Source: Sclerodactyla briareus (taxonomy: Eukaryota > Echinodermata > Holothuroidea > Dendrochirotida > Sclerodactylidae). Taken from it: DNA of 64,000 nt. Positions 1-64,000 of the stretch are shown here, piece after piece. The translations under genes were made by a program, and so were the position numbers. The first letter of the stretch is position 1, and the number at the start of each line of letters is the position of its first letter. The stretch spans positions 358,796 to 422,795 of the forward strand of contig JAODTK010001999.1 in NCBI GenBank assembly GCA_026419785.1, read 5' to 3'. Below the pieces are notes generated by a model, which saw nothing but the letters and a program-made list of their open reading frames with translations, did no database searches and had not been told where the DNA came from.

Positions 1-640
1 GGGTATGGATAGATTACGTAGCCGTTGTACCGGTGTAGAGTAGGAATGGCTACTGGGCCATAAGCATGATAGATAAATGAATGATTCTTTTATGTACCAC
101 TTGCCTTCTGGTGGGGCTCCCAGTGCGTAAGAAATAAGGCGTCATATACGATGCAGGAATTTGCACATTTGTTGACACGAGTGACGGCTCTCATGATTTC
201 ATTCGAGTTCTGGCTGGCACATGAACTCAGATTCGGTGTCATCACAGGGTGTGTCAGTCCCGATGTGGAACCCCGGCCAAAATAAAGGACCCTATATTAC
301 TGGGACCTGAATCTTACCTGCAACTGCAGGCACACAGGGCTTCCGATGACCCCATCCGTCTGGTTTGACTGCTATGGCGGGATATGAGGTTGGTTGCGTC
401 GATCAGTTGGAGTGTCACTACTTCTGCTTGAAGCTCCACCAAGGTGATACACACCACCTCCGTTGTGTTGGCCATGAAATACTTTGAAGAGGTGATGACG
501 TAGCGCTACATAAGGGGAAAACATGTCGTTTTGCGCTTGAATACACATTGCCATGTTTTGGAAGGGCTACTCGCGGTCACCAATTCGAACCCGTGTTCCT
601 CCGGAACTGCGAGCCATATAATATATATTGTCCTTCCCCC
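1..640. other. Unassigned DNA
   Basis: No convincing coding region, RNA gene or repeat was recognised here. Short open frames occur on both strands but show no family motif and no supporting splice or promoter context. Confidence 0.5.
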
Positions 641-650
641 CATGAAGCAT

Positions 651-755
651 AAGAACAGTTGCTTCAGGCCAATACAATCAACCATGTTCGCCTTATTGGC
701 CTAACATTTCCGAGTATCAAATTGTTATCTAGTGATGATTTTCCGGCACGAGCTA
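651..755 (+). repeat. Direct repeat, copy 1 of 2 (about 105 bp)
   Basis: This block, from AAGAACAGTTGCTTCAGGCC to CCGGCACGAGCTA, recurs nearly unchanged at 786-889, a period of 135 bp. The copies differ by a few substitutions and a short indel, so it is a local tandem duplication. Confidence 0.9.
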
Positions 756-785
756 ATACACATATATGTTGTTCCAATTAAGTAT

Positions 786-889
786 AAGAACAGCTGCTTC
801 AGCCCAATACAATCAACCATGTTCGCCTTATTGGCCTTCATTTCCGAGTATCAAATTGTTATCTAGTGATGATTTTCCGGCACGAGCTA
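786..889 (+). repeat. Direct repeat, copy 2 of 2
   Basis: Second copy of the 105-bp block at 651-755. Unlike copy 1 it runs directly into the W repeat that begins near 925. Confidence 0.9.
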
Positions 890-924
890 CAAAGAAGGTC
901 GTGCGTAACTGCTTCACCTGTTGG

Positions 925-1400
925 GCCCACTCCGTCGTCTCCGCCGCCGCCCGTCGGAAGATTTTCGTGTGAACGCAATGACTCTCTAACGCAATGTCCG
1001 ATTGGCAAGAAACTTTGCACACTTGTTCGCTCTTACAAAAGCTCGAATGAGTTCGAATGTTGGCGTTGCGGCACAACTCTGGCGGCAGCCATCTCGGATT
1101 TTCAACGAGACTGAATTGATAGTGTTTGTACAGTAACTTCCTAGTGCCTTGTCGGATCCATATGAAACTTTGCACACATAATCGTCTAATTACTTTTATT
1201 TTGCACGTACATGATCGCGTAATGAAAATGATGAATGGTGAATCAGTGGGCGTTGCCGACCGCCTCTGACGGCGACCATTTTGGATTTTCTTTGCGAAAC
1301 TGAGTTTCTTGCTTATTTGCGCGTTTTAAAGTATGACGATCATTTCGAGGCCATTTTTTTTTTTTTTTTTGCCCCATACGACCCCACCAGGAGGCCATTT
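925..1400 (+). repeat. Dispersed repeat family W, copy 1
   Basis: The stretch aligns by eye, in reverse complement, with 11,985-12,560. Shared landmarks are the GCCGCCGCC tract with GGAAGATTT, the phrase AACTTTGCACACATxAT, the GGCAGCCATCTxGGATTTTC segment, TAGTGTTTGTACA, and GCCCCATACGACCCCACC near the right end. Short open frames across it encode WLPPE-like peptides, but these follow from the repeat and are not conserved as protein. The class is unknown; a non-autonomous transposable element is likely. This copy keeps the uninterrupted version of the site into which a MITE inserted in the other copy. Confidence 0.75.
1201..1345 (+). repeat. Internal direct repeat of the W region, copy 1
   Basis: TTGCACGTACATGATCGCG through the GCGAAACTGAG and TTTGCGCGTTT segments recurs at 1,463-1,604, a period of 262 bp. 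Confidence 0.85.
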
Positions 1401-1462
1401 TGATTTTTTTTTGCGAAAATCATTTTTCCGCAGATTTGACATTGGTTTTTTTTTTTTTAGCT

Positions 1463-1604
1463 TTGCACGTACATGATCGCGTAATGAAAATGATGAATGG
1501 TGAATCAGTGGGCGTTGCCGACCGCTCTGACGGCGACCAATCTGGATTTTTTTGCGAAACTGAGTTTTCGGCTGATTTGCGCGTTTCAAGACATGGTGAT
1601 TGTT
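1463..1604 (+). repeat. Internal direct repeat of the W region, copy 2
   Basis: Second copy of 1,201-1,345. A further diverged W unit follows at about 1,690-1,880, containing the AACGTTCGTGTTAACGCG and AACTTTGCACACATGTTT phrases. Confidence 0.8.
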
Positions 1605-1899
1605 TTGAGAGACCAACTTTCCCTTCTTGTTAAAAAAACAAGGCGAACAATGTCACCCTCTGATTGATCGAAAGTGGGAATATACACGTTGCGGTTCACC
1701 AGCCAGGCGATGTCTAGTTATATCCCCACATGGGAGTATTATGGTTTTGTCTCCGCCGCCGCCGCCGGAAAACGTTCGTGTTAACGCGATAGCTCTCCGA
1801 CGCATTCTCTGATTGACTTGAAACTTTGCACACATGTTTGTCGGATAGAAATCTCGGATGAGTTCGAAAGTGGGCAGTTTACCCGTCAGGCGATTTCTA

Positions 1900-2285
1900 G
1901 TTTAACAACGAGGATGGTCAATGGTTGAGTTATTACGCAGAAACAAAATCACCGTTCCGTTAATTTTTGTCCGTTGATAGGGTTGGGGTTGGGTGGGGGC
2001 GTCGCTGAATTCAATGCTAGATCTCCAACCAATGTACCGTAATAAACAGTGGGGAGCCGCGTTTTCAGAGTCACGTTATCTGGGGCGAAGGGTGGGATGA
2101 TCTTCCCGAACAAAACCAGATTCCCCGGATACATGTACTTGAAACATGACCGCGAAACATGGAAGGACATCTTATCAAGATAGTGACAGGAAGAATGTTT
2201 ATCATATTTTAATGCTATGAGGTAAATTGATGAGGAGAGGTGACTTGAGATAGGAAAAGCATTTTGCGTCATTCCACCTGATGGG
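1900..2285. other. Unassigned DNA
   Basis: I see no gene, structured RNA or recognisable repeat between the last W unit and the start of the GATA-tailed repeat. Confidence 0.4.
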
Positions 2286-2830
2286 CCCCCAGGGCTCACA
2301 ATGGGCCTCGGGACCAGAATGCCTGAGCCACCCTGAAGGTACGGCTATAAGACCATCATTTTGACCGAATATCAGCATGGTGCCATCAAAATTTGTATGA
2401 GATACAGAATTTGGCGGTTTTTTCATACAATAGGCCCTAGGGCGCAAACTGGCCCAATGGCTCAAAATTCCAGAACATCCCCAATGGCCTTCTACCAAGG
2501 ATCATTACATGTAACTTTGAAGAAAATACTTTGAAGGCGCTTGTGGGAGGAGATTCATATTAGGTACCAATATGTGGAATTTCATATCATAGGCTCTCGG
2601 GCCCAAGTGGGACCTTGTACCAAGAATTCCTGAACACCCGGAGTTCATCATTGTGATTGAATACCAAAATTTGTAGGAGAAGATACAATCAATTTACACA
2701 TAATGGCCTCACTTGTCTTTATATCGACCTTGACTCTCACAACGTCGAACATGTCCTATTGGACAATAAACATTAGATAGATAGATAGAAGATAGATAGA
2801 TAGATAGATCGATAGATAGATAGATAGATC

Positions 2831-2874
<44 letters not shown>
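2285..2874 (+). repeat. GATA-tailed dispersed repeat (family G), copy 1
   Basis: The body contains GGTACGGCTATAAGACCATC and GACCGAATATCAGC, then CTTGACTCTCACAACGTCGAACATGTCC, and ends in a (GATA)n microsatellite at 2,774-2,874. The same body and tail occur at 53,090-54,234 and, in shorter form, at 23,640-23,942. A microsatellite fixed at one end of a dispersed repeat is typical of SINE- or LINE-like elements, but no tRNA-like head or coding region was identified, so the class is open. Confidence 0.75.
2774..2874 (+). repeat. (GATA)n microsatellite
   Basis: About 100 bp of TAGA/GATA repeats with three interruptions (GAAGATA and two GATC units), forming the tail of a G repeat. Confidence 0.97.
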
Positions 2875-2876
<2 letters not shown>

Positions 2877-2879
2877 GAA

Positions 2880-3190
2880 TAATCATCACTCGATTTCAGG
2901 GCGACATTTCATTCCAATGTGGAGGAAATCTTCGCCCATTATGAAGTCCATTATCTATAATGAAGAATATTCTATCTGATCAATGTTACATTTTCATTAA
3001 GTCGTTGAATTTACGTTACAAATCATGTTTGTATTTGTTTTTTCACATGCCTGACTGATATGTAAAGTGAATGTCAATACAGTGAATGAAAAAAAAAAAT
3101 AATACAAGAGAGAGTGAAATTCACTCCAAATTCGGAGTGTGCATTGTGATCACCCCAGTGGAGTGAATCTGTTTTTGTTTTAGAGAGTAT
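2880..3190 (+). repeat. Palindromic GAGTGAAA repeat family, copy 1
   Basis: The sequence contains ATCATCACTCGATTTCAG, AATCTTCGCCCATTATG, GAGTGAAATTCACTCC and TTTTAGAGAGTATG. The same motifs in the same order recur at about 7,470-7,735. The core is self-complementary. Confidence 0.65.
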
Positions 3191-4010
3191 GTCGTGTAGT
3201 AAATTAACCACATAGCCTACTTACCATACCCAAACATTGTAAATTGTACCCCAGAAGCCATTGGATCCCGGACCTCCGTCGGGAAGCAATGGACTACGTG
3301 CCGGAAGGCAAAGCGTAAAAAACGTAAAAGTTTCGCATGCTTTTGTCGCCTGGTCTCATGTCGACGAAATGTGTTACATGTGCACCTTGTATGAGTTCTG
3401 TACCCTGAAAGCCACACCCCCCCCCCCCCCCCCCCCCCCGTTTTTAAAATTATTAGCTAGAACCCCTGTTAGGGAATGTGCCACTTTTGACTGTTTTAAA
3501 GAAACAGCTCACCTCTCTGCTGATGTTAGACCCACCACTGCGGAGGCGAAAAAGATGAACGCCATCTGGAACTTCGTCGACAGGGGGCGACTTCCCCCAG
3601 CTGAACGGATCAACATGGCCGCCGACTCGACTCGATCCTACACCTGTACGATGTGACTCCTTCAAATATCCGCAGAAACACTAACAGACGATATATTACC
3701 GGTACTCTCTTTCTCGGCAACGATGTGCAGACTGTAGGATGATTGGGATGATATCTCTGTCTGAGATAATATCTCAACAATAAAGAAACGTCGTGGGAGC
3801 GTGGTATCGTGTTTCCCAGATGCAAAACAGCTATGCAGGTCCTCGCATTCGGTCAAACTGGGAGGGTCATTCAGACCACTCTACAGCACTGTTATGAATC
3901 TCTTCCGCTAGCGGAATTACACACCCAGTTGCCCAGTTGATTTGAGCAAGCGCTACACACTGTTTTTGTGTCTATTCTGAACAAAATGGGACGTCTCCAA
4001 TCCGCGAGAC
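3190..4010. other. Unassigned DNA with a poly(C) tract
   Basis: A 23-nt C run lies at 3,417-3,439. Open frames on both strands reach 131 codons, but the longest owes its length to reading through the C run as proline and has no family motif. Confidence 0.45.
3417..3439 (+). repeat. Poly(C) tract, 23 nt
   Basis: Uninterrupted C run, one of the longest in the window. Confidence 0.95.
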
Positions 4011-4015
4011 GATTG

Positions 4016-4047
4016 TATATAAGTGCGGCGAGGACTGTTTCAGTCTG
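4016..4047 (+). promoter_or_regulatory. Candidate TATA/initiator core promoter
   Basis: TATATAAG lies at 4,016-4,023 and an initiator-like TTTCAGTC at 4,038-4,045, putting the expected start (the A of CAGT) near 4,042, 26 nt below the first T of the TATA box. A CCAAT pentamer lies just upstream at about 3,997-4,001. The elements are seen; promoter activity is inferred. Confidence 0.45.
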
Positions 4048-4052
4048 TTTTC

Positions 4053-4331
4053 ATGAAGGGCGGGCATCGCGTGTGTCAGACGAGCTATAAACTAGTCAGT
4101 GACGTTGCTAAGGTTGACATCAGGACCACTGACCCTACCATGCACTTCCTGCTATTGTTTATGTATTCATTGGTTATTCACCGGATACTTGGAATCGAGG
4201 GTGTAAAGTTTATACCCCATTCGGCGGTTCGTGAAAGTTACCTGTGCCTCGGAAATTATCTTCCCCAGGGGCTACACTCTCGGGGGTATCGGTCACCACT
4301 AACCAGCGTGTGCTATCCTGCCATGAAGTAG
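4053..4331 (+). CDS. Hypothetical short ORF with a signal-peptide-like segment
   Basis: This frame of 92 codons begins 11 nt after the predicted start site of the promoter at 4,016-4,047. An internal in-frame ATG at 4,140 opens a hydrophobic stretch (MHFLLLFMYSLVI) that resembles a secretion signal and is followed by a charged segment. It could be the first exon of a secreted protein, a small secreted peptide, or chance coding in an LTR-like promoter region. No family is recognised. Only the promoter spacing and the hydrophobic start support it. Confidence 0.3.
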   Translation: MKGGHRVCQTSYKLVSDVAKVDIRTTDPTMHFLLLFMYSLVIHRILGIEGVKFIPHSAVRESYLCLGNYLPQGLHSRGYRSPLTSVCYPAMK

Positions 4332-5690
4332 TGCAAGCGACAGAATGTATTTTGTCGACCTTGATATTCTCTAAATTTTCAATAGTCGTTAAGCTATAAC
4401 ATGCAGAATTCTACCTCGGCTTGAAAACGTCGGACTTTTCCAGAATATAGTGAATCCCGTGAGAGCATGTAGTTTGCCTATCGTAAATTATTCATGATTA
4501 TTCCGATGGGTGCATATTGGGTGACTCCATTTGCGTACCGGTACCAATGGCAGATGTTAGGATTAAAGGAGTGCCATGATTTTAGTCTGGCTCATTCATG
4601 GTAAATGAATTGAGGCAATGGTTGAATCACAGGCAGTTCCAGGTGTGTTTCCACTATTCACTGCTATAGGCTAGGAATGAGTTTTGCTGGGTACACATAA
4701 AGTTGTGCTCGGCACATATAGCAAATAGTGGGACAATTGCATGTTCAGAGTCATTCCAAGGTTATGACAGATGTCAGTGAAGGTCAATTAAATGTGAACA
4801 TACAATGAATGTGGAATGGTGAAGAACATGCAGTTTCGCCAGAGGAATTTCGTCGTCCGCAGCTACCAGGGACTACGGTACCTAGTATACTAAGAAAAGT
4901 ATTAGGCCTACACAGTCAGCTAGCCCTACTCCCGTGACGACTTCCATAAAAATAAAGAACCAACATTCACATTTTTTCTATGTTTTAATTTATTGAAAAA
5001 AACCTACCGCATGAAAATTCACTTCGTCCGGAATTTTCGAAAGCGTGACGTGGGAGAGGCGTCCCCCCCCCCCCCCGCAATACCAGTGTTCTCACGGGGT
5101 ACGGAGCTCCAAAAAGTTAGGGAGGGCAACATCGCAGGGGACCGATTTCTTATCAACCTATTTGAAGAAATTTGCTATTTCCGATTCGCCGTCCTTGGAG
5201 AAGGGTCACCCTTCTCCCCCTTTCCGGGAGAAGCGAACCGTAATGATTTTTTATTCACTTGCTCAAACGCTCAACGCCTACTGCCACGGGTGACCCCCTG
5301 GTTCATAACAGGGCGAAGACCAGGGCGAAGGCCCTGGCAGGTAAGCCATTCTAGCGCATTCCAGGGACCCGGATTTAGCATTTCACATACCGCACTTTCT
5401 ATGAATTATATTCCGAAATACTGATTCAAACTAATCTATGGATACATCATATATCCAGTGAACTTCGGTACGTGAATAGCATCACTAATTTGCATCCAGT
5501 TCAGGAAATTCAGGGCCATTATGAGAGAAAGGGTGGATTATCGAGGTATTTCTGGGTTTCCTGACTGGAGAACGGATACTAAGCTATTTCGTGCATTCAA
5601 GCGGTCCAGATTCAAAACGTATTTGCATTATTAGGTGCCAGCGGCGTTTTCTCTGCAACGAATATCAAAATATGTAACCCATGCAGTGGC
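4332..5690. other. Unassigned DNA
   Basis: No recognisable gene or family. A C-rich run sits near 5,065. A 143-codon frame at 4,993-5,424 has no motif and low-complexity proline where it crosses the C run. Confidence 0.45.
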
Positions 5691-5724
5691 GTACCCACGG
5701 GGGTCAGCTCCCCCCCCCCCCCCC
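5690..5724 (+). repeat. Transposon-terminus-like CAGTGGCG end with poly(C)
   Basis: CAGTGGCGTACCCACGGGGG is followed at once by a 14-nt-class C run. CAGTGGCG-type ends recur at 9,402, 24,744 and, in reverse, at 51,726, 54,855 and 60,445. This suggests termini of a DNA transposon group; hAT-like ends begin CAG, but the assignment is an inference. Confidence 0.45.
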
Positions 5725-6329
5725 ACCCCATGACCCAAGTGATCAATAAAAAAAATTCACAAAAACCGACTTTATTGCAGTTCAGTAGAGGTTTTACAGC
5801 TGTTAGCTGTTATTGCGCATCATGTGTCTAGGGCCTTAATTTACTTATTCGCCAATAGAGAGATTGAGGCCAAAAATGAGGGCGCACTTCCCTTGGGTTC
5901 CTACTCGCCCTTCCCCCCCCCCCCCCTCCCCAAGACAAATGTATCGGTACGTGGCCTGAACCCATGTGATCAACATGGGAAGACATACGAAACCAACACA
6001 GCTCCGCTTTGATGCTACCAATGTATTCTGCGTTCATAACATGCCTCACCTATCCCAGCTGTCACGGTCCAGGGGGATATATTGATTGATGTTGTTGACT
6101 CTCTGAACTGCAAGATAAACTGATAAACAGATCAGTCCATAAACCACGTACAATAACGTGGGCGGTACAGTAAGGATTTCCTATGTCAGCTGAAGCACCT
6201 TCGGGTGGATAGCATAACACGAGGCGTGTAAGTACGTAAGTGTAGGGCAAAATTCCGTTCTTATTTGTTTTGTGAAACACGATTAAATTATACTCAACCA
6301 AGTTCTTTGGATATATCGAGATAACATTT

Positions 6330-6610
6330 GCATGTTATATTCCCCCAGGATGAGCTGAGGTCAACAAGGTCAAGTCTGAGAATCCTTGTTAACACGAAAA
6401 GTCCCCAGAATACTTGGCTATATCCAGCTGGAATTCGGTTGCGTATCTTCCTTATCAAGAGGACAGGAACCATTTTGTTTTTTTAGCTGCGGTTGAAACA
6501 GCTCTACAAGTCATCATGTCTACCCGTCCGTCCAAGTTGGTATACTGAGAGGAAGACGCCTGCTGTTTTTGGAGTGGGGTCAAGTTCATACAGGGTAATG
6601 TGATCAGCAT
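6330..6610 (+). repeat. Dispersed repeat family T, single unit
   Basis: GAGGTCAACAAGGTCAAGTC, CTTGTTAACACGAAAAGTCC, GCTGGAATTCGGTTGCGTATC and CTTATCAAGAGGACAGGAACC match in order the ~310-bp units arrayed at 24,925-25,976. It is a lone, diverged unit. Confidence 0.7.
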
Positions 6611-7028
6611 GATATCTGATGAACGCAATAATGGTTAAAGTTTTGAAACTAGAATATGGGCAGGTGGGTAAACCGCCGACGGTCTCCCACTAGAATTGGT
6701 TTTTATCACTATAAGAAAGCACATCAGATCACGTCCATATGATTTCCAGTGACTTGGGAAAGACCTACTTGTTGTTCAGGACCAACTGTAGTCCACATTC
6801 TCCAAGTTTCGTTTAAATACGATAAAGTTAGAAAAATCTCATACATTATGCAGATTTTACCTCGTGTGACTTTGAAATGACCTTCATGTAATTGTTTAGG
6901 AGTAACAACAGTCCAAAAGCCACTAAGTTTCGTTCATATCGGACTAACTCTATTTTCGCGTAAAACCTGCACGATAGAGGGCAGCAGACATACAGTAATG
7001 CCCACTTCCAATCTATGCTAAACTAGCA

Positions 7029-8286
7029 CTAAAGCTGCTTTTACTAGGCAGCGAATGCACGAAAGGCGAAACGACCGGCGATTTCCCCGAAGGGCAACAT
7101 CGCGTGGTAGCGTGTCGCCACGTGTATTTACTAGGCACGCGAATCGCGACTCGCGAAATAAAATTCGCAGGGGAACACAGAACTAGATGAGCGGCTATTT
7201 AGCGCTATTTAGCGCTATTTAGCGAAAGAAAACTGGCGCTCGTAAAGCACATCAATTTAGGCAAGATGTCATTATTGCCACAGGAATTACCTCCCTTATT
7301 GAGAAAAAACAGAGGAGACGCAGTTCACCCAATTGACGGACAACGGTTGTAGGCTATGGCCTATAGGCATATAGGGCGATGGCACTGTATGTCCCTTAGA
7401 GAATTTCCGAAGAAATGGGCAACACATTCTAAAAACAAAAAAAGTGATGTTCCAATCCATGAAGTGTGCGGTGTGATCATCACTCCATTTTCACCCCAGT
7501 GCAAAAAATCTTCGCCCATTATGGAGCATACTCACTCTTCTTGGGTGAAATTCGAAGTGTGCTGACTGATCACTCCATTTCAGAGCGCATTCCACTCCAT
7601 TGGAGCGGAATCTCGCCCATTAGAGAGTTGAGACTTCGCTCTATTAGAGTGAAATTTCCCTCTACATTCGAGGTGTGCCGAGTGACTACTTCAATGGAGT
7701 GAAATTCACTCTTTTGCTTTTAGAGAGCATGCATGAGTGACAAGGGTTATGCTAGACATGACATGACATTTTCTGGAATGAAGTTGTTCAGTACATTCAG
7801 TTACATTCCCTGGGCTGATCGATGAGTAGAGTAGATCCATCCGACCCGATTGCGGAAGATTCCGAGACCTTGGGGAAAATTCTCACGATCAGGTTATAAA
7901 ACGCTTCAATCCATCATGCCGTCATTCCAAATATGGCACAGTTAGGAATAATACAATAGGAGTATGTAGACTATTTAACAGGCGAACTAGAGGGAATTGC
8001 ACGATGTGTGTGACACGATATGCCTATTTTGCAGCAAAATACTGAAATTTCAGTATACGGTATCCCATTCGGCGTTCCATATTGGTCATAGATCGCGGGC
8101 TGTCGCGGAATTGTCACTCGACAATTCGATTTTTGTCGCGACCCGCGCGACAAAAAATCGCACGTTCACACATTTGCCATTCGCGTGCCCAATGAATAGA
8201 CCCATAGGACTAACACAGGGCGATAAAAATAGTATGTTGTCGCGTATTTGACATTCGCACATTCGCGTGATTAGTAAAAGCACCTT
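7029..8286. mobile_element. DNA-transposon-like element with terminal inverted repeats
   Basis: The left end (AAGCTGCTTTTACTAGGCAG then CGAATGCACGAA) is matched in reverse complement by the right end (AAGGTGCTTTTACTAATCAC then GCGAATGTGCGAA): an imperfect inverted repeat of about 37 bp. The interior near both ends is rich in CGCGA/TCGCG words. No transposase frame is visible, so it is non-autonomous or two fragments sharing ends. GAGTGAAA palindromic repeats lie inside at 7,470-7,735. The right end touches a LINE fragment exactly. Confidence 0.55.
7470..7735 (+). repeat. Palindromic GAGTGAAA repeat family, copy 2
   Basis: Several related units carry ATCATCACTCCATTTT, AATCTTCGCCCATTATGGAG, CACTCCATTGGAGCGGAATC, CTCTATTAGAGTGAAAT and ATGGAGTGAAATTCACTC, ending in TTTTAGAGAGCATGC as in 2,880-3,190. 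Each core is near-palindromic and could form short hairpins. No coding potential. Confidence 0.65.
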
Positions 8287-8786
8287 AACCGTTGGCAATG
8301 GCACTGTGTACCCCCAAGTCAGTGGTTCGTAACCTTGGGGTATATATGGACAAACTTCTTACCATGGATAATCAAATCAACTCTGTTTACAAATCTGCCA
8401 TGTATTATATTAGGCAAGTCGGTCAAATCAGGAGATACCTGTACAAATCGGCAACGAAGCTTTTACACACCACTATAGCAGACGGTGGACTACAACTAAC
8501 TCCCTCCTCCAATGTGCGACAGCTCTTCGCAATGTTCACTCTACAAAAAAAATCCAAAACACCGCCGCTCGCATCGTTTGTAGAGTCAACAAATATGTCC
8601 GATAACGCAGTTCCTCATGAAGCTGCATTGGCTACCTAAACATGAACGCATTAAGTACAAGATCTAATCCTAGCTTTCCGTGCTATTCATTCTTGTACCC
8701 TGGCATACTTGTGAGACATCCTGACGAAACAAACCAGCACCCGGCCAACAGGATCTCACCATCGCGGTCAACTATCCATCCCATCA
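8287..8786 (+). pseudogene. LINE (non-LTR retrotransposon) reverse-transcriptase 3' fragment
   Basis: Across frameshifts the plus strand reads like the C-terminal part of a CR1/L2/Jockey-type ORF2: SVVRNLGVYMDKLLTMDNQI, then YIRQVGQIRRYL, then LHWLPKHERIKYK. The NLGVxxD and LHWLPxxxRIxYK motifs are family landmarks. The copy lacks the endonuclease and the catalytic YADD region, so it is 5'-truncated and dead. It runs into an (ATT)n tail at 8,787, consistent with a LINE 3' end, and its 5' edge abuts the transposon end at 8,286. Confidence 0.85.
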
Positions 8787-8878
8787 TTTATTATTATTAT
8801 TATTATTTTATTATTATATTATTATTATTATTATTATATTATTATTATATTATTATTATTATTATTATTATTGTTATT
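8787..8878 (+). repeat. (ATT)n microsatellite, probable LINE tail
   Basis: TTA/ATT repeats with a few interruptions directly after the LINE 3' fragment. Confidence 0.93.
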
Positions 8879-8889
8879 CCTTTTTTTTT

Positions 8890-9400
8890 AGATTTTAACT
8901 GGTGCGGACTTGCTACTAAGTTCCCGATCAATCAGATGAAACGTTTAAGAGTTATTGCTCCAACGCTCGGAGTTTCCCGAGGCGGGCGGCGGGGACTGCG
9001 GCGACGGACACGACCGAGAAACCATTATATCTCCAATCACTTACAAGAGTTGCGATGTGATAATTAGTCATGTCCGTTGCAGATATGAGGATTTGACGCG
9101 TAGTCTTTATTGGCGTTAAGTCGATGTCATTCCTGCGTTGGGATTGTTGACACGAACAATCGCGCAAAGTTGTGTTATTGTTACGATTTCCAGCCTCCAA
9201 GAGGGATAGTCTCGAAGTTACCCCCTTTCCAGTTGGTAGTTTCCTTCCACTTCACCCAGTTTGCCTCTATTTCAGCATCGCACTTCGTACGTTAAAACGG
9301 GCCTGTGTGGCAATGCATGTCATGAATCCATCTTTTTCGAATATTCATCACGAATTTACCCTCAAAATTCTCGAAATCGAAAGAGTTTGAAACAAACTAC
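8890..9400. other. Unassigned DNA
   Basis: No gene or known family seen. A GC-richer patch (GGCGGGCGGCGGGG) lies near 8,982. Confidence 0.4.
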
Positions 9401-9401
9401 A

Positions 9402-11280
9402 CAGTGGCGTAGGGACGTAATTTTGAGTGGGCGGCGGAAGTTGTGATGACGGATCTGGGGGATGGGTCTAAGGGAGAGGTTGACCCTTTTGGATTGCCCG
9501 GTAGCCTAAGATACTATTGGGTGTAATGTAGCACTCCAAAAAAACACTCAATACACTAAAATAATTTGACTTTTTCACATGTCTTCAGATGCGATTTTGC
9601 TGCTCTGAATCTTGTGCTTTTCTCCATGGGCGAGACCCCGATTATATCTAGTGGTGCTGTATTGATTTGTGCCCGAAAAATATACTGTTAATATTTGCTC
9701 ATGTGCCCGAAAAACTATCAGCGCAATGCCGGACCGAATTTTTGTGAAAATAGTGGATGAAGGGCTCAGGCCCCCCCCCCCCCCGCCCCGCCTCATACGC
9801 CCATGCTTTTCTCTGTCGAATCGAGGGCAGTAAGTAAGATTCAGAAAGTAGAAATCTGACTTTTCAGAGGATCGCCGATTCCCCCTCCTCCCACTTTAGA
9901 AAAGTTGTGCATGTTAGGTGGCCTGAGATGCATTCTGATACATTATGGACTCCTGACCACTCACTCGTTCCAGGAAGATTTTGCATTTCCGTCTTAGATG
10001 CGACCTTTATCAGGATTTGTGATTTTTTCTGCCAAATTGTAAATAGCTCCATGGACAGTAGGTAGGTTTTTCTTTGGGAGTTTTGTGTATTAATAACAGC
10101 GGATCGCTTTAAACATAGGCATACGGGACCATACCAATTTAGGGGGGCCGACGAAATTTGCCAGGATTTCCGGAAGATGGTACCGCGGGGGGAAAAAATG
10201 CATGTTTTTTTTTGGGGCATTTATCAGAAATTTTTGGGCCAGTCAAGCAGAAAGATTCGAAGACTCGGCCTTTCTCTTCACTTTTGCCTTTTCGCTTTGC
10301 CAACGTTTTTCACAAAAAAAATCTTGTCATTTTTTCCGGAATTCTCATCTCAGAAAATGTGGCGGACCACCTCCCCCCCCCCCCCCCCCCCCCCACCCTA
10401 TTATTTTCTTCGACGGCCTATGGACACGCCAAAATCAGTTCTCCTCACTTGGAAAAATGTTCATATTTACAGGTTGCCTTTGATGCATTCTAGCGCATTT
10501 TAGCACTCTTTCAAAACACTCAAAAACGTTCCAAAAAAATATTTTCGAATTTCACTTTTTCTTAAGATTCGATTTGCCGCCTCGAAACGTGTGAGGTTTT
10601 TCTGCCAAAAATTTTGATGAGACAGGGCAGTAAGTGCCCTTTGTTTGGCGCTGGTCGAAATCTCACATTTGCATGAACAGATGATACAGTTGAGTACATT
10701 TTTGATGAGCAGGTTATTATAGGTTCATCCGTTTCCTCCGACGGAATCTTTAAACTAGATCGCGAATATGGATAAAGTTCTCGAATGCCATTGAAGTTAC
10801 AGTGACGGTTTGTGATATTGATTAAAAAATTACCTCCGCTCATCTTTTCTGAATTTCGCATTGTTAGTCGAAATTTTGACCCAATTTATGCTGGATATTC
10901 TCTCTCAGTTTCTTTATTCCACTTCGGCTGTTCCGAGTCATTTTGGACAATTGGTGAACTTTTTTTTGTCCGAATGGAGACTAAGAAGGGAGGACAGGTG
11001 CTTCATCCTCATGTATGTCCATGCCTTCAGCTGACTTTCCAGGACGCTATTTGTATATTGTAGTGCGGAATTACTAAATTGCACTAGCCTAATGTTGAAA
11101 AAATGCTTGAGGGTAAATTCGCAGATTTCCACGAGCTATTTCCGCGTTAGTTGTTTGTGAATATAATCCATACCCTCCTAATCTTAATATAACAAAGAAC
11201 AATATGCTATACAATACAACGATAACCAATCACGGCGTTTTTTTTGGTCGTTGTAATTATGCGTGCATATCATCTGGATA
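9402..11280 (+). repeat. Solo copy of the foldback-arm repeat (family F)
   Basis: It starts with CAGTGGCGTAGGGACG and aligns block by block with the left arm of the large inverted repeat (about 44,270-45,400). Shared blocks include CAGAGGAxCGCCGATxCCCC, GAxTTTGCATTTxCCGTC, TGTGATTTTTxCTGC, the AGCTCCATGG/CAGTA pair, CATAGGCATACGG, and the CAAATTGCACTAxCCTAATG segment near 11,080. Open frames inside are short, homopolymer-driven and unshared. It is a dispersed element of unknown class with no visible protein. Confidence 0.7.
10373..10394 (+). repeat. Poly(C) tract, 22 nt
   Basis: Uninterrupted C run inside the family F solo copy. Confidence 0.95.
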
Positions 11281-11439
11281 TGATAGAAAAATTTGAGAAT
11301 AAATAAAGGGGAAAGTTTGAAAGATTATTCTTTTGTCTGAAATGAGGAAAGTGGGAATATGCATGTATAGGGCAATTTTAGCTGCTTTGGCAGATGGATA
11401 GGGGTTTTTTCAGACTCGAGAGTGGGGGCGGCGGAATGG

Positions 11440-11850
11440 TTATTCAGCCTAACGCATAATACCGGTAGGAATAGTGATTATTAAACGCAGAGAAAGGCTG
11501 ATCCACATCGTGATGGTGTGGCAAACAGCGAGTCTAGTCCTTCATTATTAGTGAGTATCAGCTGTTTAAGATAGATGAACATTGGATCGTTCGGAATAAA
11601 TGAAGAATTAACGATCGAAGCACGATAGTCTGTGGACTTTGACATCAGGCGATGGAGTGGGGATCAACTAATGTTCCGTTTAATGCGCGTGGTCTCCCGC
11701 GCTAGTGCCGGGGATCGGCAGTCAGGTAATCGTGGGTCCAGTTCCAATTATGAGGAAGTATGGTGTGGTAGAATGAGATCGCGCAACATTATAAGCTACC
11801 AACAATCGCTCTCTGTGAGTTTTCCTTTAGGAGTAGTGGGGATCCTACCT
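11440..11850 (+). repeat. Dispersed repeat family H, copy 1
   Basis: GTGATTATTAAACGCAGAG, GCTGATCCACATCGTGATGG, GAGTCTAGTCCTTCATTATT and GGTGAGTTTTCCTT-like blocks appear in the same order at 26,115-26,400. The downstream phrase CTGGCGTCCATGCTCGGTAC at 12,606 is also matched at 26,814. The family is old, about 1 kb including that phrase; no coding region found. Confidence 0.6.
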
Positions 11851-11984
11851 ACTCAAATCCAAAATGGCCGCCGTCGGAAAATGGTCGGCCGACGCCCACT
11901 TTTTCACCCATTCAAAAATGTCATCACGCAGTTATGTGTGCAAGAACTTTTTTGTAAAAGCTGCAGAAAATTGAGTTCGTGTTT

Positions 11985-12560
11985 ATAAAAAATCAAAATG
12001 TGGCTGCGGGTGGAGTCATATGGGGCGAAAACAAAAGTTCATCTTCAAACGATCGCCGTGCTTCAAACGCGCGAATCAGCGAACAACTCAGCAGAAAAAA
12101 TTCAACAATGACCGCCGTCAAAGCGTCATTTTTTGACCATATCAAAATTCTCATTGGACAATCATGTGTGCAACGTTTCATATGGATCAGATAAGGCACT
12201 GAGGAGTTATTGTACAAACACTACACACTAAAACATTCGAGTCAAATTGAATAAAATACTTATCATAAGAAAACGAAACTAGTCATATATGAACCGAATC
12301 TAGTCAAATATTTGAATAGCCCTATTCGTGGACACCTGTTAAGTATTCTATTCAATTTGACTAGAATATTTTTTAGAGTGTATCGAAAACAGTTCGTTGA
12401 AAATCCAAGATGGCTGCCGCCAGAGTGGTGCTGCGACGCCCACATTCGAACTCATCCGAATTATGTAAGGGCGAACATTGTGTGCAAAGTTTCAAATTGC
12501 GTTAGATAGTTATTGCGTTAACAAATCTTCCGGCGGATGCGGCGGCGGCAGTGGACGAAC
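11985..12560 (-). repeat. Dispersed repeat family W, copy 2 (inverted, interrupted)
   Basis: Reverse complement of the W copy at 925-1,400, with matching GCCGCCGCC end, GGCTGCCGCC, TTGTACAAACACTA and CATATGGGGC landmarks. It is split between its TGTACAAACACTA and GTTGAAAATCC segments by the MITE at 12,224-12,380. Confidence 0.75.
12224..12380. mobile_element. 157-bp MITE, Tc1/mariner-like, with TA target-site duplication
   Basis: Inverted ends of about 40 bp: left CACACTAAAACATTCG then AGTCAAATTGAATAAAATAC; right, in reverse complement, CACTCTAAAAAATATTC then TAGTCAAATTGAATAGAATAC. TA flanks both sides (12,222-12,223 and 12,381-12,382). The paralogous W repeat at 925-1,400 shows the unoccupied site, where CACTATC runs on without the insert. 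TA duplication and size fit a non-autonomous Tc1/mariner element. No coding capacity. Confidence 0.85.
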
Positions 12561-12639
12561 GATGCCCCAACCATAAATATCGCTGGAGTGAGGATATAAT
12601 TACCTGGCGTCCATGCTCGGTACTCGCATGACCGCGGGG

Positions 12640-12963
12640 GAATCAAAACAGTTAATAACCTCTCAAATCGATCAACCATGAAGTCTACAAAATGAGACAG
12701 AACTTTCCGAGTACGTGTGGGGCCTGAAGCACACGGACGACAACATCACGCGGTCCGTTTTGCGCAACCCCCTCGCCCGGCCCGCCTACCGAGGTTCGAT
12801 GCAGCTTAGCTGGAGGAAAAGCTGGCTATCCTCAGCCGATAAAGGTCCGCTGCTCACAAAGATCCGCACTGGTGTCCACCTGTCGCCACAAAGGCAAACC
12901 ACCCCCCGATTAACTGAGATAGCACTGCAGCCGGCGCCAGCAACGTATAGATCATTTGCCTGA
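12640..12963 (+). pseudogene. Penelope-like retroelement relic (PLE1), C-terminal GIY-YIG region
   Basis: Across frameshifts the plus strand reads SMKSTK, TELSEYVWGLK, a GS-x-x segment, SADKGPLL and VSTCRHKGK. This succession (ELSxxxWxLK, a cysteine-containing LCLxEK-like segment, LLNKRxEL, SxCRH) is the usual tail of GIY-YIG-bearing retroelement polyproteins; attribution to the Penelope class is inferred. The GIY-YIG core itself and all reverse-transcriptase motifs are missing. At least two frameshifts are present. A hammerhead-like motif follows at 12,956-12,997 on the same strand, which supports the Penelope assignment. Confidence 0.6.
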
Positions 12964-12997
12964 TGATCGTTCGTAGAGTGTGAAACTCGAGTAGCAA
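12956..12997 (+). ncRNA. Hammerhead-ribozyme-like motif of PLE1
   Basis: The core CTGATGA is at 12,960-12,966 and GAAA at 12,982-12,985. Stem III would be the self-complementary ACTCGAGT at 12,985-12,992, giving a GTA cleavage triplet with the cut after 12,993. Stem I pairs TTGC (12,956-12,959) with GCAA (12,994-12,997). Stem II (12,967-12,981) is weak, mainly C-G plus G-U wobbles, so this copy is probably impaired. A very short palindromic stem III fits the hammerheads reported in Penelope-like elements. Confidence 0.6.
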
Positions 12998-13081
12998 CCA
13001 CCTATCTTTCGATTTATATAATTTATGCTCTTCCCGGCCATGATCACTCTATATCCACGGCTACATTAATGTTGTGTATAA

Positions 13082-13085
13082 TTAT

Positions 13086-13130
<45 letters not shown>
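13082..13130. repeat. (TA)n microsatellite
   Basis: About 49 bp of TA repeat between the 3' regions of the two convergent Penelope-like relics. Confidence 0.96.
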
Positions 13131-13133
<3 letters not shown>

Positions 13134-13236
13134 AGAGGCAAAAAACTGTAAAACAACAATGCTACGTAAATAATAGACTGGATCTCGAAAGAGATGCGAA
13201 AGAGCGATTGGGCTAGGAAACATGTGAGTAAACGTC

Positions 13237-13299
13237 GCTATGGTTTTTGGATGCAGAGCTTTCGGACAATACTAGTCCTTCGTCAGTGCATGACCACAG
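13237..13299 (-). ncRNA. Hammerhead ribozyme motif of PLE2
   Basis: On the minus strand: CTGACGA (13,286-13,280), one extra A, stem II GGAC/GTCC (13,278-13,275 with 13,267-13,264) closing a 7-nt loop, GAAA (13,263-13,260), then GCTC with the expected cut after 13,256. Stem III is the AGCT palindrome (13,260-13,257). Stem I pairs ATGCA with TGCAT, then an internal loop, then TGG with CCA. All conserved core positions are present; the extra A beside stem II is the one departure. It sits about 260 bp downstream of PLE2 on its sense strand, where Penelope-like elements carry hammerheads. Confidence 0.8.
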
Positions 13300-13559
13300 C
13301 AGTGATAAACTCGAAGAGAAGACGGCTGAGACTTTATAGGCCTAGGAACAATGGGGGAGTGAGGCTAATTTAGTGTTTCGCTGAATTGACAACTCCAGGT
13401 GATAATCCCTTTTGGGGATTATCCGGGAGAGGCAATTTTTTTTTTTTTGCGCCTCAGTGATTGACAGGAGATAATCTCAACAGGATTATACTAATGAAGG
13501 CCAATTTGCGCCTTGGGATGACAATAGGCAAAATAGGGAGGGGGTGCCGAGTGGTTACC

Positions 13560-14368
13560 ATTATCTATTTGTGATGGTAGGTCGTTCCGAATGCTCAGAC
13601 CAAATGGTGTAGTCGTTTCAGGTTCAATCCAGTATTTTCTTTCGCTTTGCGGGATTTAGTGGACCAATTTGGGTCATGGTCGTTGCCAATCACTCTCAGG
13701 CAGGTTTCAATGGGTGACTGACCATGTTGAATGCTTAGCAACCGGCTGCTCAATTTTTTGGGTCTTGATGGCTGACCGGTGTTTGGTCATTCGCTCCCTC
13801 AGGGTGTTTTTTGTTCCCCGATGTACTGAACTCCGCCAGAGGTTACAGTAAATTAGGTAGACCAGGTTTTTCGAGACGCAATCATATCCTGTGAAGCGGA
13901 ATATGCGGGATTGTCTGGAAACTTTTGAAACATGTTGTGCGATCGACAAGTTTGCACGTTTGCAGTTGGATTGGCAGGGGGTGCCCGCGTGTTTGTTTGC
14001 GGCTCGGCTTGCTCCGAAAATTTGGCGTTGACTAGAATGTCACGCAATTCCGAGTTCTGGCTGTAGGCAACAACCGGGGGTTCCGGGAACACGGATTTTA
14101 GGCGTTCCTGACTTTGAAGGAGGGGCAAATGCTTGTGAATGAGAGTGGTTAATGGTGGGAGGGCAGGATGGTATTCACAGACTAGAGGTACTCTGGATTG
14201 GATTGACGAGTTTTGTACGTCAGAGTTTCAATTCGCGGAGTCTTTCTGGCCTTTTCAAGGCCCCTCTTTCAATGAACTCCGGAAATACTGCCTCTTTTGG
14301 AGATGTTTGGAAAGTGCGTGCACGGGACTCGAAATCAGCACCTGAGGAGCAAATGCGTTTCAGAATTA
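13560..14368 (-). pseudogene. Penelope-like retroelement relic (PLE2), RT thumb to GIY-YIG
   Basis: Reading the minus strand across frameshifts gives LKRICSSGADFESR (thumb/linker motif RxRRICSxxxDFxxR), then LKSVFPEPPVVAY and LRDILVNAKF, then RFTGYDCVSKNLVYLIYC, TLRERMTKHRSAI and QPVAKH, which belong to a C-terminal GIY-YIG endonuclease of the Penelope class. The YIG pair itself is degraded by a frameshift. Reverse-transcriptase catalytic motifs are absent because the copy is cut at an AT microsatellite on its 5' side (14,369). The coding match fades near 13,560, and a hammerhead motif follows at 13,299-13,237. Confidence 0.8.
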
Positions 14369-14390
14369 ATATATATATATATAATAATAT

Positions 14391-14465
<75 letters not shown>

Positions 14466-14474
14466 TATATATAT
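14369..14474. repeat. (TA)n microsatellite at the edge of PLE2 and the segmental duplication
   Basis: About 105 bp of alternating TA with ATAATA interruptions. Long IYIYIY frames on both strands here are artefacts of the repeat. Confidence 0.96.
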
Positions 14475-14479
14475 CCGCA

Positions 14480-17185
14480 GATAGCGGCATCGGGTTCTTT
14501 GTGTGTCCGTTGGCCATGGTGGTGAAGAACCAGGTATTGTTTCGGCGCTGAACATGAAACATTGAATCGTATTCGAAATGATGCGTTGTCGTGTACAGGA
14601 GAAAAAACCATGTGGTCAACCGAATGTACACTTGCAAAATTGAAAGAGCCCACTCTCACATATCTGAAAGGTTACGGTGATAATATAATTGCCTAATTTC
14701 AAACGTAGAATGCTATTGTTTGGAAGGATGTTACAGCTCTGATTCGTTAGAGCTATGCTGTGCTCGGTAGGGTGGGAGGTGTATTGTTCACTGTATCTTA
14801 GTCTACGATCCTTTGTTTCGTCTTGATAAGCACAATCGCGTTTCAAGTGCATGCATTCCACGTCCAATTATCACTTCAGTGGGGGTGTTGTTTTATTCAT
14901 TTGCTGTAGGAAAAGATATGAAATATTCCTGTACACTAACTGTGTAATACTGAGTTCAACATTCATAATAAGTGTAAGTTAATGGTAGTAACTAGTTTCA
15001 TGAAGCGCTTTTATTACGTCGAAAACTTGCTCAAAGCGCTTCACAGATATTACTTCGATCCTGAGTGACTCGTCACAATGTAAAATATACATGGTATTGA
15101 TCACTTCTCTAGCCTTTTCTCTCCCGACGCCTAGGGCAGTATAATCACTATATCATGCCACCGCGGGATCGCTATACTCTTCACAAGTCACATCATAAGG
15201 TAACCACTATTACACGTGGGTGGCGTGGTACAATTCAGTCGACATGCCTCTTCTGAAGAGCACTGTCGAACTGCGATCAATGGTCTGCAGTCCGTTGTTT
15301 CTGCTGCCTGAGCTGTCCGCCTCCCTAACGAACAGTTGTGTAATCTCTGTAAATACGGGGGATAGGTGTAGGCCCACTGGTTAACAATCGTGTGTATTTT
15401 CGGGAGATTGGTTCAATACATAAACCACTTCTGTCCAATCGATCAATTGGATAATTCCTGCAGCGGGACGGGTCCCCTGCTGTTCATCATTCATACAAAG
15501 TAACGGTTTGCGTTTTTCTCACTGTAGCAGAAGTGTTACCATAGATTCATGGTATGTGATGTACGTTGGATAATCATCTAGGCGGGATTGAAATCGAAGA
15601 ATTTCTTATGATTGTTCCCATACCGGAAAACATGAATAAATAAACCCGTGACCTCTGCGTGTCCTCGCTCGATGCAACCAACTTTCCCCGATCTCTAAGA
15701 CGAAATCAGCAGCTAGTCAAACAATCGCGGGCTCTCAACAAGGGCGACGCCCGGATTTCCCCGACTAGGGGGGCCAGCGTTCCCCGAAGGGGGGTTCCAA
15801 TTTACCGATGGAAAGTAGGCAATATCGTTCGCCATAGGCACCTCACCCTACCCAATCACCAGAAACATTAATTGTTCATGTTTCATACTCGATTTCGCTC
15901 CCCGACACCCTCTTGCCTTTTCCCGACGGGGGTTTCCACTGCTCCCAGAACGGGGGACCGGACCCCCGCTGGCCCGCCCCTGCTTGCAAGTCTTCAGTAT
16001 AGTCATCGATGACCTGTAGAACAAAAATTCATTATGATATTTAGAAGAGCTTATTACCATCTGCCATATCTCTTGCTGTTTCCTTTGTATTAAGTCATTG
16101 TGAATACCAGGGAAAATCCCACTTTCTGGTTAGGAGCGTTCCAGCGCTGCCTCTTCTTTTAATCTTTTCTTGGTGTGGAATTATTTCCTCTTATCATTAG
16201 CATCCATATGGACTGGTGATGAACACAGCTTTGTAACCCTTTAGATCAGTAGGAAACACTGTTTATGGTTTTTTAAGTTATCAAAAGTTATCGCAATCCC
16301 GTATCTATTGATGGTGAGGGTGGCGAGTGTGACACCACCCCTGTGAAAACAAGACGTCAATCTTGTGAGTTATACGGAGAGGTCGGTCAGTAGATGAAGA
16401 AGCAGGCATTGATGGCAACTGCATCCAGTGGACATGATTCATAACTGCGAATGTAAGTGTACGTCTATACCTCCCCCCCACCCTCCCCCTCCTTCTCCTG
16501 GCCGCGACCTTTGCCCCCTCTCTTGGCAAGACCATGCCTATCCCCCCCCCGGTGTCAAACATGTCAGCCGTTCCCAAATGATCCACACTCGCACACTCAC
16601 ACCATACAAATTGTATATATACGCAACTGAGACGTACTACCTTTCATTAAAATTCCCTGCGATACCGTATAGTCAACCTGACAGTTCACAAAGCGAGGGT
16701 TTAAAAGTACCCATCTACCCAAAGTAAAACTACCACGATTATGGGTAGTAGAGATGGAACATTGTCATATGAGGAGCGCCTAACATACGAAAAACAACGT
16801 GAACCTCAGGTTTGTACCGTAGGTCATCAGTTCATTCGTGCGTGTGTAGGTGCGTAGGGCGGTCTATGGCGTAGGCGCGCGAAAAAAAACCACGCGTGTG
16901 GGTGTATCGATCGATATATAGATATGTGATTTTCGGAAAAATTCCTAGGCCTCTTCAGAATCTTACAGAACGACGAATTGTCACAAAACACGCTCCTCTC
17001 GAAATTCATGGGACGGAGCAAAGTTACGTGATCGGAGTAGGAGAACCAAATTGCACATCGCCTACTGAAATCGTTGCAATCCCAGGATTGCATTGTCGTT
17101 ACATAGTTTCACCTCTGAAACATCCCAGCTAGCACCACACCCGTCCATATATAGTCATTCGCAATATGAGCACGAATAGCATGAC
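14480..17185. other. Duplicated noncoding part of copy A
   Basis: This lies downstream of the conserved splice donor of TRIM gene A, so on the minus strand it would be intron and/or 3' exon. No coding exon is recognised. A C-rich stretch near 16,470-16,500 is shared with 36,158-36,180. Confidence 0.5.
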
Positions 17186-17191
17186 ACTCAC
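17186..17191 (-). promoter_or_regulatory. Conserved 5' splice donor of TRIM copy A
   Basis: The minus strand reads GTGAGT directly after a codon series encoding RRLITYDL. The identical hexamer and context occur in copy B at 36,876-36,881. Confidence 0.7.
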
Positions 17192-19382
17192 CAGGTCATA
17201 GGTAATGAGACGTCGAGTTGTCTCTGTGACGACCACCAGCTTCTCGACGTCTTTGGTAAGGATGCATGTAAGGGCCCTTGAGTCTGCATCGATTTCAAGA
17301 GATGTCAATATTCTGTTACCAGTCTGACCGTACTGAGCGAGGATACACTTTGGGTTGACTCTTCCCCCACAACACGTAAATGAACCCATTGATGTCCGCG
17401 CACACACTGAACGGTAGCAACTCTTTACCCGGTTTGTTCAGCTTTCGTAAAACTGTGATATCGGTTTCGTTCACCGAGAGTTCGAATGCTTCACCGCCAT
17501 CCTGGTCGCACACGAGACGCTTGTTGCCGTCATGGATGGCTATATCTGCTGGCCATGGGGATTACTTTGGTAACTCAATCATGCGACCAATTGCAAAAAA
17601 AAATTGTCAAAGATGTGAATGTCTCTGGGATTGGCATCCCACAAAAACATTGTTCGTTCAGAGGATGACTGGCTACACACGTGATCCATTCGCCCACTGG
17701 CCAATTCCACGGGAGTGAATTGTACTGCAGTGTACGGAAGTCATAAGTGCCATGGAAAATAGGAGAAAGAGACAGAAGAAGCGATCAGAATCTGAGAGTC
17801 CATCAATACACAACAGTATGTATACGGCGTGAACCGAAAGCTATCCTTACGTGTGAATGGATACAGTTTTATTACACTCCCTGACAGGTCTAGAACAGCG
17901 ATACGAAATGTTTTGGCAGATACGTATCCACTTGTTATGATTTTGTCACCACCGAGAGCTGCTAAACCGTTCAATTTTCCAGAGCTCCCCGTATATGAAG
18001 TTCGTCCCAAATCGATAGTCACTGCCTGACAAAGTTCCATTTTCATTTTCTGTGCATTGAACGAAGGCATCTGCAAGGAATCAATTTCGAGTTTGTCAAA
18101 CCCACTTTAGAAAGGTTATCCCTTTTGGGATCTTATCACAAGCCTCTCTCATGTCAGGGATACATTGAACGTCTGTCCAGTCATTGTGACATTCAAGAAC
18201 GTGCGAGGCCGATGACTTCAAATTTTCTACTCGAGATATAGTGTTCTTGGATGTACTTTAATTGATTCGTCCAAAGTTTCAAAGATCCATTTCCTTGAGC
18301 ATCGATGGACAACTTTGATTCATCATAGGCCTTATTCAGGGTTCGTTTCTGATCTTCAACTCTTTTTCCCTACTACCATGTTCTCTAGCAGATCTGATCT
18401 GGTACGAGCATTTGCTGTTTTCTTCTAGTTAGAAAGTTTTTCTATATTTTCATTAATTCAGGGGATTGCTCGCTCAATTCGCTCCTTTCTCATTTCCTGT
18501 ATGTCTGCCAAATCTTTCTGCTCCAGCTGATCAATTTCGGTATTGCGTCGCTTTCAAAACTCCAAGGCTTGTTATACTCATTTGGCCTGGATTTTCCGGG
18601 TCTCTGTTTCATATTTCAGTCCAAACTGATCCTTTTTGGAGCTTAAAGTTTTATTAGCTTCGTTCGAAAATTTTCCAACACTTTGTGTTCCTCTAGGAGC
18701 GCTGCCTCGCGGATTGCTAAGACACCTAGACTTCTGGATATCTTTTCTCGTTCCTCGCTGGCTATTTTAGACACCTCGTGCAAATCATGCCCTTGTGTTT
18801 ACCGAGGGCACCACACGACCACAGACTGGAGCATTTCCACATGTGGTGCAACATAGCTCGGACAATTTATCGGGATGTTCGTTGCACCTAGGAGCCTCCT
18901 AAGAGAAGCTAGTTTTTCCAACGTAATGTTATTTGCCGCAGCGTCCTTTAGAGCCAGAATTTTGTCGAGATGATCCCTGACCATTCTACTAGTCTGATGG
19001 AATGTGTAACACTTCTCGCAGAGGAATCCATCGCACTGGGAACAGTACGCCACGGCTTTCTGTTCCTCCTCGCAACCAGCACAGTGTTTCTCTTCTCCTT
19101 TGTCGACCGTCTGCTGCATCTGAATAAACTGAAGCATACTCTTAATAACGAAGTCAGTTTGTGAAGCCGTCTATTCCATTGCTCGTATCGGACAAGTCAC
19201 ATACATAACGGACAGTCAAATTCTCCCTTGGATTGGTTGGTTTTGATCAGCGAGTCCAGGCAGATGTACAGTAACGGTGGAGACAAGGGAGCCTGCTTCG
19301 GTTCTTTGAAGTTCTCCAGACAGTACGAACACTCGAAGAAGTGTTCTTCCATACTCTTCAGGACTGATGAGGTAGACGCCAT
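17191..19382 (-). CDS. TRIM-family RING/B-box/coiled-coil/propeller protein, copy A (frameshifted)
   Basis: Probable E3 ubiquitin ligase of the TRIM class. ATG at 19,382 opens MASTSSVLKSMEEHFFECSY, whose C18 and C21 start a RING; later ICLD and CPLC segments complete it, but its middle cysteine/histidine part is garbled. A B-box 1 follows at about 19,095-18,970 (CxxC-x9-CxxC-x4-CxxC-x3-H). Next come a frameshifted B-box 2 (about 18,900-18,790), a coiled-coil start (HDLHEVSKIASEEREKISRS), and a beta-propeller-like part (18,076-17,191), with segments such as FELSVNETDITVLRKLNKPG and FSVCADINGFIYVL. The exon ends at a GTGAGT donor conserved in copy B. About 730 codons in a single long exon is a usual TRIM size. 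Several frameshifts are needed, so it is either decayed or affected by sequence errors. The terminal exon was not found. NHL-type versus other propeller is undecided. Confidence 0.8.
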
Positions 19383-19559
19383 TGTGTGGAAGATACTGTG
19401 GAGAAAATAAGGTATAATGGAGACCTCTTCGCTTCAAACACACATGGGGAGGACAAGGGGAATAACTTTACAGAGGAATAGTATGAAAACAATTGTACCA
19501 ATCAGTAGTTAAGCAGTTGAAAGTACATGTGAGAGTTGTACATCAAACCAACATGTCCT

Positions 19560-20139
19560 AAACAGGAATTAATATTCAGTGAGTGAGTTTGCTGTCGAGA
19601 TTTCAAGCAATAGTATGTCTCGTCGGCCTTACCAATCTTATTGGCCAATACTTATTGCTGTTGGTATGTATGCGGCCCAGTGTAGGACTATTTCTCTCCA
19701 CGAGTGGAGCACGTTGCGCAAAATGTCATTTCGCGGGGGAAGTATCGATGATACTAACAAAACTAGTCAGTTGTTAGCATGGCATCATTCAGTTAAGGTA
19801 CCGCCAAAGAGGCCATTGCCTTATTCCGTGTACCTGGTGGAGAATTCGCAGCTGACAATTAGGTGCAGTATCCAGGTCTGCACCCTTGCTGGGCCTCGAA
19901 TAGTCTTGATCCTCGCTCGCCAAGTATATCTAAAAAAACATAAAAAAGACAAATGTACTTCACACTACTACTCTTCAGTTCGTGTGTGTGGCTCTGTTCC
20001 TTTTAGTAGGCTTGGAAACGTACAATTCGCTCCCCTTACCTCTACCTACTCGAAGGTCGTTTGGATTAATTTTATCATTGTAGGGAACATAAATACCAAG
20101 TTTGAACCTCATAAAACCAATCAATGTTGTACTTACTGT

Positions 20140-20178
<39 letters not shown>

Positions 20179-20500
20179 GTGTGTGGTGTGTGTGTGCGTG
20201 CGTGCGTGCCTGCGTGCGTGCGTGCGTTGTGTGTGTGTGTGTGTGTGTTGTGTGTGGTGTGTGTGTGTGTGTTAGGCTCAATTGCCCCAAACATCTCTTT
20301 TCCACACATTTCTCTTCTTTTACGCAAACACCAGCGAATTTCCAGGCAGAGACAAAGAAGTCTCTTCGAGGTCGGGGGTTTTTGTGTTCCCATAGGAAAG
20401 CTGTACCATACTTAGATTTGATGGGACTAACATACTGGACAATATCGCGTATTCACTGGCGTCAACCTTCGTTGTCCCTAGATGGTTTCTGACCCCGACT
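19560..20500. other. Unassigned DNA with a (TG)n block
   Basis: A 278-codon plus-strand frame spans this area but reads VCVCVC through the microsatellite and has no family motif. I do not call a gene. Confidence 0.5.
20137..20272 (+). repeat. (TG)n / (TGCG)n microsatellite
   Basis: About 135 bp of GTGTGT with GTGC and TTGTG interruptions. Confidence 0.96.
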
Positions 20501-20518
20501 GAAAATAAAAGAGTGTCT

Positions 20519-20718
20519 ATTACTGAGAACAGGGAGCATGCATACTACCATACCATCGGAAATTTCTCATTTTACTTCCCAGATAATCCTCTGTCTGTTG
20601 GAAAACACTAGAAATAATGGGGATATTTCTGATAACAGGGAGAATTGCATACCATACCATTGAGAATCTGCATTGCTTCCCAGATACTCTATCTTCTGTT
20701 GGAAACACTTAAAAATCT
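20519..20718 (+). repeat. Tandem repeat, two units of about 103 bp
   Basis: GAGAACAGGGAGCATGCATA through CTGTTGGAAAACACTAG is repeated as GATAACAGGGAGAATTGCATA through CTGTTGGAAACACTTA. Confidence 0.85.
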
Positions 20719-21200
20719 GTCATTACCGACATGTCTTTATCAATCACCATGATCCATGATTGATCCCGATTCAGAGGCTACAAAATTCACTGGTTTATGG
20801 TGGAGGAATGTCAGACGTTCAGTTCCTCAAAATTGAGGAAAGATTTTGTTGATGCTACTCCCCTAAAAGTATCTTCAACTTCAAAGATCTGGATTCATAT
20901 ACGGCAGGCAATATTCCAATCCCCTTCAGTCCAAATAGAGCCACCACTAGGGACTGTAGCTCAACTCGCACAAACTGTACTAAGACGAATGTAGAATTAT
21001 GAATGTTAATGATCAAGTCATTAACGCCAAATGCAGTTGAAAACTGGCCTATAGTGCCTTGTAATGACATGTTACCTTGATATTTCACATTTTTTTTGCT
21101 TTTTTTTCTTTTGACAAAGGTACATGAGGACATGTGAGGACCGAACCCATTAATTGTCTAAACAAAATGAGGATACCCTAAGCCCATAGATAAAAGAAAG
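20719..21200. other. Unassigned DNA
   Basis: Nothing recognised between the 103-bp tandem repeat and the end of the LINE. Confidence 0.4.
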
Positions 21201-21204
21201 AGGA

Positions 21205-23600
21205 GAGATCAGCTTGTTGATTCTACTCTGGAACCGTGGAGGTCAAAATCGGAGGAAATACATCCAGAGTGAAGCCTATTCCAGCACTGCGACAGCTTCG
21301 AGGAAAAAAAGAGCGAGCAGAGGTGTCGGTGCGATGACGTGGAAGATGTGACCGAAACGGGTGGCTGGAAGAAAGGAAGAGAGGTATGGAGAGGAACCTC
21401 AAGTAAAGGAGGGACAGCATCCCCCACGTCCAGAACGGAACATTGACATATACAAAGTAACGGTAAATGTGAGGCAGAGAGATGATACAGATCTGCGATG
21501 GGATAGGGACTTAAGTGAGGAGGTAAGATGATTATCGTTGATGAGACGATTATTTGGATTCATCGTGGATACGATCAAGCACCTGAGAGAGGAGGGCGAA
21601 GGCCCACCCCAAATATGGGAACCATATTCCATTAGGAAACGAATTTGGCCTTTGTAAAGCAGAAGTAGATGTGTGAGGTGAAGTATTTCCTTGCGCGCAA
21701 TAAGAAAAGCCCAACTTTCTAGAAGCATTGTAGCGAGAGAATTGATATGAGAGTTCCAGGACATGTTGCTGATTTCCCATACCACGGAATAAGAGAGTAG
21801 ATGAGGGAGGATCCGGTCAGCCATGAAAATAGATGGTGCATCAGAACACGCGACCAGAAATCAGCAAGTATGAGTTGAGTTGGGTTGAAGGTAACCCGAT
21901 TAGCAGTGCCCCAGTTCAAAATAGACTGAAGATCATTGGTCTGCGATGGAAACTACGGAACGGTTATAGACAGAATCGTTCCGCTTCTGGGGACGAGGAA
22001 AGCACCCCCCCCCCCAGAGAGTGTGAGGGTAGAATCATCAGCAAAGGCGTGAATACTATAGGAGGTAGAGCTAAGAAGTCGTGATAAAAAAAAGAGGGTA
22101 GGAGAGAAAACACAGACCTGAGAACACGCATGATAAGGAAGGTATCGGAGAGAGCCCATCCACCCGAACAGAGATAGAGCGACGGTAAGACAACTGGCAG
22201 TCCAAGAAGGTGAAGGAGGCTGAAACCATAATGGAGTAAGTTGGGGCATGAGGAGAGCGCTGAAACTGTAACTATACGTTTCCATAACTTTGGAGAGAAC
22301 CGAGATGAAGGCATTCGGCCTGTAATTGGAAGGGTGGATTGTCACCCTCTTAGGGACTGGGCAGACATAGCATGTTTCCACACAGAAAGGTCGCATTCCC
22401 ATAGAATAAACAAAGAGGTAAGCGTGCTAAGGATAGGCGCAAGGTTCGGGCACACTTCGGGATGGATATAGGAGGACTGCCATCAGGACCAGATGCTTAT
22501 TAATGTCTAAACCTATTGAGGTTTTGAGGACAGCGCGTGGTGAAAACAACAGCCGAGATCGTTTCACTAAAGTGGCTAAAGATGGAGGAGGATGAGCATA
22601 CTCTGTGTTCATAGTGGAATTAGAGAGACTAGGTCGGCAAAAGTATTAGCTTTAGAGGTGGCATCACTGGCCCAAAGAGCATCAGGTTTAACCAGCGGAT
22701 GAATTTGAAGTACAGAAATTCTGGGGACACAGCATTTGGCAGCGACCAAATGAAGTTACCAGAAGGGCAGGATGAAGTTTATTAGCCATAGTGGATGGAG
22801 AGTTTTTCGCCTCATTCGTAGGCTCAGAGCACACATTACGAGCAGTTACATAGGCTTGATGAGAATCAGGGAGGAGAAGAAAGCCAAGTCGATTTAAGTC
22901 GGTTCTTCTCTGGACGGCAGTGGTACTATTGATGTCGAACCTGAAGTGAGAAGAGGGAGCTGCTCTTAAGGTAGGGAAAAAAAGTGATCATTCCCAAAGA
23001 ATAATTTCCGAAATAGCAGAAGCAGAGGTTAGAGGGGTCTCTGAGAGAAGTAATTTCATCCCACGAGAAGACTGAAAAAAATTACCGAAGCCAAACCAGT
23101 AGCTTATTAGGTTAGTTCCATAGTTTCTGCCTTTGGTGGGGCGCTCCCTTCTAGGAATTAGATGTGAGACAGGGTAAAGTTGATGAGGCAATGGAAAGAG
23201 GAAAAACAATAGGGGCAGCGACAGTGGACTGCGACGGTAAATAGGGCTGAGTAGGTCAGTAGTGAGAAAAAGATCCACCAAGTTAGCAGAGTCACGAGCC
23301 CCGATCTGGGATACGGGTGGGAGAATTGAGGAGCTGGGTTCAGACTCAACCAACAACCCAGCTCTATCCGAGCCGGTAGAGTGTATGAGCCATTCTGAAT
23401 TATGCACATTGAACGTCACCCAGTATAGCAAAGTGAGGTGAAAAAGAGGTGAAGATCCGAGAATAGGCCTCGATGATTATTACAATGGGCGAAACGGTAG
23501 ACACAACCGAACACTTAGTGAAGGCGCGGACGAGAGAGACTTTGCGCAGAGGAAGTTGAAATGAAAGTCATCACAAATATAACAAATAAACATTGTTACT
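21205..23600 (-). pseudogene. LINE (CR1/Jockey-type) ORF2, 5'-truncated and frameshifted
   Basis: On the minus strand, from high to low coordinate: the end of an AP-type endonuclease (FNVHNSEWLIHSTGSDRAG and DLFLTTD, 23,430-23,150); the start of the reverse transcriptase (LKTSIGLDINK near 22,520; PSNYRPNAFISVLSKVMET near 22,330); a FSPTLFFLS segment corresponding to the VPQGSVLSP region; the catalytic FADD box (about 22,033-22,047); then the post-RT region (HINSLATM, LLLLYKGQIRFLMEYGSHIW, LTSSLKSLSHRRSVS) and a terminal CWNRLHSGCISSDFDL segment ending near 21,205. Order and motifs are typical of a single-ORF2 non-LTR retrotransposon. Many frameshifts make it inactive as read. The 5' end including ORF1 and most of the endonuclease is missing. 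Confidence 0.9.
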
Positions 23601-23639
23601 CTGTTTGGTCAACATTCATCAAAAATGACCAAATGAGAG

Positions 23640-23942
23640 AGGAAAAGGCAATTTTCACACTGTGGCATATTTTGCCCCTTCAATGACCTTGGGACTTGAC
23701 CAAAATCTGAAACAAGGTGGAAATTCTAACGTACTTCGTAGGAGGGAATACATTCTGGAAGTTTACGTATAATGGCCTATATTGACTCTCTAATGAACTT
23801 TGCCCTTGACCTTCACAAGTCAAAAGGTTTCATGGGTAATTAATAACATTGTGTCCAAGTTTAGTGAAATCCGTGATCAAGAATGACTGTTTGTTGGCCA
23901 AAAGGCAGTTGTGGACACACTGGAATAGATAGCATAGATAGA
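23640..23942 (+). repeat. GATA-tailed dispersed repeat (family G), short copy
   Basis: It contains CCCTTGACCTTCACAAGTCAAA, AGAATGACTGTTTG, CCAAAAGGCAGTTGTGGACA and CACACTGGAATAGATAGC with a minimal GATA tail, matching 53,960-54,130. Confidence 0.8.
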
Positions 23943-23945
23943 AGG

Positions 23946-24740
23946 AATGAGATTCAGCATAGCTGAGCTAACGAAAGTATTCGAAAGTCAGCAGGGCATC
24001 CGAAACGCGGCGTACCGGGTTCCGATAGAATACTGCACCCGCCCGGTGGAAGTGAATGTAGCCTATTTTGCCGTGATGTGATGTGAAAAACAATAGTATC
24101 GTAGCCTTTCCCGCCCAAACGGTTTTTCCTGGATGTGACCCCCCCCCCCCCAACCATTAACTAAGTCCTTACATCACGATGCCTGTAAATGCAGAATCTA
24201 CGAGGGTGTCCTTTTAGCCTACGTGGGATGATTATCTATACCTATATGAGACAAAGAATATACGTAGTAACCATAATAAACTATACCTTCAATTCGATTA
24301 GTACTCACCTCGGAATTTGGTAATTCGTCAAAACTAGCTGACTTGAGAACGCAGCCACCAAATAGGCTAAATGCTATTACGTTCACTCGCTTGTATATAG
24401 GCCTACATCTGTTGTTACCGTAGTCTATTTGCTTAGCAGATAGTTCCAATTACTAATGAGCTATAGTGTGTCACTGCCGCATATAGGACAAGAGATGTGT
24501 GAGGTATATCGGACCCCTCGAGCAAGGTGTTCTTCTGTTATACTTTACAAGACACTACTTGTGGCAGGCATGCATACGGGTCCGGAGTACATCCGCCACG
24601 AGTATAGAGCTGGGGATTACCCTGTGGTTGCAATAAGCTTGTACAAGGTTGCGAAGCGCATGCTCATAATTTGCGGGAACGACGAGATATTTTTCATAAG
24701 GTACTTAGTGGCCTGTTTTAAACTGTCACCCACTCGTAGC
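23946..24740. other. Unassigned DNA
   Basis: No gene recognised. An 11-nt-class C run lies near 24,139-24,150. Confidence 0.4.
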
Positions 24741-24743
24741 GTC

Positions 24744-24770
24744 AGTGGCGTAGCCAGGATTTTGCAGTGG
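24744..24770 (+). repeat. CAGTGGCG transposon-terminus-like motif
   Basis: CAGTGGCGTAGCCAGGATTT matches the terminus-like motif seen at 5,690 and 9,402. The partner end was not identified. Confidence 0.4.
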
Positions 24771-24924
24771 TGCGTGATGTTTTTGGGGGACCTGTAGAGA
24801 ATTTGTGTGTGTTTTTATTCCTTGACGAGTCAAGAAGAATCTAGTGCAGTCGTATGCAGTATGCAGTATGTGGTGCGCGGTGTGGTGGTTCGTGGAGTGT
24901 GTGTGGTGTAATGATACGCCTAGC

Positions 24925-26046
24925 CTTGTTGACACGATAACACTCGATCCCACCTGGATATGAATGAAGCCGCTACCCTGGGATGTGGTTTCCCTCTGGA
25001 GTAACATACTCCCTTTGTTAAGATTGTCAGGTCAAGGTCACCTGAGGTCAGAGAATTTCATAGTCTGAAATCTTGTTAACACATAAGTCCAGAAGCCCTG
25101 GTCCGATCAGATTGAAATTCGGTCGGTATGCAGCTTTCTTATGGCGTTTATGGAGCGCTTTTGTTTTGGTGCAGACTGGTGGTCGGATTTGGGAGAAATT
25201 TGGAAATTGTAAAATTGATAATTTGGCATTTTAGCTCGGTAGCACGATATATCGGTCGCCACCTGAAATGAAATGAAGCTGATGCATGGTATAATGGGTT
25301 CCCCTGATTAGTACATTAATCCCCTATGTCTTGTTTGGAGGTCGGTCAAATGGCATCTGAGGTCAGCAGAGGTCAAAAATCTGAAAATCTTGTAAACATT
25401 ATTGTTTCAAAAGCTGGTCCGACCAGTTGAAATTCAATATGTGGCTTTCTTATCAGGAGTACAGGAATCCCACTGGTTTGGTGCAGACTGAAAGTCCACA
25501 TTGTGGGGGGAAAAATTGGGAATTGTAGAGAGAGAAGAAGAAAAATAAGATGAGAGAAATTAATTTGGCCAAATTTATCTCGTGAACCACGATACGTCGA
25601 TCACACATGGATTCTGAGTTCTACTTGGTATAAAATGGGTTCCCATATGTTGTACATATCCTATTGTTGTGTGGTCAGAGTCCCTGAGGTCAGCCCGCCT
25701 GGTTCGATCATGGGAAATTCGGTTTAGAAACGGAACCGGCTTTCTTATGGGGAGTCCAGGAACTCTATTGTTTTTAGAGTGCAGATTCTGGAGTCATATT
25801 TGGGGAAAAATATGGGAAATTTGTGAAAATTGATAATTTGGTCAAATTTGTATCATGTCCCTACACGATTAACTCGATCCCCCTGGATAAATGAAGCTCA
25901 ACCTGGTAGTGGGTTTCCCCATAATTAGTACATACGCCCCAATTGTTTAGGGATCAGTCAAGGTCATCAACAGAGGTGTGTATGCGTGTGTTGTGTGCGT
26001 GATGTGTGCGTGTTTGTGTGTGTGTGTGTGGTGTATGCGTGTATGT
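24925..26046 (+). repeat. Family T array: three ~310-bp units plus a partial, with (TG)n tail
   Basis: Units recur near 24,974, 25,285, 25,624 and 25,900. Each carries a GGGTTTCCC/GGGTTCCC segment, a dozen bases later a TAGTACAT-like word, GAGGTCAxxxxAGGTCA, GAAATTCGGT and CTTTCTTATGG. The array ends in a TG-rich microsatellite at about 25,974-26,046. No protein coding was seen. Related inverted units lie at 27,400-27,990. Confidence 0.8.
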
Positions 26047-26114
26047 GACGCTGGCTTGTGGACACAGTGCCGCTCCCATCGAGTTCACAGATGACGGGTA
26101 TGTGCAATATTATA

Positions 26115-26860
26115 TATACGTTTATTAAAACGTAGAGGAAGGGCCTAATCCACATGTCATCGTTGATGATTTGGGCTAGACAAATAGCCAGTCTGGTCCA
26201 TTATTATTGTAACCGGATTGTTCAACTGTATGATAAAGGGCATGGTCTCGTTTCGGCTGCACTGACGTGCTGGCATCGCAGTAACATGGTCCCAGTTTTT
26301 CCATATGGGGAATCTGGTAGGACCTAACTGGAGATCGCGTAGCATGAAGAGAGAGAATACACAACTCGCCCTCGGTGAGTTTTCCTTGACCTTATGAAGG
26401 CAGAGGACCCACATACTCCAACCCGACATGGGTGCCACACCTGCATCCGTATATTTTTGTCAGCTGCGAATTCGTCGCCAGGTATACGGAATAATGCCAT
26501 GCCCTCTTGGCGGACCTTAAATGCAGAGTTAGGGCATCAACGCATACAGGCAGCACAGGAATGCCTACCACTGTTAATGTGGTCGCTCAGCTAATCGCCC
26601 ACGAGAAATGCAACAGATAACGCCTTCTTATACCTAAAACCGGGCATTCAACCCTATCTCCCAATGGTACACTAGCGCTCTCATCAATTGTGAGACCCCT
26701 CGAAATTTACCTCGGGCCTTCTGTTGAGTTCATGGACAACGGCACAATTGACCGTGTGTTCGAACCTGGCGGTCCCAAGTAGCCATACTGCACTCAATGA
26801 TGGACTACTACCCTGGCGTCCATGCTCGGTACTTACTCGGTACTACTATTATGCATGAGA
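26115..26860 (+). repeat. Dispersed repeat family H, copy 2
   Basis: It matches 11,440-11,850 (CGTTTATTAAAACGTAGAGG, TAATCCACATG, CAGTCTGGTCCATTATTATT, CGGTGAGTTTTCCTT) and, further right, the CCTGGCGTCCATGCTCGGTA phrase also present at 12,606. Confidence 0.6.
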
Positions 26861-27400
26861 AGCAATTGGGGAACAACTGTTATGTTTCAGTTGTAATTCC
26901 GCAATGAGTTCGCAGACGGACTGGTCGAACTTCTGAAAGTGGTACTAGGACATTCTGGAAAAGTTCCGTAGTTCCTAATATATAACGTTGGAACAAATGC
27001 CAATTGATGAAACCAATAATATACGCGGACGGTTATATCCCCTCGTTTCTAGATAAGATTCCAACATAATTTCTATGAATTGCTGACTGGCTGAAAGAAG
27101 TCCCCTCTAATCACACGAGGATGTTTCGCGGGCACTTTTGGCGCGTCGCCATTTCGACTTTCAACACCCAGACTAAAATGAATATAGATTACCTGGTTTT
27201 CATTCATTCTCTACCTATATTTATTTTTCCAATAAATATTTATACAGGTGGAGATCAGGGGGTTTACTCCCTGAAAATGAAGGCAAGAAGGCAACTTTCA
27301 ACCAAACCAGAACCAAAAGGCTTAGTGATGCCTTGACTCTTTCTGACAACCTATAGCTAGACAAACAATGACAATGGAGATTGTGCCAGGGTCCTTTATG
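26861..27400. other. Unassigned DNA
   Basis: No family or gene recognised. A 71-codon plus-strand frame at 27,121-27,336 has no motif. Confidence 0.4.
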
Positions 27401-27990
27401 GGAAACTACCATCTGACATTTCCCATTTTTTCCTCAACCACCAATAGGGTTCCTATGCACTTGATAAGACAGGATTTCAAGGATTTCCTACTTGATCTCT
27501 AGTGCCGCCTCAAAAAACTAGAGTTCCTGTCTCCATCATGGGTAACACCCATCCCAAGTATGACCTCCATCCCTCAAGGTGGGAACCGAGTTAACGTGTT
27601 CCCAAGCCGAAATTTGCCACAATATTACTTTTCATTCACTAATTTTATTATTTTCGACAAAAATTCACATCACCCCGACCTCTACTAAAACATAGGGTTC
27701 CTTACTCCCCATAATAAAGTTACACAACCAAATTTGAACCCATCAGACCCACCATTCTCGACTTTTCCTGTTTACAACGGTTTTTCAGACTTTGACCTCT
27801 ATTGACCTCCCATGACCTTACCTGACCCCAGAATCTAGGATCATGTACCCACTTTTGAGAACCCCCATACCAATATGAGCTTGGTCCCATTCAGTGGGGT
27901 TGAGTTATCGTGTTCACAAGCCAGGCGTCACACACACCCACACAACCCTACACACACACACACACACACACACGACACAACACCCACACC
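27400..27990 (-). repeat. Family T, inverted units with (CA)n
   Basis: Reverse-oriented T units end at about 27,610 and 27,923 (GTTAACGTGTTCCCAAGCC and GTTATCGTGTTCACAAGCC), a spacing of 313 bp. A (CA)n tract follows at 27,929-27,990, the complement of the (TG)n tail of the forward array. Confidence 0.75.
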
Positions 27991-27999
27991 TGGCAATTA

Positions 28000-28980
28000 C
28001 TGCATAGATTCCTCCGACTTCGTCACGGAAAAGTCAAAATATAATTGCCCTATTTTTTTAGTATCGGCTTAGACCATCTTTTCCCAGTTTAAACAACTGC
28101 ATGGTTAAATTACAATAATAATTGTGGCGCCTCGCCCTTCCCCTATGAACAACAGCACCATGTTTGGAATTTCTTTCTCTCATTTCCCTATTTTTCGCCC
28201 TTTTTTTGTTTTTAACTAAAAATAAAATCACCTTGTCGAGAATCTTTCTGTGGAGAGAGAGGAGGTGGAGATTAGCCGACCGCGAATGGTGGCTTGATCC
28301 ATGTAAAAGGCTCTATAGCAACTCCTTACCGGGGGTATCAGTGGTGCTTCCCCTCCCGGTGTCAGCCATTGCTCCATATGACCATTTCTTTCCGATGTTG
28401 TGTTACCTATCAATGACAAAGCTACACACTGAAATTGAAGAATTGTCAGCGAAACTCCCATAAAGATGGCCGAATTTGTTCCCCTAACATGAGGCCAGAT
28501 CAAGCCCCGCGGGGGGGCGAAAGCGCGCACCCCCACCCCCCTCTCGCCTCTTCTCTCGCTCACGCCCCTGCTTCCTTCCGGTCATTGAGCGGCAACCCCT
28601 CCTCTCGGTTCCTTCCCCTGTTGTGGATTGTTCCTTTCTCCCGTTAACGACGCGAACGGTGGACGTTCGTGGTGATATGACATCTCTTGCTACAAATATT
28701 ATCTTCCGACGGAAATATTGTTAACAACATGTATAATAGTGATAATAATCTACAAATTTTATATAAAATAGCAAAAAGGCGAGAACGAATGGTGCTCCCG
28801 AATCAGGAACACAGTTTATAATCGCGATATAGCAGCGAGCGCGCCCGAACAGTCAAGGACGCTCTAAGGCCGCATAAGAACAAGGCAAACAAACAAAAAA
28901 ATTAATCGGCAATATAATTATATAAATAACTTTTCCTCTAACTCTTAAAGGAGCTTAGGTTGCTAGCAGAGGAGAGGATA
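28000..28980. other. Unassigned DNA
   Basis: Frames of 99 and 111 codons on opposite strands overlap each other at 28,164-28,563 and show no family motif. No repeat match found in the window. Confidence 0.4.
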
Positions 28981-28984
28981 TGAA

Positions 28985-29025
28985 TTATATATATATATAT
29001 ATTATATATATATAATATATATATA

Positions 29026-29063
<38 letters not shown>

Positions 29064-29149
29064 ATATATATATACATATATATATATCTATATATCTATA
29101 TATATATATATATATTATATGATATTAAATATATTAATAGATATATATC

Positions 29150-29210
<61 letters not shown>

Positions 29211-29266
29211 TTTATATATATTATATTATATAATATATATATATTATATATAATATATATATATAT
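28985..29266. repeat. Long (TA)n microsatellite block
   Basis: About 280 bp of alternating TA with GATA, CATA and ATAATA interruptions. Confidence 0.97.
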
Positions 29267-29269
29267 GCA

Positions 29270-30060
29270 CAGCGCCCTCTCCAGTACGCTAGCAGATATT
29301 TAAACCAGGAATACAGACTTGAGGGAAACGTTGATGTTACTCAGGCGTTGGTGGATGGCCCCGGCATACAATCATTGCCTGAGTGGGGTTACTCCACCAC
29401 TTTGGTCAAGAAGACGGACCAGAGAGCAGCGGCTAGGTTACATTCTAGCCACCTTACACCCCCCCCCCAACCCCTCCCTAAAAAATCCAGTAAAGCGACT
29501 ATTGGATTTTGTGGATTCTGATTGGCTGATCTGGTTCGCATGGCCCGTCCTTTATTCAAGGGTGAAGTATTTTATTTTACCGGGGAGTAAACATTCAAGA
29601 ACGACTCAAAATTTAGCTGAACAACGGAAGAGGCGAGGCCGAGTCCGCTTTTTAGCTGATTTTTAAGTGGAGACCCTTCATGACACGATCAATGTCGAAG
29701 AATTGCGTTAAGAAACAAGGAATTGCATGTCTATACAAAATCCCAGATATATCTCTAAACATCTAGTAAGCAGCAGGGCGTATTTTTTTAAAATAACGGA
29801 TGGATAAGCTGGCCAATCAACCATCAGAATCAATACTCCGCAATAACGAATAACCGGGGGTTGTAGAATCTTCATAAAAGCAATATCTTTTTTAAAGAAC
29901 AGGCAGTGGTCAGGAGTAATTCAACCATCAATAGTCACGTCTTTGTCTGATGCGCGAATGTCTTTCAAATTCAATCAACAGGCAAATCCGTTTAAAGTGG
30001 AGAATAAATGTTTAACTTGTATTGCAGAATAAAAAAATGACTATGTGTTCATGGTAATAA
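29270..30060. other. Unassigned DNA
   Basis: A 115-codon plus-strand frame at 29,319-29,666 has no recognisable motif. Nothing else is supported. Confidence 0.4.
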
Positions 30061-30550
30061 GCTAATCAGATGGCACACCCCCATTATGCTCCCCCCTTGA
30101 CTTACACACTAACGGGCCTCTTCACCACCCTGTAGAACCAGTGGGGGCGTTCGCCAGGCGCATGCTCACCCCCCCATTTGATATCTGAAAAACCGCCCTA
30201 TCATGGCCCCTCCAACCCCTCCAATTTACCATACCTGACCTTGAATTTTGAGGCTAGAGCGCCTTTAATTTAGCGGATGTGTTTTCGGACACTCTGGCAC
30301 TTGGGGAAACCCATTCTGACTGTGGCCACAGGGGAGCTGGGAAAATTTTGAAAACCTGACAGTTCATCCCAAATTTCCATCATCTTGATTTGAATGTACT
30401 CTCCCAGATTACGCAAATAGGATCCATCAGACAAGAATCAATCCTCAAATCGCGGGTCTCAAAGGACAATTGAGGATCTATTTTTTTGGAGGGGAACACT
30501 CGGGGCGGATGTACAAAACATCAAGTGTAATGTGGTGTGCTACCTTAATG
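30061..30550 (+). repeat. Direct repeat D, copy 1 (about 490 bp)
   Basis: From GGCACACCCCCATTA through ACCGCCCTATCATGG, GACACTCTGxCACTTGGGGA, GACTGTGGCCACAGGGGAGC and CATCAAGTGTAATGTGGTGTG, it matches 33,421-33,905 in order. It ends in a G run. Confidence 0.9.
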
Positions 30551-30559
30551 GGGGGGGGG

Positions 30560-31100
30560 GGTGTGGGGTCCGGAAAATGGCACCGAACTGATCAGTTTAT
30601 ATGGAGCCGGATATTCTAGTGGGGCAATAGGAGTACAAACCGCTCAATTTCCAGTCCAGAATTTTTGTTTTATTCTAAGGAAGGATCTAAAAGATTGTCC
30701 CATCAGCAAAATTTACTGTGTGCCTCTAGCACATTGTGTGATACTGGCTATTAATATAGCCTACTATTTGTGCCGCTCTTTGACATGAAATAAGTCACAA
30801 AATTGCAGTTTTGTTCCAATTCTGAATCAGAAGGACTTCATGGCAACAGATCCTTGCAGCTATGCAATGTCCAAGAGCTTAAAGATCCAAATTTTGAAGA
30901 GAAGGGCCAAATATTGTGCTATCGAGACATTTTACCTCCTGTAATGCACTGTCTGCTTTATTCAAATTTCTAATCAAAACAACAAGACAACCTGGGCTGA
31001 ATGGGTATGAGCATGGGTTATATATGGCCACCATGGCTCAGCCAAGCCCAGCTCGCGTTGCAGCTGACAATTTGCAAAACCGGCAACACATGACTCTAAA
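30560..31100. other. Unassigned DNA
   Basis: Plus-strand frames of 62-75 codons occur but without a family match. Confidence 0.4.
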
Positions 31101-31683
31101 TTGACTGTGATATGTTGAGAGTGGACCCTAGTATGAGCCCTAACTATTACTGGGCTGAGAGTCTGAAGAGACTGGCAGGAGCTGGAGTAAAGGAGCTGCA
31201 TGAAGCAACCGAAAAAAAAACGAAGTCCAAATGATGCTGGATCCATACTTGACAGCAATGACAACCCAGCTTGCTCGACCATTCCTACACAATGCAACTA
31301 ATTTAGCTATACACCTCTTCAGCAGTAGCACCTGAGTGGGGGTTATGGGGCAAAGGAACCCCCCCCCCCCCCTCTCACTCCACCCCGCTCCAGCTGGAAT
31401 AGACACGGACTGACAGTTAAATGGAAAGGTTGCCGAATTGGGAGATATAATTGATAGCATGACAGCCCCTACTGAGGAAATTCAACCAGCCCACCTCCCC
31501 TCCCCCCCCCCCCCCCTCATTCACGTACTGCTAAACCAGGCGGCACTGGCAAAAAGTGTATCACAAATATTTCTGAACGCTTTCGTGCTGCAGATTGTTT
31601 TCAATACCTCTCCCCATTGGATTACCTGCTACTCCTACTCGCTCCTGAGAAGACTGCGGAGGAGGGCTGCTACTATGGCATAG
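31100..31683 (+). pseudogene. Possible broken coding region of unknown family
   Basis: Successive plus-strand frames have protein-like composition: one from 31,113 includes YYWAESLKRLAGAGVKELHE; after a frameshift, MLDPYLTAMTTQLARPF (31,237 onward); then ELGDIIDSMTAPTEEIQPAH (31,430-31,500), interrupted by a C run at about 31,500-31,515; then LLNQAALAKSVSQIFL. I do not recognise the family. It could be a retroelement gag-like fragment, a decayed host gene or coincidence. Confidence 0.25.
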
Positions 31684-31971
31684 TCACATGGAAGACCGGG
31701 TAATGCCTTCTTCTACAAAGCATAAGTCAATCCGGGGCATGGACCAATACCGTGCTGCGACTTCTGTCAGGTGACAACCAACAAATTCAGGTATAGGATT
31801 TTTTTCATTAGCAAGCCACAGCAAATGATTTTCCCACTGGGGTAATTTTTTTCTTCAGCATAACCTGATTGGCAACAGGAGGCAGATATGCACTGTCCTG
31901 GTATGAAATTCACCCCATCTAGTAGAGAAAAAAAAAAAGGTGGACCGACAGCTACTGTATGTTGTATTGGG

Positions 31972-32000
<29 letters not shown>
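31972..32000 (+). repeat. Poly(A) tract, 29 nt
   Basis: Uninterrupted A run directly after GGG. Read on the minus strand it is a T run downstream of the tRNA-like sequence at 32,080-32,155. Confidence 0.95.
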
Positions 32001-32002
<2 letters not shown>

Positions 32003-32079
32003 CGCTGCACACTAATTCCACAACACTGCACGGATGTTTTACCATTTCTGAATACCGGTAGGATGAATATTTATCGTGC

Positions 32080-32155
32080 CAACATCAGTGGACTCGAACC
32101 TCAGTCGAAGGCATTAAACAAACACTAGGTTAGGCCTACCACTAGAGCAAGAAAG
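32080..32155 (-). ncRNA. tRNA-like sequence with Pol III A and B boxes (SINE head or tRNA pseudogene)
   Basis: The minus strand has an A-box-like TGCTCTAGTGGTAGG (32,149-32,135) and a perfect B box GGTTCGAGTCC (32,100-32,090), about 35 nt apart as in tRNA genes. The T stem pairs at only three of five positions and the D stem is imperfect, so it is not a functional tRNA. A T-run (complement of the A29 tract) lies 80 nt downstream and could stop Pol III. Confidence 0.4.
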
Positions 32156-32159
32156 CCTG

Positions 32160-33410
32160 AAAGAAGGGCCATTTTTGCAGACCTGATTGCCACTTTGTTA
32201 CCCCAAAATTCGATTTGAGCAGTCAATCCAAACCAAACAGTGGAAATAGTTACAACACAATCAAACAAACAGTATGCAAACATCACTGCACTGAAGAGGT
32301 ATAGCTTAGCTTGGGAGGGGGGGGGGGGGGGGGGGTTGAAATGAAGTTGTTAATTTCAACGATTGTGCTTTTTCTCCCTATTGTATTGCAGGCATTTATT
32401 CAAATAATTCAAACCAAAACAAGAAAAGCCTGGAAACAGGCATGGTCCTCAGTGTGGGTGAAAATTGGCTACGGCTGTCATGGCTATTATTAAATAAACT
32501 AGGCAGGCCTATTCTACTCCTATGCCTAATGGTTGCCCTGCATGGCAGCTGGCAAAACACACCACTTTAGCCTATCTGAGCTTTCACATTGTGGCTAACA
32601 TTAGCCTAAGTATCACAAATACTCCAGATCTAGACTGTGCCTGAAGCACGGAAACAAGTTGAAAACTGACTGGGGAAGGCTGGTTTAGAGTTGGGCCCAC
32701 TTACGCAATTTAGATCAGGATTTTCTCGCTGCTGTGTTTAGCCCAACAGAACCATTTGGTTGGTATCGAGCTAGACCGATGTGACTAGGCTAGCGACACC
32801 TGCATGAAGCCGGGAAGGTCATTTCTTTCCTGCAAAGCAAGATAAGGGCATGCAACTGATGTTGTGTCACGGGTATCAGTTGATACTTCCATAAGTCAAG
32901 GATTCTGCTTCAACTATCAAGGCCAAATCTATTGATGAATTTTCTTACGAGTGATTTGGCTCCCTCCCATTCTATGCTGCTGAATCGCCTTGTTTTAACA
33001 TGCATTTACTCACTGTTTCCCCCCCCAAAAATTTGGGATAGCCAGGGTCACCCTATCTGGTTAGGAATAAAAAAAGGGCCACCATGGTTTTTTTTGTGAG
33101 CAAATATTGGGTACCGAGGCTACGGTGGCCGCACTGAACATTCAAACTTCCTAATTGGAGAAATAGTTATTATAACCCAACTGCATGTCAACTGACCTCA
33201 AAATCCAATGACACCCCAATATGAAAAGCCTGGAACAGGACATTCTTGAGCCAATTCCCTCATTTTCGAACAAATATTACATTTGAGCAGTTTAATTGGA
33301 AGCAACATGAAAACATACAATCAGCCTATATTTTCACATGAAACATCACTGCGGATATGATCCATGACCAGCTAGGCCACATAACTCTTGCAATAAATGA
33401 CCTTGGAACT
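32160..33410. other. Unassigned DNA with a poly(G) tract
   Basis: A 19-nt G run lies at 32,317-32,335. No gene or dispersed family recognised. Confidence 0.4.
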
Positions 33411-33420
33411 TACAGACCCC

Positions 33421-33905
33421 ACAATTTAGGTGGCACACCCCCATTAGCTCCCCCATTGACTTCCACACTAAACAGGGCTCTTCATCACCACCCTGTAGAA
33501 GACGAGTGGGAGTTACGTAGGCGCATGCCCCCACCATTTGGTAGCTGACCAACCGCCCTATCATGGCAGCCTCCCATTTACATACCTTGACCATTGAATT
33601 TTTGAGCTAGAGGCACTTAATTTTAGCGGATGTTTTTCGGACACTCTGACACTTGGGGAAACCCCCTTCTGACTGTGGCCACAGGGGAGCTGGGAAAATT
33701 TTGAAAAAACCTGTCAGATTCATCCCAAATTTACATCATCCTGTGATTTTGAATTACTCTACTCTCTCCAGATTAGGCAGAATAGGATCATCCACAGACA
33801 AGAATAAATCTCATAATCGGTCCTCACAAGGAAAATTGAGATCTATTTTTTAAAGGGGACACACTCGGCGGATGTACATCAAGTATGGTGGTGTGGCTAC
33901 CTCAG
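33421..33905 (+). repeat. Direct repeat D, copy 2
   Basis: Collinear with 30,061-30,550. A third, partial match (CGGGGATGTACATCATGG then GTGGTGTGCTGC) lies at about 62,695-62,760. Confidence 0.9.
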
Positions 33906-36900
33906 ACCCGGTGAATACTTGTTTGTTTTTTAATCCCCCTCATAAGTCTCACAGTCGCCGCTTGATTGAATGAATGTCATACATACCAGATACCACAACA
34001 TCTCCCAATCAGAAATGATTGAAACAACTTCATTCCTGGTGACGTCACATCGAAACGCGGTGAAAAACTATAGAATGATCGTTCAGCTCGCTGATAAAAT
34101 AGAGACTAGTGGATAGCATGCTTATGAGAGCGTTCGTTCCTATATCGAGTTTTGCAAATAGGCGGGTCCGGGTCATTTGTGTGTCCGTGGCGTAGTGGTG
34201 AAGGACAAGGTATTTTCGGCAACTCTTGACCTTAAATAATACGATTTCATACGAACAGGAATACCCCCATATTTTTTTTATGTACACTTGCAGAATAAAA
34301 AAAGAGACATTCCCAAATATCTGATAGGTTACTGCTGAATAATATATTGCCCTAATTTCAACGTCGTGACTGATATTGTATTGGGAGATGTTACATTCTG
34401 ATTTGTTAGGGCTATGCTCTTCTCCGTGGGGTGGAGGTTTATGTTCACTGTATATTTCCCTACGATCCTTTGTTCTTCTTGATAAGTAAAAGTCGCCGTT
34501 TCAATGCATGGCTTCCCCGTCCAATGCTCACTTCATGGGATGTTTGTTTTAATTCATTTGTTGTAGGGAAAGAAGAAATATGTTTTTGTACACTAATGTG
34601 TAACTACTGCAGACAACAATTGGCCTACTAAGTAGACGTTAATCGTAGTAACTATTCATGAAGCGCTTCTATTACGTCGAATACTTGCTCAAAGCGGCGT
34701 TAACGATATTACCTCCGATCCTGAGTGACTCTCACAACCCGTAAAATATACATGGTATTGATCACTTCTCTAGCTTGTTCACAACCTACGCTCCATGTCG
34801 ATATGTCACTACATCATGTCCCCCGGGAGTCGCTATACTCTTCAACAGTCCACATCAAAAGTAACCACTTCTACGCTTTCGCTTGCCTTGGCGTGGTACA
34901 ATGCATAGGCGAATCCCCCGTCTGAACAGCCTGTCAAAACTCGCGATCAATGGTTCTGAAGTTCTGCCGACTGAGCATACGCTTTTTCCCTAACGAACAG
35001 TTGTGTAATCTCTGTAAATAGAGATATGTGTAGGCCCCCGTTAACAATTGTTGTATTTTTCCGGAGTGCTTCAGTTACAAACATAAACCACATTCTGTCC
35101 AATCGATTCATGGCTAATTAGCAGCGAACGGGTCCCCTGCTGCTCTACTCCGTCACTACAAGTACTGTTTGCGTTTTTCATCACGGTGCAGAAGTGTATT
35201 ACCATGATTCCATGATGGAACCGTTTAATAATCCATCTAGGGATTGAAATCGAAGAATTTTATGCTTGTTCCCATAGCCGAATAACAATGAATAACAACA
35301 ACCGTGACCTCTGCGTGTCCTCGCTCGATGCAACCAACATTTCCCCGATCTCAAGGACGACATCAGCATCTAGTCAAACAATCGTCGGGCTCTCAACCAG
35401 GGGCGACGCCACATAATTTCCCGATAGTGAGCAAGCGTTTTTTCCCGACGGGGTGGGGGGGGGTCCGATTTCCCAGTTGAAAAGTTTCGGCAGTATCGTT
35501 CGCCATAGTGCACATCACCCAAACCTATACACCAAACCTTCATTTTTCCATGTTTTTTTCATTGCTCGATTTCCGCTCCTTCGACAACCCTCTCGCTTTT
35601 GTTCCCCGACGGGGGTCCCATTTCCCCGACGGAGGGACGTGGACCCCCCCCTGGCGCCGCTCCTGCTCTCAAACATCTCATTATAGTCTCGATGACCTGT
35701 ATCACAAAATTCATCTGAATTAGAAGACTTATTACCCTTCCATATCTCTGCTGTTTCCATTTAAGTACCTTTGACGTGCTAGAGACACTCCACTCTCTGG
35801 TGGGAGCTGTTCCAGCGCTGCCTCAGGTTTTTCATCTTTTCTGGTGTGGTATTAGTTCTCTTATCATTATTATTCATTAATGACTTGTGTTGACACAAGT
35901 TCGTAAATTAACTGATCAATTAACGGCATCACCCCCTGTCAATGGTTTTTACGTTTATCAAAATGTTATCGCAAATCGTCTGTATCTATTGATTGGTGAG
36001 GTAGGAGTGTGACACCACCCCCTGTGAAAACAAGACGTCAGTCTCTGATAAATATACGGGAGGTCGGTCCAATATATTAAGGAGCGAGGCATTGGATGGC
36101 AACCGCATCCAGTGGACCATGGTCTCATAACTGCGAATGTAAGTGTACGTCTATACCTCCCCCCCCCCCTCCCCCTCCTTCTCCTGGCAGCGACCATTTG
36201 CCCCTCTCTGTCAGACCCTGCCTACGTGGTCCAACAGTCACCGTTCCCAATTATCCACACCTCGCAACCTCACACCATACAAATTCGTATATATACGCCA
36301 CTAGACGTACTACCTCATCATTAAAATTCCCTGCTATAACGTATAGTCCAACCTGACAGTTCACAAGCGAGAGTGAAACGTACCCCATTCCTACCCAAAG
36401 TACCCAACCACGATTATGGGTAGTAGAGATGGAACATTGTCATATAAGAGCGACTAACATACGAAAAACAACGTGAACCTCAGGTTTGTACCGTATGTTC
36501 CTCAGTTCATTCGTGCGTGTGTATGTGCGAGTGTACGTGTAATATTGTCGTATGCGCGCGAAAAAACCCGCGCGCGTGGGTGTATCGATCAATATATCAA
36601 TAAATGATTTTCGGAAACTTTCCTAGTTCTATTCAGAATCTTTTAGAACGGACGAATTGTCACAAAACACGCTCCTCTTGAATTCGAGAATAGTCATTTG
36701 ACGGAGCAATGTTGCGTGACTGAATAGAGGAACAAATTGCACATGTATTGAGAACTTGCAAATCCAGGATCGTATTGGTCGTTACATAGTTTCACCCTCC
36801 GAAACATTCCAGCTAGCACTACAACCCGTCCCTGCCTGTCCGTTCTCAATATAGCATCATAACGCATAGCATGACACTCACCAGGTCATAGATAATGAGA

Positions 36901-37247
36901 CGTCGTGTTGTCTCTGTGACGACCACCAGCTTCTCGACGTCTTTAGTGAGGATGCATGTGAGGGCCCTTGAGTCTGCATCGATATCAAGAGATGTCAATA
37001 GTCTGTTACCAGTCCGACCAGTACTGAGTCAAGGATACACTCGGGTTGACTCTTCCCCCACAACACGTAAATGAACCCATTGATGTCGCGCATACACTGA
37101 ACAGTAGCAACTTTTTACTCGGTTTGTTCAGCTTCGTATCACTGAGATATCGGTTTTGTTCACCGAGAGTTCGAATGCTTCACCGCCATCCTGGTCGCAC
37201 ACGAGAAGCTTGTTGCCGTCATCTATGGCTACATCTGCTGGCCATCG

Positions 37248-37401
37248 GATCATCTTAGGAGTCTCATCCTGCGCACGTGGCTCAGATCCTTGTCAAGATG
37301 TGAATGTCTCTGGTATTGTCTTGTCTTGTCTTGTCTTGTCTGTACTATGCAAACACCAACTATGGTTATCACTGCATAGGATGAGACTCCCAAAGATGAT
37401 C
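37248..37401. repeat. Inverted 23/24-bp pair around a (TTGTC)5 insertion in TRIM copy B
   Basis: GATCATCTTAGGAGTCTCAT at 37,248 is matched in reverse complement at 37,378-37,401. Between them lie (TTGTC)5 at 37,316-37,340 and about 37 nt of other sequence. Copy A has no such insertion. Confidence 0.8.
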
Positions 37402-38219
37402 ATTGCGTCACACAATAACCTGTTCATTCAGAGGGTGACGGGCTCACACGTTAATCCATTGGGCCCACTGCTGTTTCCACGAGAGTGAATTGTACTGCAG
37501 GTTACGTAAGTCATAAGTGCCGCTCAATTCGGAGGAGAGGGGCGATCAGAAAATTGGGAGTCCATCAATACACAACAGTATGTGTACGGTGTGATCAGGA
37601 AGCCACCCTTACGTTCAAATGGATACCGTTTTATAACACTCCCTGACAGATCTAGAATAGTGATACGAAATTCTTCGGCAGACACTTGCTATGATTTTGT
37701 CACCCCCGAGAGCTGCTAATTTCAATTTTTCAGAGCTCTTCGTATATGAAGTTCGCCCAATCGATGGTCAATTCCAACAAAGTTTCCATTGCAATCAATC
37801 TTCTGTGCATTGAACGAAGGCATCTGCAAGGAATCAATTTCGGGTCTGTCGAACCACTTTAGACAGGTTATCCAGGGTTGACGTTGTATTACTAGCCTCT
37901 CTCATTTCAGGGAGTTACATTGAACGTCTGTCCAGTCATGGACATTCAAGAACGCCACAAGGCCGATGAATTCAAATGTCATCTAATATAAGTGTTCTTC
38001 GGATACTTTAATGCTTCGTTCAAAGTTTCGAAAATCCCATTTCCTTGAGCATCGATGGACACTTTGAATCATCATAAGCCCTTATTCAGGGTTCGTTTAT
38101 GATCTTCAAGCTCCTTTTCCCTACTACCATGTTTCCTAGCAGTTCTGACCCTGGTACGAGTTTGACTGTTTTCTTCTCGTTTATAATTTTATCTATATTT
38201 CATTAATCTCCTTGGGGGG

Positions 38220-38248
<29 letters not shown>
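38220..38248 (+). repeat. Poly(A) tract, 29 nt, inside TRIM copy B
   Basis: Absent at the matching place in copy A (near 18,465), where the sequence runs straight into TGCTCGCTCAATTCGC. Confidence 0.95.
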
Positions 38249-38250
<2 letters not shown>

Positions 38251-39259
38251 CTCGCTCAGTTCGCTTCCTTTCCTCTTTCCTGTATGTCTGCCAAATCTTT
38301 CTGCTCCAGCTGATCAATTTCTGTGTTGCGTCGCTTCAACTCGATGCGTACACTTCATGTGGTTCTGGATTTGCCGGGTCTGTTTCATATTTCAGTCCAA
38401 ACTGATCCTTTTTGGAGTCTAAAGTTTTATTTAGTTTTGTTCGTAAATTGTTCACTTTGGTGTTCCTCTAGGAGCGCTCCCATGCGGATTGCTAAGACAC
38501 TAGACTTCTGGACATCTTTCTTCGTTCGTCGCTGGCTATTTTAGACACCTCGTGCAAATCATCCCCTTTGTGTTACCGGGTCCCCAACACGAACACAGAC
38601 TGGGGTATTTCCGCACGTGGTACAACATAGTTCAGACAATTTGTCGGGATGTTCTTTGCACCTTGGGGCTTCCTTGAGAGAAGCCAGTTCCTTCAAAGTT
38701 ATACTATTGGCTGCAGCGTCTTTCAGGGCCAGAACTTTGTTGAGATGATCCCTAACCATTCTACTAGTCTGATGGAATGTGTAACACTTCTCACAGAGGA
38801 ATCCAGTGCACTGGAAACAGTACGCCACGGCTTTCTGTTCCTCCTCACAACCAGCACATTGTTTCTCTTCTCCGCTGTCGACCGTCTGCTGCATCTGAAT
38901 AAATTGAAGCATCCTCCTTCATAACGAAGTCGGTTTTGAAGCCGTCCTATTAAAAAAAAAAAAAAAAATTCCATTGCCGTATTGCTAAGTCGTACTCCAC
39001 ACCGGACACTCGAATTCTCCTTTGGATTGGTTGGTTTTGATCAGAGTGTCCAGGCAGATGCTGCAGTAACGGTCAAGGCAGGGTACTGCTTTGGTCCCTT
39101 GAAGTTCTCCAGGCAATACGAACACTCAAAAAAGTGTTCTTCCATACTCTTCAGGATCGATGAGGTCGACGCCATTGTGTGGACGATACTGTGAAGAAAA
39201 TGAAAGTATGGTGGCATGAGCTCCTTCCGCTCCAGTCAAACACATGGGGAGGGCGTCGG

Positions 39260-40180
39260 GGGTTTTCAAGAAAAAAATGTAGGAACGAAACCTGTGTACC
39301 ATACAGTCTTTGAATTTCGTGGGTTCTCGCTGGGAATCAAGTTCGATTATCTCACAGGAAAAAAGTCCGTGAACTGCGTAGTAACAGATGCAACATCATC
39401 GCAGAACACGATTGGTACAGTAGTACTCGCTTGCTCAATTACGAGGCTGCCGACCGCATATTTTGGGCAACGTTGAGGAAGATCATTGTTTGGCTTAATA
39501 GTGAAATCGATTGTAATCTAGAAAGGATCATCTCTGATAACCTTTGAACTGATACATAACATTTGAATTATATACTCATTGAAGAATAGTGTCATGTTCG
39601 AAAGGTGTTCGGAATATGACCTTCGGTGACCTCTCGCCTAACCGGCCAGCCCAATAACTGGAGGGAACATATTATTACTTAATATGGAGACCACAGAATC
39701 CACCGGGAGTTAGCTTCACCCATCCAGGTTGGAGTTCAAAGTGAACAATGGTGTCCCGTGTTTTGTTTCGACGTGTACAGATATACGTTCAAGATACGTC
39801 TATGAACCACATTTGAAACTGATTTGGTCTGTAGGAAGTAGGGACACAAGCTTGCCGTCGAATCGTCACGAGAAATGCATTTTGCGATTGTTTACACAAA
39901 GGCTCTTTGGATGCTTTACATAATAAGTCTCTTCAATGACCTGAGTGGTAGACTAAAATGCCCACGCATCATACCATGTTTCCCGCTCGGTCAACATTCA
40001 TGAAAGCCTTAGCCTGTCAGCCTGCCGGTGGCCATAAGACTCTTGACAGCATTTTGTTTTACTATTTTCTAAGACATCAGATGACCGTGTAACAGAAATC
40101 CGTGGAAAGCTAACACCAACACTGCTCAGGTTCGACGAATCCCATGTTGGAACCAAGAGGAAGCTACACAGAAGCAAAGA
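39260..40180. other. Unassigned DNA
   Basis: Upstream of TRIM copy B, so it may hold its promoter, but it does not match the DNA upstream of copy A and no core promoter elements stand out. Confidence 0.4.
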
Positions 40181-40181
40181 G

Positions 40182-40559
40182 ATGTTTAAAGAGGAACTTT
40201 CCATTTTGAGAAGTTCATTTCATTTTAATATGGAACAGAAATATTACGTTAAAGGACGACTGCAGGCTCGGATACAAAAAGGTTATATTGTGGAGAATGG
40301 AAACTTTATCTATAGGTCCAAACCCCATTTCAATATGGTGGTTTTCTATGTGGATTATTGGCTTCAAAGTTTTGGGCCCTTGAGCAGAGAAATTGAGGAG
40401 AAGCTCAATTGCGCAATATTACACAGGATATTTTTTTCGTTTGTTTTTGATCGTTTCATTTTGTTGAATAAGTCAATATTTAGCAGAAGTTCTGTTGTCT
40501 TTCTCTCGCAAAGTACCCATCAACTCCTACCAGCCCACTACAGCAATTCTCTCCCATAG
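40182..40559 (+). CDS. Hypothetical ORF, 125 codons
   Basis: An uninterrupted plus-strand frame of mixed composition, not driven by simple repeats (for example YYVKGRLQARIQKGYIVENG in the middle). No family recognised, no promoter or splice evidence. A decayed or chance frame is as likely as a gene. Confidence 0.2.
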   Translation: MFKEELSILRSSFHFNMEQKYYVKGRLQARIQKGYIVENGNFIYRSKPHFNMVVFYVDYWLQSFGPLSREIEEKLNCAILHRIFFSFVFDRFILLNKSIFSRSSVVFLSQSTHQLLPAHYSNSLP

Positions 40560-40599
40560 ACTAAATTTTTTTCGGAGTGGAAATAATGTTTGATGCTTT

Positions 40600-41600
40600 T
40601 CATAGAAAACAAAGAAGGTTCGCAGGGTTGTGCAAGCATGACATCATTTATCATTACATGATGGGATGCCTTTTCCTCTGACAATACACTGCTTCACAAT
40701 ACCAACTTCAAATGACTATAACTCTGTACAGAAATCCTAATGAACTTCCGGTGGACTGATTCTTCCGTTTTTCATCCAGCTATTAAATTAGCCCCTGCTT
40801 AAATCATCCTGCTGTTGTCCTTCAAGCATGACCCGAGGACAGTCCGGGAGAAGTCCCCATTGGGGATGCGAGCAGACCCGCGGCAGTCTGAAAACTCCGA
40901 TCAAGGATGCGACCTTTTCAATGTCGGCCCGCTTCACCCCACAACGACCAAGCCAGCGTAACTTAAAATGGAGAGTTCGACAAACATTTTCTACTTTCAC
41001 TGCATTTCTCTTTTTTTTTCTTTTTCCTCTCTCTTTTTCCAATGAGAACCCAATTGAAGTTGAACTACGGCTCGTCTCGTTCGCGAATCAAATTTTCTTA
41101 TTCCCGGTATGCGTGCGCATTGGTTGCCAACTTTCGACTGAAGCCCGGTCGAACGTTGAAAACGGTATGGCTACAGGTTAATGGGCATTCGCCGATCTGG
41201 GTTGATTGAATCTAGGGCAGTACCGGTATTATGATTTCGGACCCCAAAGTGTGATTTGTATAGTTGAACACGACTGAGGAATAGGTAACCACGGTCACAG
41301 GAAACGACACTGATCAGTGATTTTTTCCCGAACGAACTGAGAGAACATTGTAATGTAACTTCCTTTCTCATGACTCTAAACGGGGTAATGTTTTCACAAA
41401 TAAAAGTTCATAGTGATTCTTTAATAGCCGTTGACACTAACCCCCGGAACTCTCCTAAGACCACGAGGCAATTATAAACACTGACTGTACTGAGTAATAA
41501 TGAACTCATTTCGCCCTTTCAAGTTCCCTTTGCCATTACCTTGACCTTTGACCTTGACGTCTTTTATTTCCGATAACTTCAGACTATTTCCCTAACCCCC
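40600..41600. other. Unassigned DNA
   Basis: A 117-codon plus-strand frame (40,828-41,181) opposes an 84-codon minus-strand frame. Neither has a family motif. Confidence 0.4.
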
Positions 41601-41609
41601 AAATAATGG

Positions 41610-41850
41610 AGACATACGGGGCGGCGCCATGGGGCAGATTGGCACGGCTGTCCGACTAGTGGAGTGGGTGCTGAGGGGGAGGGGTGTCCCCCTCCCCTTT
41701 GCGAGTTTTTGAGTCATTAATACTGCGTAGATGCAAAATGGTGCCACATTTGATACACTTCGTAAGTGCATATCTACGTCACGAGTTTTGACAAAAATCC
41801 ATAAATTTCTGGAAAAAGCATGACAATTTTTCCAGCAGGTCATATTTCAT
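41610..41850 (+). repeat. Fragment of family F
   Basis: GAGGGGTGTCCCCCTCCCCT, GCGTAGATGCAAxxTGG and the following A/T-rich part match the left foldback arm near 44,310-44,440. Confidence 0.6.
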
Positions 41851-42176
41851 TCGATACACCTACAAATCAACCGATGAACTGTACCTAACGTGCTGTAACA
41901 GTAGGCAAGGCTTCTTTTTTAGAAAGAATGCATGTATCGTATGCTAAGATGGTGGTAAATAATAAAAGCAAAAATGACAGTTTTTGTATTAATTTTTCTG
42001 TATTCCAAATAGAATCACTCTAGGAAAGCAATTAGAAGCAGTCTCAATCAGAAATCCACATTTACAAGCTCAATAAAAGCTGCTATTTTATTCCTTCATG
42101 CCTACATTCAAACTAGAGGCACCCCATGGTGCTTTCTCTCAAACCGTCCAAATTCAACAATGTTTAAGTTTTTGCA

Positions 42177-42461
42177 GAGAGCATCATAGGATTGTTTCAT
42201 AATTTTCCACCGAATTGCTTATTATGAAATTCCATTTTTTAACAAGTTGCATGTTTAACTAGTTGTGAAATTGTCAGACTGGCTCATTGGTTTTCAGTTT
42301 TGGTTGACGTTAGCCTTTGAGAGCATCATAGGATTGTTTCATAATTTTCCACCGAATTGCTTATTATGAAATTCCATTTTTGAAAAAGTTGCAGGTTTGA
42401 CTAGTTGTGAAATTGTCACAGACTGGCTCATTGGATTTTCAATTCTGTTGATGTTAGTCTT
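42177..42461 (+). repeat. Tandem duplication of a 142-bp unit
   Basis: GAGAGCATCATAGGATTGTT through ACTGGCTCATTGG and TTAGCCTTTGA occurs twice, starting at 42,177 and 42,319, with few differences. Confidence 0.93.
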
Positions 42462-42464
42462 TGA

Positions 42465-43240
42465 GCCTAGGCTTGTGCCACCAAGGAGTCGCTGAACATC
42501 GTGTCGAACTTTGGAGAATAGTCAACATCTGTCACATCATCTGAGCACATGATTATTTCCATGTGTTACTATGAGCTGAATTGTTAATTATGTCCCTTTA
42601 ATGACTGCTGACCTTGAATTAGACATGTGTATATTTCCGCTTTTGAGCGATCATTTGGGAGAATTGTTGAATTCCATTGGGTTTCTTTTTTAGTGCCCTG
42701 CAAGAGCGGCGATCATGAGGGGGGGGGGGACGGGAAGACGGCGTCCTCCCCCCCAATATTTTGGTTGGGGACGCGATGCATTTCATCCCCCCCCCCCCCC
42801 CAATATTTGAGCCCGACTGCTATTTCCACTGTACTACTCGACATATCCCTCAGCACCATGTTCCCAAAAATGCCTAATGACCTGCATGATCAAGTTGAGT
42901 GAATTCCTGCTGCTTCATTTCGTTTTTTTGCCGGAGTGCTCAGACATATGATGTCTTTTGTGCAGACATATGAGGTGCCTTCACAAACTCCTGAAAATTT
43001 ACTAACGTGTTCTTCTTAATTATCATGGAAAGGAAGGGTTCTCCACTATTCCCTATCGTTTGCATAGATTGTCCACCAGCTTGGTATTTGCTCCTTCATT
43101 AGACGTTTGTCCATATTCCTGCTCGGGGACCGGTAGTTAAATTAAACAAACAACATCATCGCTATTTTGAGGTGAAGGGGGTTGAGCGACGGGGGCTAGG
43201 TCTACCACCGGCTGGATCTGTGGTTTTTAATTTATTTATG
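42465..43240. other. Unassigned DNA with G and C runs
   Basis: A G run near 42,719 and a C run near 42,788 lie 60 bp apart within a GGACGGG...CCCCCAATATTT context that resembles a small inverted element. No gene seen. Confidence 0.4.
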
Positions 43241-43241
43241 G

Positions 43242-43661
43242 GTGCGACACTTGTTTAAAGTTGGGTGCACGTCACATACTATCACTAATGAGGGCACACG
43301 GTGCGCGGCATCGAATACGGCCAGGGAAACGCCACAAAAAATGCGTCGTCAAAAAGAAATGATTCTAAATTCAGTGGAGAAAAGGCCAGTCCATAAATAT
43401 GTCTACATTTTCGATGGAATGACCCAAGTGAACAAAAAAATGACAATTCGCTTCGAATGCATCAAAGTGAACAAATTAATGTGTTTCGCGCGTGTACTAG
43501 TGGGGGATTCTGTCCCATCTCTCCCCTCCTTCATCTCCACACACTCTATGAGATTTCCGCCGCATTGGCCCCCTAACCTATACATAATTTGTGAGGTGAA
43601 ATCGTACAACAACATTCTCATTTACCTTAAAAACTACAATCAACTCGTCTTTGATTACTGA
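43242..43661 (+). CDS. Hypothetical ORF, 139 codons
   Basis: One of the longest plus-strand frames not created by a simple repeat. Its composition is protein-like (a KYVYIFDGMTQVNKKMTIRF segment mid-way) but no family is recognised. It ends 60 bp before the left end of the large foldback. Confidence 0.25.
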   Translation: MRHLFKVGCTSHTITNEGTRCAASNTARETPQKMRRQKEMILNSVEKRPVHKYVYIFDGMTQVNKKMTIRFECIKVNKLMCFARVLVGDSVPSLPSFISTHSMRFPPHWPPNLYIICEVKSYNNILIYLKNYNQLVFDY

Positions 43662-43720
43662 ACCATTTAGACCTCCTGTCCGTTTCCTCCTCCCTCGACC
43701 ACGCGCCCTATGGAACCCAG

Positions 43721-46700
43721 GGACGTAGCTAAGTCATAGATTGCGGGGGGGGGGGGTGCAGAATAAAAAAATCCAACTGGCTAGATTCCATTTTTCCAAC
43801 TCATCCCACCCCCTATAACGAAAGGTGCATTTTTGGCTTCCCTTTTTTGTCATCTGGGGGGCTCCGGCCCTTTTTATTTTAAGATGTTTTGTCAACTTTG
43901 TGCAAATGTTTCAATCGAGACCGAGAGTTCACAGATGTGGAAGTTCAGTGAAGTGAGTCAATTGAAGCCCATCTCATCCGAGAACTGCTTTCGAGGATGG
44001 ACTGTGGACATCCACCGAATGTACGGAAGATGGCGACTCGACCACCAAAGCTCTCGAGTAAGATACACCAGTAACACACGCATATAAACTGTAGCCTCCT
44101 CTCTATACCAAGTGCTATTTATAGTGCCATTCAGACGGACCTTAGTGGCACTCTCGGTATTTGGAAGTTGGGGGGTTATTTGGCCGCTGGTCTCCACAAG
44201 CTCACAACTGACCACAGCACTGACAGAGTGCCGAATCTTATAACAATCATTGGCGTAGACGTCGTTTTGAGCGGGATGCCGAAGTTTGATATTGATCCTG
44301 GGGAGGGGTCTAAGGGAGGAGGTGTCCCCCTCCCCTCTGCAAAATTTGCATTTCTCCGTGACCGTAGATGCAATTTGGGGCAATACAGCACTCCAAAACC
44401 TCACTTCATTCCAGAAATAATTTCGCATTTCACATGTCCTAGAATGCTATTTGTTTTTCTCTCTTCTCTCCCATCAAATCGATGGCACAACTAGAATTAA
44501 GTAATTTAGATCTCACCTTTTCAGAGGACCGCCGATGCCCCCCTCCTCCCAACTCTAGAAGAATTTTTGCATTTCAGATGGCCTTAGATGCAATCTGAAA
44601 TGCATTATTAACACTCCTACTTCACATCGTTTCCCAGATATAATTTTGCATTTTCCCGTCCTGCTGCGACTTGCTACTCAGAGAGCTTGTGATTTTTCTG
44701 CTAAATTGTAACGGAGCTCCATGGGGCAGTAAGAGGCTCTTTTTGGGTTGGTGTAATTCTTACCTGACAGCGGACCGCCACATAGGCATACGGTGTAGTC
44801 CGTACGTGTCGCCCTAACATTTTTTTGCGTTTTTTTGTTCGGGCATTCTATCCATAAATTTCATTTCTCAGTGGGGCAAAAGAATCCTATCTAAGCGGGG
44901 CGCCACTATTGGTTAGCCGCGGAGCGTCCAATCGAATTTTTTGTTGCGCAATTCCCAGATGTCCGGAATTAACTCGTTCCAAGTCCAGGCGTTTTTGGCT
45001 CCACCGGCGCATTTTGTGATCAAAATTTTTGTAATCGGTGGAAAATTTAACATTTTGTCAGAGACCTCGATCTACTCGCTGCCTCGGCTCAACTTACTGT
45101 TTCAACAGTTTTTGCTCCTTACTACTGCAACCTGTGTACGCAAGTCCGCATTTTTTTGGGGGGGGGTTCCCAGGCACATTTGGAAACACAGTATCTCGTT
45201 GTCCACGCCTTAGCTGACTAACCCGGACGCTTTTTGTATGTTTTATCCCATGCAGAATTACAAATTGCACTACCTAATGTAAAAAATGTCTTGTGGGCAA
45301 TCCGCGATTTTTAACAAAGCTTTTTCCGTTCGGTTGTACGCGACTCTAATCCTGCCCTAATCTCTATCATAGCATAGCCAACAATTGATTGTCATCATGG
45401 TGTCGTCGGACCGTTTTGAAAAAGGAAAATTTCAGATTTTCATACTCTCCAGATCGACGGAACGGTCACTTGCCATGCTCCAATAGCAACCTGCCTCTCA
45501 TATGTGTGATTTAGTAAAAGACAGACAAAAAAGTTGTCATTGTGCATACTAGATGATTTACCGAATATCGCACATGGCCTTTTTTATTACCCTTTCCTAC
45601 TCTGCTTTGTTTCCTTTGGATCCAGGGGTACCGAACGTCTCTGGTGGGGATCGAGGGAAAAGCCATAGGCGTACGGGCCACTCCAATTGGGAGCAGAAAT
45701 TGTACCGTGTACCCAAATTTTACAATTCAGTCACTGGAAATACGGGCGCGCGGCAGGAGCGCGCGGAGCAGCGCGGAAAAAATTCATGTTTTCCCCCGGG
45801 CATTTTATCGAAAAGTCTGCGAAAAATCATGCCATTTTTTTCACTCTTCCTTCTTCTTCTCCAATTTTTTTTACGAAATTTTCGCTAGCTAGAAATTTTT
45901 TCATCTCAGAAACATGGAGGGGGGCAGTCTGCCCCAAGCTTCTGAAATCAAATCGAGTGAACAAAATGATTCGAACGATTACATCGCAATATTTAGCCTA
46001 CACAAACGCTGGAGAAAAACGCCATTGCGCGCGGAAACACAATTCAAAATTATGCAATTCTGGGCTATTAGATTTAAAATTCGGGAACTCCGGTATGAAC
46101 ACATGGGTAATCCTTCGACTTCGGCCCTAGTCGCGGGGCCAGATCTACACGTGGGGTCCGCACCTGAATTAGTGGACTTGAGTCAATTCCACGCGATTCT
46201 TGTTTGGTAAGACGAAAATTATCAGTTTTGAGTGATACAAAATCGGGCATGTGCCTATTATTTTTTTACGGTCCGGAAAAGTGGGGGGGGGGGACAATCG
46301 ATATGCTATTTTTTTAAAGTGGGGGGACTGTCCCCTACCCCCCCCCCCCCCCCCGTCCTCCCCTGTTGCCGGCCCATGATTGCCATACAAATACCGACAA
46401 GTCAATCACGGCGGTCGTTGTAAACATTCGTGTTATTCAAAGAAGAAAGTAATGTAATTGTGCGCGCAAGCGCGCAAAATTTTTTTGCACAGTATATCTG
46501 TAAAAATACATTCTTTGTTTAATTGTTTCACACATCAACCGTTTTTACATTAATAAGAAATTTCCCTTGGTCGGTTGGAACATTTACAAAGTTGACTGGG
46601 CCTCGGACCTCAGTCGTAAAATATACAATCTTGCGATCTGTCAGAAATTCACTGATATTCGAAATTCCATCCCCAACTGCAAGTTGCTCTGATCCATTTT

Positions 46701-46770
46701 TTTTTGGGGGGGTGAGACACCCCCCCCCCCCCCACACACCCCCGCTCCTCGACGTCCCTGGCATGGGCGC
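43721..46770 (+). mobile_element. Left arm of an 8.5-kb foldback (family F)
   Basis: The arm begins GGACGTAGCT and is the reverse complement of 49,280-52,259, collinear throughout. Matching anchors: 43,721/52,259, 44,160/51,824, 45,562/50,488, 46,140/49,940 and 46,590/49,470; each pair sums to about 96,000. A terminus-like TGGCGTAGAC at about 44,255 is mirrored at about 51,726, suggesting one element nested in another before the arms diverged. No protein frame is shared by the arms. Confidence 0.85.
46338..46354 (+). repeat. Poly(C) tract, 17 nt
   Basis: Near the inner end of the left foldback arm. The right arm has G and C runs in the matching zone (49,723-49,750). Confidence 0.93.
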
Positions 46771-49279
46771 CGCCATTTAAAAAAACGATATTACCCCAGA
46801 TTTCCATTCTGCCTTTGTGGGTAATGCCAATTAGTGGATTTCTCAAACCTTCTCACACTCCGTTGTGTGTCCTGTATACTCTCGTAGAAAGGTCAGATCG
46901 TTAAAGATGGCTCTCATAACTCCACGAAAAAGTCTTGTCCTGTTTGAGAGTTTTCACCACGCCGTCTTCGAAATATCGAAGATTTTGGGCATCCTAACGA
47001 TTGTAATTTCAAAATGTAGAACCATAAAACATTCCGTTCTTATAGAGCGATGGTGTCAGGAATAACAGTTGTGTTCAATATCGCAATATGTACGCAATCC
47101 TATTTGCTACGTGTGCAGTTATCACATATTATACGTAACGTAGCCTACGTACGTAGCATACTTTGATTACGACGTATGAGCTCCCATTCTCAAGCTATAT
47201 GCGCGTATAAACTTTCACTTACTCAGGTAAAAGTATACAATAAACGCCATACTTCAACGCACTTACATATCGATATTACTATTCGATATTGGTACGTACG
47301 TGCGTATTTTATAAACAGTACATGTACGTATTTATTCTGTCAAAAACAACCAAAATACGCATGCCAATACTACGTACGGAATTATTACGTACACTAACAA
47401 ACGTCGCGTATTACTGTTAGGAAAGTACTGAAATCTAACACACTCGTCTACGCGCGTAATGGTTCTCAGCGTACGTACGTAAAACGTATGTCACACGTAC
47501 GTAATATATCGTCTACTTACTACTCGCATACATAGGTGGTAATATTGCCGTGTGCACCTTATAATAACACATAAAAAGTTTGGTGCGTATACGTTCCCCA
47601 GTATGTCGATAACATATTGTTTACGTAACGCACGTTGAGTTTGCTTATGTGAACATTTTTATCGCATACGTGATAATTACATGCAAAGCAATTACCACAT
47701 ACTTTTTCATGTCTGAACTAAATTAGTACAGTATTGCGTCCCGTGTTTATGCTCCGTGTAAGCCTACGTCAAACTATTACATACCTACCGATATACTTGT
47801 TATTTGGAAAGTACGTAAGTACGTAATACAACATTAACGTACGGTGTCAGCATTACTTTCATGCTTAATACTCTTACATGAGTACGTGATGACTATTGTG
47901 TACACCTACACGCACCTGGTGTTTTGCACGTATTTCCTAACATAGCCATTTACCTGGACCCGTCATCTCATCGCAACTAGCGTATGCTAACACATTTAGG
48001 TAACTTGTAGTAAGACTACATCATGCAGATTCATGTATGAAATAAAAACATCTGGGCTGATTTCTATTCGTACCTCTGACGAATTAGAGTAATCGCTTCA
48101 ATCTCTGACGAACACCCGTACTGTTATGTGTATCTCCCAACTGAGCATACTTTCAAAATTTCACTGTGGGGTCCATCTACCCAGTCAGGTTTCCTTCCGG
48201 CAACTTTGTTTGAGGATAGACATAGCAATCACTTTGTTGTGTGTTGGCTGTCGTTTGTCTGTCTGTTTGTCCATCTGTTTGCCTTTGTAATGTGTGATTT
48301 TTGAATATCTCCTGCACTGGTGTAGAGCCTTCATGCTGATCTTTTTGTGTGGAGGTGTGCAGTGACGAGAAATTGGTTGTGCGACATCGTGGATCCAAAT
48401 GACCATACTAATTTATAATAAAATTTCGCATATTCATTCGAAAATTACCAGAAAGTCTGTGTACAAAATAATTCGGTTAAATGCGTAGGTGATGCAGTTC
48501 AGGATATAACACTACTGTACTGATACAGTGAAGACAGGGCACCACGGGCTGCGTTTGTGTTGGGAGACGGTAGATACTAGCCTATCTAGAGAAGCGCCTC
48601 CACGGGTTGGCGCGTAGCGTACCCGATTTTTTTTAATCGTTTGACAGCCCCTAGTGGCCGGACACGGCAATTCCGTGCCTTATGAGACAGTAGGCATCAT
48701 ATTTTCCTGAACTTGATTGAAAAACATGTTTATTTTAGGAAAGGTTCTCAAAACTTATCGCCTCAGGGATAAATTCCATGCATTGGGTGCTGGTGGACAT
48801 TCTAAACGACACATGCAAGTGAGGTTATTACAGTGGGTCCGAAAGGCGCAATGGAAATGGGCCATATAAACATCCAGTCGTATCGCGCGAAGCGCGAGAT
48901 TTTGCAGAATCCAATTGCCCACGACATTTGCACGAACCTGCTTTGACCTATACCAGACCAATATTTAAAGTTGCGCAAGCCCCCCTCCCCCGGTGGCTAG
49001 TAATAACTCTCTCCCTAGCGTTCCTAGGCTGCATGTACCAAAAAAGCTTCAGATCTGGGCTTTTTTGTGATCACAAATGCTGTACTCTGGAAAATTTGAA
49101 CATTTGTCAGTCTCGGTCTTTTTGTCTTTTCTCCCTACAGAAAAACAGGGTCTCACCCAAAAATTAGACCTCTACTGTCGCCACCATGATATGACGTCAG
49201 ACCCCGAAAGAGCAGGATTTCCGAGTACAGTTTATCAAGAAAACATGCGTTGACAATCCAAGCATGTCTGGTAGCCCTA
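46771..49279. other. Spacer (loop) of the foldback
   Basis: About 2.5 kb that does not pair with itself. It holds the TACGTA-rich island (47,080-47,945), then a segment with TGTCTGTCTGTTTGTC near 48,255-48,285. No gene is recognised. Confidence 0.6.
47080..47945. repeat. TACGTA-rich island
   Basis: Motifs such as TACGTACGTAGC, GGTACGTACGTGCG, CTACGTACGG, GCGTACGTACGTAAAACG and GTACGTAAGTACGTAATAC recur at high density, without a fixed period, across nearly 900 bp. Comparable density is not seen elsewhere in the window. Confidence 0.8.
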
Positions 49280-52259
49280 GGCTACTGCGTTCCATAACAG
49301 GACTTCGCGAGCGGGGGAGTGGTGGGGGGTGTGTCTCACCCCCTCCCCCCCCCCCCCACGAACAACAATGTCGAGCGACCCTGCAAGTTGGAATTTTCGA
49401 ATTCCCAGGTTTGGCATTTCTCACAGATCGCCAGATTGTATATTTTAATACGCCTGAGTCGCGAGGCCCAGTCAACTTTGTAAATTTTTTTTCCACCTGG
49501 ACCAAAAGGAAATCTTTCTTATTCACATGTAAAAACATGAACTACAATTCCAACAACGAATTGTAATTTTTTACAGATATAAGTGCACAAATTTTGCGCG
49601 CCTTCGCTCGCAATTACATACTTCTCTTCTTCTTTGAATTAATCACCGCATATTTACAGCGACCTCCGTGATTGGCTGTCGGTTATGTATTTGCAATCAT
49701 TGGCTTAACTAAACTTGGAGAACGGGGGGGGGGGGGGCATGTTTCCCCCCACTTTAAAAAGTGGGGGATATCATTGCGTTTGCCCCCCAACACTTTTTCC
49801 GGACCTTAAATAAAATATAGGGCCATGCCCGATTTTGTATCACTGCACTCTAAACTGAATTAAATTTGTGTCTTACCAACAAGAATCGCGTTGGAATGAC
49901 CTCAAGTCCAACTATCCAGTGCGGACCCCACGTGTAGATCTGGCCCCGATAGGCCGAAGTCGAGGATTACCCATGTTTCAATACGAGTTTTCTCATTTTT
50001 AAATCTAATAGCCAGAATTGCATAATTTTCAATGTGTTTTCGCTGCGCAATGCGTTTTTCTCCAGACGTTGTAGGCTAAATATGCGATGTAATGGTTCGA
50101 ATCATTTTTGTGTCACTCGATTGATTTCAGAAGCTTTGGGTCAGACTGCCCCCTCCATTTTTCGGATATTAAAATTCTGGGCGAAATTTCGTAGAAAATT
50201 TTTTTGGGAAGGAAGAGGCAGAGTGAAAAATGCTTGAATTTGTTTGCAGACTTTTTCGATAACATGCCCGAAAACATGCAATTTTTTTCCGCGCGCTCCG
50301 CGCGCGCCGTTATTCCAATCAGTGACTGACTTGTAAAATTTGGGTTCAATTTCTGCTGCCAAATTGGAGTGGTCCCGTACGCCGATTGCTTTTCCCTCGA
50401 TCCACCAGAGACGTTCGGTAGACCCCTGATCCCACGCAAACAAAGCCAGAGTAGAAAGGGTAATAAAAAAGACCATGTGCGATATTCGGTAATCATCTTA
50501 GTATGCACAAGAAATGACAATTTTTTGGCTGTCTTTTACTAAAATCACACATAGTTGATTGGGTGCTATTGAGCCTGGCAGATGCCGTTTCCGTCGATCT
50601 TGAGGTTATGAAAATCTGAAATTCCTTTGGTACGATCGCGCCAACCGATGGTGGGCGCTCCGCTCAAATGATCTTTGCCTCCGATGTTTCCCGCCCCCCC
50701 CCCCACTTTTCAAAACGTCCGACGCCCGCTGATACAATCATTGTGTCTATTGCTATGTTAGAGATTAGGTGCAGGGATTAATTCCGCGTACAACCAACGA
50801 TACGGAACAGCTGTAAAGCTGCGAATTGACCCACACGCATTATTTTTACATAGGCTAGTGTCAATTTCGTATTCTGCAATGGGATTAAAACATGCAAATA
50901 GCGTCCTGGATATCATCTACAAGGCGTGGACACGAGATCCTGTTTTTCCAATGTGCCTGGGGAACCCCCCTCCCCCCCCCCTTAAAAAAATGCGCGCTTT
51001 GCGTGCACAGGTTGACATAGTAAGAGAACCCAACTGTTGACAGTAAGTTAAAGCCGAGGCACAATTAGATCGAGGTCCTGACAAAATGTTCAAATTTTCC
51101 ACTGATTACAAAATTTGATCACAAAATATGCCAGGTTTGCAGCCCAATACGCCTGGGCGAGCTCCTCTTAGAATAAGTTTTTTTTTTTTGGCCCCACTGA
51201 GAAATGAAATTATGATAGAATGCCAAAAATGGGGCGCACGGAACAGTACTAACACGTATGCCTATGTTGCGGGCCGCCTGTCAGGTAAAGCAATTACAAA
51301 ACCAACCCCAAAAAAGATCCTTCTTACTTCCCATGGAGCTCAGTACAATTTAGCAGAAAATATCACAAGATCTCTGAGTAGCAATCGCATCTAAGGAGTG
51401 AAAATGCAAAGTTTCTCTCGATTGGGAGAGGGGGAAGGGGGCATCGGCGGTCCCTCTGCAAAGTGGAGATCTAAATTTACTTAATCCTAGGTGCTGCCCT
51501 CGTTTGATTTGCAGGGAAAAACAAAACGCATCTAGGACATGTGACATGCGAATTATTTCTTTCTGGAATGAAGTGAGCCTTTTGGAGTGCTGTATTGCAC
51601 CAAATTGCATCTACGGGCATGGGCATGCAAAATTTTCCAAAGGCGAGGGAGACACCTCTCCCTTATAGACCCCTCCCCAGATCCATTATCAAAAATTCGG
51701 CATCACGCTAAAAAATCGGGTCTTTACGCCACTGCTGGTTAACTTAAGATTCGCATGTGTCAGATGCTGTGTGTCCGCGTGAGCTTGTGGGACCAGCCGG
51801 CCACTCCCCTCCCAATCTTCCAAATACCGAGAGTGCCACAAGGTCAGTCTGAATGCAACTATAATAGCACTTTGTATAGAGAGTAGGCCTACAGTAATTG
51901 CGTTGTGTTACTTGGTATCTGACTCGAGGCCCTTTGGTGTCCGCGTCGCCATCGTCCGTACATTAGGTGGATTTCCACAGTCATCCCAAAGCAGTTCTCA
52001 GATGAGATGGGCTTAAAATTGACTCTCTTCACTGAACTCCATATCTGTGAACTCGCGGTCTCGATTGATTACATTTCACAAGTGACAAAAACCTCTTAAA
52101 ATAAAAAGGCCGGGGGCCCCCACCAGATGACAAAAAAGGGAACGCTAAAATGCACCTTTCCGTATAGGGGGGGTGAGTTGAAAAAATGAATCTAGCCAGT
52201 TGGAATTTTTCACTTCTTCACCCCCCACCCTGCCCATCAATATGACCCTAGCTACGTCC
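49280..52259 (-). mobile_element. Right arm of the 8.5-kb foldback (family F)
   Basis: Inverted partner of 43,721-46,770, ending AGCTACGTCC at 52,250-52,259. The arms have diverged by substitutions and indels but keep block order. Frames inside differ from those in the left arm. Confidence 0.85.
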
Positions 52260-52264
52260 GGCGC

Positions 52265-53085
52265 CCCAATGCACCAAGTATCCGTAGAAGTAAACGAATA
52301 TTTGTTGTTAGTTCTGACGATCACCTCACCCGGACTGCAAACATGCAGAAATGCACACAGCACACACAACCAAAGAAATGACTCACTCGCTCTTCTTGTA
52401 CTTCTTTCAAGTAAACGGATTAAACCAATGTACATCACAGACAAAAGTAGGCATCCACCACAGACACACAGACAAAATTTACACAAGCACAGGTTTGTTT
52501 AACATAGTACCTCAGACTTTCACTGTTAAATATCCTTAGTGTGTATTCATCCTTTCCTCCAATTTCGGTTGATCTCTCCATAGTAAGTTATGAAATGCAA
52601 GTATGATATGCAAGACAATACACACATACATATCTGATTGCAAAAATCTTTCAATCCTCCTTCTCAAGAAAAATCTGAAGTGCTGTCCTTGCCTCAAACA
52701 TAGGCATTCTAAGCCTGTGTAGGTCACAGCAGTATAGCCCGACATCTGCAGCTATCAAACTATCCCCCTTTAACTGACAACCTGTACATAAACAACTGTG
52801 AACTGAGCAGGGCAGCATGATTAACAAAGATCATCTGTAGTGTGAGACTCTGGAACCTACCCTGCACATGTTATGTGGCGATGGAGCCAATGAACAAGGT
52901 CAATTGGCCATTGCTGATTGGATTTCACTAATCATTTGAACTCTTCCAGATGAAGCCTGGACTGTGTGATGTAGTAACTGTATGTCCATCTGAACGATCT
53001 CTTCAACAATCTGTTCCATAGGGTTTCATGATCTGAAGGTCGCTGACTCCTTCAAAGTGTCACCCAAATTTGTAGAAAGGGAAGC
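52265..53085. other. Unassigned DNA
   Basis: Frames up to 113 codons overlap on opposite strands near 52,145-52,502. None has a family motif. Confidence 0.4.
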
Positions 53086-53089
53086 ACTT

Positions 53090-54116
53090 GCGTAATTCCA
53101 CATATTGGCCCCAGGGCCACACAGGGCCTGGGTCCTAATTCACTGGGCACTCTGAAGGTACGGCTATAGACCATCATTATGACCGAACATCAGCGATGTG
53201 CACGAATTTGTCGGAATGTACAAGATTTTGCTGGATTTCCTATAATGGGGCCCAAACCGGGCCCTGGGCCCAATAATCCGAACACCTCCAATGGCCGCCA
53301 CCCAAAGACCATCACAGTAACTTTACATCAATGGAATCTTGTGGGAAGAGATGCATCTCAAGTAGCATTGTGGGAAAATTACATAAATGGGCCCCTGGGC
53401 CCAGTGGACTTTTGCCAACTAAGATTCCTGAACACCCGCAGGTACGGCTTTCGTACCATTATCATGACTGAATGTCAGCACTTGCAATGCACCAAATTCG
53501 TGGGAGAAAGCATTTCGGCATACATCCATGATGGGCCCCCAGGGCCCACAGTGGGATTGGGCCCTAAACCCTCAAACCACTGAAGTAGGGCTAATAGACG
53601 TCATTATGACCAAACATCAGCTATGCACAACAAAATTTGTAGGGATCCAGATTTTGTGGTATTTCATATACTGGCCCCAGGGCCCAAACTGACTCAGACT
53701 CCAAAATTCCCGAACACCCCCATGCCCTCTAAGTCGGAGACCATTAACAACAACATCCAGCTTGAAAGAAAATCAATTGAGGTTGTGGGAGGAGATGCAT
53801 TTCAAGTTCCGTTGTGTGAAATTTCATAAATGGGCCTTCGGGCCCAGGTGGGACCTTTGCCCAGAAACTTCCTGAACACCCCCGAAGTTACGGGGGCCGT
53901 TGACCCATCATTATGACCGACATCAGCATCATTTTGAACATCATTTTGAAATTTTACACATAATGGCCCATAATTGCCCCTTTAATGGCCTTTGACCTTG
54001 ACCTTCACAAGGTCAAACATGTCCCGTGGGTCAATGAATAGTGTGTCCGAGTTGGACAACATCCATCGCAGAATGACTGTTTGGGAGCCCAAAAGGCAAT
54101 TGTTGACACACTGGAT

Positions 54117-54157
<41 letters not shown>

Positions 54158-54173
54158 GATAGATAGATAGATG

Positions 54174-54234
<61 letters not shown>
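53090..54234 (+). repeat. GATA-tailed dispersed repeat (family G), long copy with internal units
   Basis: The GGTACGGCTATAGACCATCA / GACCGAACATCAGC module recurs near 53,155, 53,440, 53,585 and 53,885, with alternating partners giving a higher-order period of about 430-440 bp. Modules rich in GGGCCC separate them. The body ends with GACCTTGACCTTCACAAGGT and a (GATA)n tail. Confidence 0.85.
54116..54234 (+). repeat. (GATA)n microsatellite
   Basis: About 119 bp, with GATGATAG and AAATAG interruptions. The LSIYLSIY frames on the minus strand are artefacts of it. Confidence 0.97.
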
Positions 54235-54239
54235 GTTGC

Positions 54240-55470
54240 ATGCAGATTCCAATAGCTCAACCAGCCTAGCTGTTTTGAGCTGAAAAAAAAAAAAGGTGGG
54301 TAATTACGCCAAATGAGTCGTTTTGAAGACATCACCATAGTAATGTCCCCCAAATAACTCATTTGGAGTAACTTGAAACACATTTTTTTTAAAGTGTGCA
54401 AGCAACAAGATGGAGCATTCATACTTCAATACCGACATAATAACGACGCTCGGGCCTATGTCAAGTACAACTCTAGTCCCTTCTAGGCTCTCTTCTTGCT
54501 CCTTTCTTGTTTCAATCCTCTTTTAAATAGTTTACAGACTGCATGGTTGACATCGGTGGTCTCACTCTCCAAATCCCCTCAAGCGAACCATTGGGTTTTG
54601 CAGACTTGTATAACGATTGCGTGGAATAAAAAAAAAAGGTGAAAAACGCGTTTCGTTGACTAAGTTCTTTTTTTATAACAAGACATAGTTTATACATTAC
54701 TTGAATATTATAACAGCAACATTGGCGCCGATTTCGTCTCCAATATTGGTGGGGACATGGCCATTTTTCGAAATAAATAGTGTGTGGAAAACACAAAGTC
54801 AATCGGAGCAGTCTCGAATATTGGGGAGACATGTCCCCCCTTCCCCCCGGTTCGGCGCCACTGAAAGGAACCCACCTCGCCGTGTCCTCTCCCCTGCCAC
54901 TCCTGTCACCCTCAATCATATGTTGGAATGCTTTGCGGCTTTCATTTCATATCGTATAGCGTGTCACGCGAAGGCCCTATGTCTAGCACCGGGTAGTGTT
55001 GAGCTATTTGGTTCGCACCCGGAATTGAAACAAGTTTCGCTAGTTTTGGTTGAGTGACCAAGCAACGATTCATGGTTAAAATTGCAATACAGGTGGACTA
55101 TTTTGTCGGTTACTTGAATCCTCAATAAGCAAGAAACGCTGATACTGATTGCCATAATACATCCGATTGGAACTCGGGGTGGTAGAGTGTCAAAAATCAC
55201 TAGTGAGCAAATCATGAAACGTACAAGAGTCTAAGACAGTGCCATACGTCATGATAGTTCAAATCTAAGAAAACAAACATTCATACAGAGAAGTCGAATG
55301 TTGCCTACTGATAGCTCCTTCCAATCGATTATAGCACTGATGAGAAGTCACGAATTCAATAGAGTGGAACGTCAAGTAATACGGTTTCTTTCATGTGTTT
55401 TTAACGATGCCATAACAAATGATTCCCGCAATTCAATAAAGAGATGATAGGGACGATTTCTAGGCTTTTG
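54240..55470. other. Unassigned DNA with a CAGTGGCG-type end
   Basis: The reverse-oriented terminus-like CAGTGGCGCCGAACCGGGG sits at about 54,837-54,857. No gene recognised. Confidence 0.4.
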
Positions 55471-55474
55471 TAAA

Positions 55475-55669
55475 CATATGCTACATTTGCGAACGCTATA
55501 TTACAGCGACAGTTTGAGTCTCGTTTTTGAGTCTCGATGAGAACGAATAGAAAATAACCTAAGTTGTATAACGTATTCTGACACTTCACCCCACCCCGAC
55601 GAAAACGTGTGCATTAAACAATCATTCTGTCGATTTCTTTTTTCGGCTCCAAACCCATAGGGGGGCAGC

Positions 55670-55701
<32 letters not shown>

Positions 55702-56432
55702 GGCGCCGCCCCTGGAGACATGTACTCATATTGGGCTCTCAAATACCTAGAATGAGCTCGATCCATTCAGGTGGGGTTTAAGTTATATAGTTCACAAGCA
55801 TATGCTACATTTGCGAACGCTATATTACAGCGACAGTTTGAGTCTCGTTTTGAGTCTCGATGAGAACGAATAGAAAATAACCTAAGTTGTATAACGTATT
55901 CTGACACTTCACCCCACCCCGACGAAAACGTGTGCATTAAAACAGCATTCTGTCGTTTTTATTTTTTCTGCTCCAAACCCATAGGGGGGCAGCCGCCCCC
56001 CCCCCTCCCCCCCCCCCCCCTGTGGCGCCGCCCCTGGAGACATGTACTCAATATTTGCTCTCAATACCTAGAATGAGCTCGATCCATTCAGGTGGGGTTT
56101 AAGTTATATAGTTCACAAGCATATGCTACATTGCGAACGCTATATTACAGCGACAGTTTGAGTCTCGTTTTGAGTCTCGATGAGAACGAATAGAAAATAA
56201 CCTAAGTTGTATAACGTATTCTGACACTTCACCCCACCCCGACGAAAACGTGTGCATTAAAACAGCATTCTGTCGATTTTATTTTTTCGGCTCCAAACCC
56301 ATAGGGGGGCAGCCGCCCCCCCCCCTCCCCCCCCCCCCCTGTGGCGCCGCCCCTGGAGACATGTACTCAATATTTGCTCTCAATACCTAGAATGAGCTCG
56401 ATCCATTCAGGTGGGGTTTAAGTTATATAGTT
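55475..56432 (+). repeat. Tandem triplication of a ~322-bp unit
   Basis: Units start at CATATGCTACAT at 55,475, 55,799 and 56,120 (periods 324 and 321) and are nearly identical, including CCCATAGGGGGGCAGCCG, a long C run, TGTGGCGCCGCCCCTGGAG and GAGCTCGATCCATTCAGG. The main differences are the lengths of homopolymers. The last segment, with TTCACAAGC, resembles the end of a family T unit. Confidence 0.95.
55672..55698 (+). repeat. Poly(C) tract, 27 nt
   Basis: The longest uninterrupted C run in the window. The equivalent runs in the other two units contain a single T. Confidence 0.95.
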
Positions 56433-56439
56433 TTTTCAC

Positions 56440-56950
56440 ATCCTAAATAGTCCGAAATACCAGAATTTAACAATTTTGGAAGTAATGTCACATATTTATC
56501 GAGCAGATTGCATTTCATGTCTTCCACGGGAGTTTTTTTTTTTGTCTCTTCAATGGAGACAATCAACTGGGCCTATAAACAATAAACGTACACTGTCAAT
56601 GGCGATTGCCATTCTTTTGGGTGTCTTCCGCAGCATTCCCCGAGTGTTCGACTTGCTGCAAAATACAAGGCCGATCCGACATTCACTGATATATAGGCTG
56701 TGACTCAACACACTCCCAACACGTGTTCATTGTTAATTTGCAATGTATCATTTCGACTGCACGAGAAACGTAGCGATGAACAATCAGGTGTTTGGTAGGG
56801 GGCCCATTCGATCACATAAGACCCACATCCGACCACATCCGAATTGATTGTATTGCGGCCTTGAGTCGAAGTGGAATTCGACTGTGTCCTGTTGCTTGCT
56901 GCTATTAGACAAATCTTTTTATCTCATCTGTCCCGAAGGGCCAAGAACGA
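56440..56950. other. Unassigned DNA
   Basis: A 75-codon frame at 56,476-56,703 is not recognised. Nothing else supported. Confidence 0.4.
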
Positions 56951-56952
56951 TA

Positions 56953-57130
56953 TATTGTAGTCAGTTAACATTTCACTTATATATACTGTTTATGGTTGCC
57001 ATAGCAACAGTTCTATGGTGTACTGATATGGTGGTTAAGAACTATCCACTGAGGGGTACCCTTTGGTGGGCTGCCCATTGATGTCGGTCGGGTGGTCCAG
57101 CAATGAGGTCACTGGCAAACGTGTCCGTTT
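56953..57130 (+). repeat. Dispersed repeat family J, copy 1
   Basis: TTGTAGTCAGTTAACATTTC, CATAGCAACAGTT, GATATGGT, ACTGAGGGGTA, GGTGGGCTGCCCAT and GTCGGGTGGTCCAGCAAT-like blocks match 61,862-62,015. Confidence 0.8.
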
Positions 57131-57479
57131 GTGTGTTTTCGTTCGCGCGCGTGTGTGCGTGGTGTGTGTGCGCAAATATCCCCACTTTGAGGGTGGCCTA
57201 ATGGTCAAAAATTTGCGCAGTCCCAAATACCTCACAAAACCACGTTTAATCTCCAAATTGGACACATTTCTTAAAAAACATGAATTCAAGGGGAAGAAGG
57301 AAAAATGAACCATTTTTTGTGGGGTGAAAAAGTCATTTTTTCTTATTGCTCACTGTTGTTCAAGATGTTCAAGATACCCGACTAATTTGAGATTTCCTAA
57401 CGAACAGGAAAGTAAACAAATATGACAGTTTCCTTGCAATCGAGCAAAAGTTAGAAAATAAATTCGGATTTAGAGAGAA

Positions 57480-57590
57480 ACCATGGGCGTCAATCCTGGG
57501 GGACGGGGGACACGTCCCCCCCCCCCACATTTCGATGGGTGGGGGACACAATATCAAATGTCCCCCCCCCCCCACCCCCCCACGTTGGCA
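57480..57590. repeat. Small element end with paired G/C runs
   Basis: CATGGGCGTCAATCCTGGGG, GGGGGACACGTCCCCCC and later GGTGGGGGACAC with further C runs make strong local hairpins. The first resembles transposon termini. Confidence 0.4.
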
Positions 57591-57599
57591 TTATGAGGG

Positions 57600-58335
57600 A
57601 CATGAGGTCGCATCATGACATTGCTCTGGTTGTGATATTTTTCTCCAGTTAGGCGCGAGAATCAAAGCATTTAGGCAATACCAATATATGATAGGCCAAT
57701 TAAGGTCCTAATACACCCAATTTTGTAATCGAACGCCCAAGTTAATTCTAAAAATTTCAATTCAACATTTGCAACTTCTGAAATCAATTATCATAGAGTT
57801 TCGTATTTAGAAATAGGAATAGGCCATCGCAGATCGCAGCCAACTATTTACAAGGCTCTGAATCACGTTCACAACATTCGACAGTAGCTGAAATTGCAAA
57901 GGAGTCCCCACACTTAGCCGGCCCATTGACTCAGACTTGTACGCTAAATTGACTTCCTTCTATGAGATGCGAGCCCAGCAGGAGAGGATCACTTCCAATT
58001 CACTGTACCTTGACCGCTTGAATTCGCTATGGTCGCCTTTTTTGCGCGCACTTGGCGCGCGGTTGGTTTTTCTTCGATGAATGCCAAGTATGGAGCATGG
58101 GTTTGTCACCCGTTCCGGAAGAATTTATGGAGTCTCCAATACGTTCAAAACATGAATTCAATAAACTGATCAATCAAAAACAAACATCGAACATGGGCAT
58201 GTGAGTTTAAATCGATGGCATTACCTTCGAACGATTTACCTTAGTTATAGCCTACTCCCAGGGATGTAATCGAGACCGGATAGCCCAAGACCAGCCTCAC
58301 ATCTTGAGTCTACACTGTAGGTATGGCGGTCAAGA
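57600..58335. other. Unassigned DNA
   Basis: No gene or repeat match recognised. Confidence 0.4.
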
Positions 58336-58344
58336 ACCTGAAAC

Positions 58345-58597
58345 CCAATTAATCACGGCGGCGGTCGACAAGGGGCCCTCGTTAGTCGTAAGTATCGGGG
58401 TTCCTTGCCCAGTGAAAAATGTTGGGGAGGAAGTAGGAGGTACCATTCAACCCCCCCCCCCCCACACACACACTCCTCGAGTGTGGAAACCCCTTTTTTA
58501 TTTTTAATGGCACACATTTCACAATAATAATCCTTTTTTCGTCAATTAAACTGTTAACACACATATTTACAACGACCGCCGTGATTGGCTGTCGGTA
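58345..58597. mobile_element. Possible short inverted-repeat element
   Basis: The left end AATTAATCACGGCGGCGGTC and the right end, in reverse complement CCAATCACGGCGGTCGTTG, are related. The AATCACGGCGGTCGTTGTAA word also occurs near 46,408 and, inverted, near 49,655 in the foldback arms. A C run and CACACACAC lie between. Confidence 0.4.
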
Positions 58598-58899
58598 GAG
58601 CAATCAATTATGGTCTATTGTCATATTGGGGATTGGGTACATAGATTCGCATACTTCGCGAAATTCAGGAAAAAGGATAAGGCGACGAAGATATTTGTTT
58701 TTACCATTAAAAGTAACAAAAATTGTGAAAAAAAAGTCTTATGCGCGCTCCGACGTAAATCCTTAGGTGTGATCGTTTACTTCCAGTTCCCTTTATCGTG
58801 AACTCAATAATTTGAGAAACTTAATTGATTGTCGGGCAATTTTTTTCTAAAAGATTTAGTCGAGAGGACGGGACGTGACAAAAGAAATCTATGACTTGG

Positions 58900-59780
58900 G
58901 TCATCTAGTATGACTGACGGAAGATCTGACATCACAAGATTCAGAGCAACAAATTGCATCTGAAGGACATGTGGGAAATGGCCGACCGGGGGGGGGGGGG
59001 GGGGGGGGGGAGGGGGCCCAGAGGCAGGGGGGGGATGGGGGGGGCAGACTGAGTACACGTTTTCGGCTCATCGTGAAAATTTGGGCAGCCCGGGCAGCAG
59101 AAAAGGCCAGACAAAAAAAATATGGCCGAATTTCCGAATCTTCTTGCCGACTAGCCCACATTTATGGTAAAAAATGCCCGAAAAAAACTTTCCGGTGTTC
59201 CGGTGACCCTCCTACCTAAAAAATTCGGGCAAATTTGGCCCTTAAAAAGGAATAGTCCCGTATGCCTTTGTTGGGGGTCCGCTGATAGGTAGGAATACAC
59301 CCAACTCCACGACAGAAGAGCATACTTACTGCCCCATGAGTCGTGCATTCGGCAGGGAAAAAAAAGAGATAAGAAGTGCAAGTCGAATCTAAGAACGTGA
59401 AAATACAAAATTAATATTGGAACCAAAGTGAATCGTCAGAGGGTCATAATGCAGCAGATTGCCATTAAGTCCACCCTGAAATGCAAACATTTTCTAAAGT
59501 GGGGGAGGAGGGATTCGGCGCGGTTCCTCTGAAAAAGTGAGAATGAGGACTTATGATCTTACTGCTTCTTGATTCGATTTGGCAGAGGAAAGGGCACAAG
59601 ATTCAGAGCAGCAAGTCGCATCTATAAGAAAATGTGGAATGCGAAACTATTCTGAGATGGAAGTGAGTGGTTTTTGGAGTGTATATGCACCAAATTGCAC
59701 TCTGGCTACCGCGAAATGCAAAAAAAATGCGAGGTGGAGGAGGAAATCCCTCAACTTAGCCTTCCCCCAGATCCGTAATC
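58900..59780 (-). repeat. Family F fragments, orientation as right arm
   Basis: AAGATTCAGAGCAACAAATT, GGGGGTCCGCTGATAGGTA and CTAAAGTGGGGGAGGAGG match parts of the right arm near 51,250-51,660. A 23-nt G run lies at 58,988-59,010. Confidence 0.65.
58988..59010 (+). repeat. Poly(G) tract, 23 nt
   Basis: Followed by further G-rich runs to about 59,045; potential G-quadruplex. Confidence 0.95.
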
Positions 59781-59789
59781 AAACTACAG

Positions 59790-60690
59790 CCCCCACTAAA
59801 ATTTACGTTCCGACGTCAATAGTTCTACTAACCCTACTCCCAAAAAAATTCCTTTTATCAAATCCGCCGTCATATCGGGGGATAGCTTCATATAGTCGTG
59901 GAAGTAATTAATTCACGCACTTGCTCTATAGAAGTCCATTTACTGTTGACGGCGCGGAAGGCCCAGATGTATGAAGACCTTACAAATCGTGTGACGAGTG
60001 CTTGATCCAACTGGTTCCATGTCTAGTTGTGGCATGACACAGACTTTACATTTCCACCCTTACTGGTACACCAGTATATACTCCATATTCTGGTAAACTT
60101 GAACACAACTGAAATATCTTATTCATATGTCAGACAGGACAGTCGGTGGGCATTAGGAAACCACATGGGTAAACCATCATCACCGGCAGCGAGTAGTAAA
60201 GTGCATAATCAAGTTAGATCGATACGAGAACTCGAGTAGTGCAAGTGAACATACTTGCGGGGCGAAAAATGGTGAAATTGAAATGAAATACGAGCAGCGT
60301 GAAGCGAAATGAAAATGTTCACCTACCTGGTCTAGGCCTACATGACTTCAATTAAATTTAGGTAACCTTTTTAGATTTGGTAATTTTAATTGAATAGTAT
60401 GACAAGCACACCGTTCCAATACCTGAGCCTCCAAAAATACCATGGCCGCGCCACTGCATCAACTCCGTAAAATAGTCAAGAGGACCCATAAGATATTCCA
60501 GCCGAAGTACCGTTTCCGTGAAATCTGAGTGACCCATTCATTCAAAATTCCCTCAATGATCTGTTCCAAGGTACCCAAATTGTAAACCTCCAGTGGGTTT
60601 TTTGGTTTGTAGTCACTTGCTGAAATTTTTCACAAACTATAAAGAGGTCGTGGATGGGTGGCGGCAACTGATTCAACTTTCCTCCCACTC
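59790..60690. other. Unassigned DNA
   Basis: No gene seen. GCGCCACTGCATC near 60,450 is a reverse CAGTGGCG-type end. Confidence 0.4.
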
Positions 60691-60699
60691 CTCACTCAA

Positions 60700-61040
60700 T
60701 TGCAATTAGATGCTTGCAATTAGGCACGGCAAGGGCCATTTCCGCCGATCTGGAGGTATTATAACAAGCCAAAATTTCCAGCGTACGATACGCGCCAACT
60801 TATGGTTGGCGCTCTCGTTAGATAGACTGTATCGCAGCAGCCTCGCCCACTCCCCCCCCCCCTCCCCACTTCGAAATGGATGGACGCCCATGAGAGAAAC
60901 ACACTATTTTTTCAGCCAAATTGTGTGGAGTTTTATTGTAATATCTGGCGGACTGGAATGAGTTGAATGGTTTTCTATCATAAGCATGCAATTGTTGATA
61001 CACTGTAAAAAAGACCCGAAAGTCCCAAAATACAGGTTTC
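60700..61040 (-). repeat. Family F fragment
   Basis: GCCATTTCCGCCGATCTGGA, ACGATACGCGCCAAC and TTGGCGCTCTCGTTAGAT match the right foldback arm at 50,580-50,680, including the C run that follows. Confidence 0.7.
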
Positions 61041-61374
61041 AACTCTACTTCTAATGATGTATTATAATATTGGAACTTGGAAGGAGAAAAAACTTAATGG
61101 AATACCCCCTCACTGGACTAGTCCAGGCATGATTGAATGAGGGGGAGGGAGGAAGTGGTAGGGGGAGGGGGGTAGAGCGAGACTCAAGGTGATTCTCCCA
61201 TTGAGTAGTTACCACATCATTCAAATCAGAGCAAGACGAACCTGGAGCTGGAGACTCTAGACGGGTGGAAACGCGCAGTCACGCCACGACTGGCTACCAT
61301 GGCTAATTCAGCAGTCGATTGTAACCGTTATGGTATACCATGTGTAAACTGGATGTTGAGATTATACTGTGATT

Positions 61375-61440
61375 TATGGTAGGGTTTAGGGTAGGGTCCT
61401 TAGGGTTAGTGAGGGTTCAGGTGTTAGGGAGTAGGTGTTG
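61375..61440 (+). repeat. Degenerate TTAGGG-like tract
   Basis: GGTAGGGTTTAGGGTAGGGT followed by CCTTAGGGTTAGTGAGGGTT and GTGTTAGGGAG: an irregular interstitial array of telomere-like hexamers. Confidence 0.5.
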
Positions 61441-61449
61441 GGACAATAA

Positions 61450-61860
61450 GAGTTGGGATATACATCGGAATTTGCCCTAACAAGTCCAACAGGAATAGAA
61501 AATTATAGTTAAACCCACTGTTGGCTCACTCGAAGACAGTGATCCACACTAAAGGACGGAAATAGGTCATTTTGGGTCTGACTGCCCATTTCGAACTTAT
61601 ATATATTTCGAGCTGAAATTGGAACCAAACAGTGAATTTCTATTGGAACAAGCTCATAATTAATCATTAAACAATATAATCTTTCCTTGTTCATGTGTCT
61701 TCTCGTTTTTGTTTTCACCGGTCACTAGCGATAAACTTGTTAGAACTCGTTTTTCTCGGTCCATGTCTGTATCATGGCTTTTGTATAGACGAAATAAAGA
61801 ATTGAATTGAATAGAAGGAATTGATATAATCGCTGTTCAGCCGTGCTGGCAACATTTTAT
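61450..61860. other. Unassigned DNA
   Basis: Nothing recognised. Confidence 0.4.
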
Positions 61861-61861
61861 T

Positions 61862-62015
61862 TGTAGTCAGTTTACATTCCCTATATTACGGTGATGGCTG
61901 ACATAGCAACGGTTGATATGGTCAATGGGATAGTGGTGCGTTAAGATCATAACTGAGGGGTAACATAGTGGGGTGCCCATAGGTGTCGGGTGGTCTAGCA
62001 ATAGTGCACGCGCAC
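61862..62015 (+). repeat. Dispersed repeat family J, copy 2
   Basis: Collinear with 56,953-57,130 in the same orientation. Confidence 0.8.
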
Positions 62016-62473
62016 TCGCGAAGGTGTAGGAGATCAGGTTTAGTGGTGGTACCGAAAAGATTGGATTCGGAATGGAATCTAACCCTAACCCCATCCTAAT
62101 TCCTAACATCAAGCTCAACCTCCAGGTAAAACAAGGATTACCGTATACAATCATGCCTAATGTTAGCCTAGCCTTGGCCTACATGCTACAACTAACAGTG
62201 TGAATTTATCTCTTCAAGCAAAACAGTCATACTAGCCCAGGCCAAGGCTATAACCTGATACTAATAGACTAGGTCTAGCTAAGTTAGTTGAAAACCACAT
62301 TGAAAAAATAGTCCAAAATACGGTATGGCCAAAAATGGCACCGGTAACCTACACTCACACTTTCCTGAGCCCAGAGCAAGTTATCACAACCCTCCGTTTT
62401 GAAGTTAAAACCAACCCAGCATGGCTTCTATACCAGTTAATTCCATATCGGTCGGGAGTTGGACCAATGAGTT

Positions 62474-62520
62474 TCATGCTGATGACGCCTTGAAGTTAGC
62501 GAAACTTTAGTATCAAGCTG
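62474..62520 (+). ncRNA. Weak hammerhead-like motif
   Basis: CTGATGA is followed by GC/GC, GAAA, and a possible ACT/AGT stem III ending in a GTA triplet. Stem I is not formed by the immediate flanks and stem II has only two sure pairs. It may be a decayed Penelope-like 3' end or chance. Confidence 0.2.
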
Positions 62521-62529
62521 TCACATGAT

Positions 62530-64000
62530 GAATTACATAAATAGGACGGGGAATATTTTGCAGAGAGGAAATACATCCAAACTGCAGCCAGATAAGTTAT
62601 GTATACAAATGGGCACAGACGAATGTGTTCTTCGGAATAAGGCCAGAAGGATCCAGTAAGGAGGTTACCCCCCATTTCGGTCGAAAAGCGAAAAACAATA
62701 TGGGTTATATTTTAGGGGAACACCGGCGGGGATGTACATCATGGTAAAGTGGTGTGCTGCTTTATCAGTGTTATTCCTCGAAAAAAGATAAAAAATACAG
62801 CAAATTATGGAGGTCAAATTAAGGCTCACGCAACAGGAACTGAAGACTGGAAAAGCAAGAAGATATAGTGGAACTGCCCCAAACTCAGTGAATTTGGGAA
62901 GAATTGAATCATTCTGAAAATTAGTTGGTCCCAAATGGCATGAGGGTAATGGGTCTAGTGAGGTACGGGGGATGTCTGCTTTTATGACGCTCTCTTAAGT
63001 TAGAGGTGCACCTTAACCCCCCCCACTCCCCCCCTCTTCCGTCCCCCTCCCCATCCGCTCCCCACTCATCGTAGGCCGAGAGACCCGGAGGAAATGTAGC
63101 TAATGATATTCGGAGATGACGGCTAAAAATATTGCTGTACCCTTCCACTACCCGGGAAGAAATTTCTTCTCCCAGCCGATCTCAAGAGTCTATCAAACGC
63201 GAAAACTCCAATTTAAGGCCTAACTAGTCTGGAAGACTCGACACGAAAGCTCACACCATATCTAGATTGTTGCTTCCACGGCTCATTATATTGCACCATT
63301 GTTTGGAAAGCTATCCCAGGCGATTTTCATACAGTATAAATTTTCTTAAGGTTCTGAACCCTGACGGATGACTTTCTGGATGCGATGAGATATGCAAACT
63401 CGGGGATTGCCCTTGGTTTTGTCTTTTTTTTTTTCTCGTCTTTTACCGAGATTTCAAATATTGGGTTCGGTAGATGAATGTTCGGAGGCGAGAATTGGAA
63501 TAAGTGGCATGCCATGTCAGTTGGGGGTTCGCGTCCTGGGTCACGTCCTGGGCCAGACCCGAGAACTACTACTGAATATCCGCTCATTAGTGGATGTGAG
63601 GACTAGGACCTCGAGCGATGGCGGGAATATCTGAGGTATGTTCGCGATGTCGTTCGTTACAGGTTGCAAGTATGAGGGCAAGAAAACGGTCGAGGCATGA
63701 CCATTTGAAGAATAGAAACTCGAGCAGGAAACTATCAAAAATCAGACGGCCCGAAAATCGGGCAGAAGACTAATGCAAAACGGAACAAATTACAATCAGT
63801 TGCGCCGGAAATTCTGTTAGAAAGATGAGAGGTGACGATATTTCTCAGCGCACAGGATTTCTTGGAGTGCGATACATACTGAACTGCAATCAAAAAATTG
63901 GGCGTTTCTAAATTCGTAGTACATATATTATACACAAAAACGTTGCATTTTGTTAGTTATCTCACCTCACAAAAGCTACTTCTGCTTTACACAGCCCAAA
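62530..64000. other. Unassigned DNA
   Basis: Apart from the partial D match at about 62,695-62,760 and a C run near 63,018, I see no gene or structured element. Frames reach 89 codons at most. Confidence 0.4.

Follow-up and report, generated by a model that had tools for sequence, protein, structure and literature searches.

In the window, the stretch of 64,000 nucleotides of DNA analysed here, the pseudo-LTR (pLTR) of an endonuclease-bearing Penelope-like retroelement (PLE) probably carries a minimal type I hammerhead ribozyme that acts by the mechanism suggested below. It is confirmed that the motif is a genuine hammerhead motif, as its recurrence in the genome exceeds chance. The hammerhead itself is of a known type; what is new is a profile of the 5' ends of its genomic copies.

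The hammerhead motif in the window

The initial annotation described a nearly complete hammerhead on the minus strand, and direct reading of the sequence agrees: all the parts it named are present in order from position 13300 to 13237. The motif has the type I layout, CUGANGA - stem II - GAAA - stem III - (N)UH - stem I, entered via stem I. It departs from this layout in that stem III consists of the AGCU palindrome alone, as described for minimal hammerhead variants, and in one extra A after the core. The parts are as follows.

13237..13300, minus strand: minimal type I hammerhead ribozyme motif (sequence, folding, family alignment and family model)
13294..13300, minus strand: outer stem I, 5' strand GCTGTGG, pairing with CCATAGC at 13243-13237 (sequence and folding)
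13287..13291, minus strand: inner stem I, 5' strand ATGCA, pairing with TGCAT at 13255-13251 (sequence and folding)
13280..13286, minus strand: core CTGACGA (sequence and aligned copies)
13279, minus strand: extra A at the junction of core and stem II (aligned copies)
13264..13278, minus strand: stem II with a 7-nt loop (sequence and folding; 94.0% of cells paired in 35 copies)
13260..13263, minus strand: core GAAA (sequence)
13257..13260, minus strand: AGCT palindrome, stand-in for stem III (sequence and aligned copies)
13255..13256, minus strand: predicted cleavage site, C 13256 / T 13255 (hammerhead rule and 5' ends of copies)

Stem II is formed by GGAC (13278-13275) and GTCC (13267-13264) around the loop TAGTATT (13274-13268), and the A of AGCT at 13260 is at the same time the last A of GAAA. 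Hammerheads are cleaved after H17. Applied to the minus strand, this rule makes 13256 C17 and agrees with the cut after 13256 predicted earlier.

When 13225-13305 is folded, stem II and the two parts of stem I form (-21.9 kcal/mol, z -2.10); 7 of 200 shuffles fold as well. The window contains 9 instances of the bare core pattern, CTGANGA...GAAA, where 4.06 are expected, and 2 of 100 shuffles reach this number. The Rfam search that had been proposed as a check failed to support the motif: neither the whole window nor small stretches of it gave a hammerhead at the gathering threshold or at E values up to 10. The model RF00163 had no match in the window's own genome and none in 14 control genomes, which makes it uninformative here. 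It should also be noted that a match to Rfam is a detection tool and not a defining biochemical feature of hammerheads. With a bare core commoner than expected and no Rfam match, a single occurrence proves little.

A family of copies

With the 251 nt surrounding the motif as query, 513 first-look candidates turned up in the genome; 40 of them were scored, and every one proved to be a match, at 84-100% identity. Searching the 319 Mb genome for stem I, core and stem I as one pattern gave 7 matches, the one in the window included, and the reversed control gave 0. The family model, to which the window copy itself contributed, scores that copy at 81.7 bits (E 1.2e-17); the runner-up within the window is at an E value of 0.13.

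Thirty-five copies were aligned (alignment A2), and five of these (L001, L003, L004, L006 and L007) were found via an intact-core pattern, which favours conservation in the counts: CTGACGA is intact in 28 copies, CTGACGAAGGAC in 21, GAAAGCTCTG in 24, and both CTGACGAAGGAC and GTCCGAAAGCTCTGCATCC in 12. One copy reads CTGACGAGGAC, the form lacking the extra A. The extra A, earlier listed as a variation in need of testing, is thus part of the family sequence. Loop II occurs as TAGTATT, AATTTTT and CATTATT, with core and stems kept.

Over 5,750 aligned positions in 30 loci (L008-L037) we counted 177 indel events and 174 substitutions. Indels as frequent as substitutions are unusual for neutral decay, and this suggests either an error-prone assembly or an unusual, indel-rich decay.

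The host element

The link to a Penelope-like element holds: the window copy aligns to loci with two ribozymes, and a family member encoding a GIY-YIG endonuclease (EN) has the ribozyme downstream of it. The following remains of the element are found in the window.

13128..14364, minus strand: 5'-truncated EN+ Penelope-like copy, comprising the RT-EN linker, EN remains and a 3' pLTR ending in GTCTA (blastn)
13853..14227, minus strand: 124-aa open stretch with the linker motif SQNSELRDILVNAKF (150 scored matches in its own genome)
13616..13871, minus strand: remains of a GIY-YIG endonuclease coding sequence, broken over two frames (tblastn, EN of L142 as query)
13084..13127, no strand: (TA)n array bordering the copy on its 3' side (blastn of loci against the window)
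14370..14474, no strand: (TA)n array bordering the copy on its 5' side (repeats in the window and blastn of loci)

When the loci L050, L056, L054 and L041 were compared with the window by blastn, they matched at 82-85% over 1274-1367 columns. The alignments extend from window positions 14361-14364 to 13077-13121 and finish in (TA)n bases. The window copy is 82-84% identical to L050 and L056, both of which carry the ribozyme twice. Among the 20 extended loci examined, these two have their ribozymes approximately 3.1-3.2 kb apart, and L044 has them 2.3 kb apart in a less clean arrangement, with the upstream match in two pieces. The second ribozyme of L050 and L056 lies at the other end of the unit, and the window copy is in the 3' pLTR. 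Locus L050 is a partial tandem, in which an incomplete unit with EN remains and a pLTR precedes a longer one. The motif had initially been placed downstream of the element; its association with Penelope stands, and the blastn alignment moves it inside the 3' pLTR.

The Pfam GIY-YIG model PF01541 had three matches in the genome (21 candidates scored). One of them, C2282:586125-586364 in locus L142, scores 29 bits against a cut-off of 22.6, and is followed approximately 300 nt downstream by the family ribozyme, at 104.5 bits. A tblastn search with this EN detected the endonuclease remains in the window with E values of 2.9e-16 and 1.2e-11. In the second GIY-YIG locus, L141, the ribozyme match is weaker (26.9 bits, E 4.4e-5). 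Locus L140 (C2776:462-608), the third, holds a distinct GIY-YIG coding stretch, and no family ribozyme was found in the fetched locus. A core-like match in L140 was rejected as chance, being without stem I and on the strand opposite to EN.

The linker motif SQNSELRDILVNAKF resembles PLE proteins. About four fifths of the 150 scored matches to the 124-aa stretch carry in-frame stops (hand count). A Pfam search of the broken frames, with stops read as X, found neither RT nor EN. By eye, LPKIHK, VKDT and YIDDIF are visible in the fetched frames; we take these to be motifs resembling PLE-type RT, and from their position we assume EN to lie downstream of RT. Searches of PDB sequences with the window ORF and with EN gave no matches.

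The element had also been called a relic. The firmer evidence for this is that it is truncated at its 5' end and lies between (TA)n arrays; the broken frames may partly be assembly error, since indels are as common as substitutions, and the term should not rest on broken frames alone.

Other features of the window

A stretch at 16439-19408 is duplicated at 36125-39201, approximately 19.7 kb away, with 83-94% identity in the listed pieces; its minus strand encodes B-box-like and TRIM-like fragments below the Pfam cut-off. Open stretches on the minus strand at 21399-23476 look like a LINE reverse transcriptase. Two regions, 24932-25486 on the plus strand and 27512-27923 on the minus strand, are 70-73% identical to L054 3537-3975 in opposite orientations, and could stem from related elements or from a repeat that entered L054. 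At 55488-56432 a unit of approximately 320 bp with long C runs is present three times in tandem, and several further sites in the window have long poly(C) tracts. The stretches 1043-1190 and 12153-12459 form an inverted repeat pair, 86-91% complementary.

Organization of the pLTR

Two putative control elements precede the ribozyme.

13332..13338, minus strand: TATAAAG, putative core promoter (sequence and pLTR majority sequence)
13301..13305, minus strand: TCACT, putative transcription start with the A at 13303 (5' ends of copies)

In the majority sequence of the pLTR, TATAAAG is succeeded by TCACT, the ribozyme and then approximately 127 nt from the cut to GTCTA. The start A lies 34-35 bp from the first T of TATAAAG (majority sequence and window), a spacing a little above the usual. 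At the start the majority sequence is TCACTTC and the window reads TCACTGC; both the TATAAAG and the start motifs vary in single copies.

The 3' ends were sorted by motif count over 63 copies (L008-L037 and L087-L119). In 52 of these a (TA)n array occurs at most 150 nt after the tail core, mostly directly after GTCTA as judged by eye; three copies continue into the element, and eight show neither. Arrays of (TA)n following the tails fit internal initiation of reverse transcription and AT-rich targets, as described in vitro for the Anolis element (PMC11167929).

Genomic 5' ends of the copies

The 5' ends were scored relative to the predicted cut by anchored extension in 145 copies, 81 from sample A and 64 from sample B. 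Sample A is made up of 81 places from two tail searches, among the matches listed: one search scored 40 out of 448 candidates, and the other was confined to matches with up to 3 mismatches. Sample B comes from a cut-anchored search that gave 78 places. Of these, 64 were counted, 10 were already in sample A, and L003, L011, L035 and L050 were left out as they extend upstream of the ribozyme. Sample B demands the bases beside the cut and so cannot show ends beyond approximately +3.

Seventy-six of the 145 copies begin upstream of -62; these are longer copies, many of which reach the edge of the fetched stretch. Going downstream, 5 ends lie at -62 to -54, 30 at -53 to -46, 2 at -45 to -35, 6 at -34 to -29, 5 at -28 to -2, 7 at -1 to +2, 1 at +3 to +8, 8 at +9 to +13, and 5 beyond. 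Thus 8 positions near the transcription start predicted from the TATA box hold 30 of the 69 ends that lie downstream of -62. Most short insertions begin at this putative start, and short copies therefore seem to derive mostly from uncleaved RNA. Cleaved RNA is perhaps sometimes their template, as a minor one.

The seven ends at the cut are those of L157 (-1), L058, L120 and L131 (0), L061 (+1), and L062 and L139 (+2); only three of the seven are exactly at 0. L062 begins with a short duplication, CATCCAAAA-CATCCAAAA. If ends were spread uniformly, finding 7 of 16 within 4 of 48 positions would have a nominal P of 1.6e-4, in a set from which four copies were left out by eye; all four remain in the profile. 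For two of them, L091 and L108 (scored at -14 and -37), the putative start site is where the copy begins; the other two, L099 and L164 (scored at -21 and -42), are internal deletions. L065 and L069, both scored at -59, also look like start-site ends. Cleavage predicts neither the group at -34 to -29 nor that at +9 to +13; the background is therefore uneven, and the P value errs on the generous side. As a single position was predicted, the width was chosen, four rows were set aside and a group at -34 to -29 exists, the excess of ends at the cut over chance is only suggestive.

The six copies that begin at -34 to -29 start at the beginning of the ribozyme core. The eight ends at +9 to +13, beside TA-rich flanks, may reflect a stop of the RT at the base of stem I or microhomology. 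In two loci a short copy beginning at the cut or 1 nt after it is found near a longer copy, in opposite orientation in L007 (1356-1541 and 1940-2091) and in the same orientation in L039 (4605-4730 and 5540-5710).

We found no report in which genomic 5' ends of PLEs were mapped to the start or the cut, a weak statement given that most subscription papers were outside the scope of the search. Counting copy starts is a cheap test of cleavage in vivo that needs no RNA, and can be used in any genome with an abundant PLE family.

Proposed mechanism and alternatives

We suggest that the pLTR promoter, with its TATA box, would start an RNA approximately 50 nt before the cut, and that the first 70 nt or so of this RNA would fold into the ribozyme. 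The AGCU palindrome is unable to close a stem alone, so the active fold would be completed by a second ribozyme in a tandem transcript, by a second transcript, or by a protein of the element itself. Action as a dimer, proposed earlier from the short stem III, is plausible: reviews portray PLE hammerheads as having no helix III and perhaps being cleaved as dimers (PMC6155905, PMC7761336). The self-complementary AGCU is compatible with it, and tandem units could supply the second ribozyme. The RNA would then be cut after C17. Since the ribozyme would fold at the very 5' end of the transcript, the cut would strip the capped leader of approximately 50 nt, and the remaining template would start with TGCATCC. 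Reverse transcription would begin approximately 127 nt further on, at (TA)n-rich target DNA.

We tentatively propose that the insertions starting exactly at the cut record cleavage by a PLE hammerhead in vivo, that RNA with a 5'-OH is sometimes reverse transcribed, and that the ribozyme is a switch dividing the transcripts; this is a possibility that we hold well short of conviction. If true, the switch would divide transcripts between uses and would not be an obligatory step of transposition, and the start-site insertions would show uncleaved RNA to be the main template. The profile of 5' ends places the ribozyme directly after the putative promoter.

It is conceivable, if somewhat unlikely, that the clusters of 5' ends arose from RT stopping at the folded ribozyme, or from joining by (TA)n microhomology, and not from cleavage of the RNA. 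The ends at +9 to +13 by the base of stem I, all eight with TA-rich flanks, speak for this, as do the six ends at -34 to -29 and the general abundance of (TA)n flanks. However, a stop at the base of stem I would not give ends at 0, and the three copies exactly at 0 (L058, L120 and L131) have differing flanks, none of which reads on into the ribozyme.

We find it unlikely that the ribozyme is an inactive passenger, its ancestral activity lost through the extra A and a weak stem I, its motif kept by shared descent and the ends at the cut due to chance. Many cores are damaged, as the counts for CTGACGA and for CTGACGAAGGAC with GTCCGAAAGCTCTGCATCC given above show, but damage to single copies is expected of dead insertions and an indel-rich assembly. 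Covariation within the family was not above that of shuffles, with one pair changed on both sides, equalled by 85 of 500 shuffles; this absence says little among copies that share a single recent ancestor. On folding, the majority sequence did not outdo its shuffles (z 0.08; 98 of 200 were as good), and beside the core its stem I is only TGCA/TGCA, weaker than that of the window copy. The Anolis ribozyme, moreover, is dispensable for insertion in vitro (PMC11167929). Against these points, core, extra A and stem II are constant between groups of copies whose loop II differs, and seven of the 145 copies start at -1 to +2.

A non-autonomous retrozyme, spreading through RNA circles and only incidentally in the neighbourhood of a PLE, is very unlikely. 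Short copies of ribozyme and tail, or of tail alone, do exist, and their size is near the 170-400 nt that PMC7229834 gives for animal retrozymes. Nevertheless, the ribozymes are never closer than 2.3 kb in the 20 extended loci, the same sequence lies downstream of an EN gene, and there are no short tandem arrays in 30 loci; the short one-hammerhead tandem repeats that characterize non-LTR retrozymes were found in neither set of loci. Chance resemblance, for which the excess of bare core patterns in the window might speak, has next to no probability left, refuted as it is by the recurring family (40 of 40 scored genome matches) and by the fixed position of the motif in the element.

Comparison with known systems

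Minimal type I hammerheads of PLEs were reportedly described by Cervera and de la Pena in 2014 and by Lunse, Weinberg and Breaker in 2017. That hammerheads are established in Penelope-like elements, as stated earlier for this DNA, is supported by two reviews (PMC6155905, PMC7761336), which describe them as minimal, without helix III, located in pLTRs, tandem and possibly cleaving as dimers. The family reported here is like these in element class, pLTR position, lack of helix III and more than one copy per locus. It may differ in the fixed extra A between core and stem II.

The Poseidon element PAc of Anolis carolinensis shares with our family a ribozyme at the junction of pLTR and ORF, internal initiation of reverse transcription downstream, AT-rich targets and tandem units (PMC11167929). 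According to that paper, RNA-seq reads neither start nor stop at the cut, insertion in vitro persists in ribozyme mutants, and the ribozyme shows no cleavage without its protein. Unlike that study, which has no RNA reads at the cut, we counted genomic 5' ends. The ORF of PAc is there reported to start at stem II, with the RT start 111-118 nt inside the ORF (PMC11167929). In contrast to PAc, the first ATG after the cut in our locus L106 lies past the tail junction.

An additional core base also occurs in a viroid hammerhead, which we take to be that of CChMVd, with the extra base following A9. It was reportedly described by De la Pena and Flores in 2001, as cited in PMC6155905, and its effect is treated in PMC11014351. 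That hammerhead resembles ours in having one additional nucleotide in an otherwise standard core, and differs in being from a plant viroid of unrelated sequence and context.

The animal non-LTR retrozymes (PMC7229834) likewise have a type I hammerhead in short units. They form short tandem repeats and RNA circles, whereas the copies described here are tied to a protein-coding PLE.
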